IMG/VR virus record: IMGVR_UViG_3300031576_000131 | Coordinates: 1 to 42,106 of that record | Strand: one strand, 5' to 3' | Source: a virus | DNA: 42,106 bases | In this document: positions 1-42,106 of the stretch, one piece after another | Position numbering within the stretch: position 1 is the stretch's first letter | Layout: every line of letters begins with the position of its first letter | Notes under the pieces: model-generated | What the model saw: the letters and a program-made list of their open reading frames with translations, nothing else | Database searches by the model: none | What the model was told of the DNA's origin: nothing | Program-made: the position numbers and the translations under genes

Positions 1-178
1 CGGCACCGGCACCGGAACCGCAACCGTCACCGCAACCGTCACCGAAACCGAAGCCGTAACCGTAACCGTCACCGGAACCGAAACCGTCACCGTAACCTTC
101 ACCGGAACCTTCACCGGAACCGCAACCGTAACCGAAACCGTAGCCGTAACCGTCACCGTCACCGAAACCGGAACCGGC
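1..178. repeat. Hexanucleotide coding repeat array, left end
   Basis: An almost uninterrupted array of 6-base units of the form ACCGNN on the plus strand (GGTNNC on minus). Bases 1-26 equal 41971-41996 and bases 27-124 equal 42009-42106 exactly. The right copy carries 12 extra bases (two units, 41997-42008). Bases 125-178 continue the array with units not present at the right edge. The array encodes the Gly-X part of the minus-strand gene at the genome junction. Because both window edges fall inside it, its true length is unknown. Confidence 0.95.
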
Positions 179-268
179 AAGCGCCCACAGGCCAGGCACT
201 CCGTACAACCCGCAACGATCAGCGCCAGCAATCGCCGCACCAGTCACCATGTCCCGCGTCAACTCCAT
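1..268 (-). CDS. Gly-X repeat protein, N-terminal part (runs off left edge)
   Basis: The ATG at 268 overlaps the stop of the upstream gene (stop 261-259), a coupling seen throughout this genome. The product begins MELTRDMVTGAAIAGADRCG, has a short hydrophobic stretch (LYGVPGLWALAG), then becomes a strict Gly-X dipeptide repeat with X = S, E, Y, D, F, C or A. The X codons are nearly all NNC. The frame is open to base 1 and, if the window is closed into a circle, continues in phase into 42106-41921, giving about 109 residues. A second minus frame (Val-X) is also open, but it lacks the coupled start and does not fit the unique sequence at both ends. Function unknown; such Gly-rich repeats are flexible or adhesive in other proteins, but nothing here proves that. 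Confidence 0.6.
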   Translation of the reverse strand, partial: MELTRDMVTGAAIAGADRCGLYGVPGLWALAGSGFGDGDGYGYGFGYGCGSGEGSGEGYGDGFGSGDGYGYGFGFGDGCGDGCGSGAGA

Positions 269-531
269 GGCCCGGCCTCAATCGCCGCCGCCGCTTCTTC
301 GCTGCACTCGGCCACGCTCGTTACGCCAACGATTGTAAGAGTTGGGACCGCCGCACTCACGCGGCTGCCAGGGGCCGGCCCGGTCGCCGCTAGCCCCAGG
401 AATCCGCGGGTCGCCTGCGACCAGTACAGAATGAGCCGCGCGCTCTTGAGCGTCATGGTCTCGCCGATCTCACCATCGGACTCGCCAAAGAACACACCGC
501 GATGCTTCGTCGTAACGAGTACCTTCTTCAT
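259..531 (-). CDS. Small conserved phage protein (DUF6948-like)
   Basis: 90 residues starting MKKVLVTTKHRGVFFGE, with an AAAGGTGA Shine-Dalgarno about 8 bases upstream of the ATG. The body (TLKSARLILYW, then TRGFLGLAATGP and GSRVSAAVP, ending in a V-T-S-V-x-E-C motif) resembles a small family of unknown function that I recall from many tailed phages as DUF6948. It is predicted to be a compact beta-rich protein with no membrane segment. It lies at the downstream end of the early operon and its stop overlaps the start of the Gly-X gene. Role unknown; the family name is from memory and should be confirmed by a profile search. Confidence 0.8.
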   Translation of the reverse strand: MKKVLVTTKHRGVFFGESDGEIGETMTLKSARLILYWSQATRGFLGLAATGPAPGSRVSAAVPTLTIVGVTSVAECSEEAAAAIEAGPWS

Positions 532-576
532 GGGTTTTCACCTTTCAGGCTTGTTCGACTCTCTCCAAATTGAAGT

Positions 577-645
577 GCCCGCGTGCGACGTTCCGGTATC
601 GGCAGCACCCGTTTTCCGTACCGTCTTGTGCCGGCGCACGCGGGC
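577..645 (-). other. Long-spaced 11-bp inverted repeat in intergenic gap
   Basis: GCCCGCGTGCG at 577-587 and its exact reverse complement at 635-645 flank 47 bases that contain a second small stem (cggta 594-598 with taccg 619-623). It lies in the 121-base gap between the 184-aa gene and the DUF6948-like gene. There is no T-tract on the minus strand, so it is not a canonical intrinsic terminator. It may be an mRNA stability or processing hairpin. Confidence 0.5.
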
Positions 646-652
646 TTCGGTG

Positions 653-1207
653 TTACTTGCCGAGCAAAGACCCCTTGGCTCTCGTTCCGCCGCCAAGCTT
701 CTGTGGCGTCGCTTCCGGAGCCGCAGTCTCCGGGAAGTCCACATCGCTCGACAACGCAATCGCGTTCAGCAGTTGCTCGACGGCCGCCAGGTTGTTCGTG
801 GTGCGCTTGAGATCGAACGACAGCATGCCGCCCGCGATGCCGGCACTATTCGATCCGCAGGCTTCCGCGAAACAAGCCGCCCAGGAAGTTGCGATTGCAA
901 CGCAATCCGACGACACTGCGCGCCCAGCTTCGTCCGTCAATACATCGGGAACGACCGAGAAGTCGCACACCGTCGGTTCCGGATGCGTCACCGGAAGATC
1001 CGGAATCGGATGGTCGAGAGCCGACAAGCGTGCACGCGCCGCAATCAGCCACTGCGCCTGTCGAGCGAACGCATGTACGGTCATGCCGGTAGACAGCCCA
1101 GAGGATTGCTCCTTCAGGGTATTCACCATGCATCTGTAGAAAAACTCTGCCACCCACGCGATTTCAGCGTTCTTGACTTGATAGACCTTTGAGAGTGCAG
1201 TCAGCAC
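653..1207 (-). CDS. Hypothetical early-region protein, 184 aa
   Basis: I chose the GTG at 1207 because an AAGGAAAGAAGGAA purine tract lies just upstream; an in-frame start at 1249 has no good ribosome site. The product has a predicted helical N-terminal half (about 1-60), a middle part with four scattered cysteines, and a disordered Pro/Ala/Gly/Lys-rich tail that ends RAKGSLLGK. I recognise no family. It follows the DnaB-N/RepA-like ATPase gene by about 85 bases, so it probably belongs to the replication operon, but no replication function can be read from the sequence. Confidence 0.7.
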   Translation of the reverse strand: MLTALSKVYQVKNAEIAWVAEFFYRCMVNTLKEQSSGLSTGMTVHAFARQAQWLIAARARLSALDHPIPDLPVTHPEPTVCDFSVVPDVLTDEAGRAVSSDCVAIATSWAACFAEACGSNSAGIAGGMLSFDLKRTTNNLAAVEQLLNAIALSSDVDFPETAAPEATPQKLGGGTRAKGSLLGK

Positions 1208-1290
1208 TGGGATTCCTTCTTTCCTTGTGGGCGACGAGAGCTTGCGCATTCAAAGGCACGCCGTCACCCAAGCGCGCGCCTCTGTAATTC

Positions 1291-2820
1291 CTATTCTCCG
1301 TTGTTCGATCCGTTCGGCAACGACCGAACCGGCAGCGACCATATCCAACCCTGCGCCCCGCGAACTCCAGGAATGCGCGGCAATGGTACGCTGGCAATGC
1401 CAATGCGATCTTTCGCGCGCATCACGGTCGGCCACGTGAACCCCGCTGCCTCTGCCGACTCGCGCACGTCCTTCTGCGGCATAGACCCGCCGCGTAATGA
1501 GTTCAGCAGGAACTCGGCAGCCCGGTCCGTCAACGTTTCCTTGTGAGGAACGCGCGGCGGGGCGAAGTCGAACGTCACGCCAGAATCATCGTGTCGCATG
1601 CCCAGGTCGGTCGGCGGAGTGCTCAAGGTGCTTTTCAGCGAACGAATGCGCACGCGGCTGTCGTCTGGATCAGGAGTGTCCATTGCAATGATCGACCGCG
1701 CCCACTGCCGGATCGCACCGGCGCCGCGAATGTCGTCCTTCTCTAGGACTCCCTTGAGTGCGTCGGCCTGTCGCTTGCGCGGATGATGCGATATGAGCAT
1801 GGAAGTCTTTGTGTCTCTACCAAGCGAGGCAATGCGCTCAAGAAAAATTACATCCTGACTGCTGTTCTCGTTCCCGCTAAACAGACCCCGCAGAGCATCG
1901 AACATCACGATGGCCGGCCGGCGCAGGACAACCGTCCGTTCGAACGTCTCCCAGGTTGTCTTGTTGTCGAGCTTCACGTCCATCATCTTGTCGTCGCTTC
2001 TCGGATCTTTGAACCAGTACACTCGATCGAGCGGCACTCGGGTCGTTTTGAGTCGGTTCAGATTGACCGCGTGTGAACCTTCCGTATCGATGAACATGAC
2101 CTCGGGAGCAAGATTGTTCGGAATCGCAAACGGCTGCCCATCGGGCCACGGATACCCTTGCACTATCGTTTGAGCAAGTCGAATCAGGAACCGCGACTTG
2201 CCGATTCCGTCATCGCCGGCAAGCAGCGTGATCAGCCCGGCCGGGATCCATTTGTGCCAAAGCCACGTGACGTTTCCCAATTCTTCTTCGACATCTTGAA
2301 AAGTCACGATAGCACAGTCCTTTCCGGAACTGACTACGGCCATTTTTGCTTCAACGTCGCGCATCAATCTCCCGGCCTCGCGCATGAGCATTGCCGGATC
2401 GACATTGCCGGCGAGCGCATGAATAGACGCAGCGACTGTCGAAAGCTCGCGCGCTAGTGCCAGGCTCGCGACGATCCGGCCATGATGCTCTGCCAGCGAC
2501 GGCGATATGCACTTCTGTACGAGGTCGGCAAGGTAAGTCGAAGGAATGGACTCGGAGAGTCCTTGCTGGCGCATCCTTTGACTTACTGTGACGAGATCGC
2601 ACGGCTCTCCGTCCTCTAGAACATCGACAATCGCACCGAACACCGCGCGGTTCTGTTCGTTGTCGAAGTCCGTTATCGTCACGATCTTCTGAACGCTGCG
2701 CGCTTCGTGCACGTCCATGAGCATCGCGCCAAGGACCGCCGCTTCGGCTTCCGGTGACACCGGCCGCTGCTGTTTGATTTCATCGCCTAGCTGGACACGA
2801 ATCCGCCTTTTTTGTCTCAC
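1291..2820 (-). CDS. DnaB-N / RepA-like replicative ATPase (helicase)
   Basis: 509 residues from a GTG start. Residues about 20-130 resemble the DnaB helicase N-terminal domain (SPEAEAAVLGAMLMD, with the usual charged helices). From about 185 onward it is a RecA-fold ATPase of the RepA/AAA_25 type: Walker A GDDGIGKS at 202-209, VMFIDTEGS near 241, a Walker-B-like strand PAIVMFDAL at about 302-310 and SMLISHHPRKR near 340. A winged-helix-like tail (about 430-490) follows. It probably unwinds or loads helicase at the phage origin, using host polymerase because no phage polymerase is present. The start has only a weak GGGA upstream. The family is well supported; whether it is a helicase or a loader is inference. 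Confidence 0.88.
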   Translation of the reverse strand: MRQKRRIRVQLGDEIKQQRPVSPEAEAAVLGAMLMDVHEARSVQKIVTITDFDNEQNRAVFGAIVDVLEDGEPCDLVTVSQRMRQQGLSESIPSTYLADLVQKCISPSLAEHHGRIVASLALARELSTVAASIHALAGNVDPAMLMREAGRLMRDVEAKMAVVSSGKDCAIVTFQDVEEELGNVTWLWHKWIPAGLITLLAGDDGIGKSRFLIRLAQTIVQGYPWPDGQPFAIPNNLAPEVMFIDTEGSHAVNLNRLKTTRVPLDRVYWFKDPRSDDKMMDVKLDNKTTWETFERTVVLRRPAIVMFDALRGLFSGNENSSQDVIFLERIASLGRDTKTSMLISHHPRKRQADALKGVLEKDDIRGAGAIRQWARSIIAMDTPDPDDSRVRIRSLKSTLSTPPTDLGMRHDDSGVTFDFAPPRVPHKETLTDRAAEFLLNSLRGGSMPQKDVRESAEAAGFTWPTVMRAKDRIGIASVPLPRIPGVRGAQGWIWSLPVRSLPNGSNNGE

Positions 2821-2850
2821 GGCGCCATTCCCGAAACGCCGGACCAGATT

Positions 2851-3183
2851 TTATGTAGCACCCTCCGGACCGCCCTTCTTCTTCCCTGCGGATTTCCTCG
2901 GTCGAATGCCGTTCACGGCAAGTGCCGTGATGAATGCCAGCGCCTCCTGGTGTGTTGTGCCGTCCTCTCTACAAATGCCGTTGTTGAACAAGATCAAAGA
3001 ACGATCTTCGACGACGACCTGATGTAGACCCGTGATCTGCGCCCATTCCTTGTAGACCCTATTCGGATCTAGTTCTATGTCGTGCGCGCACTGCACTTGC
3101 GGCCACGTCGCCGCCATTTTCCGTAACACCGCGTTGTCTTGTAGCAGAATGAGTGCCGCGCTGTTCATGCTGACCCTTGACAT
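2851..3183 (-). CDS. Hypothetical protein, 110 aa
   Basis: The start at ATG 3183 is preceded by GGGGACGAAA, a good ribosome site, although it lies 125 bases inside the upstream nuclease gene. The product (starts MSRVSMNSAALILL) is predicted mixed alpha/beta, carries the stretch ELDPNRVYKEW and ends in a Lys/Gly-rich tail (PRKSAGKKKGG). I do not recognise the family. A shorter start at the internal ATG near 3115 would reduce the overlap. Its position between the nuclease and the helicase genes suggests a DNA-metabolism accessory role (inference only). Confidence 0.65.
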   Translation of the reverse strand: MSRVSMNSAALILLQDNAVLRKMAATWPQVQCAHDIELDPNRVYKEWAQITGLHQVVVEDRSLILFNNGICREDGTTHQEALAFITALAVNGIRPRKSAGKKKGGPEGAT

Positions 3184-3526
3184 TTTCGTCCCCCAACACG
3201 TGCCTGCACACCCACATGACAACATGGCCGCCGGCAAGCTGGCTTGGAGTAATGCGATAGACAGCCCAGCCGCGCACGCGCGCTTCGTTGTACTTCTCCA
3301 TATCCGCAACGTATCCGGCGCCGCGCGTGTGCCTTCCTCTGACGAATACGCCGCCCTCGACTTCGATTGCGATCCGTTCATCCGGCCATGCCCAGTCGAA
3401 CCGCCATCGGCGTGGTCGCGCGAACAGGTATTCAGCCTCGCCCAGTGCGATAGGACACCCGCGTGCATTGAGCACACGCTGAGCGAACAAGGCCTGCAAC
3501 GCAATTCGCGTTTTTACGCTGTCCAC
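3059..3526 (-). CDS. PD-(D/E)XK endonuclease (VRR-NUC / resolvase-like)
   Basis: 155 residues from GTG 3526, 18 bases after the upstream stop. The catalytic core is visible: FDWAWPDERIAIEVEGG at about 43-59 gives the Asp and Glu-x-Glu of a PD-(D/E)XK nuclease. H..RGAGYVADMEKYNEA then supplies His, Tyr, Asp and Lys, and GWAVYRITPSQL is the usual closing strand. Such small phage nucleases cut DNA junctions or ends next to RecT and exonuclease genes, which fits the neighbours here. The family core usually ends near residue 115, so the last 40 residues, which overlap the next gene by 125 bases, look like an unconserved extension. Confidence 0.85.
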   Translation of the reverse strand: MDSVKTRIALQALFAQRVLNARGCPIALGEAEYLFARPRRWRFDWAWPDERIAIEVEGGVFVRGRHTRGAGYVADMEKYNEARVRGWAVYRITPSQLAGGHVVMWVCRHVLGDENVKGQHEQRGTHSATRQRGVTENGGDVAASAVRARHRTRSE

Positions 3527-3544
3527 GCGACCACTGCCTTCGTG

Positions 3545-3979
3545 CTAGGGAACCATCACGGCCAGGTATGCGAACACCGCACACAACACAGCAAACACTA
3601 GTGCAACGTGTTTGTGAACGCGCGCTACTCGTATTCGGTCTGCCAGCGCCACAATGGTTCCGTCTGTTTCCAGCCAGTACGCCAAATGCAGAATACACAT
3701 GGCGCGATTCGTGTTGTGCGTCTCGCCACGATCGCTGTCAGGCCAAGGCGGCTTCTCTGCCATCGCATTGCATCCCGGCACGTTGCACCAGAGCGACCGG
3801 AGATCACCCGGACTGACTGTCGGCGGCGGCGAAGTTCCTTCTTTTGCCCACTTGCGTTCCAGAGTGTGCATGGAACACAGATCACTGCCAGGCGCAAGAT
3901 CGCAGCCGCAAATGGAGACACGCGGACACCCCTTCGTTTCAGATGTTACGCGTGCGCCCGGATCGACTCGACTACTCAC
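3545..3979 (-). CDS. Small Cys-rich protein with C-terminal membrane anchor
   Basis: 144 residues from GTG 3979, which overlaps the RecT stop by 8 bases and has a GGGGTGA ribosome site. The N-terminal half has clustered cysteines and histidines (CPRVSICGC, then C..H, then WCNVPGCNA) that could bind zinc. The C-terminus is a single hydrophobic segment (HVALVFAVLCAVFAYLAVMV), so the protein is probably a tail-anchored inner-membrane protein with a cytoplasmic zinc domain. I do not recognise a family. The RecT-nuclease context does not explain why it would be in a membrane. Confidence 0.7.
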   Translation of the reverse strand: MSSRVDPGARVTSETKGCPRVSICGCDLAPGSDLCSMHTLERKWAKEGTSPPPTVSPGDLRSLWCNVPGCNAMAEKPPWPDSDRGETHNTNRAMCILHLAYWLETDGTIVALADRIRVARVHKHVALVFAVLCAVFAYLAVMVP

Positions 3980-4829
3980 CCTGAATCACCCCGTCAGAAT
4001 CGACCACGAGGCCGCGATCCTGAAGGAGAATCAGCGTTTCCGGATCGAGGTTTTCAACGGCAGTCGGCGTCTGTCGTTCCGCCGCTTCGTCGATTGCGAC
4101 CAGCCGCGCGATCTCCGGTGACTTCGGCATGTACTTCCACATCGCACGAATGGCCGTCTTGCAGCACATTGCCGCGTAGTCGGTTTTCCACGGGCCGGAG
4201 TCTTTCGCGCGACTGCGCGAACGATGCGCCTCTAGCTGTGCGCGGCTGAGGACCTTGAACGTCGCCGCGCCATCCTTGTATCGAGCGATTGCGTACGCAT
4301 GCGTGAGCGGCCGCTGTTCGCGCTTGTCGTCCTCTGCCGGCCGGTGAACCAGCTTTGGCTTCAGGCCCGATTCGTATTCGAACACGTCGCCATCGCGCAC
4401 CACGTCGGCGTCGATGCTCGACAGTCTGCCCGAACGCATGGACAGTTCGATCATGCCTTGATAGCCGACGATCAGTTGACACTCGAATATGTCTTGCTTG
4501 GCCGCCTCGCTCAATCTCATGTTCTTGAACGGGATCAGGTACGCCTGCCCAAGCGGCGTATTGACTTCGAGGCCAAGCTGCGATGCCTGGATCACACTGC
4601 CGAGGAACGACATCGGCGTACAGTTCGCCAGCTTGTTCGTGGTTCGCAGAGCAGTCGCGAAAATGCGCGCCATGCGGTCGGCGTCGATGTGCTTCGGCAA
4701 CGCGCGCGCGATCTCGGGCCGAATGTCGAGCAGAAGATGTGACAGCGTGCGCGTCACCTCGCTCTTCAAGGCACCTTCCGCCGCTGTGCGCGGCACAATC
4801 TCGCCTTGTTTCGTGACGTTCGTACTCAT
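3972..4829 (-). CDS. recT: RecT-family ssDNA annealing protein
   Basis: 285 residues, close to the usual RecT length. The diagnostic core is present: ALRTTNKLANCTPMSFLGSV, then ASQLGLEVNTPLGQAYLIPF near 80-105, CQLIVGYQGMIELSMRSG near 117-134 and a conserved W-T-x-Y-x-M region (GPWKTDYAAMCCKTAIR). RecT proteins bind the 3' single strands made by a partner exonuclease and anneal them to a complementary strand. The partner gene lies immediately upstream with a 4-base overlap (4826-4829), the standard exonuclease-annealase pair of phage recombination. The ATG at 4829 is chosen on family length. Confidence 0.95.
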   Translation of the reverse strand: MSTNVTKQGEIVPRTAAEGALKSEVTRTLSHLLLDIRPEIARALPKHIDADRMARIFATALRTTNKLANCTPMSFLGSVIQASQLGLEVNTPLGQAYLIPFKNMRLSEAAKQDIFECQLIVGYQGMIELSMRSGRLSSIDADVVRDGDVFEYESGLKPKLVHRPAEDDKREQRPLTHAYAIARYKDGAATFKVLSRAQLEAHRSRSRAKDSGPWKTDYAAMCCKTAIRAMWKYMPKSPEIARLVAIDEAAERQTPTAVENLDPETLILLQDRGLVVDSDGVIQGE

Positions 4830-5737
4830 TTCGCCCTCCGGTCTTTCGGTTCATAGTAGCGCAACGGCCGTTCCGTGTGCGCACGGACAACGTACTCGGG
4901 CTTCACAAACGACTTGGCGGTGATGTACGCACCGCTCGGCAGCAGCACGCGTTCGTGCGGGCCGACGATTGCCAACACCTGATCGTAAAGCGTTTCCCTT
5001 GATTCGTGCGCCTCCTTTTCGACCCTAGCCCACCTGCGCCAGTTCGCAATGATGTCGATATGCGCAGCGTCTTTGATCATGGCGACGCTGCCGTCTGATT
5101 CCGGCCAGAGAAGTTTCGATACACGGCGAGACAGATCAGTCACGTCGAACTGTGGCGGCTCGCGGTCCTGCACATGCTGCCAAAACCTCGAACCGGCAGA
5201 CGCGATTTCGGTGCACAGGTTTTCGTTGCGCTCGATGCGCTGCCACACCATCTTCTGTCCGCCGATCAGACACACGGCATATCCATAGTTGCTGCCAAGA
5301 CACATCATTTCCTGATGTACCTGTGCAACTACCCGCATCGGCGCGCCGTCCTGCCACTCCCCGTCGTTGAACACGCCGGTAGTTTTTACCTGAATCGGCA
5401 CCTTCATTGCTCCGTCATGTGCAACGTGATCCGGCGTTGCAAACAAGAACCGGAACTCGGCATGCCGAACGATGTAGCCGAACTTCTCTGTTCTGAGTTC
5501 CAGCCGCCGACCGAACTCTTCGGCGATTGCATCTTCTAGCAGCAGGCCCCACGATGCAGCCTCGGACATTTCTTCGGCGGCGTTTTCGTACACCTTCGAC
5601 AGATACAACTCGATAGGCGAACTGTAACCAGAGAGTCCGAGTAGTATCGGAATCTCGCTGGCACCGATTCCCTTTCGGCGCTCTGCCAGCCAGACGTTTC
5701 GATCGCTGGCGAAGATTTTAGGCTCAGTCGTTCTCAA
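4826..5737 (-). CDS. YqaJ / lambda-exonuclease-like 5'-3' exonuclease
   Basis: 303 residues from TTG 5737, preceded by GGAGG and overlapping the upstream stop as TTGA. Landmarks in order: RKGIGASEIPILLG at about 21-34 (substrate loop), LLLEDA with Glu near 69, TPDHV with Asp at 103, PIQVKTT with Lys at 118, and QVHQEMMCLG near 139. The family degrades one strand of dsDNA to feed the RecT partner encoded directly downstream. One oddity is that the E-x-K motif reads Q-V-K here, so the usual acidic residue at 116 is Gln. Whether that affects metal binding is open. The C-terminal 80 residues are predicted helical. Confidence 0.9.
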   Translation of the reverse strand: MRTTEPKIFASDRNVWLAERRKGIGASEIPILLGLSGYSSPIELYLSKVYENAAEEMSEAASWGLLLEDAIAEEFGRRLELRTEKFGYIVRHAEFRFLFATPDHVAHDGAMKVPIQVKTTGVFNDGEWQDGAPMRVVAQVHQEMMCLGSNYGYAVCLIGGQKMVWQRIERNENLCTEIASAGSRFWQHVQDREPPQFDVTDLSRRVSKLLWPESDGSVAMIKDAAHIDIIANWRRWARVEKEAHESRETLYDQVLAIVGPHERVLLPSGAYITAKSFVKPEYVVRAHTERPLRYYEPKDRRAK

Positions 5738-5979
5738 TCTTCGTCCTCCATGTTTTCGACCTTGCTCGGCATTCGCCGAAGGTTGTGCAAGCTGACTTTC
5801 AGTGCACGAGCGATCTTTGAAACCGTTTTCGGATGCTGCACGAACTCGCCGCGCTCGATGTTCGAGATCGTGTTACGATGAACTCCAGCACGGAACGCCA
5901 GCAAGTCCTGATTCATCGCGCGCCACAGACGCCATTCACGAACCTTGTACGTTACCGCCACGATCAGACCAACCCTCAT
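5734..5979 (-). CDS. Xre-family helix-turn-helix regulator
   Basis: 81 residues from ATG 5979. A GTG at 5961 has a better GAGGG ribosome site and would give 75 residues, so the start is unsettled. The HTH is clear: WRLWRAMNQDLLAFRAGVHR, then NTISNIERGE and the closing helix TVSKIARALKV. Single-domain Xre proteins of this size bind short palindromes as dimers. A 12-bp perfect palindrome overlaps the -10 of the promoter just upstream (6000-6011), which makes it a candidate autoregulator of the exonuclease/RecT operon. The gene ends with TTGA, overlapping the exonuclease start. No integrase is present, so this is more likely an early-operon control protein than a lysogeny repressor (inference). 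Confidence 0.88.
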   Translation of the reverse strand: MRVGLIVAVTYKVREWRLWRAMNQDLLAFRAGVHRNTISNIERGEFVQHPKTVSKIARALKVSLHNLRRMPSKVENMEDED

Positions 5980-5999
5980 TAGACGGGTGCAACTCGTGG

Positions 6000-6011
6000 C
6001 ATTGTACAATG
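6000..6011. promoter_or_regulatory. 12-bp perfect palindrome, candidate operator
   Basis: CATTGTACAATG is its own reverse complement and covers the -10 hexamer of the promoter that reads into the Xre-type gene. Flanking gtgcaa (5987-5992) and ttgcac (6013-6018) add a looser outer symmetry. A dimeric repressor bound here would block RNA polymerase. The adjacent HTH protein is the obvious candidate, but that is inference from position. Confidence 0.55.
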
Positions 6012-6029
6012 TTTGCACAAGACATTCAA
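6001..6029 (-). promoter_or_regulatory. Sigma70-like promoter for HTH-exonuclease-recT operon
   Basis: On the minus strand: TTGAAT (6029-6024), a 17-base spacer, then TACAAT (6006-6001), matching consensus at 4 of 6 and 5 of 6 positions. Transcription would start near 5994, just upstream of the Xre-type gene start. The -35 overlaps the last codons of the upstream 76-aa gene. Confidence 0.55.
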
Positions 6030-6256
6030 GTGTTTTTTTCTGCGCACCTCTTTCCAGTATCGCACTCAATGCATGAACACAGAATGCGTTCGCGTTTCTC
6101 TGCTCGGCCGATCTTCCACGCGACGGTCGCATGAATGATCGAAATGCCAGACCCTGCGACAAGCGCGCGAAACTCCTTGCGCCGATTGTGGTATCCGGCA
6201 ATGCGCATCGCACTAAGCGCCAGCTTTCGTCTGCCCACTGATTTCTGCCTTGGCAT
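6026..6256 (-). CDS. Small phage protein with C-terminal CxC..C motif
   Basis: 76 residues from ATG 6256, or about 60 from the internal ATG at 6208 (MRIAGYHNRRKEF). The body RIAGYHNRRKEFRALVAGSG, followed by a helix and then CSCIECDTGKRC, resembles small phage proteins of unknown function that pair an AGYH start with a terminal Cys cluster, probably a zinc site. It overlaps the end of the 97-aa gene upstream by 44 bases, which favours the later start. No function can be assigned. Confidence 0.65.
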   Translation of the reverse strand: MPRQKSVGRRKLALSAMRIAGYHNRRKEFRALVAGSGISIIHATVAWKIGRAEKRERILCSCIECDTGKRCAEKNT

Positions 6257-6506
6257 TCTTCTTCACCGCCTTGACCTTGCGGCCGCTGCCGGTGGCCGTC
6301 GCGAGTTCCAGCAGTTCGACTATTCCGGCAAGCATGCACAACATTTCCGGCTCGCGCAATCGCGGGCCGACGCCGCGCCAAGAAAGCTCGCCGGGCGATG
6401 ACAGCTTGTCGTCATGCGCAAGCAAGCGATACCCGCGTCCGTCAAAGTCAACCGTCAGACCAAGGCCGGTGCACTTCGTGATCTTTTCAACATCGACTGC
6501 AATCAT
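6213..6506 (-). CDS. Hypothetical protein, 97 aa
   Basis: ATG 6506 has a strong CGGAGG ribosome site about 10 bases upstream. The product starts MIAVDVEKITKCTGLGL, is predicted beta-rich for the first 50 residues and helical afterwards, and ends in a Lys/Ala-rich tail (GRKVKAVKKNAKAE) that could contact nucleic acid. No family recognised. It lies in the run of very small early genes between the SNF2 helicase and the HTH regulator. Confidence 0.7.
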   Translation of the reverse strand: MIAVDVEKITKCTGLGLTVDFDGRGYRLLAHDDKLSSPGELSWRGVGPRLREPEMLCMLAGIVELLELATATGSGRKVKAVKKNAKAEISGQTKAGA

Positions 6507-6532
6507 GACAGACTACCTCCGGGTTTCCTGAC

Positions 6533-6829
6533 CTACACACGGACACCACCGTTTTGCCAGCGCGCCCGCTCTTCGTTCGTTCCCAGATCCCGACCGTACT
6601 CGAGGCCCTCTGCGAACGCATCGAGCCACTGCACTTGCAAACCATGCACGAGTCGCGGCGATACGGGCCGGCCATTCAGGAAAATGCGCCCCCGGCCGCC
6701 ACGCCAACGCACGGTGAATGCAAGGCCCGATGCCTTGCGCAACCGCAGCAACGCCATCTCGACATCAACGCGGCGCAGGCGCGCCATGAAAATCGAATTG
6801 CTGCGCCGGCTGTTTCTAGAGAATACCAT
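6533..6829 (-). CDS. Hypothetical basic protein, about 98 aa
   Basis: The ATG at 6829 overlaps the end of the upstream 61-aa gene and is probably translated by coupling. An alternative ATG at 6787 gives an 84-residue protein starting MARLRRVDVEMALLRLRKAS. The sequence is rich in Arg, with a beta segment (FTVRWRGGRGRIFLNGRPV) and a helix near the C-terminus (LQVQWLDAFAEGLEYGRDLG). It is predicted small, globular and soluble. No family recognised. Confidence 0.65.
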   Translation of the reverse strand: MVFSRNSRRSNSIFMARLRRVDVEMALLRLRKASGLAFTVRWRGGRGRIFLNGRPVSPRLVHGLQVQWLDAFAEGLEYGRDLGTNEERARWQNGGVRV

Positions 6830-7001
6830 CACGGATCGCCGCCGCTCGTTTCTGCACTAGTTCATGGTGCGTCGCTCGCCGCTGTTCGTCTTTGACCAAA
6901 ACCATGAGATCATTGATAGCACCGAGCAACAGCCGCGCGTCGTCGTCGAGCTTCTTCAGAACGTCGCTCAGTGTCAATGCTGGCTGAATGTACTCCATCA
7001 T
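6816..7001 (-). CDS. Small helical protein, 61 aa
   Basis: ATG 7001 lies in an ATGA overlap with the SNF2 stop and is preceded by AGGAGA. The product is almost entirely helical (LSDVLKKLDDDARLLLGAIN, then LVKDEQRRATHHELVQKRAA) and could dimerise as a short coiled coil. Function unknown. It is co-translated with the helicase, so it may be an accessory subunit, though nothing in the sequence shows this directly. Confidence 0.7.
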   Translation of the reverse strand: MMEYIQPALTLSDVLKKLDDDARLLLGAINDLMVLVKDEQRRATHHELVQKRAAAIRDGIL

Positions 7002-8968
7002 GGCATTTCTCCTATCTGCCGTTGGTACCGCCGACACAACTGCACGGCAGCCGCCCACTGTTTTTCAGTAAGCCCGCCGCTCGTGTGCAACTGCAATGCA
7101 ATGCTATGACCGAATTCGTTGTCGATCTTGTTGAACCCAATACCGTTCACGACCCGCGCGTGGTCCGGATCGTCCGCCGCGAGCAACTGCAGGCCGCTGC
7201 GCGCCCATCGCTCTCGATCAGTTTCGGGGCCACGGCGAATCGACTGCGGCGCCGAAGTCAGTACGACATCTACTTGTTTGGTTGCTGCCTCGGTCAGCAC
7301 TCTGATCTGCTCCGCGCTATCATTTGCAACCGTACGCGCGCTTGCATCAACGGCCGCTGTAATCAGAGCCTGCTTGCGGTCCAGGGCAGCAGTTACCTTC
7401 CGGTCGAGGATGTGGTCGGCTATCAGCCTGGTGATGATGACACCGCGCGTCTGGCCGATTCTACAGATACGGTCCTCTGCCTGTGTGTTGAGCGCCGGAG
7501 TCCATGCGAGATCGACGAACACGGCTTCATGTGCACGAGTTAGCGTGATCGCAATCCCGCCCGCCTGGATGGTTGCAGCAATGCCACGCAAGCGGCCGTC
7601 CTGGAACATCGACACCGTTTCCTCTCGTCTTTGGCCGGTCTGGTCGCCCGTGATGACACCCCATCCGCCGCGAGTCGCAAGCGTGTCAATCGGCGCACGA
7701 TGCGCAGAGAAAACGACAACCGGATCGTCGCTGTCCTCGTGTTCTTCCAGCACTTCGAGAAGCGTCTTGATCTTCGCCATGGACAGCCTGTGCCGAACGC
7801 GAGACATCATTTCGAACGTCACGCCGCCCTTGAAGTTGCTCACCTCGTCGAGTGCATCGTCGAGCGAGATCCCGCGCTTTGCGCAGTAGTCGAGCAATGC
7901 TTGCCAGGCTTCGTCGCAGAGGGTCTTTAGTTCCTCGTCGTCCTGCACGCATTCGGCTTCGATGTCTCTGTAGATTTTCGTCGGCAGATCGGGCAGCACT
8001 TCTTCTCGCCTGCGCAGTAGGGATACCTTGCGCAACGCAGTCGGCACCTTCGCATCAACACCGTACATGCTCATGCGACTGAATGCGGCGCGCGTACCGA
8101 ACGCCTCTTTCCCGAGATCCGCCGCCTCTAGGACGTTCCACAGTTCGTCTGGTCGATTCAGTAGCGGCGTTCCTGTCATGACCCAGACGCGGCCGTGTTC
8201 GGTCTTGAGAACTCTGAACGACATTTCGCGGAACCGCTTCGTGCACTGCGCGCGCGGATTCTTGTATGCATGCGCCTCGTCGGCGATGAGGATCGCGCCA
8301 TCGGGCGGAACGGTGCAGTCGTCGTTCAGTATGTCCTTGTTCGTGATCACGATCTCGCCAGATTCAGGCCACCGAAACGACCCGCGCCCTTGCAGGATCG
8401 AAACCGCCGGCGCAGGCCACCAGCGGGCAAGCTCTCTTGCCCATACGCCCTTCGCTACTTTGGGACATACGACCACCACGCGGGCCGAACATGCGACAGC
8501 ATCGCCGGTTTCCTGAAGTGCACGGGCAGCGAGTATCGCCTGAATCGTTTTGCCGAGCCCCATTTCGTCGAACAGGCCGGCCGCCTTGCGCGTGCACAAG
8601 TATCCAATTCCGATTCGTTGATACGGAAACGGCGAAAGACCAGTACCTTCGAGCCTGGCATCGAGCGAACTGGCGTATCGTTCGGCTTCGTCAATCGTGT
8701 CTTGCATCGCGCGCGCACGCGTCAGCATTGCATCGCGTGCCGCCGGTTCGATCAGGCACGCCCAGCCGCCATTCTCTGCAAGTGCGACGAACTCTGCCGC
8801 TGAATCAGGCGACGTAAGCCAGCCGCATTTCAGGTTAGGATTGAATATCGCACCGCCCGCACGCTGGAGATCCAGGTATTCGCGGAAAAGCTCGCCCAGA
8901 TAGACGGCAGGTCGCACGGTGAATCCGCCGCCATGAACGCCGAGACTGATTACTTTGGACGCGATCAC
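6998..8968 (-). CDS. SNF2-family DEAD/DEAH-box ATPase/helicase
   Basis: 656 residues from GTG 8968, in a GTGA overlap with the RadC-like gene and with GGAGG upstream. A 110-residue N-terminal region precedes the SNF2 core: PFPYQRIGIGYL (Q-motif-like), DEMGLGKT Walker A at about 134-141, LIADEAHAYKNP near 230 and VWVMTGTPLLNRPDELWN. The second lobe shows VVVFSAHRAPI, AGGIAITLTRAHEAVFVDLA and AEDRICRIGQTRGV, the arginine-finger motif VI. SNF2 enzymes translocate on dsDNA and remodel protein-DNA complexes; phage members are linked to replication or recombination. Length and motif set indicate an intact enzyme. Confidence 0.94.
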   Translation of the reverse strand: MIASKVISLGVHGGGFTVRPAVYLGELFREYLDLQRAGGAIFNPNLKCGWLTSPDSAAEFVALAENGGWACLIEPAARDAMLTRARAMQDTIDEAERYASSLDARLEGTGLSPFPYQRIGIGYLCTRKAAGLFDEMGLGKTIQAILAARALQETGDAVACSARVVVVCPKVAKGVWARELARWWPAPAVSILQGRGSFRWPESGEIVITNKDILNDDCTVPPDGAILIADEAHAYKNPRAQCTKRFREMSFRVLKTEHGRVWVMTGTPLLNRPDELWNVLEAADLGKEAFGTRAAFSRMSMYGVDAKVPTALRKVSLLRRREEVLPDLPTKIYRDIEAECVQDDEELKTLCDEAWQALLDYCAKRGISLDDALDEVSNFKGGVTFEMMSRVRHRLSMAKIKTLLEVLEEHEDSDDPVVVFSAHRAPIDTLATRGGWGVITGDQTGQRREETVSMFQDGRLRGIAATIQAGGIAITLTRAHEAVFVDLAWTPALNTQAEDRICRIGQTRGVIITRLIADHILDRKVTAALDRKQALITAAVDASARTVANDSAEQIRVLTEAATKQVDVVLTSAPQSIRRGPETDRERWARSGLQLLAADDPDHARVVNGIGFNKIDNEFGHSIALQLHTSGGLTEKQWAAAVQLCRRYQRQIGEMP

Positions 8969-9402
8969 AGAAGTTCACCCGCCTCCTGCGCAGAATAGAC
9001 CTTGTCGGTATTCGGCGCAGTAATGATGCCGTCTATCATGTTGATTCCAAGCAGTGATCCGCACGTCGCCAGGCGCCTGTACAGGACGATGTCTTCCGCG
9101 CTCGGCTCCACGTGCCCGCTCGGGTGATTGTGCGAAAAAATCACGCGCGCCGCGCCTCGCTGAATTGCCTCGCGGAACGACTCGCGCGGATGAACGATTG
9201 ATGCGTTCAGGCTGCCGATACTGACAACGTACGGCTCGCCTAGAAGGTGGTTTTTTGTGTCGAGGTAGAGCGCCACGAACATTTCACGATTCGGTTCTGC
9301 GGCAAGCGGCCCCAATGCCTCGACCGCATTCCGCGGGTTGTCAACGCGCAGCCTGTTGCATTTTTCGCCGCACGATTTGGTTTCGTACATGCACAATGCC
9401 AT
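8965..9402 (-). CDS. RadC-like JAB/MPN-domain protein
   Basis: 145 residues starting MALCMYETKSCGEKC, with an AAAGGAACGAG ribosome site. The JAB metalloprotease-like signature is complete: VIFSHNHPSGHVEPSAED with His91, His93 and Asp104 in place to bind zinc, preceded by LYLDTKNHLLGE and followed by NMIDGIITA. It lacks the helix-hairpin-helix N-terminus of bacterial RadC, as most phage and plasmid versions do. The biochemical activity of RadC is not settled. It overlaps the SNF2 helicase gene by 4 bases, suggesting coordinated expression. Confidence 0.92.
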   Translation of the reverse strand: MALCMYETKSCGEKCNRLRVDNPRNAVEALGPLAAEPNREMFVALYLDTKNHLLGEPYVVSIGSLNASIVHPRESFREAIQRGAARVIFSHNHPSGHVEPSAEDIVLYRRLATCGSLLGINMIDGIITAPNTDKVYSAQEAGELL

Positions 9403-9444
9403 CGTCTCGTTCCTTTCGTTGCAGTTTGGTTTCGCACAGAACAG

Positions 9445-9648
9445 TCATTCCTCGCAGTTTGGATTCGCAGGCTGATTCGTGATTTTGCACGATACGCACA
9501 CATCAACTTGGCAGCCCCTGGCGTGTGAGGCTTTGGCTAGGGCATTGCTCGACAGAACAAAGCCGCAATGCGGGCAGTGCACGAGCCCTGGTCCAGCAGG
9601 CCGCCAGCGGTGCGTTCTATACCAGGACGGTGTTCTTGTCGCCTGCAC
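9445..9648 (-). CDS. Small zinc-ribbon protein, 67 aa
   Basis: GTG 9648 follows the ArdC-like gene stop by three bases and has GGAAGAGG upstream. A treble-clef or ribbon pattern is visible: HCPHCGF near 24-30, then a helix, then GCQVDVCVSC, giving two CxxC pairs. The N-terminal 20 residues are Arg/Trp-rich. It probably binds nucleic acid through zinc, but there is no specific family match I can name. Confidence 0.72.
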   Translation of the reverse strand: MQATRTPSWYRTHRWRPAGPGLVHCPHCGFVLSSNALAKASHARGCQVDVCVSCKITNQPANPNCEE

Positions 9649-9651
9649 GGT

Positions 9652-10041
9652 TCACACCTCTTCCGTTTGAGACACGTCAAACACGGTCACGATTAGGAAC
9701 CGCATTTCGTCCTGCACGCCGGGCATGCCGGCCGCTTCGTCTTTCGCGGTGCCTCTCGGCGCCCAGATCATCAGGCCGTGTTCACCCTTGCGCACTGCGC
9801 GACCGGCCTTGAGCCACTGCCGGAATCCGCCGACCATCGTAACGTGCGGATTCTGAACGCACAGCAGGCACATATTATGGACGCTCAACTGCCGACCCTC
9901 AATCGTGACAACGGGCATTTGCGCAGCCATTTCTTCGCGCCGCTCTTGGCTCAAGTCAGCGATCTGCTTTGCAAGGGCGCGGAACTTGCCCCGGCGTTCT
10001 TCTGATTTGGCCTTCTGTTCTTCGGTCAATGCACGTCGCAT
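9652..10041 (-). CDS. ArdC-like ssDNA-binding domain protein (possible anti-restriction)
   Basis: 129 residues from ATG 10041, with GGAGGTG upstream. A Lys/Arg-rich helix (residues 1-45) precedes a domain that matches the ArdC N-terminal pattern: LSVHNMCLLCVQNP, VGGFRQWLKAGRAVRKGEHG near 76-95, then a beta strand and VFDVSQTE at the end. In conjugative plasmids and some phages this domain binds ssDNA and protects incoming DNA. The ArdC metalloprotease half is absent, so this is a single-domain version. The domain assignment is good; the anti-restriction role is inference. Confidence 0.8.
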   Translation of the reverse strand: MRRALTEEQKAKSEERRGKFRALAKQIADLSQERREEMAAQMPVVTIEGRQLSVHNMCLLCVQNPHVTMVGGFRQWLKAGRAVRKGEHGLMIWAPRGTAKDEAAGMPGVQDEMRFLIVTVFDVSQTEEV

Positions 10042-10301
10042 TGCGACACCTCCGCAGCGGCCGCCGCCGAGCACTGCGCGCAGTGCGGGACGTACTTTTG
10101 TTCCAGCCTGTCGAACTCAATGTCGTCGCATCGGCACCACGTTTCGTCCTCTAGGCCGCGCGCTTGCTGCCGTAGTAGTCGTTCTTCTAAACGGCGAACG
10201 CGTTCTGCCAAGCGTGCACGCCGCCCGGCATTTTTCTCGGCCAACATTTGTTCGGCACGGTGCGCAACCGCATTCGACTGCGCAAGACTCCACGTCCTCA
10301 T
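10026..10301 (-). CDS. Basic coiled-coil protein with Cys-rich tail, 91 aa
   Basis: ATG 10301 is preceded by GTGGAGGCCGATC, a good ribosome site placed right after the terminator hairpin. Residues 10-52 are a highly charged helix (ARLAERVRRLEERLLRQQAR), followed by WCRCDD and HCAQCSAA, which together could coordinate zinc. The stop overlaps the ArdC-like gene by 16 bases. No family recognised. Its placement just past an intrinsic terminator means its transcription depends on read-through or an unseen promoter. Confidence 0.72.
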   Translation of the reverse strand: MRTWSLAQSNAVAHRAEQMLAEKNAGRRARLAERVRRLEERLLRQQARGLEDETWCRCDDIEFDRLEQKYVPHCAQCSAAAAAEVSQCDVH

Positions 10302-10330
10302 GATCGGCCTCCACAGTGAACTGCAAATGC

Positions 10331-10363
10331 AAAAAGGCGCCCTCCCCGACTTGGGAGGGCGCC
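10331..10363 (-). terminator. Intrinsic terminator after the first early gene
   Basis: A perfect 11-bp GC-rich stem (10336-10346 with 10353-10363), a 6-base loop and then five T residues on the minus strand (10335-10331). It lies 15 bases after the stop of the 131-aa gene. The position, after the first gene of the early operon and before the rest, is what one expects of an antitermination or attenuation point. Confidence 0.9.
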
Positions 10364-10377
10364 CCGTTCGTGCTGCG

Positions 10378-10773
10378 TTACGATGCTTGCTTGCGCGACT
10401 GCGGCTTCGGCGCATTGCGCACTTCTTCTATCTTGGAGTCCAGCAAAGCGCGGTCTGCGACTGAAATCGCGAGCCCGTACTGCTTCCACACTGCGGCGGC
10501 CGCCAGCATGTTTTCATCCGAGAGAAGCAGCCACTCCGCGACGCGAGCGATTCGCTTGGTCCGCCGCGCGCCACCGTTCGCGCGATGTGACCGCCGAATC
10601 GCCGACCGACTCTGGCGGATTTCGCGCTGCCGGTTCTGCAGTTCCGCGAGCTGCTCGTTGAGTCGGATGATTTCCGGATCCGTTTCGACGCGGTGCACGC
10701 GCTCCGGCTTTCCTGCATCGGCGGGCGAAATGTGCCGGACGACTTTGGGCTGCTTTTCCTGTGGATTTTTCAT
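10378..10773 (-). CDS. First early gene: charged helical protein, 131 aa
   Basis: ATG 10773, with AAAAGGGA about 10 bases upstream. Residues 30-80 form a strongly charged helix (IIRLNEQLAELQNRQREIRQ) followed by an Arg-rich patch (RRSHRANGGARRTKR), and the C-terminal half is helical. It is the only gene between the strong early promoter and a perfect terminator. Being basic and first in the early operon, it could be an RNA-binding antiterminator, but I see no known N- or Q-like motif, so that is only a hypothesis. Confidence 0.75.
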   Translation of the reverse strand: MKNPQEKQPKVVRHISPADAGKPERVHRVETDPEIIRLNEQLAELQNRQREIRQSRSAIRRSHRANGGARRTKRIARVAEWLLLSDENMLAAAAVWKQYGLAISVADRALLDSKIEEVRNAPKPQSRKQAS

Positions 10774-10828
10774 TGCTCATTTTCCCTTTTCTACTGACCA
10801 CCTGCGAGCGTTTCTCGCACGTGCATAT

Positions 10829-10857
10829 ATAATAGTGCACAAGCAATGCACAAGCAA
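10829..10857 (-). promoter_or_regulatory. Strong early promoter
   Basis: Minus strand: TTGCTT (10857-10852), 17-base spacer, TATTAT (10834-10829), the -10 matching 5 of 6 consensus bases. The start would fall near 10822, giving a leader of about 50 bases before the first early gene, with a small hairpin (gcgag/ctcgc, 10804-10818). This is the best promoter match I found in the window. Confidence 0.65.
10836..10857. repeat. Two tandem 11-bp repeats inside the early promoter
   Basis: TGCACAAGCAA occurs twice head to tail (10836-10846 and 10847-10857), filling the spacer and the -35 element. An 11-bp period places both copies on the same face of the helix, as expected of a cooperative protein-binding site. 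Confidence 0.9.
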
Positions 10858-10943
10858 GGGGAAAATACACTCGTAACCCATTGTATTTTATGGAGTTATC
10901 TAAGCTGCTTTGCGGGGATCGTGCGCGCCCACGTTGTGCGCTT

Positions 10944-10978
10944 GAGCGAGGGGCGGGGCACGTGCACGCCCCTCGCTC
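10944..10978 (-). terminator. GC-rich hairpin ending the late/lysis operon
   Basis: A perfect 12-bp stem (10944-10955 with 10967-10978) and an 11-base loop, beginning 3 bases after the stop of the last membrane/secreted-cassette gene. There is no T-run after the stem on the minus strand, so it is not a textbook terminator. It may be factor-dependent or protect the 3' end. It separates the late genes from the early promoter about 85 bases further on. Confidence 0.6.
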
Positions 10979-10981
10979 GTG

Positions 10982-11695
10982 TCACCACAAGCGGACGTAG
11001 TTCGGCGGCGATTTTTTCGGCGCAGGTTGCACGGCCTTTCGTGCGATTCCTGCAAGCGTTCTGGGCGGCGCTTCGGCAGATCCGCCACCGAGGTTCAGAT
11101 TGAACGACACGAGAAGGACAATATCGTCGCGATCAAAACCATCCGCCAAACCCCGAGGCGCGCCGCCCTGCGATGCGTCAACGAATTTGAATGCAACGCC
11201 GGCCGCGATCAAATCATTGAACGTACCGACTGTGGCGCCGGCCATGAGACGGAACGCCGATGCATCACCGCCCAGATAGTTTAGGAAAACTGGGAACCCG
11301 ACCGACAGCATTCGTACAGACCCGTCATCGTTCGGTGCGAAGTTTCGCTTGAGACTGACGCCGGCTCCGGCGGCAAGTGTGCTGCCGTGGAACCCGCTGA
11401 TCGAATCGAATTCGCCAGTGAAGAACGGAATCGTCGGCCCGTATGACCATTCGCTAGCGGTCTGTGCTTGCGCGCTGGTGCCGCCAAGCATACCGAGCAG
11501 GATCAACGGAACTGCCGATCCCTTTGGAATCGACCGGACGAGTTGCCAAACGATGTTTATTCCAGTCGTGATCGCCGCGACCAGCCACGGCGCCGTGCTG
11601 CCCCAGTTCAAGTCCGGCGATGCGACAGTCGCGGCAACCGCGCCAATGGCAGCGATCATCGCTCCCTTGATGATTTTCCAGAGTTTCGCGTTCAC
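10982..11695 (-). CDS. Membrane/secreted protein: holin-like N-terminus fused to barrel-like domain
   Basis: 237 residues from GTG 11695, with AAAGGAGGATT upstream. Two hydrophobic segments at the N-terminus (MIAAIGAVAATVA and WLVAAITTGINIVWQLV) look like a small holin. A signal-peptide-like segment then follows near residue 62 (PLILLGMLGGTSAQAQTA) with an AQA cleavage-type motif. The remaining 155 residues are Gly-rich, beta-predicted and lack Cys, like small outer-membrane barrels. It is the last gene of the late operon. An internal TTG near 11507 has AAGGGAT upstream and could give a separate secreted product. No family recognised; a lysis role is inferred from position. Confidence 0.7.
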   Translation of the reverse strand: MNAKLWKIIKGAMIAAIGAVAATVASPDLNWGSTAPWLVAAITTGINIVWQLVRSIPKGSAVPLILLGMLGGTSAQAQTASEWSYGPTIPFFTGEFDSISGFHGSTLAAGAGVSLKRNFAPNDDGSVRMLSVGFPVFLNYLGGDASAFRLMAGATVGTFNDLIAAGVAFKFVDASQGGAPRGLADGFDRDDIVLLVSFNLNLGGGSAEAPPRTLAGIARKAVQPAPKKSPPNYVRLW

Positions 11696-11713
11696 TTTGA
11701 ATCCTCCTTTGTT

Positions 11714-12148
11714 TCAATCGTCTCTCGACAGATACAACCCGGCGTAGTACACATTTTCGGCCACGATCCCGCCCCCCTCGCGGACGCGCGCCCAGCCTGC
11801 GCGGCCGATGAATCCGAGCACGTCGCCGTAAAGCGTAACTCCGCATGAGAGTGTTGGGCGCCAAGAGTCCCATTTCTCCCATCCAATGCCAGTACCGCCA
11901 CCGAAAGCGACACCGACGGCACCGAAGCTGCATACAGTAATCGACACTGAAGTATCGATGATTTGCACGTCTCCGTTCCGCGCCCAAGTCGTGACGCTCA
12001 GGAGGCGCGGCGAAAGCAATCCGGCAGCGCCGATAAACGGCGCCACCTCGCCAGTCTCCGAGAATGTGACGACACCGGCCCCGATTTCGAGCGCCAAAGC
12101 CGGGGTCCCAAGAGCAAGCAAGGCTAACGCAAACAACAATCGCTTCAT
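11714..12148 (-). CDS. Secreted Gly-rich protein with signal peptide, 144 aa
   Basis: ATG 12148, in an ATGA overlap with the gene above and with GAAGGAAG upstream. MKRLLFALALLALGTPALA is a textbook Sec signal peptide with cleavage near residue 19. The mature part is beta-predicted, Gly-rich and has two Cys residues (ITVCSF and TLSCGV) that may form a disulfide in the periplasm. Alternating strands suggest a small barrel, similar in style to the C-terminal domain of the following gene. It could act in the outer-membrane step of lysis or in superinfection exclusion; the sequence does not decide. Confidence 0.72.
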   Translation of the reverse strand: MKRLLFALALLALGTPALALEIGAGVVTFSETGEVAPFIGAAGLLSPRLLSVTTWARNGDVQIIDTSVSITVCSFGAVGVAFGGGTGIGWEKWDSWRPTLSCGVTLYGDVLGFIGRAGWARVREGGGIVAENVYYAGLYLSRDD

Positions 12149-12420
12149 GGTTCTTCCTTCTTCATCTGTTCTTTCGCAAGGCGGAGTAACAACTCGTGCT
12201 CTGTTGCCTTCAAGACGCCTACCGTACCTTCGAGGAAGGCAATCTTGGCTTCGATCACGGTGCGGCCGTCCTCGCACTCCCTTAGCTTGACCCGCGTGTC
12301 TTGCAAGTCGCTCTCTAGGGCAGAGACGCGATCCATGCCGGCCTTCTGGCGGAGCGAGAAGGCTCCGAATGCGAGTGTTGATAGGGAAATCACGATTGGG
12401 ACCCAGGCCCATGGTTCCAT
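12145..12420 (-). CDS. Inner-membrane coiled-coil protein (spanin- or holin-associated-like)
   Basis: 91 residues from ATG 12420, with GGAGAGCGAG upstream. One N-terminal membrane segment (WVPIVISLSTLAFGAFSL) is followed by a long charged coiled coil (about 28-85, with DRVSALESDLQDTRVKLREC). This is the architecture of i-spanins and of small holin-associated proteins. The gene overlaps both neighbours by a few bases and lies with two other membrane or secreted genes after the tail module. Assignment to a lysis role is by architecture and position, not by family similarity. Confidence 0.7.
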   Translation of the reverse strand: MEPWAWVPIVISLSTLAFGAFSLRQKAGMDRVSALESDLQDTRVKLRECEDGRTVIEAKIAFLEGTVGVLKATEHELLLRLAKEQMKKEEP

Positions 12421-12728
12421 GGACTCGCTCTCCTTACGTAGCGTTCAATGATGGCCGCCGTGTGGAAGGCAGCGGCGAGCACTGCCGGCGACTGGTCGGC
12501 CAGAATGAAGCCGCGAGGACGAGGAACCCCATCGGCGAACGTCGAGTGCATGATAGCAGCAATGGCCCCAAAGGCCGACATCATTAGTACGAACTGTTGA
12601 GGGATCAAGTGGATGGCCGTGATGTTGCCGGCTGCGGGCTCGAAAAGAAGCGTCAGCCCCCAGACGACATGGAGCGCGATGGCGTACCAGATGATCCAGC
12701 CGACAGCGTGCTGCTCGCTGTTTTTCAT
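12390..12728 (-). CDS. Multi-pass membrane protein, candidate holin
   Basis: 112 residues from ATG 12728, in an ATGA overlap with the big tail gene. At least two membrane segments are clear (IIWYAIALHVVWGLTLLF and QQFVLMMSAFGAIAAIM), with a possible third amphipathic one (PAVLAAAFHTAAIIERYV). Size, hydrophobicity and position at the start of a membrane-protein cassette after the tail genes fit a holin. I know no specific family match. The end (ASPWNHGPGSQS) overlaps the next gene by 31 bases. Confidence 0.65.
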   Translation of the reverse strand: MKNSEQHAVGWIIWYAIALHVVWGLTLLFEPAAGNITAIHLIPQQFVLMMSAFGAIAAIMHSTFADGVPRPRGFILADQSPAVLAAAFHTAAIIERYVRRASPWNHGPGSQS

Positions 12729-15700
12729 ACAGCCCTCGCGAATGTTTCTCGTGCGATCACGTGTGCTACAATCGTGCCTTCTTCGCTACGCCTGTACGCA
12801 ATGTTCGTGCAAATCAATTGATGCGTGCTCCACGATGCTCCCGGCACGATACCAGTATACGGTACCACGGCGTCCATGGATGCACCAAGATAGAATACGT
12901 GCCCCGGTCGCAAGTCCATTGCCTCTAGTCCGCTATCGAACTCAATGCCGATGCGCGGCTCACGCACGGAATCCGCGACCCATTTGCACAGGCACTCCGC
13001 TGCACTGTGACTCCAGATGTCCGGGCACTTAAGCGTGACCTGCCGCTGTATTGAATGCTTCGCCTTTGAAACGAGCATTGCAGTCTTATACGCCGATGCG
13101 TCAGTCGAGAAGTTCGTGGCGCTTGGACTGACGTACTTCGAATATTCGAATCGTCCGGTCGGTTTGAATAGACCGTACTCTACGCGCACTTCGGTCGCTA
13201 TACTGCTGCGGTCCGTGGGCTGTACAAACGCGTTGCTTACCATGTCAGCCTCGAACGTGATGCCGTACAGCCGTTCAGGTTGCGTGCTCGCCGGTCCACC
13301 AGTGCCGGCTGCCGACACTCCTTCCTCGACGAACATCCGCCACTGAAGAACGCCACCGACCGGGTCGACCTGTGGCTGAATCAACGCGCGCGCCTGCTGC
13401 ATGATTCTAACAATGACAGACCGGATAGTTTCGCGGTCGTACTGCGCAAGCGACATGATCGAAATCGTTTGTTCGTTGGCTCCAGGATTCAGTAGTGCAT
13501 CGAGTCTTTCGCGCGCGCGCTTGAAGCTCCCGAAGTCATATGATGTCGCGCCCGCGCCCGCAACTCCAAGGAATCTCCCGAGAAGGAATTGAGTAATGTC
13601 TGCCGGGTTCTCGATCAGCTTGCCGACAGTGCCAGTATACCGAGCGTCCACGAAATCACGCGGGCCGTTGCCGGCGATATAGACCTCGCCGCGCGACCCG
13701 GTGTCAATTTCCGCCGAGAAGTTCGGCCGGAATTGATAGATCCCCCGTGCGCGTGCACGCAACGCGATAGCTTCCTCCGGCGTGATGACATCTGAAGCGA
13801 CTTTCTTCGAGCGAATCGCAGAGAGTTTCCCATCGGCCATGCGTGATCTGTAAATGACTTCCATCCACGCGTGCACTACGCGTAGCGTATTGCCGTCCGT
13901 TGGATATATCGCAACGTCGCCGGCAGCAGGAACGTCCGTGCCGATCCCGACGTGGCGGTTGTGCACGAACGTCCAGTTGATCGTCGTCCATCCTGCCACG
14001 GTGTACTGCTGGCTGCCGGGGGGATCGTTCCATAGCTGTACTGGGAAAAAATTGCGGGGGAACATTGCCCATTCAAAGATGCGGCGCGCGCGTGTGCCTG
14101 TGAGTAGACTTGCAATGCTGCCAACGCCGCCGACGCTCTCCGTTGACCAGTAGTTGAACGTCAGCCCGTCTTTGTCGAATCGATTCCAGCGCGCACGGAC
14201 TCCTACAGTACCGCACGTGCCGCCGGCATCGAGCACACAGCACACTCTAGCCGTGAGAATGTCGCCCAGATCTTCGTGCGAACTCGGCAACTGCAGCGAC
14301 AGCCGCGCACCGCCAGGAACTTCTGCGTATGTGTCAAGGTCTGGCGTCAGCGCATTCTCTGGATTGACGACATTGAAGTTCGAATATTCAATGCCATCAG
14401 TGATCGAGCCAGTTTGCCGCCCGCCGCTCAAAGTCGTGTGCGACAGCGACGGACACGGGATTGCAACGCACTGGAGGATGTTGTACCAGATCGACGATTC
14501 TTCGAGTGAACTGCTGTCTGGCGGCAAGAGCGAGTTGATCAGAATACCGTACGAGAGGCGCGCATTCTTCGCGCTGATGCCAAGCGGCCTGATCTGATCG
14601 GCGAACGTCGCACCGGCCTTGTGAAACCACGCCGGTCGGTGGATTGCCTCGATACTTGGGCTTACGTCGCGCAGGAACAGAGAGAATCGCTGCGATGAGT
14701 CTACCCAAGTCCCTATCGTCATGTGGCGAAACATTTCAACGGCGGTCGTCGGGAACGGCGGCGTGCCATCTGCCTGACCCGCACTGTAGTTGTTCTCTCC
14801 GAAGAACTTGCGGTCTATCGGCTGCTGGTTGTTGATTTCTAGAAACGGCGAAACCGCCCTATCGCCAAAGAGAAACAGCAAGTGCGACATTTCATCTGGC
14901 GCTGCATCCGCGACTGCGCCACGATACTTTTCTACGTACGGCTCCAGTTGAATCACCGGAAACCTCAGGCCGGTTAGCATTGCATACTGTTCGCCCGCAG
15001 TCTTTGACGTATCCTGCTCGTTCTCTGCATCGCTCCAGCCGGCCAGAGTATTCGCGAAATTGTAAGTACGCACCGCGGTCGGCGTGAATCTGCCGATGAA
15101 GAACGGGATCGGTTTGCCGTGGACAGACTCAAGGATTTTGCCCTCTCGTGCGCCCTCCACGACAAGCTCCGAGTCAACGATCCGTTCGGGAATCATATTG
15201 CCATCGTCCGCTGTCTGTGACAGCCGGAACGTGGCGCCGTCCTGCTGAATGCTGTATTCCTCGATTCGGCCAAGAAATATCAGACGCTCGTATATTGTCC
15301 CGCCGTCCTCGACGAGCATGTTCAGTCGAACCGTCGAACCGATAGGATACGAGCCGCGCAGAATGTTCCCGATGTAATCATTTGTCACGCCGTCACCGGA
15401 TAGAAACGGTCCGCGCTTGATGTTCACAACTGCTTCGCTCAATTCCCATTCTTGCCCTTCGATACCATCGAATGCAATGTCCCCCCAGGACACTATCCCG
15501 TCCTGGTAGCCGACAACTTCGCCGATGGTCCCGTCGCATATGCTGAATACTCTGATCGTTGGCCCGTTCAGAATCAACTGCATACCGAGAGTCGCGCGCT
15601 GCACGCGTTGCTTGGTCGCCTCTGCGAACGTTGGGCCACCGCCTTGCGTGTACTGATCATTCGATACAGTGATCGAATCCAGAATAGGCAGTGGTTCGAC

Positions 15701-16393
15701 AAAGTACAGATTGATCGGCACGCGAGGGCGCGCGTCAGCCGTTGATGCTCCAGCGCTTTGCGCAACTGCTGACGAAATCGTGCCGGCCGTTGCTTGCGCC
15801 GTAGCGGGGCCATGCGCAGCAGCAACTGCCAGCACGATGCCAGCGAAACCAACCGCCAGCGCAGCGCCTACACCGGCCGAACCGGCGTCGCCTTCTAGGC
15901 GGTTCTGGTAGTACACAGTGACTGGTACCCAGTCTAGATTCCATGTATCGCCGCCGACCACGAATGTGCCGGAAGTTTTTACGCGCACCAGAAACGTGCC
16001 GCTCTGAAGCTCTGCGCGTGTCCAAGTATGTCCCCACGCGTCCGATGAGTTGCCGAGCGTGTATGTCACTTCGGTGTCGGTTAGCTGCGCAGTGACCTTC
16101 GTACTAGTCCACGTTGTCCCATTGTCCCAGGACAGATCGACGGTCAGCGTCGCAGCGTCTAGCGGATCGCCTACAAAAATTGGGTAGAATGCATCAAGGC
16201 GAACCGCGATGCCTGAAATGATCAGCGTGCCGGAAGACGGCAAGCCGCTGAAGTTGTAGCTGCCCCAGCTTGCACTAGTTGCTGTGGCAACGCACGTTGC
16301 AGAACCGCCGCCGTTGGCGTGGGCATTGTCGCGAGTCAGCCAGCCGGCGCCAGAGTTCGAACCTGCCGACTGCGGACCGATCGATGTAGGCAC
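12725..16393 (-). CDS. Large tail tip / host-contact protein, 1222 aa
   Basis: GTG 16393 has CGGAGGATT upstream. Residues 1-170 look like a beta-sandwich (TLTVDLSWDNGTTW and LDWVPVTVYYQNR). An Ala/Gly hydrophobic linker follows (GAALAVGFAGIVLAVAAAHG, near 178-197), then a long beta-rich body with motifs such as SWGDIAFDGIEGQEWELSEA. The C-terminal 250 residues (YGITFEADMVSNAF, then DLRPGHVFYLGASMD) resemble the tail-tip hub regions of siphophages. As the largest gene after the tape measure and the two fibre-like genes, it is the likeliest distal tail protein and receptor-binding platform. The detailed family is not recognised. Confidence 0.75.
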   Translation of the reverse strand: MPTSIGPQSAGSNSGAGWLTRDNAHANGGGSATCVATATSASWGSYNFSGLPSSGTLIISGIAVRLDAFYPIFVGDPLDAATLTVDLSWDNGTTWTSTKVTAQLTDTEVTYTLGNSSDAWGHTWTRAELQSGTFLVRVKTSGTFVVGGDTWNLDWVPVTVYYQNRLEGDAGSAGVGAALAVGFAGIVLAVAAAHGPATAQATAGTISSAVAQSAGASTADARPRVPINLYFVEPLPILDSITVSNDQYTQGGGPTFAEATKQRVQRATLGMQLILNGPTIRVFSICDGTIGEVVGYQDGIVSWGDIAFDGIEGQEWELSEAVVNIKRGPFLSGDGVTNDYIGNILRGSYPIGSTVRLNMLVEDGGTIYERLIFLGRIEEYSIQQDGATFRLSQTADDGNMIPERIVDSELVVEGAREGKILESVHGKPIPFFIGRFTPTAVRTYNFANTLAGWSDAENEQDTSKTAGEQYAMLTGLRFPVIQLEPYVEKYRGAVADAAPDEMSHLLFLFGDRAVSPFLEINNQQPIDRKFFGENNYSAGQADGTPPFPTTAVEMFRHMTIGTWVDSSQRFSLFLRDVSPSIEAIHRPAWFHKAGATFADQIRPLGISAKNARLSYGILINSLLPPDSSSLEESSIWYNILQCVAIPCPSLSHTTLSGGRQTGSITDGIEYSNFNVVNPENALTPDLDTYAEVPGGARLSLQLPSSHEDLGDILTARVCCVLDAGGTCGTVGVRARWNRFDKDGLTFNYWSTESVGGVGSIASLLTGTRARRIFEWAMFPRNFFPVQLWNDPPGSQQYTVAGWTTINWTFVHNRHVGIGTDVPAAGDVAIYPTDGNTLRVVHAWMEVIYRSRMADGKLSAIRSKKVASDVITPEEAIALRARARGIYQFRPNFSAEIDTGSRGEVYIAGNGPRDFVDARYTGTVGKLIENPADITQFLLGRFLGVAGAGATSYDFGSFKRARERLDALLNPGANEQTISIMSLAQYDRETIRSVIVRIMQQARALIQPQVDPVGGVLQWRMFVEEGVSAAGTGGPASTQPERLYGITFEADMVSNAFVQPTDRSSIATEVRVEYGLFKPTGRFEYSKYVSPSATNFSTDASAYKTAMLVSKAKHSIQRQVTLKCPDIWSHSAAECLCKWVADSVREPRIGIEFDSGLEAMDLRPGHVFYLGASMDAVVPYTGIVPGASWSTHQLICTNIAYRRSEEGTIVAHVIARETFARAV

Positions 16394-16397
16394 GCGA

Positions 16398-16823
16398 TCA
16401 ATCCTCCGTGATCGTGCTCGTCGTCTTAAGGCGCGGCAACACTCCGACAGCCATTGTGATGTTCGGCGTCACAGTGCCGCTATACAAGAGCTTGTTCGAT
16501 ACGCCGGTGCCGACGCTGAAATGGGTGATTGCGCCTCCCGCCGACGCCGTGCACTCCCCGAAGTCGATTGCCGCCACCGGCGACACCGAGCCGCTTGCTA
16601 CAGTCCATCCGCCAGTGGTGCGCGCAACCGCGACGCGCGCGTATCCTGTATAAGCAGCCTCGCTCGTCGCCTGTGTACCGCCTTCGCCGGGGTCTGCTGT
16701 ATGCAAAGCAACGGATAGCGTTGTGGCTGGACTCGTCGCGTCGTTGTCGGCAAGATCGGCAATCGGAGTCGCGTTGAAAATCAGCTTGAGAATGTCGTCC
16801 TCGTACGTGTTCCCCTTGCTCAT
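16398..16823 (-). CDS. Phage tail-fibre-like protein, 141 aa
   Basis: ATG 16823 has AAAAGGGGACGAG upstream. The sequence starts NTYEDDILKLIFNATPIADL, then LSVALHTADPGEGGTQATSE, YTGYARVAVARTTGGW and, at the end, KLLYSGTVTPN. This is a very recognisable small family found beside tail genes in many proteobacterial phages, usually annotated as a tail fibre or virion structural protein. It is beta-rich and probably trimeric (inference). It lies between the distal tail genes and the large tail protein. Confidence 0.85.
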   Translation of the reverse strand: MSKGNTYEDDILKLIFNATPIADLADNDATSPATTLSVALHTADPGEGGTQATSEAAYTGYARVAVARTTGGWTVASGSVSPVAAIDFGECTASAGGAITHFSVGTGVSNKLLYSGTVTPNITMAVGVLPRLKTTSTITED

Positions 16824-16837
16824 AATCTCGTCCCCTT

Positions 16838-17194
16838 TTAGCTTGCACCGATTCGGAATGTGATGTTGACAGTAACGCTGTCGTCCTTGTAGAGCGCGGC
16901 GAATGTTGTTGTATAGACAACCATCGTGCCGCCGCTCGATGCCGTGAACAGGCCGACCTCGCTGAAAACACCATCACCTGTGCCCAGAGGGAACACGGCG
17001 ACGGCAAGAATTGTGTTGTCGGCGGCTCCGGTGCCCTGTGCGATAGAAGTCAGTGCGACGCGCGCGGTTTCAGTCGCCAGGGTCGTGCTGCCGGATGTTT
17101 GCCCCGTGCCGCTGCCGATTGCCATATGCGTTATCGACGCCGTCGATGCGATGCCACGCATTGCGAAGAACGCATCGCCTAGTTGCGTGATCAT
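16838..17194 (-). CDS. Tail fibre-type structural protein, 118 aa
   Basis: ATG 17194 overlaps the upstream stop (ATGA) after GAGGG. The pattern MAIGSGTGQTSGSTTLATET, then FSEVGLFTASSGGTMVVYTT, then DSVTVNITFRIG is the one seen in the N-terminal or collar parts of phage tail fibres and baseplate-like proteins. Here it stands alone as a small gene. It is beta-rich, without Cys or membrane segments. With the next gene it probably builds a tail-tip accessory layer; the exact place in the virion is not shown by sequence. Confidence 0.78.
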   Translation of the reverse strand: MITQLGDAFFAMRGIASTASITHMAIGSGTGQTSGSTTLATETARVALTSIAQGTGAADNTILAVAVFPLGTGDGVFSEVGLFTASSGGTMVVYTTTFAALYKDDSVTVNITFRIGAS

Positions 17195-17991
17195 GCGCCC
17201 TCCAGACTGACGAGCAGGTCCGCAAAGTCTCCGATGAACAATCGCTCGTCCCAGTTGATCGGGTAGCCGAAGAAATGTTCGGTTATCGGCAACACCTGCT
17301 TGACCTGATTCGGCGGGACGATCCCGAGCAGCCGCTTCGGCGTCTGTGGCGTTGCATACGCCTCTAGTACGGCTTGTAGAATGCTGGAACGCATCGCGGA
17401 GGGCGCCATCTCAAATACCAGATTCGAAACACGGCGCAGTCTGCCGGCTCGCTGAGTTACTATCTGTGCACTGCCAAGACGATTCTCGAAAGTGACCGGC
17501 GCCTCATAGCGCGTCGAGTATCCGCGCTGAACGACGTTCACGGGCGGCTCGTAAACCGTACCGAAAAACAGGTTGCTTACCTGAACAGGTCCAGTGCCGA
17601 TCAGTCCAACGCGCCAACTCGTTGCCTGCTGTGACGGGAACCGAAACAATGTATCGGCATCGCTCGACGGACTCCACGTATCGATGGTCTGATACGATCC
17701 GCTCAGGAACTGCAGTGATCCAGTATACGCAGCCGTTTTCATGTCGTGCCCCTGGATGCCGAAACACGTGAAGGTCTGTGCTGACGAAAACGTAATCGTG
17801 ATCAAGCACGTCGATGCAACGCTTGTCAGTCGAAGCCGCCGAGACACATCCTCGTATTTCAGGTTTGAAATGTTCGACCCGGCCTCGACCGTTCCGCCTG
17901 TCTGCGCGATGGTCGTGATGTGCTCGGGTCGTACTTTGTTCGCATACCCTATGAACAGCCGGCTTTGAGATGTGCCGATAGTAAATGCCAC
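17191..17991 (-). CDS. Distal tail protein, 266 aa
   Basis: GTG 17991 is the first start after the tape-measure stop (one base between them) and has GAGGTCGG upstream. The product is beta-rich: an N-terminal sandwich (IGTSQSRLFIGYANKVRP, then TCLITITFSSAQTFTCFGIQ), a middle strand region, and a C-terminal domain (TPKRLLGIVPPNQVKQVLPI, then NWDERLFIGDFADLLVSLEG). Its place directly after the tape measure is where siphophages encode the distal tail protein. The family itself is not recognised. Confidence 0.72.
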   Translation of the reverse strand: MAFTIGTSQSRLFIGYANKVRPEHITTIAQTGGTVEAGSNISNLKYEDVSRRLRLTSVASTCLITITFSSAQTFTCFGIQGHDMKTAAYTGSLQFLSGSYQTIDTWSPSSDADTLFRFPSQQATSWRVGLIGTGPVQVSNLFFGTVYEPPVNVVQRGYSTRYEAPVTFENRLGSAQIVTQRAGRLRRVSNLVFEMAPSAMRSSILQAVLEAYATPQTPKRLLGIVPPNQVKQVLPITEHFFGYPINWDERLFIGDFADLLVSLEGA

Positions 17992-17992
17992 G

Positions 17993-20900
17993 TTACCGAC
18001 CTCGCCGTCTACGGCTGATTGCGCGCAGCGCCTGTGCCCCGCGCCCGCTCGAAATGTATCGTTCGAAATCCGCGGAGTCCAGTGTGTTGATGTTCGCATG
18101 TACAACGTCGCCACGCTGTTCCTCGCCTGGCCCACGAACCGCGCGCCGCAGCCTGAACCCGTCCGTCTCCTGGGGGCGCAGGCCGCTCGGAATGACGAAA
18201 CTGCGCACCGGCACAGCAGCCGCGCCGACCGGCGACTCCAGTGCTGGCCGCAGCGCAGCGCGCAACGTGCTGATAGGAAACGGCTGCTGTAGCACTATCA
18301 GTTCTCGCCGGGGTGAGCCGGTCAACGAGACGGCAGTAGTGCTGCCAGCAGCCGCAGGACGCGCTGCAGGTTCGGCCGGCCTTTGAGCCGCGAGAGCACG
18401 CTGGATCACCAGTGCGATACTCTGCTGGTCGCGTGCGACCTGTGCAGCCTGTAGCGCCGACGCTGCTGCTAGCGCTGGCGGCAGAACGCGCAGTCTCGGC
18501 AGCGGCGGCCCTGCGCCAGGTGGTGGCGGCTCGGGCTCTCTACCGGGCTTGCCGCCGACTCGCCCGCCACCGAGCGGGATTCCGCCACCAATGCCAGGAG
18601 CCAGGGTTGCGCCACCCGAGAGAATCGCCGCGACAAGCTCCACTGCAATCAGAGCTACGTACTTGGCGATCAGTGCATCCAGCATCTGAAACATTATCGC
18701 TTTTACGTTGTCAGCAAATGATTGAGTTGAATCAACCGCGCTTCTGAACGCAGCGGCGAAAGTCTGTCCGATTGAATCGGCTACGGTGGCCTTCACCTCG
18801 GCACCGAACTTTGCAAAAGTGGCGCCCATCCGATCAGCCGCCGCGCGCGCAGCCTCTTCAGCCGCTTCTAATTCTTCCCTGGCATTCAACACGCGAACTC
18901 TAAGATCGAGATTCTTTGGATATTTCGCCGATTCGGCTTCTAGTTCGGCAAGATCAGCGCGCGCCTCGGCAAAGCGCTCTAGGCGCACGAGTAGCTGGAA
19001 TCTGTGCTCGGTGCGCGATATGTCGTCTAATGCCTTGAGTTCCGGATATGCCTTGGCGGCACTGTCGCGCACTGCCTGCAATGCCGCAATCATCTCGCCG
19101 CTCGCCGCCCGAGCATTCTCGGGAATGCGTTCTAGGATACTGTCGATCCCGGTGAATATCGCGACAGCCTCATTCGCACTGCTTGGCGTTTCGAATGCTC
19201 CGGCAAGCGACGACTTGACCAAGGCTGAAAGCTGCGCGACGCTATTTGCCTCCCTGACTGCTGCCGAAAAGTCGAATAGACGTACACTCGAAGGTGCGGT
19301 CTGCAGAGCCGATTGAATGATCTCCTTCGTCTGATCGACCTCGGCCTTGATTTTGGCATTGTCAATCTTGGCCTGAAGATCGAGAACGAATTGCTTGTCA
19401 AGGCTCGATAGGAAGCTCTCGATCTTCGGACGCGCCTGTTGCGACTCGGCAGCCACTGTCGAAAGACTCTCACGAACTTCGAGCAGGCGGGCACGGAATG
19501 CCTCTGTGGAATCGGACTTGAACGCAATTTGCAGCGACGCGCGAATCGTATCGAGAGACGACGCCAGCGAGGTACCGACTGCCAGGTCGCGCGGATCGAA
19601 AAGCGATATTGTCTCACCGGCAGCCGAGTCGCGGAGGCGCTGCGAAATCTGCGATACCTTGTCGAGTGTCGCGGCATCGACTGTGATGTCGAGCTTTCCG
19701 CTTGTCAGCTTGTTCATTAGCAACAAATCGGCATTGACCTGCTCAAGCTCACGACGCGCTATGTCAGTGTCGCGAAACTCTAGTGACGCACGGCGTTCCT
19801 CAAGTGACTTGAACAACACCTCGATCTTCGCTGCATCTCCTGTGTCAACTACTGCCTTGATGCGCTGTTCTATCGGCACCTCGACGGCGCGCTTCAAAGG
19901 CAGCAACGTATCGGCAATGTCTTTGGCGTTGACAACAAACGGCACATTGAAGAAGCCGAAGGCATCAACCCACTGCGCGCGCGCGCGCGTTGCATCGCCG
20001 CGAATATCTTCGGCCACTAACCTAATGCGCGCCTCGAGTGTTGACAGTCCACTCGATGCGTCAAGAGCGGCCTTGATTGATGCAACGGCTTCGCGTTCAT
20101 CGGCAACGATGCGCAAGTTCAGCTGCTGCCGAAGTTCTTTGGCGCGCGCGTCGATCTTGTCGAACGCGATCAGTGCAAATCGAATGTCGGGCGTGCTGAT
20201 CTGCGGGCTTGCCTGTTCGTCCCGAAGCGCATCAATGCGTGCCTGCGCTCGCTGTGCCAACGCCTCGAAAGCCTCGACTTGCGCAATTGCCTCTTGTATC
20301 GGACCGCCGGCGACAGTCATCGTGATTTCGGCTGTCGCTGCCGGACTCTCAAGGAACCGCTTTAGGGCAAGCCCTTGATCGATTGCGCGCTGGAAGGCAA
20401 GCAATCCGAAAGACTGCGAGCGCTGTACCGCCGTATCGTATTTGCCGATTGCAGCGGGGAGTTCATCGATTGCGCCCTTGTGAAACTGGACGAATAGCGT
20501 CGCAATCCTGAACCCGGCCGCGATGGCATCAATCGCCGGCCTGAGCACGGGCACAACTATTCCGCCGATGGATTCGCGGAAGTTTTCTGCTTCGACTGCC
20601 AGCTTGTTGATTGAGCCGCCGAACGTATTGCCGAGCGCTGCGGCCGTGCCGCCGAACTTCGCCTCGATCTGAGTAAGAGCCTGGGCGAACTTCTCCGACT
20701 TCGACGCGGCCTCGTCAACTGTAATGCCGTAGCGCGAGAGCATCTGTGTACTGCCCTCTGCGGCGCGCGCGAGAAGTAATGCAGCCGACGCCGTGTCTCG
20801 GCCAAGAACTTGGCTTAGGTCAATTGCTGCTCGGGCGGCTCGCTCAAGCGACGCCCCGCCGAGTCTGCCGACCTGCGCCAGCGTTGCCGTGAGTCGGACT

Positions 20901-21487
20901 ATTTCCTCGTCGTCGATTCCGGTTGCTCTTGCGAGAGCGGCGGCAAATGAATTGATCCCAGAGACAGCGCCCCTAGAAAACTCGCCAGTGCTCGACAGTG
21001 CTACGCCAAGGCGAACCGATGCGTCCTCGGCTTCGTTCGCGGCGTCAATGTATGGTTTCAGAGCCCGAACTGCAACATACACCGAAGAGGCAACAACTGC
21101 GAATCCTGCCGACACGAGCCCGAGCGGAGCGACCAGGCTTGTCGCTGCGCTGCGGATGCCAGCGAATGCCGCCTGGACGCCGCCAAGCTGCGCACCGATC
21201 TGCTGCCCAGGAAGCAATGGTAGATTGAATCGAGAACGGAACGACTCCATGATCGCAGCCGCTCGCGCCGCCTCTGCTAGCTGTGCTCGCTGCTGCCCAG
21301 CAGACACCGCCATTGCGTTGCCCATGGCAGTCGCGCGAGTCTGCATGGCGCCGAACCCGGCCGCTGCCCTGGGGAACGCCGTAGCCATGCCATCCGTGGC
21401 GCCCTTGATGCGCTGCATTTCATCGACAACGACCTTGGAGCCTTGCGATTGAAATACAACTTCGAGAACATTGCTTCCGCTTGCCAC
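17993..21487 (-). CDS. Tape measure protein, 1164 aa
   Basis: GTG 21487 with GAAGGG upstream, 4 bases after the stop of the frameshifted chaperone. The N-terminal 90 residues are helical; hydrophobic segments occur near 120-150 (LVAPLGLVSAGFAVVASSVY) and again near 960-1000 (YVALIAVELVAAILSGGATL). The middle is a long series of charged helices with heptad character. A Pro/Gly-rich stretch precedes the tail. Tape measures set tail length at about 0.15 nm per residue, which predicts a tail near 170 nm (established scaling, applied here as inference). Its place after the chaperone pair is canonical. Confidence 0.92.
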   Translation of the reverse strand: MASGSNVLEVVFQSQGSKVVVDEMQRIKGATDGMATAFPRAAAGFGAMQTRATAMGNAMAVSAGQQRAQLAEAARAAAIMESFRSRFNLPLLPGQQIGAQLGGVQAAFAGIRSAATSLVAPLGLVSAGFAVVASSVYVAVRALKPYIDAANEAEDASVRLGVALSSTGEFSRGAVSGINSFAAALARATGIDDEEIVRLTATLAQVGRLGGASLERAARAAIDLSQVLGRDTASAALLLARAAEGSTQMLSRYGITVDEAASKSEKFAQALTQIEAKFGGTAAALGNTFGGSINKLAVEAENFRESIGGIVVPVLRPAIDAIAAGFRIATLFVQFHKGAIDELPAAIGKYDTAVQRSQSFGLLAFQRAIDQGLALKRFLESPAATAEITMTVAGGPIQEAIAQVEAFEALAQRAQARIDALRDEQASPQISTPDIRFALIAFDKIDARAKELRQQLNLRIVADEREAVASIKAALDASSGLSTLEARIRLVAEDIRGDATRARAQWVDAFGFFNVPFVVNAKDIADTLLPLKRAVEVPIEQRIKAVVDTGDAAKIEVLFKSLEERRASLEFRDTDIARRELEQVNADLLLMNKLTSGKLDITVDAATLDKVSQISQRLRDSAAGETISLFDPRDLAVGTSLASSLDTIRASLQIAFKSDSTEAFRARLLEVRESLSTVAAESQQARPKIESFLSSLDKQFVLDLQAKIDNAKIKAEVDQTKEIIQSALQTAPSSVRLFDFSAAVREANSVAQLSALVKSSLAGAFETPSSANEAVAIFTGIDSILERIPENARAASGEMIAALQAVRDSAAKAYPELKALDDISRTEHRFQLLVRLERFAEARADLAELEAESAKYPKNLDLRVRVLNAREELEAAEEAARAAADRMGATFAKFGAEVKATVADSIGQTFAAAFRSAVDSTQSFADNVKAIMFQMLDALIAKYVALIAVELVAAILSGGATLAPGIGGGIPLGGGRVGGKPGREPEPPPPGAGPPLPRLRVLPPALAAASALQAAQVARDQQSIALVIQRALAAQRPAEPAARPAAAGSTTAVSLTGSPRRELIVLQQPFPISTLRAALRPALESPVGAAAVPVRSFVIPSGLRPQETDGFRLRRAVRGPGEEQRGDVVHANINTLDSADFERYISSGRGAQALRAISRRRRGR

Positions 21488-21491
21488 GCGA

Positions 21492-22167
21492 TTACCCTTC
21501 GGTCCTGTTCGCTCCGAGTTCTTCTGAGTAGAACACCATTGCCTGCATGTCAATGATCAGGTACGCCATCGGGATGTGTTCTCCCGGCACGTCACGCCGA
21601 TTGAACAGTATCTCGTGCGGCAATAGGTTCAACTGTTTCGCCATCCAGCCTAGCTGGACGTATTTGTCCCGGTCGAAAGCCGCCCTCCTTGTAGCCGGGC
21701 AGTTCTTCTAGGTCGCCGCCGACTTGGGCTTCCCAAAGTATCGCGGCACCGATGCGACCGAGCGATTCAAGGCCGAGCGAAGCGAGGTCGTCTATGTCGA
21801 TTTCGTTGTTCTCGTACTTCGGTGTAGTGCCGTTCGGAACGACGCGAAGCGGCGTCCACGACTCTGTGTAGATCGGCTCGCCGGTCTCGTGTGCGACCTG
21901 TATTGCTCGCTGCTCGATAACGCCGCACGGTACCACCTTGCACAGCAGTACGTACAACTCGCGCTGCTTCTCGAAACCCCATTCCGCCACTGGTGTCGCC
22001 GGCAGGACTGGAACTTCAATCCCATTCTCGAAGTAATCCGCAGTGCGAAACGGCCGCACGCGAACGGCGATCGGCTGCCCATCTTCCATGATGTGCTGGA
22101 GCTTGATGGTTGTGAACTTCGGTCGGCGCGCGCGCGCATTCAGAACGAAATCAACGACGTTTCCCAT
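21492..22167 (-). CDS. Tail assembly chaperone, frameshifted long form (G-T analogue)
   Basis: Inferred join of 22167-21676 with 21674-21492. The second frame encodes 60 residues with no start needed (DRDKYVQLGWMAKQLNLLPH and on, ending ELGANRTEG) and stops 4 bases before the tape measure. Read through a +1 shift at TTT CGA, the fusion is 224 residues and the junction GYKEGGF-DRDKYVQLGW reads naturally. This mirrors gpG-gpGT of lambda and equivalents in most siphophages, where both forms coat the tape measure during assembly. The second frame could also start at an internal ATG near 21650 (MAKQLNLLP), so the shift should be tested. Confidence 0.72.
21592..22167 (-). CDS. Tail assembly chaperone, short form (G analogue)
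   Basis: 191 residues from ATG 22167 with AAGGGTGGGC upstream. It starts MGNVVDFVLNARARRPKFTT and is mixed alpha/beta, with an acidic helix (EIDIDDLASLGLESLGRIGA) before the shift point. It lies between the tail tube genes and the tape measure, where the chaperone gene is always found in siphophages. The last 27 residues (after Phe164) are the zero-frame tail that the +1 shift would replace. Identification rests on position and the frameshift arrangement rather than on a named family. Confidence 0.8.
   Translation of the reverse strand: MGNVVDFVLNARARRPKFTTIKLQHIMEDGQPIAVRVRPFRTADYFENGIEVPVLPATPVAEWGFEKQRELYVLLCKVVPCGVIEQRAIQVAHETGEPIYTESWTPLRVVPNGTTPKYENNEIDIDDLASLGLESLGRIGAAILWEAQVGGDLEELPGYKEGGFRPGQIRPARLDGETVEPIAARDTVQSA
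21673..21690 (-). promoter_or_regulatory. Candidate programmed +1 frameshift signal
   Basis: On the minus strand: AAGGAGGG (21690-21683), four bases CGGC, then zero-frame TTT (21678-21676) followed by CGA (21675-21673). A tRNA-Phe on UUU can re-pair with UUC one base downstream, and CGA is often a slowly read codon. An internal Shine-Dalgarno just upstream of the slip codon is the arrangement known from the prfB (release factor 2) +1 site. Confidence 0.6.
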
Positions 22168-22194
22168 TTGTGCCCACCCTTCTCGCAGCGCACA

Positions 22195-23463
22195 TCACGG
22201 AACGTATTGAAGCCCGCGATGATCGCCGCTGCCGCTATCTGAACTCGAAACGATGCTGGAATCGGCGCCGCTCATCTGCAGACAGATGATGTTCTTCTGA
22301 TCCGTTGCAAGCGCAGTCTCTGTCGTTGTGTATGTCGCCAAGACCGCATTCGCACGCAAGAACGCGCGCGGATTGCCAAGGTCTTGCAGCGGCCGCCGCG
22401 CTTCCGTGATTACCATGTTCTTGACGTAAAAGTCAAGAACGGCCGGAATCGAAGCCGTCGCGCTCGCGGCGCTGTCGGTGCCGGCGCGCAGGTCGTAGTC
22501 CTTGTCTAAGACGTATCGCGTGCGGAACTTGATAGCATTCCGCACAACCCAGTCATAGAACGGATACGTGGCGGCCGGAGCCGCGAGCCCGTCGCCGAGA
22601 TCCTCGGCGCGCATCTTGTGTTCAATCGTCACCTCCGCGCTCCAAGTCTCCTTGTGAATCGGCTTCTCGAACGTATCAAGCTGCGTCAGGTATGCCAGCG
22701 GAAAATCAGTTCCGCCTGTCACCTTGAGCGACCAGGAATCCGCAACCCATGGCCGACTCGTTCCACCGGGTGTGCCGACCTGGAATATACCTGGCATGTT
22801 CGTCTGTCCAGTGTTCCGCGCATTGAGATGCCGTGCGCCAACGAGGCGTTCCGCCGAAGCAACGACCGCGATAGGCGCGGTTGGACTTCCGCCGGCCTGC
22901 GTGATGAGCGCGAATTGCCCGATGACATCGAACGTCAGCGTAGGCGCATCCAGTTCGGGCTGGTTCCATTCAAAGCCCGTTATCATGCAGCCTGTAAACA
23001 CTTCGCGCCATGGAGTTGCGGACTCGCCGCCCTTCCATACGATGATGGTAAGGCTTTTCGACAATCCACCAGCAGTCTCCGTGACCGAGGACCGCAAGTC
23101 GGCTAGCGTGAAGATGTGCGAACTCATGGTCGCCCCGCACGCCTGCCCATCGGTGCCGACACTCGATCGGCGCTGGTACTGGCCGCCGCAGCCGTAGGCC
23201 AGCATCTGTGCCATGAGAGTCGAATTGAATCGCCCGCGCGTCTTGATCTGCCCGCGCACGAGACGCGAGCCGTAGTCAAGCTCTCCTGTGGCACCGAGCA
23301 AGCCGGACTCTCTGTTCTTGTTCATCAGGGCGCGATTGACTGTCAGCGTTTCCTCGATGAGAGGGACGCGAAAAGTCAACGGCTCAGACTGTACTGCGTT
23401 GTACGTCGGTTCAATGCTGAAACAAACAGCACTTTTCTGTGAAATGCCGCGCACCAGTCCCAC
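22195..23463 (-). CDS. Tail tube-like protein 2, 422 aa
   Basis: GTG 23463 has the near-perfect AAGGAGGTGA upstream, implying strong translation. It begins MGLVRGISQK and has beta-rich repeats, TGCMITGFEWNQPELDAPTL near 165-184 and a Ser/Gly-rich end. It shares with the gene upstream the MGLVRG start and the GCMI-x-x-(F/L)-x-W-x-Q-(x)n-D-x-P pattern, so the two are paralogues. One may form the tail tube and the other a tail terminator-proximal or decorated ring. Tube identity is inferred from position before the chaperone and from the strong ribosome site. Confidence 0.72.
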   Translation of the reverse strand: MGLVRGISQKSAVCFSIEPTYNAVQSEPLTFRVPLIEETLTVNRALMNKNRESGLLGATGELDYGSRLVRGQIKTRGRFNSTLMAQMLAYGCGGQYQRRSSVGTDGQACGATMSSHIFTLADLRSSVTETAGGLSKSLTIIVWKGGESATPWREVFTGCMITGFEWNQPELDAPTLTFDVIGQFALITQAGGSPTAPIAVVASAERLVGARHLNARNTGQTNMPGIFQVGTPGGTSRPWVADSWSLKVTGGTDFPLAYLTQLDTFEKPIHKETWSAEVTIEHKMRAEDLGDGLAAPAATYPFYDWVVRNAIKFRTRYVLDKDYDLRAGTDSAASATASIPAVLDFYVKNMVITEARRPLQDLGNPRAFLRANAVLATYTTTETALATDQKNIICLQMSGADSSIVSSSDSGSGDHRGLQYVP

Positions 23464-23480
23464 GTCGTCACCTCCTTCTG

Positions 23481-24656
23481 TTAGAACGCGCTGAACTTGA
23501 GCGCAGTAGCGTCGTCTGTGTCGGATACCTGCATCAAGACTCTCAGGTCGTCGTCCGTGAACCCGCCGATACCAGTCGGCGTCGCGAAAGTTCCGCGCAG
23601 TGCTCGCGCCTTGAAAATGTGCGGGATCTCACCGGGAGTGTTCAACGTGCCGCGCGCCTCGGTCCAGCGAATCAACGGCAGGTCGATCATGATGGCGTAT
23701 GGATTCGAAGTCGCTGCTACCATGGTCGCGCTGGCGTATTGAATGCGGCACTTTGTCGTCAACACGCCGTCGATGAAATCGCGATTCGGCTTGCCGCTGT
23801 TTAGGTACGTGTCGTCCAGCAGCGTCCGCAACTCGATTTCAATATCCCGCGTGTCGATCGTTCCAGGCTGCACCGGGTTGTCCATGTCGGTGGTGTACAC
23901 AGGCGCGTTCTCAAGGTGTCGATCAACGGTGAGAGTAAAACCGCTGATGTGTAGATCGGTGAGCGTGGCGCCGACCTGTACCTTGGAGTTCGTGCCGAAT
24001 ACGTTCATCAGGTCGCGCGTCTTGGTGTAAACCGGATTGATGACTGAGCCGAACCGCAGCTTGCCAACAAGTTGCGGCGCCGCAGTGATCACGGCCGGCG
24101 CCCCAGACTTCAGGCCCTTAGCAACGATGTCTAGCGTGATCTTCGGCAAGTCCTCTTGGTTCTGCTCCCAGGTCAGCTTCGAAATCATGCAGCCGATGTA
24201 CTCGTCGATGTATCCGGCCGCCGTGTTTCCGCCCTTGTAGACGCGAAGCGAAAACCCCTTGGACAGTGCCGTGCCGAAATGGAACGCGTGGCGATTGCAC
24301 GCCGTCTGTGAGCCCGTACCGGCGATGTTCGTTGCAGCCGTGACGGTTTCGCTACCCATGAACTCCCCGATGAGTCCCCAGAACCATTGTTGGTTGTATC
24401 TGGGCTGCAAGATCATCGAGCCGGCGCCGGACGTTCTCCCGTATTCTAGGAATACTGTGCTCGATGCCTCACCGAACTCCTTGGACTTCGGCAACGTGTC
24501 GCGCTTGAGTTCCATCGTCTCGCTCAAGAACGGCACACCGCGCCATTCTTCTGGAAACGTCGTGCCACCAGGTGTATCACCCCAGGCGTCCGATGCTTGC
24601 GTTAGTTCCGCGTATTCTACGCCCGCAAACGGCGCGTAGCCTCGTACCAGTCCCAT
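23481..24656 (-). CDS. Tail tube-like protein 1, 391 aa
   Basis: ATG 24656 has AAGGAAGGAG upstream. It begins MGLVRGYAPFAGVEYAELTQ and carries GCMISKLTWEQNQEDLPKIT near 158-177, parallel to the paralogue downstream (GCMITGFEWNQPELDAPTLT). It is beta-rich, without Cys clusters, and longer than the usual 200-250 residue siphophage tube protein, so each unit may carry an extra outward domain. It follows the tail terminator gene and precedes its paralogue by 17 bases. Tube role is by position and architecture. Confidence 0.72.
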   Translation of the reverse strand: MGLVRGYAPFAGVEYAELTQASDAWGDTPGGTTFPEEWRGVPFLSETMELKRDTLPKSKEFGEASSTVFLEYGRTSGAGSMILQPRYNQQWFWGLIGEFMGSETVTAATNIAGTGSQTACNRHAFHFGTALSKGFSLRVYKGGNTAAGYIDEYIGCMISKLTWEQNQEDLPKITLDIVAKGLKSGAPAVITAAPQLVGKLRFGSVINPVYTKTRDLMNVFGTNSKVQVGATLTDLHISGFTLTVDRHLENAPVYTTDMDNPVQPGTIDTRDIEIELRTLLDDTYLNSGKPNRDFIDGVLTTKCRIQYASATMVAATSNPYAIMIDLPLIRWTEARGTLNTPGEIPHIFKARALRGTFATPTGIGGFTDDDLRVLMQVSDTDDATALKFSAF

Positions 24657-24671
24657 GTCAGACTCCTTCCT

Positions 24672-25151
24672 TTAGGCCGATCCCGGTTCGTACTCGTACA
24701 CGACTCGCACGATGCACAGCGCGGACGCCGTGTTCGAGTCGAAGTCATACGCGGGCGCCTCAATTCGGAAAACTTCGGCATAGTGAACAGTTCCGCCCAA
24801 GAGCCTGTTCGCTCCGATACACAGCACTACGTCGCTCAGCAAGTCGTTGAATTCCTCGATGATTGACGCCGCTGTCCTGCCGCGCAACAGCAATTCAACG
24901 ATGCACTCCAGCGTTGCAATGAACAAGCCGCCCGTCACTTCTGCCATGCGGTGCTCTTCGTCGCCGTCGTAAACGCGCAACGTCTGGTCGTGTTGAGACA
25001 GTCGCTGCTCGTCCGTGTCGGCTCCGAACGCAATCTGATTCGTTCCAGTCAGGTTGTAGTGGTACACCCCGGCGCCGTTGATGAGCGCCAGCGTATTCAG
25101 TAGCAACTGCATCGCGTCTTTTCGTTTGCTGTCAACTGCCACGTGCGCCAC
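24672..25151 (-). CDS. Tail terminator-like protein, 159 aa
   Basis: The earliest start is GTG 25151; a second GTG at 25142 or ATG at 25112 (MQLLLNTLALING) is possible. Mixed alpha/beta fold: an N-terminal helix, strands with LRVYDGDEEHRMAEVTGGLF, a helix (TAASIIEEFNDLLSDVV) and a closing strand pair (ASALCIVRVVYEYEPG). That order fits the tail terminator / minor tail U family and the gene order connector, gp10-like, terminator, tube. The 20-base overlap with the gp10-like gene would be removed by a later start. Confidence 0.7.
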   Translation of the reverse strand: MAHVAVDSKRKDAMQLLLNTLALINGAGVYHYNLTGTNQIAFGADTDEQRLSQHDQTLRVYDGDEEHRMAEVTGGLFIATLECIVELLLRGRTAASIIEEFNDLLSDVVLCIGANRLLGGTVHYAEVFRIEAPAYDFDSNTASALCIVRVVYEYEPGSA

Positions 25152-25635
25152 CAGCCTTTACGCTCACGGCCTGGGCCAGAGCCTCGAGGATCTCTGGTCG
25201 CGCGTAAATCAGCGTATCGCGCACGAATCGGCGCGGCCTAAGTTTCATGAATCGCGTATATCCACTGCGCAGCCGTTTTTCCTTCACAAGCTCGCCAGTC
25301 TTTCGGCTGCGAACGGTTTGCGTAACGCGCCGCGCACGCACCTTCTGTGCACCCATGACGCCATATTCTAGGTACGGCGTATAGAACACCTTTGTGCCAA
25401 GCACTGCGCGCGGGTCATCGCTCGGCACGTATACAGTATGCCAGCCGCGAACGAGCGTGCCGGTCACGCGACGCACGCGCTGTCCACTGAGATACTTCGT
25501 GACCATGAACTTGCGGGCCGCTTCGCTCGCGGCGGTCAGACCCTGACGCATGCGCGTGGGGCGCTCTTGGATCAATTGACCCATCTTCTGCCGGAACTCG
25601 CGCAATCCAACGACCCGAATCGCCTCGTCAGCCAA
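25132..25635 (-). CDS. HK97 gp10-like head-tail joining protein
   Basis: 167 residues from TTG 25635, with GGAGG six bases upstream, overlapping the connector stop. VVGLREFRQKMGQLIQERPT at the N-terminus, then a helix (LTAASEAARKFMVTKYL) and strands with a Gly-Trp (LVRGWHTVYV) and PYLEYGVMGAQKV match the HK97 gp10 / phage tail-completion family. The C-terminal part is unusually Arg/Lys-rich (RVTQTVRSRKTGELVKEKRL). It acts at the head-tail interface. Good confidence on the family. Confidence 0.8.
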   Translation of the reverse strand: MADEAIRVVGLREFRQKMGQLIQERPTRMRQGLTAASEAARKFMVTKYLSGQRVRRVTGTLVRGWHTVYVPSDDPRAVLGTKVFYTPYLEYGVMGAQKVRARRVTQTVRSRKTGELVKEKRLRSGYTRFMKLRPRRFVRDTLIYARPEILEALAQAVSVKAGGARGS

Positions 25636-26275
25636 TGAACGCCTCCGATCTGCGATATGCGTTCAGTGCGAGAAGGACGCTCGGAGGCGCCCATTCTGTG
25701 ACGTAGCTTTCGGTGATAGCCTGCCGCGAAATTGTTTCGACATCCCACCGCTTTGTCTTTGCTCGGTTCTGTGCGATACCGATAAGCTCTGCACACGCGC
25801 GCTTTACGTCGGGCGGAATTGCCGCGAGCGCCCATCCTGCTGTCCACGTTGCGCGGATGTTCAATCGACCAGCCTGAAAGCCGACCCAACTGATGTTTCG
25901 CAACGTGCCGCGCTCTGCGTCCAGTGCGTACTCGCCGGTCGTGAACTCGTGCTGTGCACTGAACGCGGTGGTGCTTGTCATGTACCCACTCTGTAGTCGC
26001 GTGATCGACACAACTGGGAATTGCGGCAGATCGAAAACGGCATCACCGGGGCCGTCCATGATGTAGTCGAAAGCGGTTGCACTCAGTCGAAGGAACCTGC
26101 GCCCAAGGTAGTTGAACACTTGCTGATGTACGGCATCCATCCAGTTCTGCAGTGCAACGTCGTTGCTAGCATTCTGGATGTCAAGCAGCGTCTTGACTTC
26201 GCCGAGCGAAGTCAATTCGAAGTCGTTGTTCGCGCCCACGATGACGCTGCCTGGGCCTGCGAGTTTCACCAGCAC
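25628..26275 (-). CDS. gp6-like head-tail connector (adaptor), 215 aa
   Basis: Start GTG 26275 with CGGAGGACTG upstream. The N-terminal signature LTSLGEVKTLLDIQNASNDV followed by a helix and YLGRRFL is the phage gp6/gp15-type connector pattern. A beta domain (DYIMDGPGDAVFDLPQFPVV) and C-terminal helix (ACAELIGIAQNRAK) follow. Connectors of this family form a ring under the portal. Position right after the capsid-region genes agrees. The last 40 residues form the family's usual variable tail. Confidence 0.86.
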   Translation of the reverse strand: MLVKLAGPGSVIVGANNDFELTSLGEVKTLLDIQNASNDVALQNWMDAVHQQVFNYLGRRFLRLSATAFDYIMDGPGDAVFDLPQFPVVSITRLQSGYMTSTTAFSAQHEFTTGEYALDAERGTLRNISWVGFQAGRLNIRATWTAGWALAAIPPDVKRACAELIGIAQNRAKTKRWDVETISRQAITESYVTEWAPPSVLLALNAYRRSEAFIG

Positions 26276-26281
26276 GCGGGA

Positions 26282-26878
26282 TCAGTCCTCCGAATAGACT
26301 TCGTAGACTTCGGTTGATAGCTCGACTGTCTGACCGCTCGTTGCTGTCGGAGCGGTGATCGGGTCGATGATAAGGAACCAGTTCAGATTCTGGTACGGGC
26401 GGAACTCCTTCCCGTACAGTGTCGAATGGAACCGTATCAACTCGCCCCCACTCGACGGCATTGCAATATTGGCCGGAAACGAGAAGTCTCCGAAGTTTGC
26501 GGATCCAGTGCCGGGCGTTGCTAGAACTGAAGCGAAGATGCCACCGTGACCGGCACCGTAGTTTGACGCTCCGCTCCACGCTGGATTCGGATTGAGCACG
26601 CTCGCATTGAATACTACGGCGCGAGTTGTATAGCCGGCAGTCGCCCACGTTCCGCTGCCTACTGTTTTTCTCCAGGAGTTGACGATATAGATACCGAATT
26701 CTCGGTATGGTTTCGGATCGACTTGCATGTCAATCGTTTCGGCGAGGTCAGTCGGTATCGCAACCGCTGACCAGCCGATAACTCCAGCGGTTTTGCGTAG
26801 CCAGCGACTAGAGGCATCCGTATCAACCCATGTCGTGACGAACGGGCCGCTTGCGATTCGTTCGACTCGATAGCTCAT
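26282..26878 (-). CDS. Beta-rich head-region protein, 198 aa
   Basis: ATG 26878 overlaps the upstream stop (ATGA) and has GGGAG upstream. The sequence is beta-predicted from end to end (SYRVERIASGPFVTTWVDT, then REFGIYIVNSWRKTVG, ELIRFHSTLYGKEFRPYQNL) with no Cys. It resembles capsid decoration or head-completion folds in composition only; I cannot name a family. It lies between the capsid-associated gene and the connector. A virion role is likely by location. Confidence 0.68.
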   Translation of the reverse strand: MSYRVERIASGPFVTTWVDTDASSRWLRKTAGVIGWSAVAIPTDLAETIDMQVDPKPYREFGIYIVNSWRKTVGSGTWATAGYTTRAVVFNASVLNPNPAWSGASNYGAGHGGIFASVLATPGTGSANFGDFSFPANIAMPSSGGELIRFHSTLYGKEFRPYQNLNWFLIIDPITAPTATSGQTVELSTEVYEVYSED

Positions 26879-27399
26879 TTCGGAGGCTCCCATCCGACGG
26901 GCTTGACGATGATCGTGCACTGCCCTTTCGCAGCGCAGTCGCGCAGGATGCCGACTTCGGCAAGGCTGACTTCGAGCCAACGACCCGACTCAAGCGTGGT
27001 CGCAGAGTTGAGGCGAATCGCGCGATCATCCGGTGTGTCGATCAGCACGAAACACTTGACGCGCGCCTCTGCGCGCTGCGATACGCCTTGATAGAATCCG
27101 AAGTCCATCACCGCGACTTCGGGCAGGTTCTCTGCCGCCTCTTTCGGGTCGAGTCCGCGCTGGATACCTTTTCTGTACTGTTCATCGCGCGCGCGGCTCG
27201 CGGCGGCAATATCTTCGCGCGCAAGCGCCAGTTCTTCGTTGTATGCCCTGGTCCGAGCAGCGGCCAGGATTTCGGCTCGCGTCGCCGGCAGAGCTAGTGC
27301 AACTGCAGCGACCTCCGTTTCAACCTCGGCTTGTTCGGTCACGGCCTGTTCTTCGATCTCAGGCACATCCGTTTCGCTGCCTTGTTTTTGCTTCGCCAC
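26875..27399 (-). CDS. Hypothetical protein after major capsid, 174 aa
   Basis: I chose GTG 27399 because AGAAGGGCGG lies upstream; earlier in-frame starts cross the hairpin at 27427-27454. The N-terminal 90 residues are acidic and helical (VPEIEEQAVTEQAEVETEV, then ELALAREDIAAASRARDEQY). The C-terminal 80 residues are beta-rich (RVKCFVLIDTPDDRAIRLNS, then KGQCTIIVKPVGWEPPK). No family recognised. The two-part design with a charged coil would suit a capsid-bound accessory or scaffold protein, but the major capsid itself already carries a delta-like coil. Confidence 0.68.
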   Translation of the reverse strand: MAKQKQGSETDVPEIEEQAVTEQAEVETEVAAVALALPATRAEILAAARTRAYNEELALAREDIAAASRARDEQYRKGIQRGLDPKEAAENLPEVAVMDFGFYQGVSQRAEARVKCFVLIDTPDDRAIRLNSATTLESGRWLEVSLAEVGILRDCAAKGQCTIIVKPVGWEPPK

Positions 27400-27426
27400 G
27401 TTCGGCCGCCCTTCTGGCAAGTGTCG

Positions 27427-27454
27427 GGGCAGCAGGCTTTGAAACCTGCTGCCC
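27427..27454 (-). terminator. Hairpin directly after the major capsid gene
   Basis: A perfect 10-bp stem (27427-27436 with 27445-27454) and an 8-base loop, 21 bases after the capsid stop. No T-tract follows on the minus strand. Such hairpins behind capsid genes commonly protect the abundant capsid mRNA or act as leaky terminators. Confidence 0.65.
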
Positions 27455-27475
27455 GCAAGTTTGACGCTGAACCGT

Positions 27476-29074
27476 TTACGCCGGGAGATTCCGGATCGAC
27501 GCAACCGGATTGCCGAGAGCATTCGCAAGGTACTGACCTGCGGTCGCACCGGATCCGTCTGTGTTCTCGATTGCCTTGAAGTCCCATCGAGCGTGCGCCT
27601 GCAGAACGGTTGCTAGTGCAGGTGCCCATCGCGTTTCCTCGATTCCGATCCCGCCGTAGCTGGCAAGAATGAATCGTGATGGATTGAACGTCAGTACCGT
27701 CGTGCTTGCCGCCGAGCCAGCATTGACAACGCCGGTCGTGTGCAGGTTGAGCGGCAACTGTTCGCTGAACACCAGGTCGCAGCCGTCGAGTTTCGCCAGT
27801 ACGCCCGTCACGACAGTCGGCGCGGGGAACTTCTCAGCCGTCTGAACTTCGGACGCCTTGAGAAGTTCATACCATCCGCTGATCGGGACGACGTGCACGA
27901 CTTCGTTCGGATTCAGACCGAACTTGCCGAGCTTCTTGCGGTTGTCGCGCAGCATGGTCGTACTGAGCGCCGCGCCGCCGCCGTCTGTGGTCAGACCGAT
28001 CGCTCTCTTGCGCAAGCCGACCCACGCCTGCCGAGGATCTTGCAATGCCGTCAGGTCAGAATCCGATACAGTCGCGCCGCCGCCAGCGCTGTTACCGTTG
28101 ATCAGAGCATGTTCCCTTGCGCGCGCAATCGTGCGCGCGATCTGCTGGCGCATGACTGGCAAGAACGGCAGTACGGAATCCTCGATCATGTCGTCGTTCC
28201 ACAGCAGGAACCCGAGGAACGTGACGACGGCGAAAACGATCTGCCCGAACGTCGGGTAGCTGAACGCGACGGCCGGCGGCATCAGCATGTCAGCCGGATT
28301 CGTCGGCAGCGTCCTGCGCGGAATGTCTACCGTTGCATTCGTCCCGAGAACGCCCATTGCATCGCCGGTCAGCACCGGGAAGTTGGTCTGCGGACGCGGC
28401 AGTTCCATGGTTGGAATGTAGCCAGTGACGCCGAGCGGGACGCGCATGTACTCCTTCAGTTGTGAACTGAGCAGGGTGAAATTGAGGTTGGACGTTGCCG
28501 AGCCCGCAGACTGTGTCGGATGCATGATTTCGTTTGCGCGGATCTTGCCGCTACGCACGCCGTCGATCTGATCCTGAGAGATGTAGCCAGCCCTCGCGGC
28601 TGCAACGGCGTATCGCCTGAAGTCGATGCTTTCACCGAGCGTGCGATATATCGCACCGTTGTCCCACTGCTTGTTCCGGAACCGCAGGCCCCAATACTTC
28701 ACGACACATGCGTCGTTCAGGTCCTGCAGTTCTCGGATCTGCTCGCGGTCGGCCTCTTGCGAGATTGCCGGATGGGACGGGTGCAGTTCCATTGCTCGGG
28801 CGTACGTCACCTTCATGCGCGTCCCGAACATGCCGCGCATGTCACCCATGATCTTTTCTTCGAAGTCTGTGATCGGCGACGCCGAGGGGCCAAGCTGCGC
28901 GCGCCGAAGTTCTTCTAGCTTCGGCTTCAGCGCCTCGTCGATCATTCGTGCGACCGCCGCTTTCGATTCTTCCTCTGTGTACCAGCCGCGCTTGGCCTCC
29001 ACCAACTGTTCGTCGATGTGGGTCTTGATTCCTGCGACGATGGCTTTCACATCGTCAACTGTTACCTGAGGCAT
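27476..29074 (-). CDS. HK97-fold major capsid protein, 532 aa
   Basis: ATG 29074 has AAGGAG upstream and overlaps the protease end by 13 bases. Residues 1-120 form a charged helical region (VKAIVAGIKTHIDEQLVEAK, then LKPKLEELRRAQ), as in the delta/scaffold part that the protease removes. The rest is the HK97 capsid pattern: ELPRPQTNFPVLTGD, a loop and helices, then VHVVPISGWYELLKASEV and, near the end, ILASYGGIGIEETRWAPALA. It is the shell subunit. The length is somewhat above the usual 390-450 residues, mainly because of the N-terminal region. Confidence 0.92.
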   Translation of the reverse strand: MPQVTVDDVKAIVAGIKTHIDEQLVEAKRGWYTEEESKAAVARMIDEALKPKLEELRRAQLGPSASPITDFEEKIMGDMRGMFGTRMKVTYARAMELHPSHPAISQEADREQIRELQDLNDACVVKYWGLRFRNKQWDNGAIYRTLGESIDFRRYAVAAARAGYISQDQIDGVRSGKIRANEIMHPTQSAGSATSNLNFTLLSSQLKEYMRVPLGVTGYIPTMELPRPQTNFPVLTGDAMGVLGTNATVDIPRRTLPTNPADMLMPPAVAFSYPTFGQIVFAVVTFLGFLLWNDDMIEDSVLPFLPVMRQQIARTIARAREHALINGNSAGGGATVSDSDLTALQDPRQAWVGLRKRAIGLTTDGGGAALSTTMLRDNRKKLGKFGLNPNEVVHVVPISGWYELLKASEVQTAEKFPAPTVVTGVLAKLDGCDLVFSEQLPLNLHTTGVVNAGSAASTTVLTFNPSRFILASYGGIGIEETRWAPALATVLQAHARWDFKAIENTDGSGATAGQYLANALGNPVASIRNLPA

Positions 29075-29730
29075 GCTGCCAACTCCTTTGCAAGAGAGTC
29101 CCAAGTTACGGCAGCCGTAAGGTCGACTCGGGGAGAAGTCTTCAGCCTCTCCAAAGCCGCGCGCACGGCTGCATCGTCATCGAGAACGCGCGGATCGTGG
29201 TTGCCTTCGTGTCCGCCGCAGAGCGGGCACGACTCGACGCCCAGCATGCGTAGCATGCGAGCCTGTGAAATGAGGGTGTCACGATTCGATGGAATCGTCA
29301 CGAGCGATACATCGAGCAGGTCGGTCGGCGTGATAATCGCGCGCGCCTCGCCGCTCGGGTCTGGTTCTTCGGTGCCTTCGAACTGAATACTGAGGCCGCG
29401 TAGAATCTTCTGCTTCACCTGCTGCCACACATCGTTGACACTCATTCGGCCGCTGAACATGATCGGGAACTCGTAGTCCCGCCCGACCTCGGCTTCGATA
29501 TCGAGGCCGTCATCGGCGGGCGCCATGTCCAGCACAGTTCCGACCGGGGCCTGCATTTGATGCATGTAAAGCAGCGTGCGGTGCGAGAAGGTTGGGATCA
29601 CGCGTAGCAATTCCTCTTGGCGAATCTTGGTCTTGTGGCGATCCTGGCTCTTGGCGCTGGCTCTGCCGACGATGATTCGCCTATCGTCCTTTTCGTTGAT
29701 CTCTCGAATCGCGACTTCTCGGAAGTACAT
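29062..29730 (-). CDS. HK97-family prohead protease
   Basis: I chose the second ATG (29730) because GGAGG lies eight bases upstream; the first (29736) would sit one base from it. 222 residues. The U35-type catalytic residues are visible: His50 in PTFSHRTLLYMHQ and Ser114 in ILRGLSIQFEG, with an acidic partner in the following strand (TPTDLLDVSLVTIPSNRDTL). The C-terminal 60 residues carry CPLCGGHEGNH, a small Cys/His cluster not typical of the family. It matures the capsid encoded immediately downstream and overlaps the portal stop upstream. Confidence 0.92.
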   Translation of the reverse strand: MYFREVAIREINEKDDRRIIVGRASAKSQDRHKTKIRQEELLRVIPTFSHRTLLYMHQMQAPVGTVLDMAPADDGLDIEAEVGRDYEFPIMFSGRMSVNDVWQQVKQKILRGLSIQFEGTEEPDPSGEARAIITPTDLLDVSLVTIPSNRDTLISQARMLRMLGVESCPLCGGHEGNHDPRVLDDDAAVRAALERLKTSPRVDLTAAVTWDSLAKELAACLR

Positions 29731-29732
29731 GG

Positions 29733-31958
29733 TCATGCCTCCACGGCGGCAACTTCGTCGAATGCTGTAAGCACTCGACGTTCCATTTCTTGCGTGTGCA
29801 ACTTGAACAAGAGACGCATACTCTGTTCGAACACTTCGAGCGTATTGATTGCTCTGAACCAGGCCGCCTCTGCCTTGGTATCCGATACGGCGCGCTCACC
29901 GTCGTCGCTTTCAGTGTTCGCAACCCACACACACCGACAGTTGATTATGTCCTCGGGACCTGCTCCGAGAGTTGCATCGCCCGGAAACATATAGTGCGCG
30001 CCGGTATCGGGATCAGCGAACGAATCGTCCATGCGCACGATCTGTCCTTCAAGCGCCGCGTGGCCGTCACGAACGCGGTCATCGCGCGCGGTCGTCCACT
30101 GCTTGAACGGTATTTCGTTCTGCTTCGCGGCGAGCCAGCCCGCTGCCTCGTGCGCCTCGTGGGTTTCGGTCCGTGCAATGCGATCTAGCTGCCAGTCCTC
30201 GCGCCGTTCCTCGAATGCCTTCTGCAAGTTGTCGCGCATTTGCACAATGCCCTTGCCGGTCGCAACGCCTTCGCCAAGAACGGCGCGCAGCTTTTCAACG
30301 GTCGTCTCCGTCCAATGGCCGGCCAAATTGATCGACTGGCGCTCTATGTAGAGAAGCACTGTCGGATCTGTGACGCGGAACGATGCTGAGGCTATGCCAG
30401 CAATGTCCAGCAGTTCCTCGCCGGCGACCCGATACATTTCTCGCAGCAGTCTGCGGACGCGCGCCGCGAGACGTGCCGTTTCCGCTTTGTCGTCGAGAAT
30501 CTTGTCGAGAAGCGAACGCTTGCCCGTGAGAAGGCGCAGTTTGCGCTCTGCTTGCTGGTCTTGGATCTGTTCTGAATCCTGGTCTTGGATCTGTTCTGAA
30601 TCATCGTCCTCTTGGTCGCCTTGCTGCAGCAGTTTTGCTGCTACTCCGGCGAGCGGGTCCTCGCCCAGCTTCCTGCCGTTGTAGTAAAGCTGATCCGCAA
30701 CCTTGTCGGCCCATGCTTCGAGGCCGGCGCGCTTGCGCGCTTCGTTCGGAGACAACCATCCGAACTGCACGCCCTTTGTATTGAAGTCCGCAATTTCGTT
30801 GGCGCTCTGCTGAAGCGCGCGCACTTGGTCGAAATTGAACTTGAGGCGCAGCTTTTCGTTCGGCCAGAATCGCTTGAGGTATATCGAGTTCCACCATTCC
30901 TCTAGCATGCGCGCCCAGGACCGAACGGTGTCTTCCCAATACGACCGCTCCTGCGTTTCGCTGTTCGCGCGGAATGCGTCACTGTAGTCCGATAGCTTGA
31001 CGGGTGGCACGCCATAGAGCATTGCAATCTCGCTGCGCGTGAACTTCAGTGATGCCAGGAACGCCAGTTCCTTGTCGCTCGGCCTCGGAAGCAGCGTGAT
31101 ATCGAACTCGCCCTTGGTGAACACCATCGGTTTGCCGGCGTTGTGTGCGCCGGCGAATCGCTGCTGTACCTTGCGCGCGAACTTCTCGATCTCGTCTTCG
31201 TCTGCCCACTGGCGAGTTGTTTCAATCACCATGTCGGTCGGAATGCCCTGCTTGAAACGGTTGTACTGAAACCCGTGCATCTCTTGTTCGAGCAGCAACG
31301 CGTGGCGCAGCCGGCCGATCGGCGGCAAGCCCCGGAACGGCGAATTGAGATTCGCTGTCCGCGTGTGCATGATTTCTTCGGGAAGGAACGGGAAGGAGTT
31401 GTACTGCATGTCTCGATACAGGTATCCACGAATCATCTTGACTGGATCAGGTACGACCACGACGCGCTGCGGTTGCATTCGAAGAACATTGAACGGGACG
31501 CCGTTTTCAATGTCGAAGAAGCTGATCGCCTCTCCGCACGTGAACATATCACCGATCCAGTGCTGGAAAAACAGTGCCGGCGTCCATGTCGGATTGATGT
31601 GCCGCCACAGTTCGATCGCTGCGTGGTCCTCGATCTTCACGGGCTTCTGTGGGTTTCGCCAGTCGAATAGATCAATCGAGAGGCTGGCAAGATCATTGCC
31701 GACTACGTCGATACATCGCCCAACCGCTGCGGCGACCTCTGTAATGTCGATGAGCGGCTGCTGATCAGGAACTGGTTGCGTGCTCGGCGCGAGAGCGCCC
31801 ATGAACTGCGCGTTGTCGGAATCGATCTTGGATGGCGAAGTGCTGCGCCAGTAGCTGCGCGCAACTTTGCCGACAACAATGCGGGCGAGTGCAGAGTCCG
31901 TGCTACTCCGCACTTCGCCCGCAGGCGCAATCGCGTTTTCAACCGGAGGATTGCTCAC
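29733..31958 (-). CDS. Portal protein fused to Mu gpF-like head morphogenesis domain
   Basis: About 741 residues from GTG 31958; an earlier GTG at 32018 is less likely because it reads through the promoter-like region. Portal part (about 50-440): ITEVAAAVGRCIDVVGNDLA, FFQHWIGDMFTCGEAISFF, VPPVKLSDYSDAFRANSETQ and FGWLSPNEARKRAG are typical HK97-type portal motifs. A Gln/Asp linker with a doubled eight-residue motif (DSEQIQDQ) follows. The C-terminal half carries IARTETHEAHEAAG, the Trp-x-T-x-x-D-x-R-V-R-D-x-H pattern and INCRCVWV, the signature of Mu gpF-like minor head proteins. The fusion supplies the DNA entry pore and an internal head protein from one gene. Confidence 0.93.
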   Translation of the reverse strand: MSNPPVENAIAPAGEVRSSTDSALARIVVGKVARSYWRSTSPSKIDSDNAQFMGALAPSTQPVPDQQPLIDITEVAAAVGRCIDVVGNDLASLSIDLFDWRNPQKPVKIEDHAAIELWRHINPTWTPALFFQHWIGDMFTCGEAISFFDIENGVPFNVLRMQPQRVVVVPDPVKMIRGYLYRDMQYNSFPFLPEEIMHTRTANLNSPFRGLPPIGRLRHALLLEQEMHGFQYNRFKQGIPTDMVIETTRQWADEDEIEKFARKVQQRFAGAHNAGKPMVFTKGEFDITLLPRPSDKELAFLASLKFTRSEIAMLYGVPPVKLSDYSDAFRANSETQERSYWEDTVRSWARMLEEWWNSIYLKRFWPNEKLRLKFNFDQVRALQQSANEIADFNTKGVQFGWLSPNEARKRAGLEAWADKVADQLYYNGRKLGEDPLAGVAAKLLQQGDQEDDDSEQIQDQDSEQIQDQQAERKLRLLTGKRSLLDKILDDKAETARLAARVRRLLREMYRVAGEELLDIAGIASASFRVTDPTVLLYIERQSINLAGHWTETTVEKLRAVLGEGVATGKGIVQMRDNLQKAFEERREDWQLDRIARTETHEAHEAAGWLAAKQNEIPFKQWTTARDDRVRDGHAALEGQIVRMDDSFADPDTGAHYMFPGDATLGAGPEDIINCRCVWVANTESDDGERAVSDTKAEAAWFRAINTLEVFEQSMRLLFKLHTQEMERRVLTAFDEVAAVEA
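30556..30603. repeat. 24-bp tandem duplication in the portal linker
   Basis: A 24-base unit (30556-30579) is repeated at 30580-30603, differing at most at the boundary base. It encodes DSEQIQDQ twice in the linker between the portal and gpF-like domains. Being in frame, its copy number can change without breaking the gene. Confidence 0.9.
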
Positions 31959-32004
31959 GCGGCCGCGCGCCCCATCACCGCAAGTGCCTTCCCACCCGAA
32001 CGAC

Positions 32005-32032
32005 AAGGTAGCACACACTGGATGCGGTGCAA
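32005..32032 (-). promoter_or_regulatory. Possible late promoter before portal gene
   Basis: Minus strand: TTGCAC (32032-32027), 16-base spacer, TACCTT (32010-32005) preceded by TGC, an extended -10 element. It lies between a terminator-like hairpin and the portal start. Both hexamers are weak matches. Confidence 0.35.
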
Positions 32033-32033
32033 A

Positions 32034-32097
32034 CTAAAAGAAGCCCGCCGATCGTGCAAGCCGCAGCGGTGTATGCGATTGCACTGATTCGGCGGGC
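32034..32097 (-). terminator. Terminator-like hairpin between packaging and head operons
   Basis: A 9-bp outer stem (32043-32051 with 32089-32097), an inner 6-bp stem (32054-32059 with 32079-32084) and a further 4-bp stem form a bulged hairpin, followed on the minus strand by TTCTTTT (32042-32036). It lies 34 bases after the stop of the 68-aa gene and about 75 bases before the portal start. Confidence 0.65.
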
Positions 32098-32130
32098 CTC
32101 TCGGAACGGCGCCGTAGGCCGTAGGGAGTG

Positions 32131-32337
32131 TCAGCCAGGCACCGCTCGTCGCCGCGTATGCTCGAATGGGTCGTCCTCGACGGACTGTTTCGGCGCCGGC
32201 ACTTCTTCGAAGATCGGGTACCCGTTCACGTTGAACACGAACTTCTCGCCGTCAATCGTAAACGTCTGCACATCACCGGGACCGTCCTCGACGAGCAGCG
32301 TGACGCGACCCGATTTGTAGGTTCCCTTGCGAATCAT
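32131..32337 (-). CDS. Small beta-rich protein, 68 aa
   Basis: ATG 32337 has GTGAAGGGAT upstream. It starts MIRKGTYKSGRVTLLVEDGP, continues as regular beta strands (VQTFTIDGEKFVFNVNGYPI) and ends in a charged tail (EDDPFEHTRRRAVPG). The strand pattern suggests a small barrel. It follows the 445-aa unknown gene and precedes the terminator hairpin. No family recognised. Confidence 0.68.
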   Translation of the reverse strand: MIRKGTYKSGRVTLLVEDGPGDVQTFTIDGEKFVFNVNGYPIFEEVPAPKQSVEDDPFEHTRRRAVPG

Positions 32338-32350
32338 TTGCAAAATCCCT

Positions 32351-33688
32351 TCACTGTAGAGGCGGCATCGTCGGGCCATGGTAGAGATATCCCGTTGAGT
32401 CTGTCAATCCTCCGGTGGCGTTGAACACAAGCGCAGTCTTGCCAAGCCACCCAAGTTGCTCTGCTCGATCAGCGATTGCGCGCAGGTCGCTGTGATCAGC
32501 ATCTTCGAACTGTACGATAGGAATATTCGGGAACGAGTCGAGCCTTCGGCCGCCGAACATGATGCTAGCGCCGAGCGCGGCGGTTTGCCCCATGATAGCA
32601 ATCGTACTGGAAATGTCCCAGTACCCGCTGCCGTCGCCCTTCAAGAACGGATGCTCCCAGTATTGATTCTTGATGCTCGACATGGCGACCGCGCGAGACT
32701 GGTCGCCGACGTTTCCACTGAACGGATACGCGAGTCCCTGGCCCTGCATGGCGATTTCCATTTTCTGCCCGACGTAGTTGCAGCCTGCCGTCCAAGCAGC
32801 GCCAGAAATCGCGGGCTCGTTCGTGGCTTCGCCGGCGATGAACTGCGTCCCCAGGTTGTCGCTGTGGTATCCGGACAGGACGTTCGGAATCGCGCCCCAG
32901 TAGGAATTGAATCGTATCAGGGCAAGCTCTGAAAGCGCGTTCGCGTATGCCCCGTTCACTAGGTCGAGGAACCATCCGTGCCCGCTCGTGTCGCCCGGCT
33001 GCGGCGATTGACTGGCAAGACAGCGCACGATGCCGCCGGGCCACGCATGCAATTCCTCGGGATCAACGAGCGTCGAGAGGTTGCAGACTCCGGCGATTGT
33101 TCGCGGGGATCCGACAAGGAATAGCTCCGGATCGTTGACGGCGAGCGCGCGAAACGGTTCGGCATATGCCGAATAGAGCGGCCCAGTTGCAACGCGGTCG
33201 GAACTGATCCACAGACGAAACTTCGTTCCGACTGTGCCCATGTTCGAAATCGACTGCATGACAAGCGGCGGCAAGCCGTGAATGGTGATTACTTCGTGGA
33301 AGAACGACATGAATCGCTTGGCGGCCGTTCCGGAAAACGTGATGTGTGTCGCAGTCTCTGCGATGCCCGAGGCATATCCCTCTGCGACCAGCTTGCTCTT
33401 GTAGGTTTCCCATCCGGCGCCCTTGCGCAGCGCACCGATCTGGATCGTTGAATCCGTCCAGGTATCAGTCAGCGGGGTGGCGGTGTATCCGGTGGTGTAC
33501 TGGTTCGCGCTGTTGATCCCGGTCACTGCTGTCATGAGGATTCGTCGAAGTGTTGCCTGCTGACCGGCTGACCCTTGCCCTGGCGTATTGAATGCAGGCA
33601 CGCGCGTCCATGCCCGAGCCGGCAGTAGTACAGTGGTCGGGAATCCGTGCGGAATCACCGTACGTCGGACTGTAAATGCGTCGCTCAC
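32351..33688 (-). CDS. Unknown 445-aa protein between terminase and portal genes
   Basis: GTG 33688 lies in a GTGA overlap with the upstream gene. The product is intact, Gly/Ser/Thr-rich and mixed alpha/beta, with landmarks FHEVITIHGLPPLVMQSISN, a Trp-rich middle, SGHGWFLDLVNGAYANALSE and FPNIPIVQFEDADHSDLRAI. There is no signal peptide or membrane segment and few Cys. I recognise no family. At 445 residues it is the largest unexplained gene in the window. It is co-directional with the terminase genes and is cut off from the head genes by a terminator, so it may be a virion protein or an enzyme of the packaging step; the sequence does not say. Confidence 0.72.
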   Translation of the reverse strand: MSDAFTVRRTVIPHGFPTTVLLPARAWTRVPAFNTPGQGSAGQQATLRRILMTAVTGINSANQYTTGYTATPLTDTWTDSTIQIGALRKGAGWETYKSKLVAEGYASGIAETATHITFSGTAAKRFMSFFHEVITIHGLPPLVMQSISNMGTVGTKFRLWISSDRVATGPLYSAYAEPFRALAVNDPELFLVGSPRTIAGVCNLSTLVDPEELHAWPGGIVRCLASQSPQPGDTSGHGWFLDLVNGAYANALSELALIRFNSYWGAIPNVLSGYHSDNLGTQFIAGEATNEPAISGAAWTAGCNYVGQKMEIAMQGQGLAYPFSGNVGDQSRAVAMSSIKNQYWEHPFLKGDGSGYWDISSTIAIMGQTAALGASIMFGGRRLDSFPNIPIVQFEDADHSDLRAIADRAEQLGWLGKTALVFNATGGLTDSTGYLYHGPTMPPLQ

Positions 33689-34005
33689 GGGTTCTCCGGA
33701 TCAAACCCGGCGCGCCGAAGCGCCGAGTCGGCTTCTTCGCGCGAATACCCGCGCGCAACGATTGCCGCGATCACCGCATCGAACGCGCTCTTGCCGATCA
33801 CGGTATAGCCTTGTTCCGCAACCAAATGCGGCATGGCGCCTGGCATAACAACCAGCAAGCCCAGTTCGTTTGCTCGGTCGCGTAGGTACTGCGCCCCTGG
33901 ATTCGCAAGTCGTTCGCGCAACTGATGCGCAATGAACCATTGCATCGCAGCAACGAGAATGCTCACGAATGCGATTGTTGCGCAGAGAATCGCTGTCGCA
34001 ATCAT
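33685..34005 (-). CDS. Single-pass membrane protein, 106 aa
   Basis: ATG 34005 overlaps the upstream stop (ATGA). The N-terminal segment MIATAILCATIAFVSILVAA is a membrane anchor or uncleaved signal. The rest is helical, with RLANPGAQYLRDRANELGLL and a UBA-like three-helix end (AFDAVIAAIVARGYSREEAD). It sits between unknown genes downstream of the terminase. Role unknown; an inner-membrane protein with a cytoplasmic helical domain is the best description. Confidence 0.68.
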   Translation of the reverse strand: MIATAILCATIAFVSILVAAMQWFIAHQLRERLANPGAQYLRDRANELGLLVVMPGAMPHLVAEQGYTVIGKSAFDAVIAAIVARGYSREEADSALRRAGFDPENP

Positions 34006-34334
34006 GCTGGCTCCATTCCGGCAGTAGACGCCTCATCGCCGCACGCAAGCGAGAAACTGCGAACGTCGATGCCCAGACTTCCGACACGCTTGCGCATATC
34101 GACAAGCGCCAGGGCTGGCACTGCACGCCACGGCACGGCGATACCGCCAGTCGAATTCCAGGCATCGGGATCGCCGCTAGCACTCGCTCCTGCGCGCAAG
34201 ACCGACAGAGCCGCCTCTGTGAACGGCTCCTTGCTTCTCGCCTGAACGGTTGCCGTGAACGAAACCCGCACGTCAATGCCGCGTGTTTTTTCGAAGTACG
34301 CCGAAATCGTCGCGTAGTGGAACATCTGATCCAC
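34002..34334 (-). CDS. Hypothetical protein, 110 aa
   Basis: GTG 34334 is six bases after GGAGG, which lies just past the terminase stop; an ATG four codons in is also possible. The sequence begins VDQMFHYATISAYFEKTRGI, has strands (DVRVSFTATVQARS) and an Ala/Gly-rich second half. It is soluble and has no recognisable family. It follows the large terminase by 16 bases, so it is probably co-expressed with it. Confidence 0.65.
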   Translation of the reverse strand: MDQMFHYATISAYFEKTRGIDVRVSFTATVQARSKEPFTEAALSVLRAGASASGDPDAWNSTGGIAVPWRAVPALALVDMRKRVGSLGIDVRSFSLACGDEASTAGMEPA

Positions 34335-34350
34335 CTTGTGCCTCCAAATG

Positions 34351-36060
34351 CTAGCCCACATAGTACGCAGGCTTGTCATAGCTTCTCGCTTCTTCGCTCC
34401 AGAGCCACGATGCCATGAGAAGATCGCTAGTATGTGACGCCGGATCGAACGCTAGCATCCCTTCGACCCACGAGTCAACAAGCGGCATCGCGCGCCCGTG
34501 TTCGTCGCACGGAATCGGCCACTTGCTCTGCTCGAAGTATAGGGACATGGCGCGTACGCCGGTGTTTTCGTCGTTCTTGTTCTGCGCTAATGTGGTGTGG
34601 GCGCGTACGTTGAGGCGCATAAGGTCGTCCTGCGACGCCCCGAGAGCTTTCATGATCTCGGCATTCCCAAGCGCCTGCACGATATAGTCTTGCGCGGCGT
34701 TGTTCTCGACTCTAAATCCTCTGTGCTGTGCACCGTATCGGCGCAAACACCGCAGGAAGTGACGGAGCAATTCGCCCAGTTCCATCTGACCGCATCGGAT
34801 TTCCAGGATCTCCCGCTTGCCGTCCACGATACATCCGGTCCACATGCCAACTTCGTCGCCGGTCTGGTTCTTTGTAATCGCAAGATCGACGCCCGTGGTG
34901 ATCGGTGCCTTGGGCGATGATGTAGGGCGCCACATGGTCCGCACACGCCCGTTGTCCCATTGCTCGATTCGGAACGGCTTGTCCTTGTAGTAGTCGTGCC
35001 CGTTCAGATATGCCGCCTCGAGGATTTCCGGTTTGAAGATGCCGAGCAGGCCTTGCATTGCGACGCAACGCCATTTTCGCATGTAGACGTGCGCCGGTGT
35101 GGAGTCTTTCTTCTCTTTGAGTCGCCAGGTGGGCCAGCCGAACTCGTGACCAGTCTCGGGATCAACTACAAGATCGGGCCACAAGGATCCATGAACTCCC
35201 TGTGGGATTGCATACTGCTTGCCGTTGATTCTGTAGTGCTCGCCGTCCTCTGCGTCGAAATGAACATGCGTGAACCCAGGCACCTTGCGCATCTTGTGCG
35301 TTGTGTCGTCGATGAACCATGGGGTGCCGATGCTCCACACCTTGCCGCGTACGAGGCGCCGGTCGAGAATCGTGCTGTTGAGCGTGTCCCACTGCTTGCG
35401 ACGCTGCATTTCGGTATACGTGTTGCGAGCGTCGAGTATGTCATCGAGAATGATGATCGATCCGCGAGAGCCCCAGATCGATCCTTCAATACCGACTGCC
35501 TTCAGGCTCGGATGAATTGCTGCGAGCCCGCGCGGGCGTTCCAGATACAGTTCGTCTTGAGTCTCTTTCTCTAATCTCACATGCGGAAACACTCGCTGGA
35601 AACGAGAGTTGTAATTGATCGTCTCGCGGATTGCTCGCAGGCAGCGCATCGGAATGGTCGCCGTTGATGAGATGTCCACGACCATGTGCGCGACGTTCAG
35701 CCCGTATTCGAACAGCGGCCGCACGACTGCGACTTGAGTTGTCTTGCCGTGCTCAATCGGTGCGTCCATGACAAGCAGCGGGAAGTCAGTCAGGCATCGC
35801 TGCACAACCTCGTGGAATGCCCACTGCGGTTGCTGAAATACGTACTCTGAAAAACAGTTGGGATCTAGACGTGCACAGTACGCCTGCACATCTTCCCACA
35901 GGTCAGTGCTGTGCGAAAGATCCTCAGTCGCCTGTGGATCGTTCAGCAGATCCGCTGCTGAAATCTTCCAGTCTAGGCCTATCTCCGGAATCGCCTGCAA
36001 GAGCTTCGTCGCGCGTGAGGCGACGAAGGAGTTGATTGCGGAGCGTTGAGGCTCGATCAA
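34351..36060 (-). CDS. Terminase large subunit (TerL)
   Basis: TTG 36060 gives 569 residues and overlaps the small subunit by 137 bases; an in-frame GTG near 35886 (VQAYCARLDP) would avoid the overlap and leave a more usual N-terminus, so the start is open. Walker A is DAPIEHGKTT at about 99-108, Walker B IIILDDILD at 202-210, and the coupling motif SIGTPWFIDD follows near 245. The RNase-H nuclease is seen at TTGVDLAITKNQTGDEVG (near 385), RVENNAAQDYI and LLMASWLWSEE. It drives ATP-dependent DNA packaging and cuts the concatemer. Packaging type (cos or pac) cannot be told from the sequence. Confidence 0.94.
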   Translation of the reverse strand: MIEPQRSAINSFVASRATKLLQAIPEIGLDWKISAADLLNDPQATEDLSHSTDLWEDVQAYCARLDPNCFSEYVFQQPQWAFHEVVQRCLTDFPLLVMDAPIEHGKTTQVAVVRPLFEYGLNVAHMVVDISSTATIPMRCLRAIRETINYNSRFQRVFPHVRLEKETQDELYLERPRGLAAIHPSLKAVGIEGSIWGSRGSIIILDDILDARNTYTEMQRRKQWDTLNSTILDRRLVRGKVWSIGTPWFIDDTTHKMRKVPGFTHVHFDAEDGEHYRINGKQYAIPQGVHGSLWPDLVVDPETGHEFGWPTWRLKEKKDSTPAHVYMRKWRCVAMQGLLGIFKPEILEAAYLNGHDYYKDKPFRIEQWDNGRVRTMWRPTSSPKAPITTGVDLAITKNQTGDEVGMWTGCIVDGKREILEIRCGQMELGELLRHFLRCLRRYGAQHRGFRVENNAAQDYIVQALGNAEIMKALGASQDDLMRLNVRAHTTLAQNKNDENTGVRAMSLYFEQSKWPIPCDEHGRAMPLVDSWVEGMLAFDPASHTSDLLMASWLWSEEARSYDKPAYYVG

Positions 36061-36463
36061 TTAGCGCCTGCGCTTCCTGTTCGGTTGACACTTCGGACGG
36101 CGCGGTCAGCGGCTGAACGATTCGTACGTTAGCCTGTGCGTTCGCTTGCTGCTTGAGGATTCCAAGCGTTTCGAGGACCAAGCGCGCTGCGGCAGTATCG
36201 CCGTCGAGTGCCTTGTTGGCTTGTGTGTCAAGGATTGCGGCGAGGTATCGGTCCGGGCCGCTGATCTCCGTGCTCTGCCGCTCTTTGCGGATTCTGTCGA
36301 ACTCGACGGCGAACTCGGGATCTTTTCGCCATCCGTACCACGTTGTCGGGTGTACTCCCACGGACTCCAAGAACAGGTTCAGCTTCAGGCCAGGAGTGGC
36401 TGCGCAGTACGCTGCCAAGACCTCCAGTCTCCTGTCCCGTTCTGCCTCGCTCAATTGCCGCAC
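35924..36463 (-). CDS. Terminase small subunit (TerS)
   Basis: 179 residues from GTG 36463, with an AGGCGA purine run upstream. Helix-turn-helix-like N-terminus: SEAERDRRLEVLAAYCAATP, then LFLESVGVHPTTWYGWRKDP, the pattern of phage small terminases that read a start site. A helical middle (RYLAAILDTQANKALDGDTA) would form the oligomer, and the C-terminus is charged and disordered. It binds the packaging site and hands DNA to TerL, encoded directly downstream. Confidence 0.85.
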   Translation of the reverse strand: MRQLSEAERDRRLEVLAAYCAATPGLKLNLFLESVGVHPTTWYGWRKDPEFAVEFDRIRKERQSTEISGPDRYLAAILDTQANKALDGDTAAARLVLETLGILKQQANAQANVRIVQPLTAPSEVSTEQEAQALIDRASTLRNQLLRRLTRDEALAGDSGDRPRLEDFSSGSAERSTGD

Positions 36464-36510
36464 GCAAATCGCCTACCTCGGCTCCGAGCCTGTTCAAGGC
36501 TAACACAATC

Positions 36511-36768
36511 TCAGCTAGCAAGAAAACCGCGTGGCGGGCCGAGTCGTCGAGCCCGCTCATCTGATTTGTGTCTGTTCGCAGCGGCATTCTTCTCGTACCG
36601 TGCTTTCGAGGCGGCGGCATAGCACAGCTTGCACGTGTGGCTCAGGTATATCTTACCACTACTGACCGATGGCCGCTTGATGAAGTACTCATCTGTCTCA
36701 GGGAACCACCGTTGACAACGCTTGCAGCACCGCTCGCCTGCTTGCGCTCTGTGTTGTTCGTAGGTCAC
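36511..36768 (-). CDS. Zinc-finger protein, 85 aa
   Basis: GTG 36768 lies in a GTGA overlap with the upstream gene. Two CxxC pairs are visible (CCKRCQRWFP and HTCKLCYAAASKARY), the recognition-type zinc finger often found in small phage DNA-binding proteins. The C-terminal third is Lys/Arg-rich. It precedes the terminase operon and probably binds nucleic acid; no enzyme domain (such as HNH) is attached. Confidence 0.75.
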   Translation of the reverse strand: MTYEQHRAQAGERCCKRCQRWFPETDEYFIKRPSVSSGKIYLSHTCKLCYAAASKARYEKNAAANRHKSDERARRLGPPRGFLAS

Positions 36769-36938
36769 AGCGAGCCCTCTTCGTCTTCCAAGCCACCCTT
36801 GCACTGCCTGCATCCGGGGCATTCTACTTCGCCGTTGCCGAAACAGTTGGCGCAACCACACGAATCACCGCCGCAGCCCTCACAGTAAAGCATTCCGTCG
36901 CCGTCGCATTCGTCCGGCCAGTCGCAAATGCATCGCAT
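36765..36938 (-). CDS. DnaJ-type Cys-rich zinc protein, 57 aa
   Basis: ATG 36938 has AAGGCGGTC upstream, five bases after the preceding stop. Ten or more Cys in 57 residues: CICDWPDEC, then YCEGCGGDSCGCANCFGNGE and CPGCRQC. The CxxCxGxG-like spacing recalls the DnaJ zinc domain and similar phage ribbons. It must bind two or more zinc ions. Function unknown. Confidence 0.8.
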   Translation of the reverse strand: MRCICDWPDECDGDGMLYCEGCGGDSCGCANCFGNGEVECPGCRQCKGGLEDEEGSL

Positions 36939-36940
36939 GA

Positions 36941-37216
36941 TCAGACCGCCTTGATAAGGCCCTGGGGCTCGGTGAATTCTTTCGCGATTCTGGATTGCGT
37001 TTCGTTCCATTGTGCGCACAGTCCGTCGAATGCGCCGCTAGCAGCGTAGTGCAGCTTCAGACACGCCTCGTCGTGCGTCTTGCACGGCCCGACACCGACA
37101 AGCAGGCCAACCAACTGGCAGCGTGCATACCAGCTATCTTCGTCAGCACGATATGCGACTTCGACCTTGGATGCGAAGATGCCAGGCGCACCGGCCGGGC
37201 GTTGCAGGTTGCTCAT
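36941..37216 (-). CDS. Hypothetical protein, 91 aa
   Basis: ATG 37216 overlaps the DpdA-like stop (ATGA) after ACGGGAGAG. The sequence starts MSNLQRPAGAPGIFASKVEV, has a strand with YRADEDSWYARCQLVGLLVG and a helix with THDEACLKLHYAASGAFDGL. It is mixed alpha/beta and soluble. No family recognised. It is co-translated with the DpdA-like gene and could be an accessory factor, but nothing shows it directly. Confidence 0.68.
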   Translation of the reverse strand: MSNLQRPAGAPGIFASKVEVAYRADEDSWYARCQLVGLLVGVGPCKTHDEACLKLHYAASGAFDGLCAQWNETQSRIAKEFTEPQGLIKAV

Positions 37217-37938
37217 TTTCTCTCCCGTGCCTGTTCGAGGACGTGAAACAGTTCTGCACGCAAGGCAGCGTTGTCGCGGAATCGCCCCACGACATAGGAA
37301 CTCGACATTGTATTCGGCGTTTTCACGCCTCGCATCACAGTACACAGGTGCTGCCCCGATGCGAACACGGCAACGTCATCCGTGCCGGTGCTGGTGACCA
37401 TTTGCCTGCCAATGTCCGTGACCATGCGCTCCTGCATTTGCAAGCGCCCGGAGTTGTGCTTGGGTTTTCTTGCAATTCCGACCATGCCACCGATTGCGAC
37501 CTTGTCGAACCGCTTGCATAGTTCGGCAAGAACTTCCCAGCCCGTACCGTAATGGAATGTCGGGATCGCGTTCAGCCCGGCTCGACGCGCTTCCTCTGTG
37601 TTTCGCAGTGAGGCCCGCGCGTCTCCGATCACGTCGAGAGCGAATACCTCGGTCAGCAGAGAATCTTCACGAACCAGTCGCAGTGCTGTTTCGATGTATT
37701 GCTCGTTCGAAATTTCAATTCCAAGACTGCGCGCAGTGAACGCCCCGCTGTCGAGACACCATTCTCTGATCGCGGCTCCTGGGCGCATTCTGTTCCATGG
37801 TTTGATGTAAGCAAACGAAACGAGCACCGCTGGCATGTGTTCTGCGGACGGTTTCAGAACTCCGTTTTTCCCCTGTAGAAAATTAAGAGTGCCGCCACCG
37901 CAGGTGTGCGCTAGATAGATCGTCGGTGCGGCCGTCAC
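37213..37938 (-). CDS. dpdA-like: DpdA/TGT-like transglycosylase (candidate DNA 7-deazaguanine modification)
   Basis: 241 residues from GTG 37938 (GTGA overlap with ParB-like stop, GGAAG upstream). Motifs match the phage DpdA branch of the tRNA-guanine transglycosylase superfamily: CLDSGAFTA near 61-69, FALDVIGDA near 99-107 with a candidate catalytic Asp, AIPTFHYGTGWEVL near 125-138 and VAIGGMVGI near 147-155. DpdA enzymes exchange guanine in DNA for a 7-deazaguanine base and so resist restriction. No folE, queD, queE or queC gene is present here, so a precursor would have to come from the host. The family call is from motif memory; substrate is inference. Confidence 0.78.
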   Translation of the reverse strand: MTAAPTIYLAHTCGGGTLNFLQGKNGVLKPSAEHMPAVLVSFAYIKPWNRMRPGAAIREWCLDSGAFTARSLGIEISNEQYIETALRLVREDSLLTEVFALDVIGDARASLRNTEEARRAGLNAIPTFHYGTGWEVLAELCKRFDKVAIGGMVGIARKPKHNSGRLQMQERMVTDIGRQMVTSTGTDDVAVFASGQHLCTVMRGVKTPNTMSSSYVVGRFRDNAALRAELFHVLEQARERK

Positions 37939-38495
37939 TTGAGAAACTTCCGGCATGCGTGCATCACAGCCTCAACCAAATCATCTGTGTCGATCTTCTT
38001 TGCAACTGCGTTCAGGACTGCTGCTTCGTTCTCGTTGAACTTCAGTGTCACGCGCTCGTCGATTTCGTCTGGCCCGTCTTCGATGTCGGCCGGGCTCCAT
38101 TCAGCAGCCAGCAGCGGGCGCAATTCGGCAGCACTCCAGCCAAGCGCCTCAAGGTCGATTCCTTCTTCGAGCAAACCTTTTAGCTGCGACGCCAGCGCTT
38201 CGTAATCCCATTCTGCATGCTCTGCGGTTCGGTTGTCGGCAATCGCATATGCAGTCAGTTCTGCTGCACCGAGTTTGCTGCGCGTACAGTCGATCTTTTC
38301 CCATCCAAGCGCAATCGCTGCTTGCAGTGTCGCGTTGCCGGCGCGCACGATTCCGTTCGAGTCGACGAGGATGGGCCGCTGCTGACCGAATCGAGCGAGA
38401 CTCGCCTTGACTGCCTCGATACTTCGCTCGGGATGGGTGCGAACATTCGCCGGATCCATGTGAAGCGCTTTAATTTCAACTGTTTCTACCTGCAC
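37935..38495 (-). CDS. ParB/Srx-like N-domain protein
   Basis: GTG 38495 has AAAGGGG upstream; 186 residues. The ParB/sulfiredoxin-type core is visible: EIKALHMDPANVRTHP, then RFGQQRPILVDSNGIVRAGN near 35-54 and a helix TLQAAIALGW, with the G-x-x-R-A-G-N motif corresponding to the usual nucleotide-binding loop. A helical middle and acidic C-terminus follow. Stand-alone versions occur in many phages next to terminase or DNA modification genes and may act as CTPases or nucleases. It is directly joined to the DpdA-like gene, so the two probably work together or are at least co-regulated (inference). Confidence 0.88.
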   Translation of the reverse strand: MQVETVEIKALHMDPANVRTHPERSIEAVKASLARFGQQRPILVDSNGIVRAGNATLQAAIALGWEKIDCTRSKLGAAELTAYAIADNRTAEHAEWDYEALASQLKGLLEEGIDLEALGWSAAELRPLLAAEWSPADIEDGPDEIDERVTLKFNENEAAVLNAVAKKIDTDDLVEAVMHACRKFLK

Positions 38496-38588
38496 GTTAA
38501 ACCCCTTTACGAACGCGCGTTTTTCGCTGACCGTGTAACCTCTTTGTTCGCAGCTACTTGGACGATTTTCGGAAAAATAACTCACAAG

Positions 38589-38616
38589 ATTTTCACAAGG
38601 ATTCATCCTATGTCAA
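38589..38616 (-). promoter_or_regulatory. Promoter upstream of the ParB/DpdA-like operon
   Basis: Minus strand: a perfect TTGACA (38616-38611), 16-base spacer, GAAAAT (38594-38589) preceded by TGT, an extended -10 arrangement. A start near 38582 leaves about an 85-base leader before the ParB-like GTG. Confidence 0.5.
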
Positions 38617-38630
38617 AGTGCATCAATCAT

Positions 38631-39113
38631 CTAGAAGTCGTCATGCACAGAATCGGAAAACCCCCTGTGTCTGTGAATAGTAGATCTTGAATTCCTAAAA
38701 GTTAACTTTGGGGAATAAGGAATTAATACTATAAGGAATTGCATTTTATACTCTCCAGAGAACCGAAAAAACGCACTAATCTGCGAACCATTTGAGATCA
38801 TTGCAGGTACACAGGGTTTTGTGACAAACTTATGAATCATCGACTTAATGTGAATTGAATCAATCACTTGCGCGATCACGCCGGCAGACAGCCGCATTCG
38901 CGTTCTGCTGCGTTGAGGATTCGAGTCGATACAGGGCGCTCGACGCCGTGAGATCGCTTCGCCTGACGCGAGGCACACGCGGCAGCGGCGAGTCTGGGTG
39001 CGACCCCTGACCTCCCCCCTACAGGTGCTCTTGGCCGGCCGGCCGGCGGTCCGGCAGGCGAGCTTGCGCCCCGGATCCACGCCATCCTGTGCGAGTGTCG
39101 GCCGGCCGGTCAT
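38631..39113 (-). CDS. Doubtful ORF across AT-rich island, 160 aa
   Basis: ATG 39113 overlaps the upstream stop (ATGA) and has GGAGC five bases before it. The frame stays open for 160 codons although its second half crosses a region of roughly 38% GC, where stops should be common. N-terminal half: Arg/Cys-rich (RTQTRRCRVCLASGEAISRR). C-terminal half: FVTKPCVPAMISNGSQISAF and onward. No family recognised, and composition changes abruptly in the middle. It may be a real accessory gene, a fusion to an imported tail or chance. A shorter ORF from ATG 38744 with GGAGAG upstream is a less likely alternative. Confidence 0.35.
   Translation of the reverse strand: MTGRPTLAQDGVDPGRKLACRTAGRPAKSTCRGEVRGRTQTRRCRVCLASGEAISRRRAPCIDSNPQRSRTRMRLSAGVIAQVIDSIHIKSMIHKFVTKPCVPAMISNGSQISAFFRFSGEYKMQFLIVLIPYSPKLTFRNSRSTIHRHRGFSDSVHDDF
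38641..38880. other. AT-rich island (regulatory or origin candidate)
   Basis: By my count about 38% GC over 240 bases in an otherwise GC-rich genome. It holds a 10-bp palindrome (aagttaactt, 38699-38708), two direct copies of ataaggaatt (38715-38724 and 38731-38740) and TATAAA-like sequences. It lies immediately upstream of the TTGACA promoter for the ParB/DpdA-like operon. Such islands in phages often hold promoters, origins or recombination targets; which applies here is not shown. Apart from the doubtful ORF I see no gene. Confidence 0.6.
39033..39107. repeat. GGCCGGCC-rich segment
   Basis: Overlapping GGCCGGCC octamers start at 39033 and 39037, and another lies at 39100-39107. They are self-complementary and could pair over a gap of about 55 bases. 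It lies at the start of the doubtful ORF, directly before the AT-rich island, giving an abrupt composition change. Confidence 0.7.
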
Positions 39114-39328
39114 GCTGCTCCGATGAATTGATAGACGACGCCGTTTTCCGTTTGTCGCTCGGTACGCACGTATCGCAGAATCGGGAAATCGACGTTTCGC
39201 CACCGCATCTCGACTGAGATACCGACAGGTTCAAATCGAATCATGTTCGCGGCGTTGTTGGGGCTCCACTCGTCTACTATGTAGCCATCGAGCGGTCCGC
39301 CGACGAATTCTATTGCAGCATCTGTCAT
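39110..39328 (-). CDS. Small conserved phage protein, GGPLDG type, 72 aa
   Basis: ATG 39328 lies in an ATGA overlap and has GGGAGAAA upstream. MTDAAIEFVGGPLDGYIVDE at the N-terminus carries the F-x-G-G-P-L-D-G motif of a small phage family of unknown function. A strand region (MRWRNVDFPILRYVRTERQT) and the end GVVYQFIGAA, with its terminal Tyr, also fit. Probably a small beta domain protein. Confidence 0.78.
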   Translation of the reverse strand: MTDAAIEFVGGPLDGYIVDEWSPNNAANMIRFEPVGISVEMRWRNVDFPILRYVRTERQTENGVVYQFIGAA

Positions 39329-39795
39329 TCTGCATTTCTCCCATCGAGCCACGGACACGCTGCGAAAAGTCCGGCATGCCCATCCGGAATGCTGGCCGCG
39401 AACGGGTGTTCGATTGTGATGGGCGGAAGTCGGAACCCATACAGCACGAACTTCTTCGACGCGGACTCTCGTTGCCGCCGAGGCAGCCTCGACGGCAGGA
39501 GAGATTTCTTGACGAGTCGCGCAGCCACTCTGCTTTCGCGTCGCGCGTCCAGATGTTTTCGGCAGTATCCGCTACTCCTTGCTGGCGCCGAACAGTATCG
39601 GCACTCGCCGCGCGCCACCTTTCGGCGGCGACACGTAGCCACGCTCTCGCGTTGCGCGTCCAGATGTTTTTGGCAGCATCCGCTACACACTGCGCTTGCC
39701 GAACAGTATCGGCACTCGCCACGCGCCACCCTTTCACGGCGCTGTGCAGCAAATCGTCGATTCCGTTCTTCGCGGGTAATTGCTGCACACATCAC
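39325..39795 (-). CDS. Protein with two tandem zinc-finger modules, 156 aa
   Basis: GTG 39795 overlaps the upstream stop; an ATG one codon in is equivalent. Two copies of a 37-residue module start with ARGECRYCSA and continue to a Cys-x-K/R-H-L-D-A segment, each with a potential C-x-x-C...C-x-x-x-H zinc site. The second half (about 95-156) is Arg/Ser-rich and then globular (FVLYGFRLPPITIEHPFAAS). The repeat is also visible in the DNA (87% identical by eye over 77 bases), so the duplication is fairly recent. Nucleic-acid binding is likely; no enzyme motif. Confidence 0.75.
   Translation of the reverse strand: MMCAAITREERNRRFAAQRRERVARGECRYCSASAVCSGCCQKHLDAQRESVATCRRRKVARGECRYCSAPARSSGYCRKHLDARRESRVAARLVKKSLLPSRLPRRQRESASKKFVLYGFRLPPITIEHPFAASIPDGHAGLFAACPWLDGRNAE
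39543..39730. repeat. 77-bp direct duplication within the zinc-finger gene
   Basis: 39543-39619 and 39654-39730 align with about ten mismatches and no gap. Period 111 bases equals 37 codons, the module length of the encoded protein. Confidence 0.85.
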
Positions 39796-40040
39796 GCGGT
39801 CCAGTCTGTTCGCTTGTCCCGAAATATCGATAGCGGACGAATGAACCGCATATTCTTGGCTCTTGCGTCAGCGGCGGCGCGTGCTTCGCCTGCATGCTCG
39901 ACATCATACCGTTTGCGAATGGCAGCCGTGCACTGAATGCACACTGGAACGAATCCCTTGAGCGGATCAGCGACGCCCTTTCGCCGATAGAAAAACAGCG
40001 TTGGCAGTGGACGCCGGCACTCTCGACAGATTTTGGTCAT
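39792..40040 (-). CDS. Zinc-finger protein, 82 aa
   Basis: ATG 40040 follows GGAGAGTAAA, one base after the lysin stop. CRECRRPLPTLFFYRRKG and VCIQCTAAIRKRYDVEHAGE form a two-CxxC zinc finger with a basic helix, as in the 85-aa protein near the terminase (36511-36768). C-terminal 25 residues are charged. Likely nucleic-acid binding; no other domain. Confidence 0.76.
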   Translation of the reverse strand: MTKICRECRRPLPTLFFYRRKGVADPLKGFVPVCIQCTAAIRKRYDVEHAGEARAAADARAKNMRFIRPLSIFRDKRTDWTA

Positions 40041-40041
40041 T

Positions 40042-40365
40042 TTACTCTCCAAGCGAGAAGTGATTGCCGTCCGCACGTTTGAACCTGCCGCCCCAGGTTC
40101 CGCCCTGTGCTTCCCACCAGACGCCGAGCGGCGTGTAGTCCTCTGTGCTGGTGAGGTACACAGAGTCTCGAAACAACTGTAGATCAATTGCCAGGCGTTT
40201 TGTGTGGAACGATTCGCGCACGCCCTTGCCGCGCGCCGCGTACCAGGCGGCCATCACCGGATGCCGCCACGCCTCACCGAGCGTGACGTTGTATCCAAGG
40301 CGGTTCGCTTCGAGGATCAGGTGAGCAACGAGACTTGCGAATCGCCACTGCACGTCGACCGTCAA
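40042..40365 (-). CDS. M15-type peptidase, endolysin candidate
   Basis: TTG 40365 is eight bases after AAGGAG and overlaps the upstream stop as TTGA; 107 residues. The M15 peptidase core is complete: a helix (LVAHLILEANRLGYNVTLGE), SFHTKRLAIDLQLF with His54 and Asp61 as zinc ligands, WWEAQGGTWGGRF near 83-95 and DGNHFS with His102. This is the compact M15C form used as a single-domain endolysin by phages such as T5, cleaving L-Ala-D-Glu peptide bonds in peptidoglycan. It lies far from the holin-like cassette at about 12,000 (or about 14 kb away around the circle), next to a secreted protein. Confidence 0.88.
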   Translation of the reverse strand: MTVDVQWRFASLVAHLILEANRLGYNVTLGEAWRHPVMAAWYAARGKGVRESFHTKRLAIDLQLFRDSVYLTSTEDYTPLGVWWEAQGGTWGGRFKRADGNHFSLGE

Positions 40366-40751
40366 CGATACAACTCCTTGATAGCAGCCCAAGATCCACA
40401 CCACAACTCGAGCGAGAGCGCCGGCAGGATGTCTATGACAATGTTCTGTGTCCGCGCGTCGCCGTCGATCACGAAAGCACTTGGCGACCCGAACTCCTGG
40501 CAGTCGTCGGGCATGGGGCGCCCGCCGCTGAAAACGAGCATGATCCCACCGAGCTCGTCGGCCAAGAATCGCAGCCGACACATTTCGTCGGCAGTCGGTG
40601 GGTCCGGCATCGCAACGGTCTCTTGGCCGGAGCCGCCATCCGGGCAACGAATGACGTAGGTGCCGCCGATGAGGACACTGTCCTCGACGCCTACGAACTG
40701 CGCGCTTGCAGTTGAGACAACGAACGCGAGTATCAGTGAAATCGGTTTCAT
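40362..40751 (-). CDS. Secreted protein with signal peptide, 129 aa
   Basis: ATG 40751 has TGGAGAAA upstream. MKPISLILAFVVSTASAQ is a Sec signal peptide with an ASA-Q cleavage site. The mature part has four Cys (RCPDGGSG, EMCRLRFLADELG, DDCQEFG and LWCGSW) that could form two disulfides in the periplasm. It directly precedes and overlaps the M15 peptidase gene, so it may be a lysis accessory (o-spanin-like in place, though no lipobox Cys is at the cleavage site). No family recognised. Confidence 0.75.
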   Translation of the reverse strand: MKPISLILAFVVSTASAQFVGVEDSVLIGGTYVIRCPDGGSGQETVAMPDPPTADEMCRLRFLADELGGIMLVFSGGRPMPDDCQEFGSPSAFVIDGDARTQNIVIDILPALSLELWCGSWAAIKELYR

Positions 40752-40765
40752 TTTTTTTCTCCATG

Positions 40766-40933
40766 TCAGCGGTTATGACCGTCCCGGTCTCTTGAACACG
40801 ACAGACCAGAACTCGTGGACGTTTTCCTCGGAAAGCGGCAGACCTGCCAGCGTCGGGCACGGACACGAACAACAACCCAGTCGCCGCACTTTGCATCAAG
40901 TTGGGGTCGATCTAGCCAAGTGCCTTTGTTCAT
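40766..40933 (-). CDS. Small hypothetical protein, 55 aa
   Basis: Found by reading the gap: ATG 40933 overlaps the upstream stop (ATGA). MNKGTWLDRPQLDAKCGDWV starts a compact beta segment (VVVRVRARRWQVCRF), then a Ser/Thr/Arg-rich tail. It fills an otherwise empty gap, continuing the chain of overlapping genes. No family recognised. Confidence 0.55.
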   Translation of the reverse strand: MNKGTWLDRPQLDAKCGDWVVVRVRARRWQVCRFPRKTSTSSGLSCSRDRDGHNR

Positions 40934-41223
40934 GCGTCATTCTTCCCCGTCACGATCCGCGCGACGCGCCAGATTCGGTGTGCGGGCCATTCCTCAAGTG
41001 GATGTGTGAACATGCTCGACCCGCGGTCGTGGTACTCATCTGAAGGATGTAGACCACAGTACTGGCACTTATCTTCCGGCTCCGGCAACGAGGCAATGGC
41101 TTCGAGCACAAAGATTCCAACAGTGCGAGGGGCAGTTTCGGGCGCAAGACCCCAAGTCCTCGCTGCAACCGTCACCTTGCTCAACTCTGATGCAACATGC
41201 TCCGGATCAAGCCAGTTGGTCAT
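40930..41223 (-). CDS. Hypothetical protein, 97 aa
   Basis: ATG 41223 overlaps the stop of the small gene upstream (ATGA). N-terminal helix (LDPEHVASELSKVTVAARTW), a second helix (RTVGIFVLEAIASLPEPEDK), then CQYCGLHPSDEYHDRGSSMF with a CxxC and two His that may bind zinc. Ends in a charged helix. Soluble, function unknown. One of a run of short genes in the accessory region. Confidence 0.7.
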   Translation of the reverse strand: MTNWLDPEHVASELSKVTVAARTWGLAPETAPRTVGIFVLEAIASLPEPEDKCQYCGLHPSDEYHDRGSSMFTHPLEEWPAHRIWRVARIVTGKNDA

Positions 41224-41375
41224 CGGAACCACCTTAAGCGAATCGGGAACATGGGGACGACGCACAGGTAGAGCGTGAACGAAAACGGCCGACCGGCAAG
41301 ATCAATCCCGCCATCCGAGACCCAGTACACACCAACCCAAAGATCCCGGGGTTCAAATCGTAGGCGTACGGTCAT
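41220..41375 (-). CDS. Small conserved phage protein, 51 aa
   Basis: Found by reading the gap: ATG 41375 overlaps the end of the 52-aa gene upstream. MTVRLRFEPRDLWVGVYWVS and the end FTLYLCVVPMFPIRLRWFR match a small phage protein type with F-E-P-R-D-L-W-V-G-V-Y-W that I have seen near other small early genes. It is beta-rich and may be partly membrane-associated. Role unknown. Confidence 0.7.
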   Translation of the reverse strand: MTVRLRFEPRDLWVGVYWVSDGGIDLAGRPFSFTLYLCVVPMFPIRLRWFR

Positions 41376-41511
41376 CGCGCCACCCCCCGTCTACTCGGTG
41401 GAATCCGTGGAATGATATGTACTGCGCGGCATGGGCTCGGCGCTCGTCCCACAGTTCTTGTCCGGCAGTCCGCGCCGCTTCACCACAATTGTGAATCAGT
41501 TCATCGTCCAT
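41353..41511 (-). CDS. Small hypothetical protein, 52 aa
   Basis: Found by reading the gap: ATG 41511 has GGAGG ten bases upstream. MDDELIHNCGEAARTAGQEL is helical, followed by WDERRAHAAQYISFHGF and a short end. It starts 29 bases after the stop of the 126-aa zinc protein and overlaps the next gene by 23 bases. No family recognised. Confidence 0.65.
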   Translation of the reverse strand: MDDELIHNCGEAARTAGQELWDERRAHAAQYISFHGFHRVDGGWRDDRTPTI

Positions 41512-41539
41512 CGGGAATCGCCTCCGCTTCTTTCACGGA

Positions 41540-41920
41540 CTACGGCACTTTTCTCGGCATCTTCGGAACCGCCATGCCAGCGAATCCGCGCGGATTGAAC
41601 TTCTCCCATCCCCGTCGAGCACCGACCACGAGCCGCGCGAGATCCAGTCGCTTGTAGTCCTTCGAATGCTCGTGGATATCGTCAACCACTTCTCCGAAAA
41701 TCCAGCCGTCGCAATTCACGCCGAGCCACTCGAGCAACACAGAGCAGTGCTCGCAGGTGAGAAACGACCCGGCGCTTCCGCGATCCCAGACGACAAAATC
41801 CTTTCGGAACGGCTCGCCGGGATGGATCGTGCGCGTGCATTCGTTGCACTCGTGCATCTTCCGAGCGATGGTTACGATGGAATCCGCGTAGAGGTTATCG
41901 CCAACGTCATCTCTGCACAT
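41540..41920 (-). CDS. Zinc-binding phage protein, 126 aa
   Basis: ATG 41920 directly abuts the TAA of the Gly-X gene. The N-terminal 50 residues carry HECNECTRTIHPGEPFRKDF followed about 25 residues on by CEHCSVLLEW. This C-x-x-C...I-x-P-G-E...C-x-x-C pattern is a phage zinc-ribbon family of unknown function. A helical middle (IHEHSKDYKRLDLARLVVGA) and a Pro/Arg-rich end follow. Confidence 0.8.
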   Translation of the reverse strand: MCRDDVGDNLYADSIVTIARKMHECNECTRTIHPGEPFRKDFVVWDRGSAGSFLTCEHCSVLLEWLGVNCDGWIFGEVVDDIHEHSKDYKRLDLARLVVGARRGWEKFNPRGFAGMAVPKMPRKVP

Positions 41921-42106
41921 TTAGAAACCCCCCGCACTCCCGAGCGCCGTTGCGATAGAAGCACCGGGACCGGCACCGGCACCGGAACCGCAACCGCAAC
42001 CGTAACCGTCACCGCAACCGTCACCGAAACCGAAGCCGTAACCGTAACCGTCACCGGAACCGAAACCGTCACCGTAACCTTCACCGGAACCTTCACCGGA
42101 ACCGCA
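41921..42106 (-). CDS. Gly-X repeat protein, C-terminal part (enters from right edge)
   Basis: Open from base 42106 without a start. The strict Gly-X repeat (42106-41966) ends in AGPGASIATALGSAGGF and the TAA at 41923-41921. Read after the left-edge piece (268-125), the frame is continuous, giving about 109 residues for the joined gene. This end copy carries 12 extra bases (four codons, Gly-Tyr-Gly-Cys) relative to the left edge. The conserved, non-repeat N- and C-termini show that this is one gene with a variable middle rather than noise at contig ends. Confidence 0.6.
   Translation of the reverse strand, partial: CGSGEGSGEGYGDGFGSGDGYGYGFGFGDGCGDGYGCGCGSGAGAGPGASIATALGSAGGF
41962..42106. 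repeat. Hexanucleotide coding repeat array, right end
   Basis: Same ACCGNN array as at 1-178. 42009-42106 equals 27-124 base for base, and 41971-41996 equals 1-26. 41997-42008 is a two-unit insertion. The match strongly suggests that the window ends are one locus seen twice. Confidence 0.95.

Follow-up and report, generated by a model that had tools for sequence, protein, structure and literature searches.

DUF6948 and an overlapping Gly-X hexamer-repeat gene form a conserved two-gene module in phages

A DUF6948 gene and, directly behind it, a gene whose hexamer array encodes glycine at every second residue (Gly-X) constitute a conserved and widespread two-gene phage module with near-obligatory linkage. 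Among 80 viral loci kept after selection on the DUF6948 sequence alone, an array of 7 to 98 units lay directly downstream in 78 (criterion: at least 7 units directly downstream), compared to 2 of 75 upstream of the gene and 1 of 56 at 1.5-2.2 kb downstream when the identical array test was applied there. As for the two exceptions, one contig stops 19 bases past DUF6948 and one is truly without an array. The module was recognized in the window, by which we mean the whole 42,106-nucleotide viral stretch analysed here (IMG/VR record IMGVR_UViG_3300031576_000131).

Both ends of the window fall within the module. Positions 1-26 match the sequence from 41971 onward and positions 27-124 match 42009-42106; the right-end copy (41971-42106, 136 bases) therefore exceeds the 124 bases of the left end by 12 bases, which are two hexamers inserted in frame. 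No exact terminal repeat of at least 20 bases was found at the window ends. On the minus strand, the Gly-X frame opens with the ATG at 268 and crosses the left end; once the circle is closed, it re-enters at the right end and stops at 41921. The protein read across this junction has 105 aa with the left copy or 109 aa with the right copy (pI 4.05 for the latter), and its N- and C-termini are unique. The initial annotation had likewise placed both ends in a single Gly-X gene differing by two units and had proposed one coherent protein upon circle closure, and the comparison bears this out. Tandem Repeats Finder scored the array at 204 (5-176) and 162 (41962-42091). Counted over the window, the array comprises 33 units of the form GGT-NNC, in which the third base of the Gly codon is T in 31 of 33 and that of the X codon is C in 30 of 33. 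Glycine stays constant and X is free (S, F, D, Y, C, E, A or P), with nearly all X codons being NNC as had been noted before. The true array may be longer than assembled, as the initial annotation had also suggested.

Table 1. Coordinates of the module and of neighbouring genes in the window.
Feature	Position	Strand	Basis
Gly-X gene, 5' part, with the ATG (268-266) and most of the array; resumes at the right end on the circle	1..268	-	frame and end comparison
Gly-X hexamer array, left copy, unit GGT-NNC on the minus strand	5..176	-	Tandem Repeats Finder, unit statistics
DUF6948 gene, stop (261-259) overlapped by the Gly-X gene (ATG 268-266); predicted Sm-like fold	259..531	-	PF22253, AlphaFold
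RecT annealing protein, context, 3.4 kb upstream of DUF6948, same strand	3972..4829	-	PF03837, 2.3e-43
YqaJ-like viral recombinase/exonuclease, context	4826..5737	-	PF09588, 2.7e-17
Gly-X gene, 3' part: array end, C-terminus GPGASIATALGSAGGF, stop	41921..42106	-	frame and end comparison
Gly-X hexamer array, right copy, longer by two units within the shared part	41961..42104	-	Tandem Repeats Finder, end comparison

With the window DUF6948 as query, three viral relatives were found; behind each of them lies a Gly-X array that has a unit consensus of its own. An alignment of these DUF6948 sequences led to further viral loci and to four bacterial genomes (Aequorivita, Sphingobium, Novosphingobium and Sphingomonas) with arrays downstream; the contig of one locus (L008) stops before any array could show. 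The subsequent scan, which samples the array-associated subfamily from whose members its alignment was built, returned at least 575 confirmed DUF6948 relatives, including the 80 kept for the array test. Vice versa, when at least 120 viral stretches were selected by the DNA pattern of the repeat alone, an iterated profile placed DUF6948 upstream on the same strand in 83 of 120. The other 37 consist of 22 with less than 400 bp of upstream sequence, 10 one-residue repeats and 5 mixed arrays that are candidates for real absence, two of which give a weak DUF6948 match below the main threshold. The two sets overlap in at least 3 of the 80 loci (L139, L162, L169). DUF6948 also occurs without a Gly-X array (L197 and L159; L160 has just 6 units), and the first two loci are natural tests of DUF6948 acting alone.

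The initial annotation had suggested looking for Gly-X genes beside DUF6948 in other phages, and such pairs were seen in cultured phages of Pectobacterium, Rheinheimera, Iodobacter, Vibrio and Chlorobiaceae as well as in bacterial genomes. An HMM consensus of DUF6948 searched against isolate phages gave 131 phage records; the single DUF6948 sequences of the window and of L010 gave no match there. The Gly-X protein as a direct query gave no match among phages and viral contigs, since its low-complexity array is likely to be masked and its N-terminus is short. Within the 16 isolate loci examined first, 14 have an array of some kind (degenerate in MW202898, 8 units in MT836871); of the remaining ones MT835900 has 6 units and MW202478 no array. 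At about 2761-3300 of MW202898, the degenerate array contains frameshifted Gly-X stretches and is perhaps a decaying copy. In the Iodobacter phage phiPLPE, the Gly-X gene behind DUF6948 (about 1190-1460) is unannotated in the record. Three plasmid-collection records carry DUF6948, with an array following in both of the two examined. One Neisseria gonorrhoeae record (NZ_CP119142.1, 530930-536175), entered as a plasmid of 2.17 Mb, contains DUF6948 at three places; behind the one examined lies an Asn-rich Gly-X array where no gene is listed.

The two genes are tightly packed. Of 170 distinct pairs, 146 have the Gly-X start codon overlapping or ahead of the end of the DUF6948 stop, and in 77 it is an ATG at -10. 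Relative to DUF6948, the array frame is -1 in 132 pairs, +1 in 29 and 0 in 9. One of the 170, on a metagenome contig (L035), is a natural fusion with DUF6948 in frame with a 43-unit array, behind which a second, duplicated array stands free. The Gly-X proteins themselves are modular and occur as a short leader plus array, as an N-terminal domain that we labelled 'GAC' in this analysis plus array, or as an array plus one of several C-terminal domains, for which Pfam searches returned no named family. One such unnamed domain, again without a Pfam match, is joined to arrays in Monoglobus pectinilyticus (Bacillota; L251) and in L160, L161, L025 and L109. Its motif is about IDGxxTIxxxVRxNxAKGxILxxDLTLxPCYIxKxxxxFAHGxTL, and it occurs in the Bacillota record as well as in fecal and other phages.

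Array length and unit order change between close relatives. In eight Pectobacterium/Dickeya phages the Gly-X protein has 85, 73, 73, 67, 89, 83, 53 and 73 residues, whole hexamers apart. The Pectobacterium phages Abuela and Amona show 0 differences in 1,527 upstream and 1,500 downstream bases (3,027), and their arrays are three units apart and also differ in order; Abuela and Ymer agree in both flanks and array. In the contigs L086 and L136, flanks identical at 800/800 and about 799/800 positions enclose arrays of 22 and 49 units. Among the 60 of 115 Barba records listed, the span measured 1,070 or 1,076 bases except in two records of a second species, where it was 1,100 and 1,112 bases. In four records examined the difference lay in the Gly-X gene, which had 210, 216, 240 and 252 bp; neither the adjoining DUF6948 nor three other small genes changed in length. 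Abuela/Amona, L086/L136 and Barba1A/15S thus differ in unit number between identical or near-identical flanks, as a VNTR coding gene does. Unit copying has also left a visible mark in phage Sabo, where the wobble variant GGTTCC recurs five times among other units. The phages of the study that describes Ymer and Abuela were read with a 300-cycle NextSeq kit, and metaSPAdes was used for assembly (PMC11445585), so that array length deserves long-read confirmation.

The Gly-X gene had initially been described as phase-variable or length-variable. Of these, length change by gain and loss of units is directly seen in the relatives, but on/off phase variation is not supported: all length differences measured among the Pectobacterium/Dickeya and among the Barba Gly-X genes are multiples of six and keep the frame. 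Unit changes that shift the frame or promoter spacing, as in a phase-variable contingency gene, were not seen in the Pectobacterium and Barba phages. Bacterial contingency repeats likewise gain and lose tandem units, and thereby switch genes on and off, whereas the six-base Gly-X units keep the frame and vary length and order.

For the window alone, the two-unit difference between the ends may instead be an assembler error in the repeat rather than variation in the population. Contigs do often break in Gly-X arrays: a contig end cuts 10 of the arrays in the 80-locus set, where about 1.7 would be expected. The opposite end was compared for seven contigs, of which five belong to these ten, L004 came from an earlier scan and one was covered at both ends; this opposite end also lay in an array in four (L200, L215, L224, L092/L126) and outside any array in three (L004, L216, L230). 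The window is hence a typical case, and the array explains one recurrent break place in many phage assemblies. However, the indel is clean, comprises two units and is flanked by 98 and 26 exact bases, and cultured isolates differ by the same kind of indel. We regard an assembly artefact as less likely than not.

Three features had escaped the initial annotation, namely the changing order and identity of X, the homogeneous wobble bases and the Sm-like predicted fold of DUF6948. For the 73 DUF6948-selected arrays with at least 12 units (5 of 78 were left out as shorter), the mean entropy at hexamer positions 1 to 6 was 0, 0, 0.26, 0.94, 1.10 and 0.28 bits, positions 1-2 being GG by construction. 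Positions 4 and 5 together exceeded the wobble positions 3 and 6 in 72 of 73 arrays, and in 27 of 27 in an earlier set. Composition was taken from DUF6948-selected sets only, because the repeat pattern favours Tyr, Ser, Asp and Ala units. Of 2,724 X residues, 37% were Ser, 28% Tyr and 20% Asp (together about 85%); Ala accounted for 23 and Lys and Arg together for 6. Serine codons were TCN in 1,003 of 1,011 cases. Eight third-base patterns, with hexamers including GGC-NNC, GGC-NNT, GGG-NNC and GGT-NNC, encode one common X composition.

The window DUF6948 matched PF22253 (6.4e-22, 77.9 bits at a cut-off of 27) with residues 1-84 on profile positions 1-85, as did 66 of 70 aligned relatives. Pfam gives no function for this family, and a PHROGs search returned weak matches only, to phrog_18306, a family of unknown function. 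An AlphaFold model of the window protein, based on 70 aligned sequences, reached a pLDDT of 94.4. All of the best 50 Foldseek rows against the PDB were Sm/LSm, Sm-like or snRNP/spliceosome entries (E 0.008 to 0.035). VIA-align likewise gave Sm/LSm-type structures throughout its best 50 rows, headed by the metagenomic Sm-like protein 3by7 (Z 7.1, 3.0 Å, 72 residues). The DUF6948 part of the L035 fusion, although only about 23% identical to the window protein, yielded Sm/LSm structures in all best 50 VIA rows (best Z 6.5); both models stay below a Z of 8, which according to VIA possibly reflects just a common arrangement. Sequence profiles were less supportive: at E<=1 none of 70 DUF6948 members matched the general LSM family, one of the 70 gave a weak LSM12_LSM match (0.0019), and an hmmsearch of PDB sequences with DUF6948 returned no Sm chain. 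Because the Sm1/Sm2 sequence profiles do not support membership, we call DUF6948 a small protein Sm-like in its predicted fold, not an LSm family member. The array in the L035 model is predicted to be disordered, with pLDDT values of 38-60 by blocks of ten. A match of the window Gly-X protein to TrAA12 (PF22807; 22.1 bits) did not reach the cut-off of 30.9. This candidate was rejected, since the L005, P0001 and L010 proteins, which pass the cut-off, match about 60-95 of 463 profile positions and mainly over the Gly-rich array, pointing to a composition effect.

These observations can be joined into one reading, which we favour but put at somewhat less than an even chance. The window would be a circular or circularly permuted phage genome whose assembly broke inside the hexamer-repeat gene of the module. 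The first gene, DUF6948, would encode a small Sm-like protein, and the second, whose start usually overlaps the end of the first, an acidic and largely disordered (Gly-X)n protein in which X is mainly Ser, Tyr or Asp. The latter would serve the Sm-like core as a low-complexity tail supplied in trans, and core and tail together may handle phage RNA or single-stranded DNA in early replication and recombination. Slippage or recombination among nearly identical hexamers would rapidly alter the length and the X order of the array, with selection retaining Gly at every second residue and the Ser/Tyr/Asp mix, so that length and sticker pattern would be tuned or diversified. Linkage, overlap, variation in length and order and the codon pattern are observed directly, the Sm-like fold and the disorder are predictions, and nucleic-acid binding, ring formation, a physical partnership and a joint role of the pair are inferred.

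Eukaryotic SmD1, SmD3 and LSm4 combine an Sm core with a Gly-rich low-complexity tail of the basic Gly-Arg type in cis, and such Gly-rich tails of Sm/LSm proteins promote assembly. The module is similar in having an Sm-like core and a Gly-X-type tail, whereas the phage tail is acidic and aromatic and would be provided in trans. In Hfq, a fast-diverging disordered tail extends from an Sm-like core, and its acidic tip residues can mimic nucleic acid and regulate the core (PMC6561178). The predicted folds of two distant DUF6948 proteins resemble Hfq and 3by7; in contrast to Sm/LSm proteins and Hfq, DUF6948 has no sequence-profile match and its model has a helix between strands 3 and 4, and unlike in Hfq the part resembling a tail is encoded by an overlapping gene of its own, in a strict hexamer array. 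Most DUF6948 proteins carry a net positive charge (50 of 70; median pI 8.4), and this together with the acidic array and the Hfq precedent led us to propose a core with a tail in trans. The window DUF6948 itself, however, has a net charge of 0 and a pI of 6.6, unlike its family, which counts against the scheme.

RadC and an SNF2 helicase accompany RecT and the YqaJ recombinase upstream on the same strand in the window, with a DnaB-like helicase between. Among 50 records, 15 carried RecT (9) or ERF (6), located within 5 kb of the pair in 12 of 15 circularly and in 10 of 15 linearly, with 4.0 expected. This proximity, like the natural fusion, favours the core-and-tail reading; that just 15 of 50 records carry either gene, and that one fusion was seen among 170 pairs, counts against it. 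Of the terminase searches, one gave a single remote match and another none.

Alternatively, the Gly-X protein might be a self-assembling, silk-like or condensate scaffold serving to organise phage replication or to block a host process, with DUF6948 as its assembly or dosage partner. The strict Gly alternation, the richness in Tyr and the near-lack of Lys and Arg would suit this, as would the predicted disorder of the array and the extra N- or C-terminal domains placed as modules on many arrays. Silk fibroin-like (Gly-X)n proteins share the Gly alternation, whereas X in the phage protein is Ser, Tyr or Asp and hardly Ala, and the protein is short, acidic and from a bacterial virus. As a scaffold leaves the near-obligatory presence of DUF6948 and its Sm-like predicted fold unexplained, we consider it rather unlikely. 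Another alternative is an arms race, in which the array would serve as a decoy or interaction surface towards host defence or a rival phage and diverse X orders would be favoured because they allow escape. Arrays indeed differ between phages with identical flanks, X is diverse where wobble bases are not, and recombination genes lie nearby. However, Barba isolates from one host hardly vary (one 6-base step in 60 of 115 records, the two second-species records aside), and residue composition is alike across unrelated phages, as expected for a biophysical rather than an epitope role. This makes a decoy an unlikely explanation.

We also asked how far the array could be a near-neutral hexamer microsatellite that persists as the frame never breaks. 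Unit turnover is fast, and several alternative frames stay open through the window array. However, a neutral simulation of slippage or unit copying plus mutation, run with arbitrary mutation and slippage rates, gave wobble and X positions of about the same entropy, and an X:wobble ratio above 3 arose in 0 to 20% of simulated arrays compared to 20 of 24 real ones. Together with the bias to TCN among serine codons, the near-absence of basic residues and the DUF6948 linkage, this renders a neutral origin very improbable. That X is mixed while wobble bases are uniform suggests that fast copying and loss of units homogenise the wobble positions and that selection at the protein level keeps X mixed; the array thus seems to evolve by unit copying plus protein-level selection. 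A role of the repeat as DNA (origin, recombination or packaging signal) would account for genome ends and contig breaks inside it, but we give it hardly any credence, as hexamers differ between arrays while the encoded residues stay constant and the array frame is tied to the overlapping start codon.

Returning to the Sm-like core with a tail in trans, the module is present in hundreds of viral contigs, cultured phages and bacterial genomes, and we found no description of it. The term DUF6948 was absent from the literature searched, as was a description of its Sm-like fold and Gly-X partner, and searches for the DUF6948/Gly-X pair gave none either, with most subscription journals outside their coverage. 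If the Sm-like reading is true, it would link phage biology to Sm/LSm ribonucleoproteins and provide a natural library of arrays that vary in unit length and sticker pattern between identical flanks, so that the function of a low-complexity sequence would become unusually directly testable. A more far-reaching version is speculative, and we doubt it more than we believe it: phages of several bacterial phyla would possess an undescribed system in which an Sm-like nucleic-acid-binding core and a hypervariable (Gly-Ser/Tyr/Asp)n protein, encoded separately by the overlapping gene as its low-complexity tail, form tunable RNP or ssDNA condensates in early infection, with array length and sticker order as a fast evolutionary dial.

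Two further duplications were seen in the window. The sole Tandem Repeats Finder score above those of the array (317) belongs to a 111-base direct duplication at 39532-39735 with 86% match, which lies in a 156-aa minus-strand ORF without a Pfam match and forms two Cys/His-rich zinc-finger-like repeats. The other, at 30555-30602, is an exact 24-base tandem duplication within a portal/Mu-F gene and encodes the repeated peptide DQDSEQIQ.

Follow-up and report, generated by a model that had tools for sequence, protein, structure and literature searches.

Frameshifts in the genes for tail assembly chaperones are by default treated as −1 (−2 in Mu), and the question raised by the locus described here is how ribosomes might reach the second frame of a putative chaperone gene when that frame lies +1 of the first. 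The locus is carried by the window, as we call the whole stretch of DNA analysed, a single metagenomic contig that makes up an entire IMG/VR record of 42,106 bases. Its minus-strand late genes occur in the order terminase, portal, protease, capsid, connectors, two tail-tube-like genes, an ORF of 191 codons and tape measure, and the putative chaperone pair occupies the position of G and GT, between the tube-like genes (24656–22195) and the TMP_2 tape measure (Table 1). The tandem tail-tube-like genes both match phrog_290 and PF18906, and represent a duplicated tube protein. The large subunit of the terminase (36060–34351, minus strand) had one weak match among 50,697 cultured-phage records, to Weizmannia phage Youna2 (29.5 % over 43 %); judged from this match, the phage of the window belongs to a very divergent lineage. 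A 247-aa protein encoded at 37216–37956 (minus strand) matches the PHROGs for queuine tRNA-ribosyltransferase (residues 40–176) and GTP cyclohydrolase I (residues 155–240), and may have a role in 7-deazaguanine synthesis or DNA modification. No tRNA genes were found in the window.

Table 1. Coordinates of the putative chaperone pair, its candidate recoding signal and the neighbouring tail genes in the window.
Feature	Coordinates	Strand	Evidence or remarks
First chaperone ORF (G)	21592..22167	−	191 codons, ATG start; ORF list, sequence and position
Internal Shine-Dalgarno AAGGAGG, 5 nt 5′ of TTT	21684..21690	−	Anti-Shine-Dalgarno ΔG −11.9 kcal/mol
Candidate shift site TTT_CGA	21673..21678	−	Sequence; switch-point maximum; TTTC unchanged throughout a second chaperone family
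Second (T) frame, +1 of G, DRDKYVQLGWMAKQLNLLPHEILFNRR..., 60 codons plus TAA	21492..21674	−	Translation; codon usage
First ATG in the T frame (rival start)	21642..21644	−	Weak AGG 5′; 3′ arm of a possible hairpin
Tape measure protein	17993..21487	−	Likely GTG at 21487; Pfam TMP_2, E = 2.6e-8
Tail-tube-like protein 2, 422 aa, directly 5′ of the chaperone	22195..23463	−	phrog_290, E = 1.1e-10; PF18906, E = 2.1e-4
Tail-tube-like protein 1, 391 aa	23481..24656	−	PF18906, E = 1.5e-8; phrog_290, E = 1.9e-4

The T frame is offset exactly +1 from the G frame and is open from 21708 to 21492, the overlap being open over 21708–21594. At the join the minus strand reads 5′-TAC AAG GAG GGC GGC TTT CGA CCG-3′, with the span 21690–21673 being AAGGAGGGCGGCTTTCGA. 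TTT is codon 164 of the G ORF and is followed by 27 further codons before the stop (28 counting TTT itself); with CGA, it forms an in-frame UUU_CGN (21678–21673) inside the overlap, preceded by a GGC codon. As read from the sequence, tRNA-Phe could move from TTT (21678–21676) to TTC (21677–21675), with which GAC would replace CGA as the next codon; a slip on the preceding GGC_U would not find a good re-pairing. The T-frame product reads ...GGF followed by DRDKYVQLGWMAKQLNLLP... across the join, and its TAA ends 5 bases 5′ of the likely tape-measure GTG (21487). The first-pass annotation had put forward the +1 offset, the re-pairing of tRNA-Phe from UUU to UUC at a TTT_C followed by CGA, and a fused product (GGF-DRDKYVQLGW) stopping just before the tape measure, all of which were borne out, the re-pairing as a predicted event. 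Its count of four bases between the Shine-Dalgarno and TTT is correct for the element written as AAGGAGGG, but not when the spacer is counted from AGGAGG (5 nt) or from GGAG (6 nt).

The overlap of the window contains no in-frame heptamer of the X_XXY_YYZ type and no homopolymer run of five or more nucleotides, and we consequently rejected, respectively, a −1 shift of the lambda type and transcriptional slippage. Reading frame alone cannot separate +1 from −2, and a −2 shift in the manner of phage Mu would lead to the same T frame. Nevertheless, there is no re-pairing partner nearby (shifts from UUU to GCU and from GGC to GCG or AGG are all mismatched) and the elements conserved elsewhere are TTTC with the Shine-Dalgarno, which makes a −2 shift extremely improbable. 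A possible RNA hairpin 3′ of the site (21660–21642) was not significant (z −1.04), and the codon CGA, which accounts for 16 % of the arginine codons of the window, is not very rare.

The point at which coding switches from one frame to the other was located without using the motif, by means of a scan that reads frame 0 up to a position x and frame +1 after it, scored with the codon usage of the 18 other genes of the window and limited to the 39 codon positions allowing a stop-free +1 switch. The maximum was at TTT (21678), with positions 21681–21675 all within 1 nat, and the preference of codon usage for the T frame sets in at the shift site, some 30 nt 5′ of the first T-frame ATG. These results bear on whether the T frame could be a separate gene of 50 aa (MAKQLNLLPH...), starting with the ATG at 21644 and perhaps coupled to the first ORF, with AAGGAGG and TTTC being coincidental. 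An in-frame ATG is indeed present, but a switch there (21645) was 7.4 nats worse than at TTT, merely a weak AGG precedes this ATG, and it is perhaps inside the hairpin.

The pairing to the anti-Shine-Dalgarno, scored on 12 nt upstream and ending 3 nt before TTT, is stronger at this TTT than at any other of the 8,240 codon positions scored across 19 window genes. TTT_CGN occurs in frame eight times among these 8,240 codons, with a strong Shine-Dalgarno at the shift-site copy only, and the expected number of TTT_CGN with a Shine-Dalgarno of −8 or better among the 39 positions is about 39 × 8/8240 × 0.0056 = 2e-4. The second frame overlaps the end of the first and, by computation, both read as a fusion. 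An assembly or sequencing indel could also produce this arrangement, if the true gene were a single ORF (GGC TTC GAC) and an extra T caused the apparent shift; the sequence is a single metagenomic contig and an overcall in TTC gives exactly TTTC. However, such an error would need to coincide with a position 5 nt 3′ of the strongest Shine-Dalgarno among the 8,240 positions, and a like arrangement was found in 63 distinct genes (see below), including those of isolated, sequenced phages, so that we consider an indel very unlikely.

Relatives of the window's own chaperone were sought by several routes. The 191-codon ORF had no matches in Pfam, PHROGs, cultured phages or viral contigs, and no relative of it was found with single-protein scans (chaperone, portal and tail-tube 2), a portal alignment (which retrieved only portals about 25 % identical), a helicase alignment (80 loci), whole-record searches of 45 of the found records, or the motif AAGGAGGNNGGNTTTCG in viral contigs. 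A weak match in G050/L110 (37 % over 40 aa) was set aside, its position suggesting a head-tail adaptor. A single-sequence AlphaFold model of the G ORF was unusable (pLDDT 33).

Given that relatives were undetectable, we turned to the signal, AAGGAGGNNNNNTTTCGAC, and looked for it in viral contigs. This motif retrieved 42 viral stretches, about ten of which (some redundant) belong to another chaperone family of like architecture: a frame of about 100–120 codons ending in KE(G/D)SF is followed by about 95 codons in +1 and, in several pairs, by a long ORF directly 3′. The pair is named tail assembly chaperone in PHROGs (phrog_25000, E 3e-11). The sequence AAGGAGG..GGCTTTCGTG in L365 and L429 was rejected as a shift, its Shine-Dalgarno serving the GTG of an apparent ERF gene; there, AAGGAGGGCGGCTTTCGTG closes a 253-codon ORF, the ERF-like GTG start comes next and the letters of the motif are an ordinary ribosome site. 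As a background control, a related motif, AAGGAGGNNGGNTTTCGA, yielded 118 stretches from bacterial genomes, none of them with chaperone architecture.

Because this first set had been picked by motif, retrieval was repeated by protein similarity alone. In cultured phages, tblastn located the family in genomes of 86–96 kb, where it lies between the sheath and tube genes on one side and the tape measure on the other; its members include those of Bordetella phage PHB04, Pseudomonas phages Touem01, Dolphis and Jeremy, Aeromonas phage ST4, Enterobacter phage phiT5282EW, Yersinia phage fHe-Yen8-01 and Morganella phage Mecenats66. A profile search, whose sole pattern lay inside the T domain, identified 80 more viral loci; the phrog_25000 family is one of contractile-tailed phages (myoviruses) of about 86–98 kb. 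In all of the 88 protein-retrieved loci the T frame is at +1 and the overlap contains exactly one in-frame TTTC; for comparison, the SEA-PHAGES chaperones of Kuleana and Eula are −1. The site is TTT_CGN in 87 of the 88 loci, the exception being L208 (IMGVR_UViG_3300042940_001342), with TTT_CAA, a natural variant suited to probing what the A-site codon contributes.

A few of the 88 loci are one genome present in two collections, and statistics were therefore calculated on 63 collapsed distinct sequences, whose fused proteins share 19–90 % amino acid identity (median 39 %); as these are mutually related, the p-values below overstate independence, and the identity range indicates that they are well diverged. 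TTTC was present in 63 of 63; the use of TTT in all 63 compares with a frequency of 27 % for TTT among the phenylalanine codons elsewhere in the same genes (p 4e-36). TTT is followed by CGN in 62 of the 63 genes, with CGC, CGA, CGT and CGG each present, and CGA is found at 20 of these 62 sites, whereas it makes up 5 % of CGN elsewhere. Immediately 5′ of TTT, 45 of the 63 genes have TCC or TCT, all 45 serines being TCY vs. 31 % expected; CGA is the next commonest codon at this position (7), and serine is never encoded there other than by UCC or UCU.

The sequences 5′ of the site are similarly constrained. GGAG lies exactly 6 nt 5′ of TTT in 49 of the 63 distinct genes, that is, in 49 of the 50 having a GGAG, and the median anti-Shine-Dalgarno energy is −8.1 kcal/mol, vs. 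−1.7 kcal/mol for upstream positions of these genes (p 3e-34). Among the codons 5′ of the shift site, GAG was used for 54 of 60 glutamates (p 1e-10) and AAG for 41 of 42 lysines (p 1e-6), indicating that synonymous choices favour the Shine-Dalgarno. RNA structure 3′ of the site was not significant in this family (mean z −0.29). The conservation of TTTC and the purine tract, about which the first-pass annotation had asked, was thus found in a sister family, no homologue of the window's own chaperone having been detected.

In 18 of the 63 genes the T frame offers no ATG, GTG or TTG ahead of its conserved motif, and independent initiation of T is therefore impossible in them; a second frame with its own conserved ATG and ribosome site, the arrangement that would have countered the first-pass proposal, was not seen. 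A separate T gene is also the choice made by the annotators of cultured phages of this family, who listed the two halves as separate genes, but the 18 genes devoid of a start, together with the coding switch upstream of the ATG in the window, make it quite improbable. For eight cultured phages (L154–L161), the annotation either lists the chaperone halves as two hypothetical proteins or calls the second half alone; in none are they joined.

The distant cultured members phiT5282EW, fHe-Yen8-01 and Mecenats66 have a weak Shine-Dalgarno or none, yet they keep TTT_CGN, suggesting that TTT_CGN is the core of the signal and the Shine-Dalgarno is accessory. It could even be that slippage is real and the Shine-Dalgarno is no stimulator, UUU_CGN alone being sufficient and AAGGAGG reflecting Lys-Glu codons. 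The retention of TTT_CGN with a poor or no Shine-Dalgarno in Mecenats66 and L238 would agree with this, as would the activity of UUU_CGN in eukaryotes without a Shine-Dalgarno (PMC3498833) and a spacing of 5 nt instead of the known 3 nt. Conversely, the synonymous bias in glutamate and lysine codons, the fixed spacing and the strength of the pairing in the window all argue for a role of this element, and we regard its dispensability as rather unlikely.

The window and the phrog_25000 chaperones (PHB04, Dolphis/Touem01, ST4 and fHe-Yen8-01) are alike in their TTT_CGN core, in the GGAG 6 nt upstream, in the +1 direction and in their place before the tape measure. In contrast, their proteins are not detectably homologous (hhalign probability 0.1–0.2 %, hmmsearch E > 0.3), and a faint resemblance between their T domains, WMAKQLNLLPHEILF in the window and WFRRKYNLPPTDPRF in the other family, was not significant. 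The signal has arisen on two occasions, or else it was kept as the proteins diverged past recognition.

Considering these results, we propose, with a probability of about 0.83, that the two frames of the window form a single tail assembly chaperone pair, in which a UUU_CGN +1 site with a 5′-adjacent Shine-Dalgarno would yield a G-T fusion. Most ribosomes would translate the first frame only and stop at 21592, producing a short form of 191 aa, analogous to lambda gpG. A minority would be held at UUU by base-pairing between AAGGAGG and the 3′ end of the 16S rRNA, and also because the A site would contain CGA, a less-used codon for arginine; the P-site tRNA-Phe would then slip +1 from UUU to UUC with full pairing kept. 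GAC would be decoded after the slip and the T domain completed, resulting in a G-T fusion of 224 aa that ends just upstream of the tape measure. We infer from the sequence the slippage itself, its frequency, and the roles of the Shine-Dalgarno and CGA, and by analogy the products would function like gpG and gpGT of lambda.

Among the chaperones of long-tailed phages, G/GT are reported to shift −1 in lambda and −2 in Mu (Xu et al., 2004, as reviewed in PMC5009743 and PMC3498833). The pair of the window resembles them in preceding the tape measure, in the predicted short major form and C-terminally extended minor form, and in the location of the shift near the end of G; it differs in its +1 direction, with a single-tRNA slip at TTT_CGN and a 5′ Shine-Dalgarno, and in lacking a heptamer. 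The chaperone of the archaeal virus HSTV-2 has been called "very likely +1" (PMC5009743). Programmed +1 shifts also occur in the major tail and capsid genes of Listeria phages PSA, A118 and A500 and of SPP1, at CCC_UGA and CCC_UAA (PMC5009743, PMC6316719). These likewise affect phage structural genes, but involve the tail tube or capsid gene and a proline codon with, mostly, a stop, and no Shine-Dalgarno has been described for them.

The first-pass annotation had called the site prfB-like. The prfB gene, which encodes release factor 2, shifts +1 on CUUU before a UGA stop, with a spacing of 3 nt from the Shine-Dalgarno to the slip site (PMC12421855, PMC5009743), and spacings of 3 nt for +1 stimulation and of 9–14 nt for −1 have been reviewed (PMC5009743). 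The likeness stands as to a +1, Shine-Dalgarno-assisted shift, with a putative P-site slip on a pyrimidine tetranucleotide and an internal Shine-Dalgarno upstream at a fixed distance. It fails in that prfB has a CUU slip codon, UGA in the A site, a 3-nt spacing and autoregulation, whereas the A-site codon in the window is CGA, a CGN and not a stop, and the 5-nt spacing fits neither of the reviewed values. The observation made in the first-pass annotation, namely the sequence and frame arrangement of the window, is thus confirmed, and its interpretation as a whole is partly supported.

Closer parallels are found in eukaryotic viruses. The shift site of influenza A PA-X is UCC_UUU_CGU (PMC3498833), UUU_CGN is the shift motif of plant amalgaviruses (PMC5052127), and a broader class of sites in which UUU_C occupies the P site was explicitly predicted (PMC3498833). 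The phage sites share UUU_CGN, with all four CGN codons represented across members, and 45 of the 63 phrog_25000 genes, but not the window, also have a preceding UCC/UCU like the UCC of PA-X. In contrast, the phages use bacterial ribosomes, have an added Shine-Dalgarno and encode a tail chaperone, and in the window it is GGC that precedes UUU. No description of UUU_CGN in a phage tail chaperone came up in our full-text literature search, which was limited for the most part to freely accessible papers. The 63 distinct genes of the other phage group carry this signal without annotation.

We think it probable, although with less confidence than the reading of the window itself, that a Shine-Dalgarno with UUU_CGN constitutes a recurrent bacterial +1 cassette, present in at least two unrelated lineages of phage chaperones, that would be the counterpart of the PA-X and amalgavirus sites and whose 5-nt spacing would imply a geometry other than that of prfB. 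The annotation of the chaperones of the eight cultured phages, all of which have TTT_CGN with the second frame at +1, is to be corrected, and the existence of a wider conserved family makes the shift proposed for the window testable. If true, a conserved bacterial UUU_CGN +1 site would mean that the motif is not confined to eukaryotic ribosomes, would question the rule of a 3-nt Shine-Dalgarno spacer for +1 stimulation, and would offer a simple bacterial system to examine why CGN in the A site promotes slippage on UUU_C.
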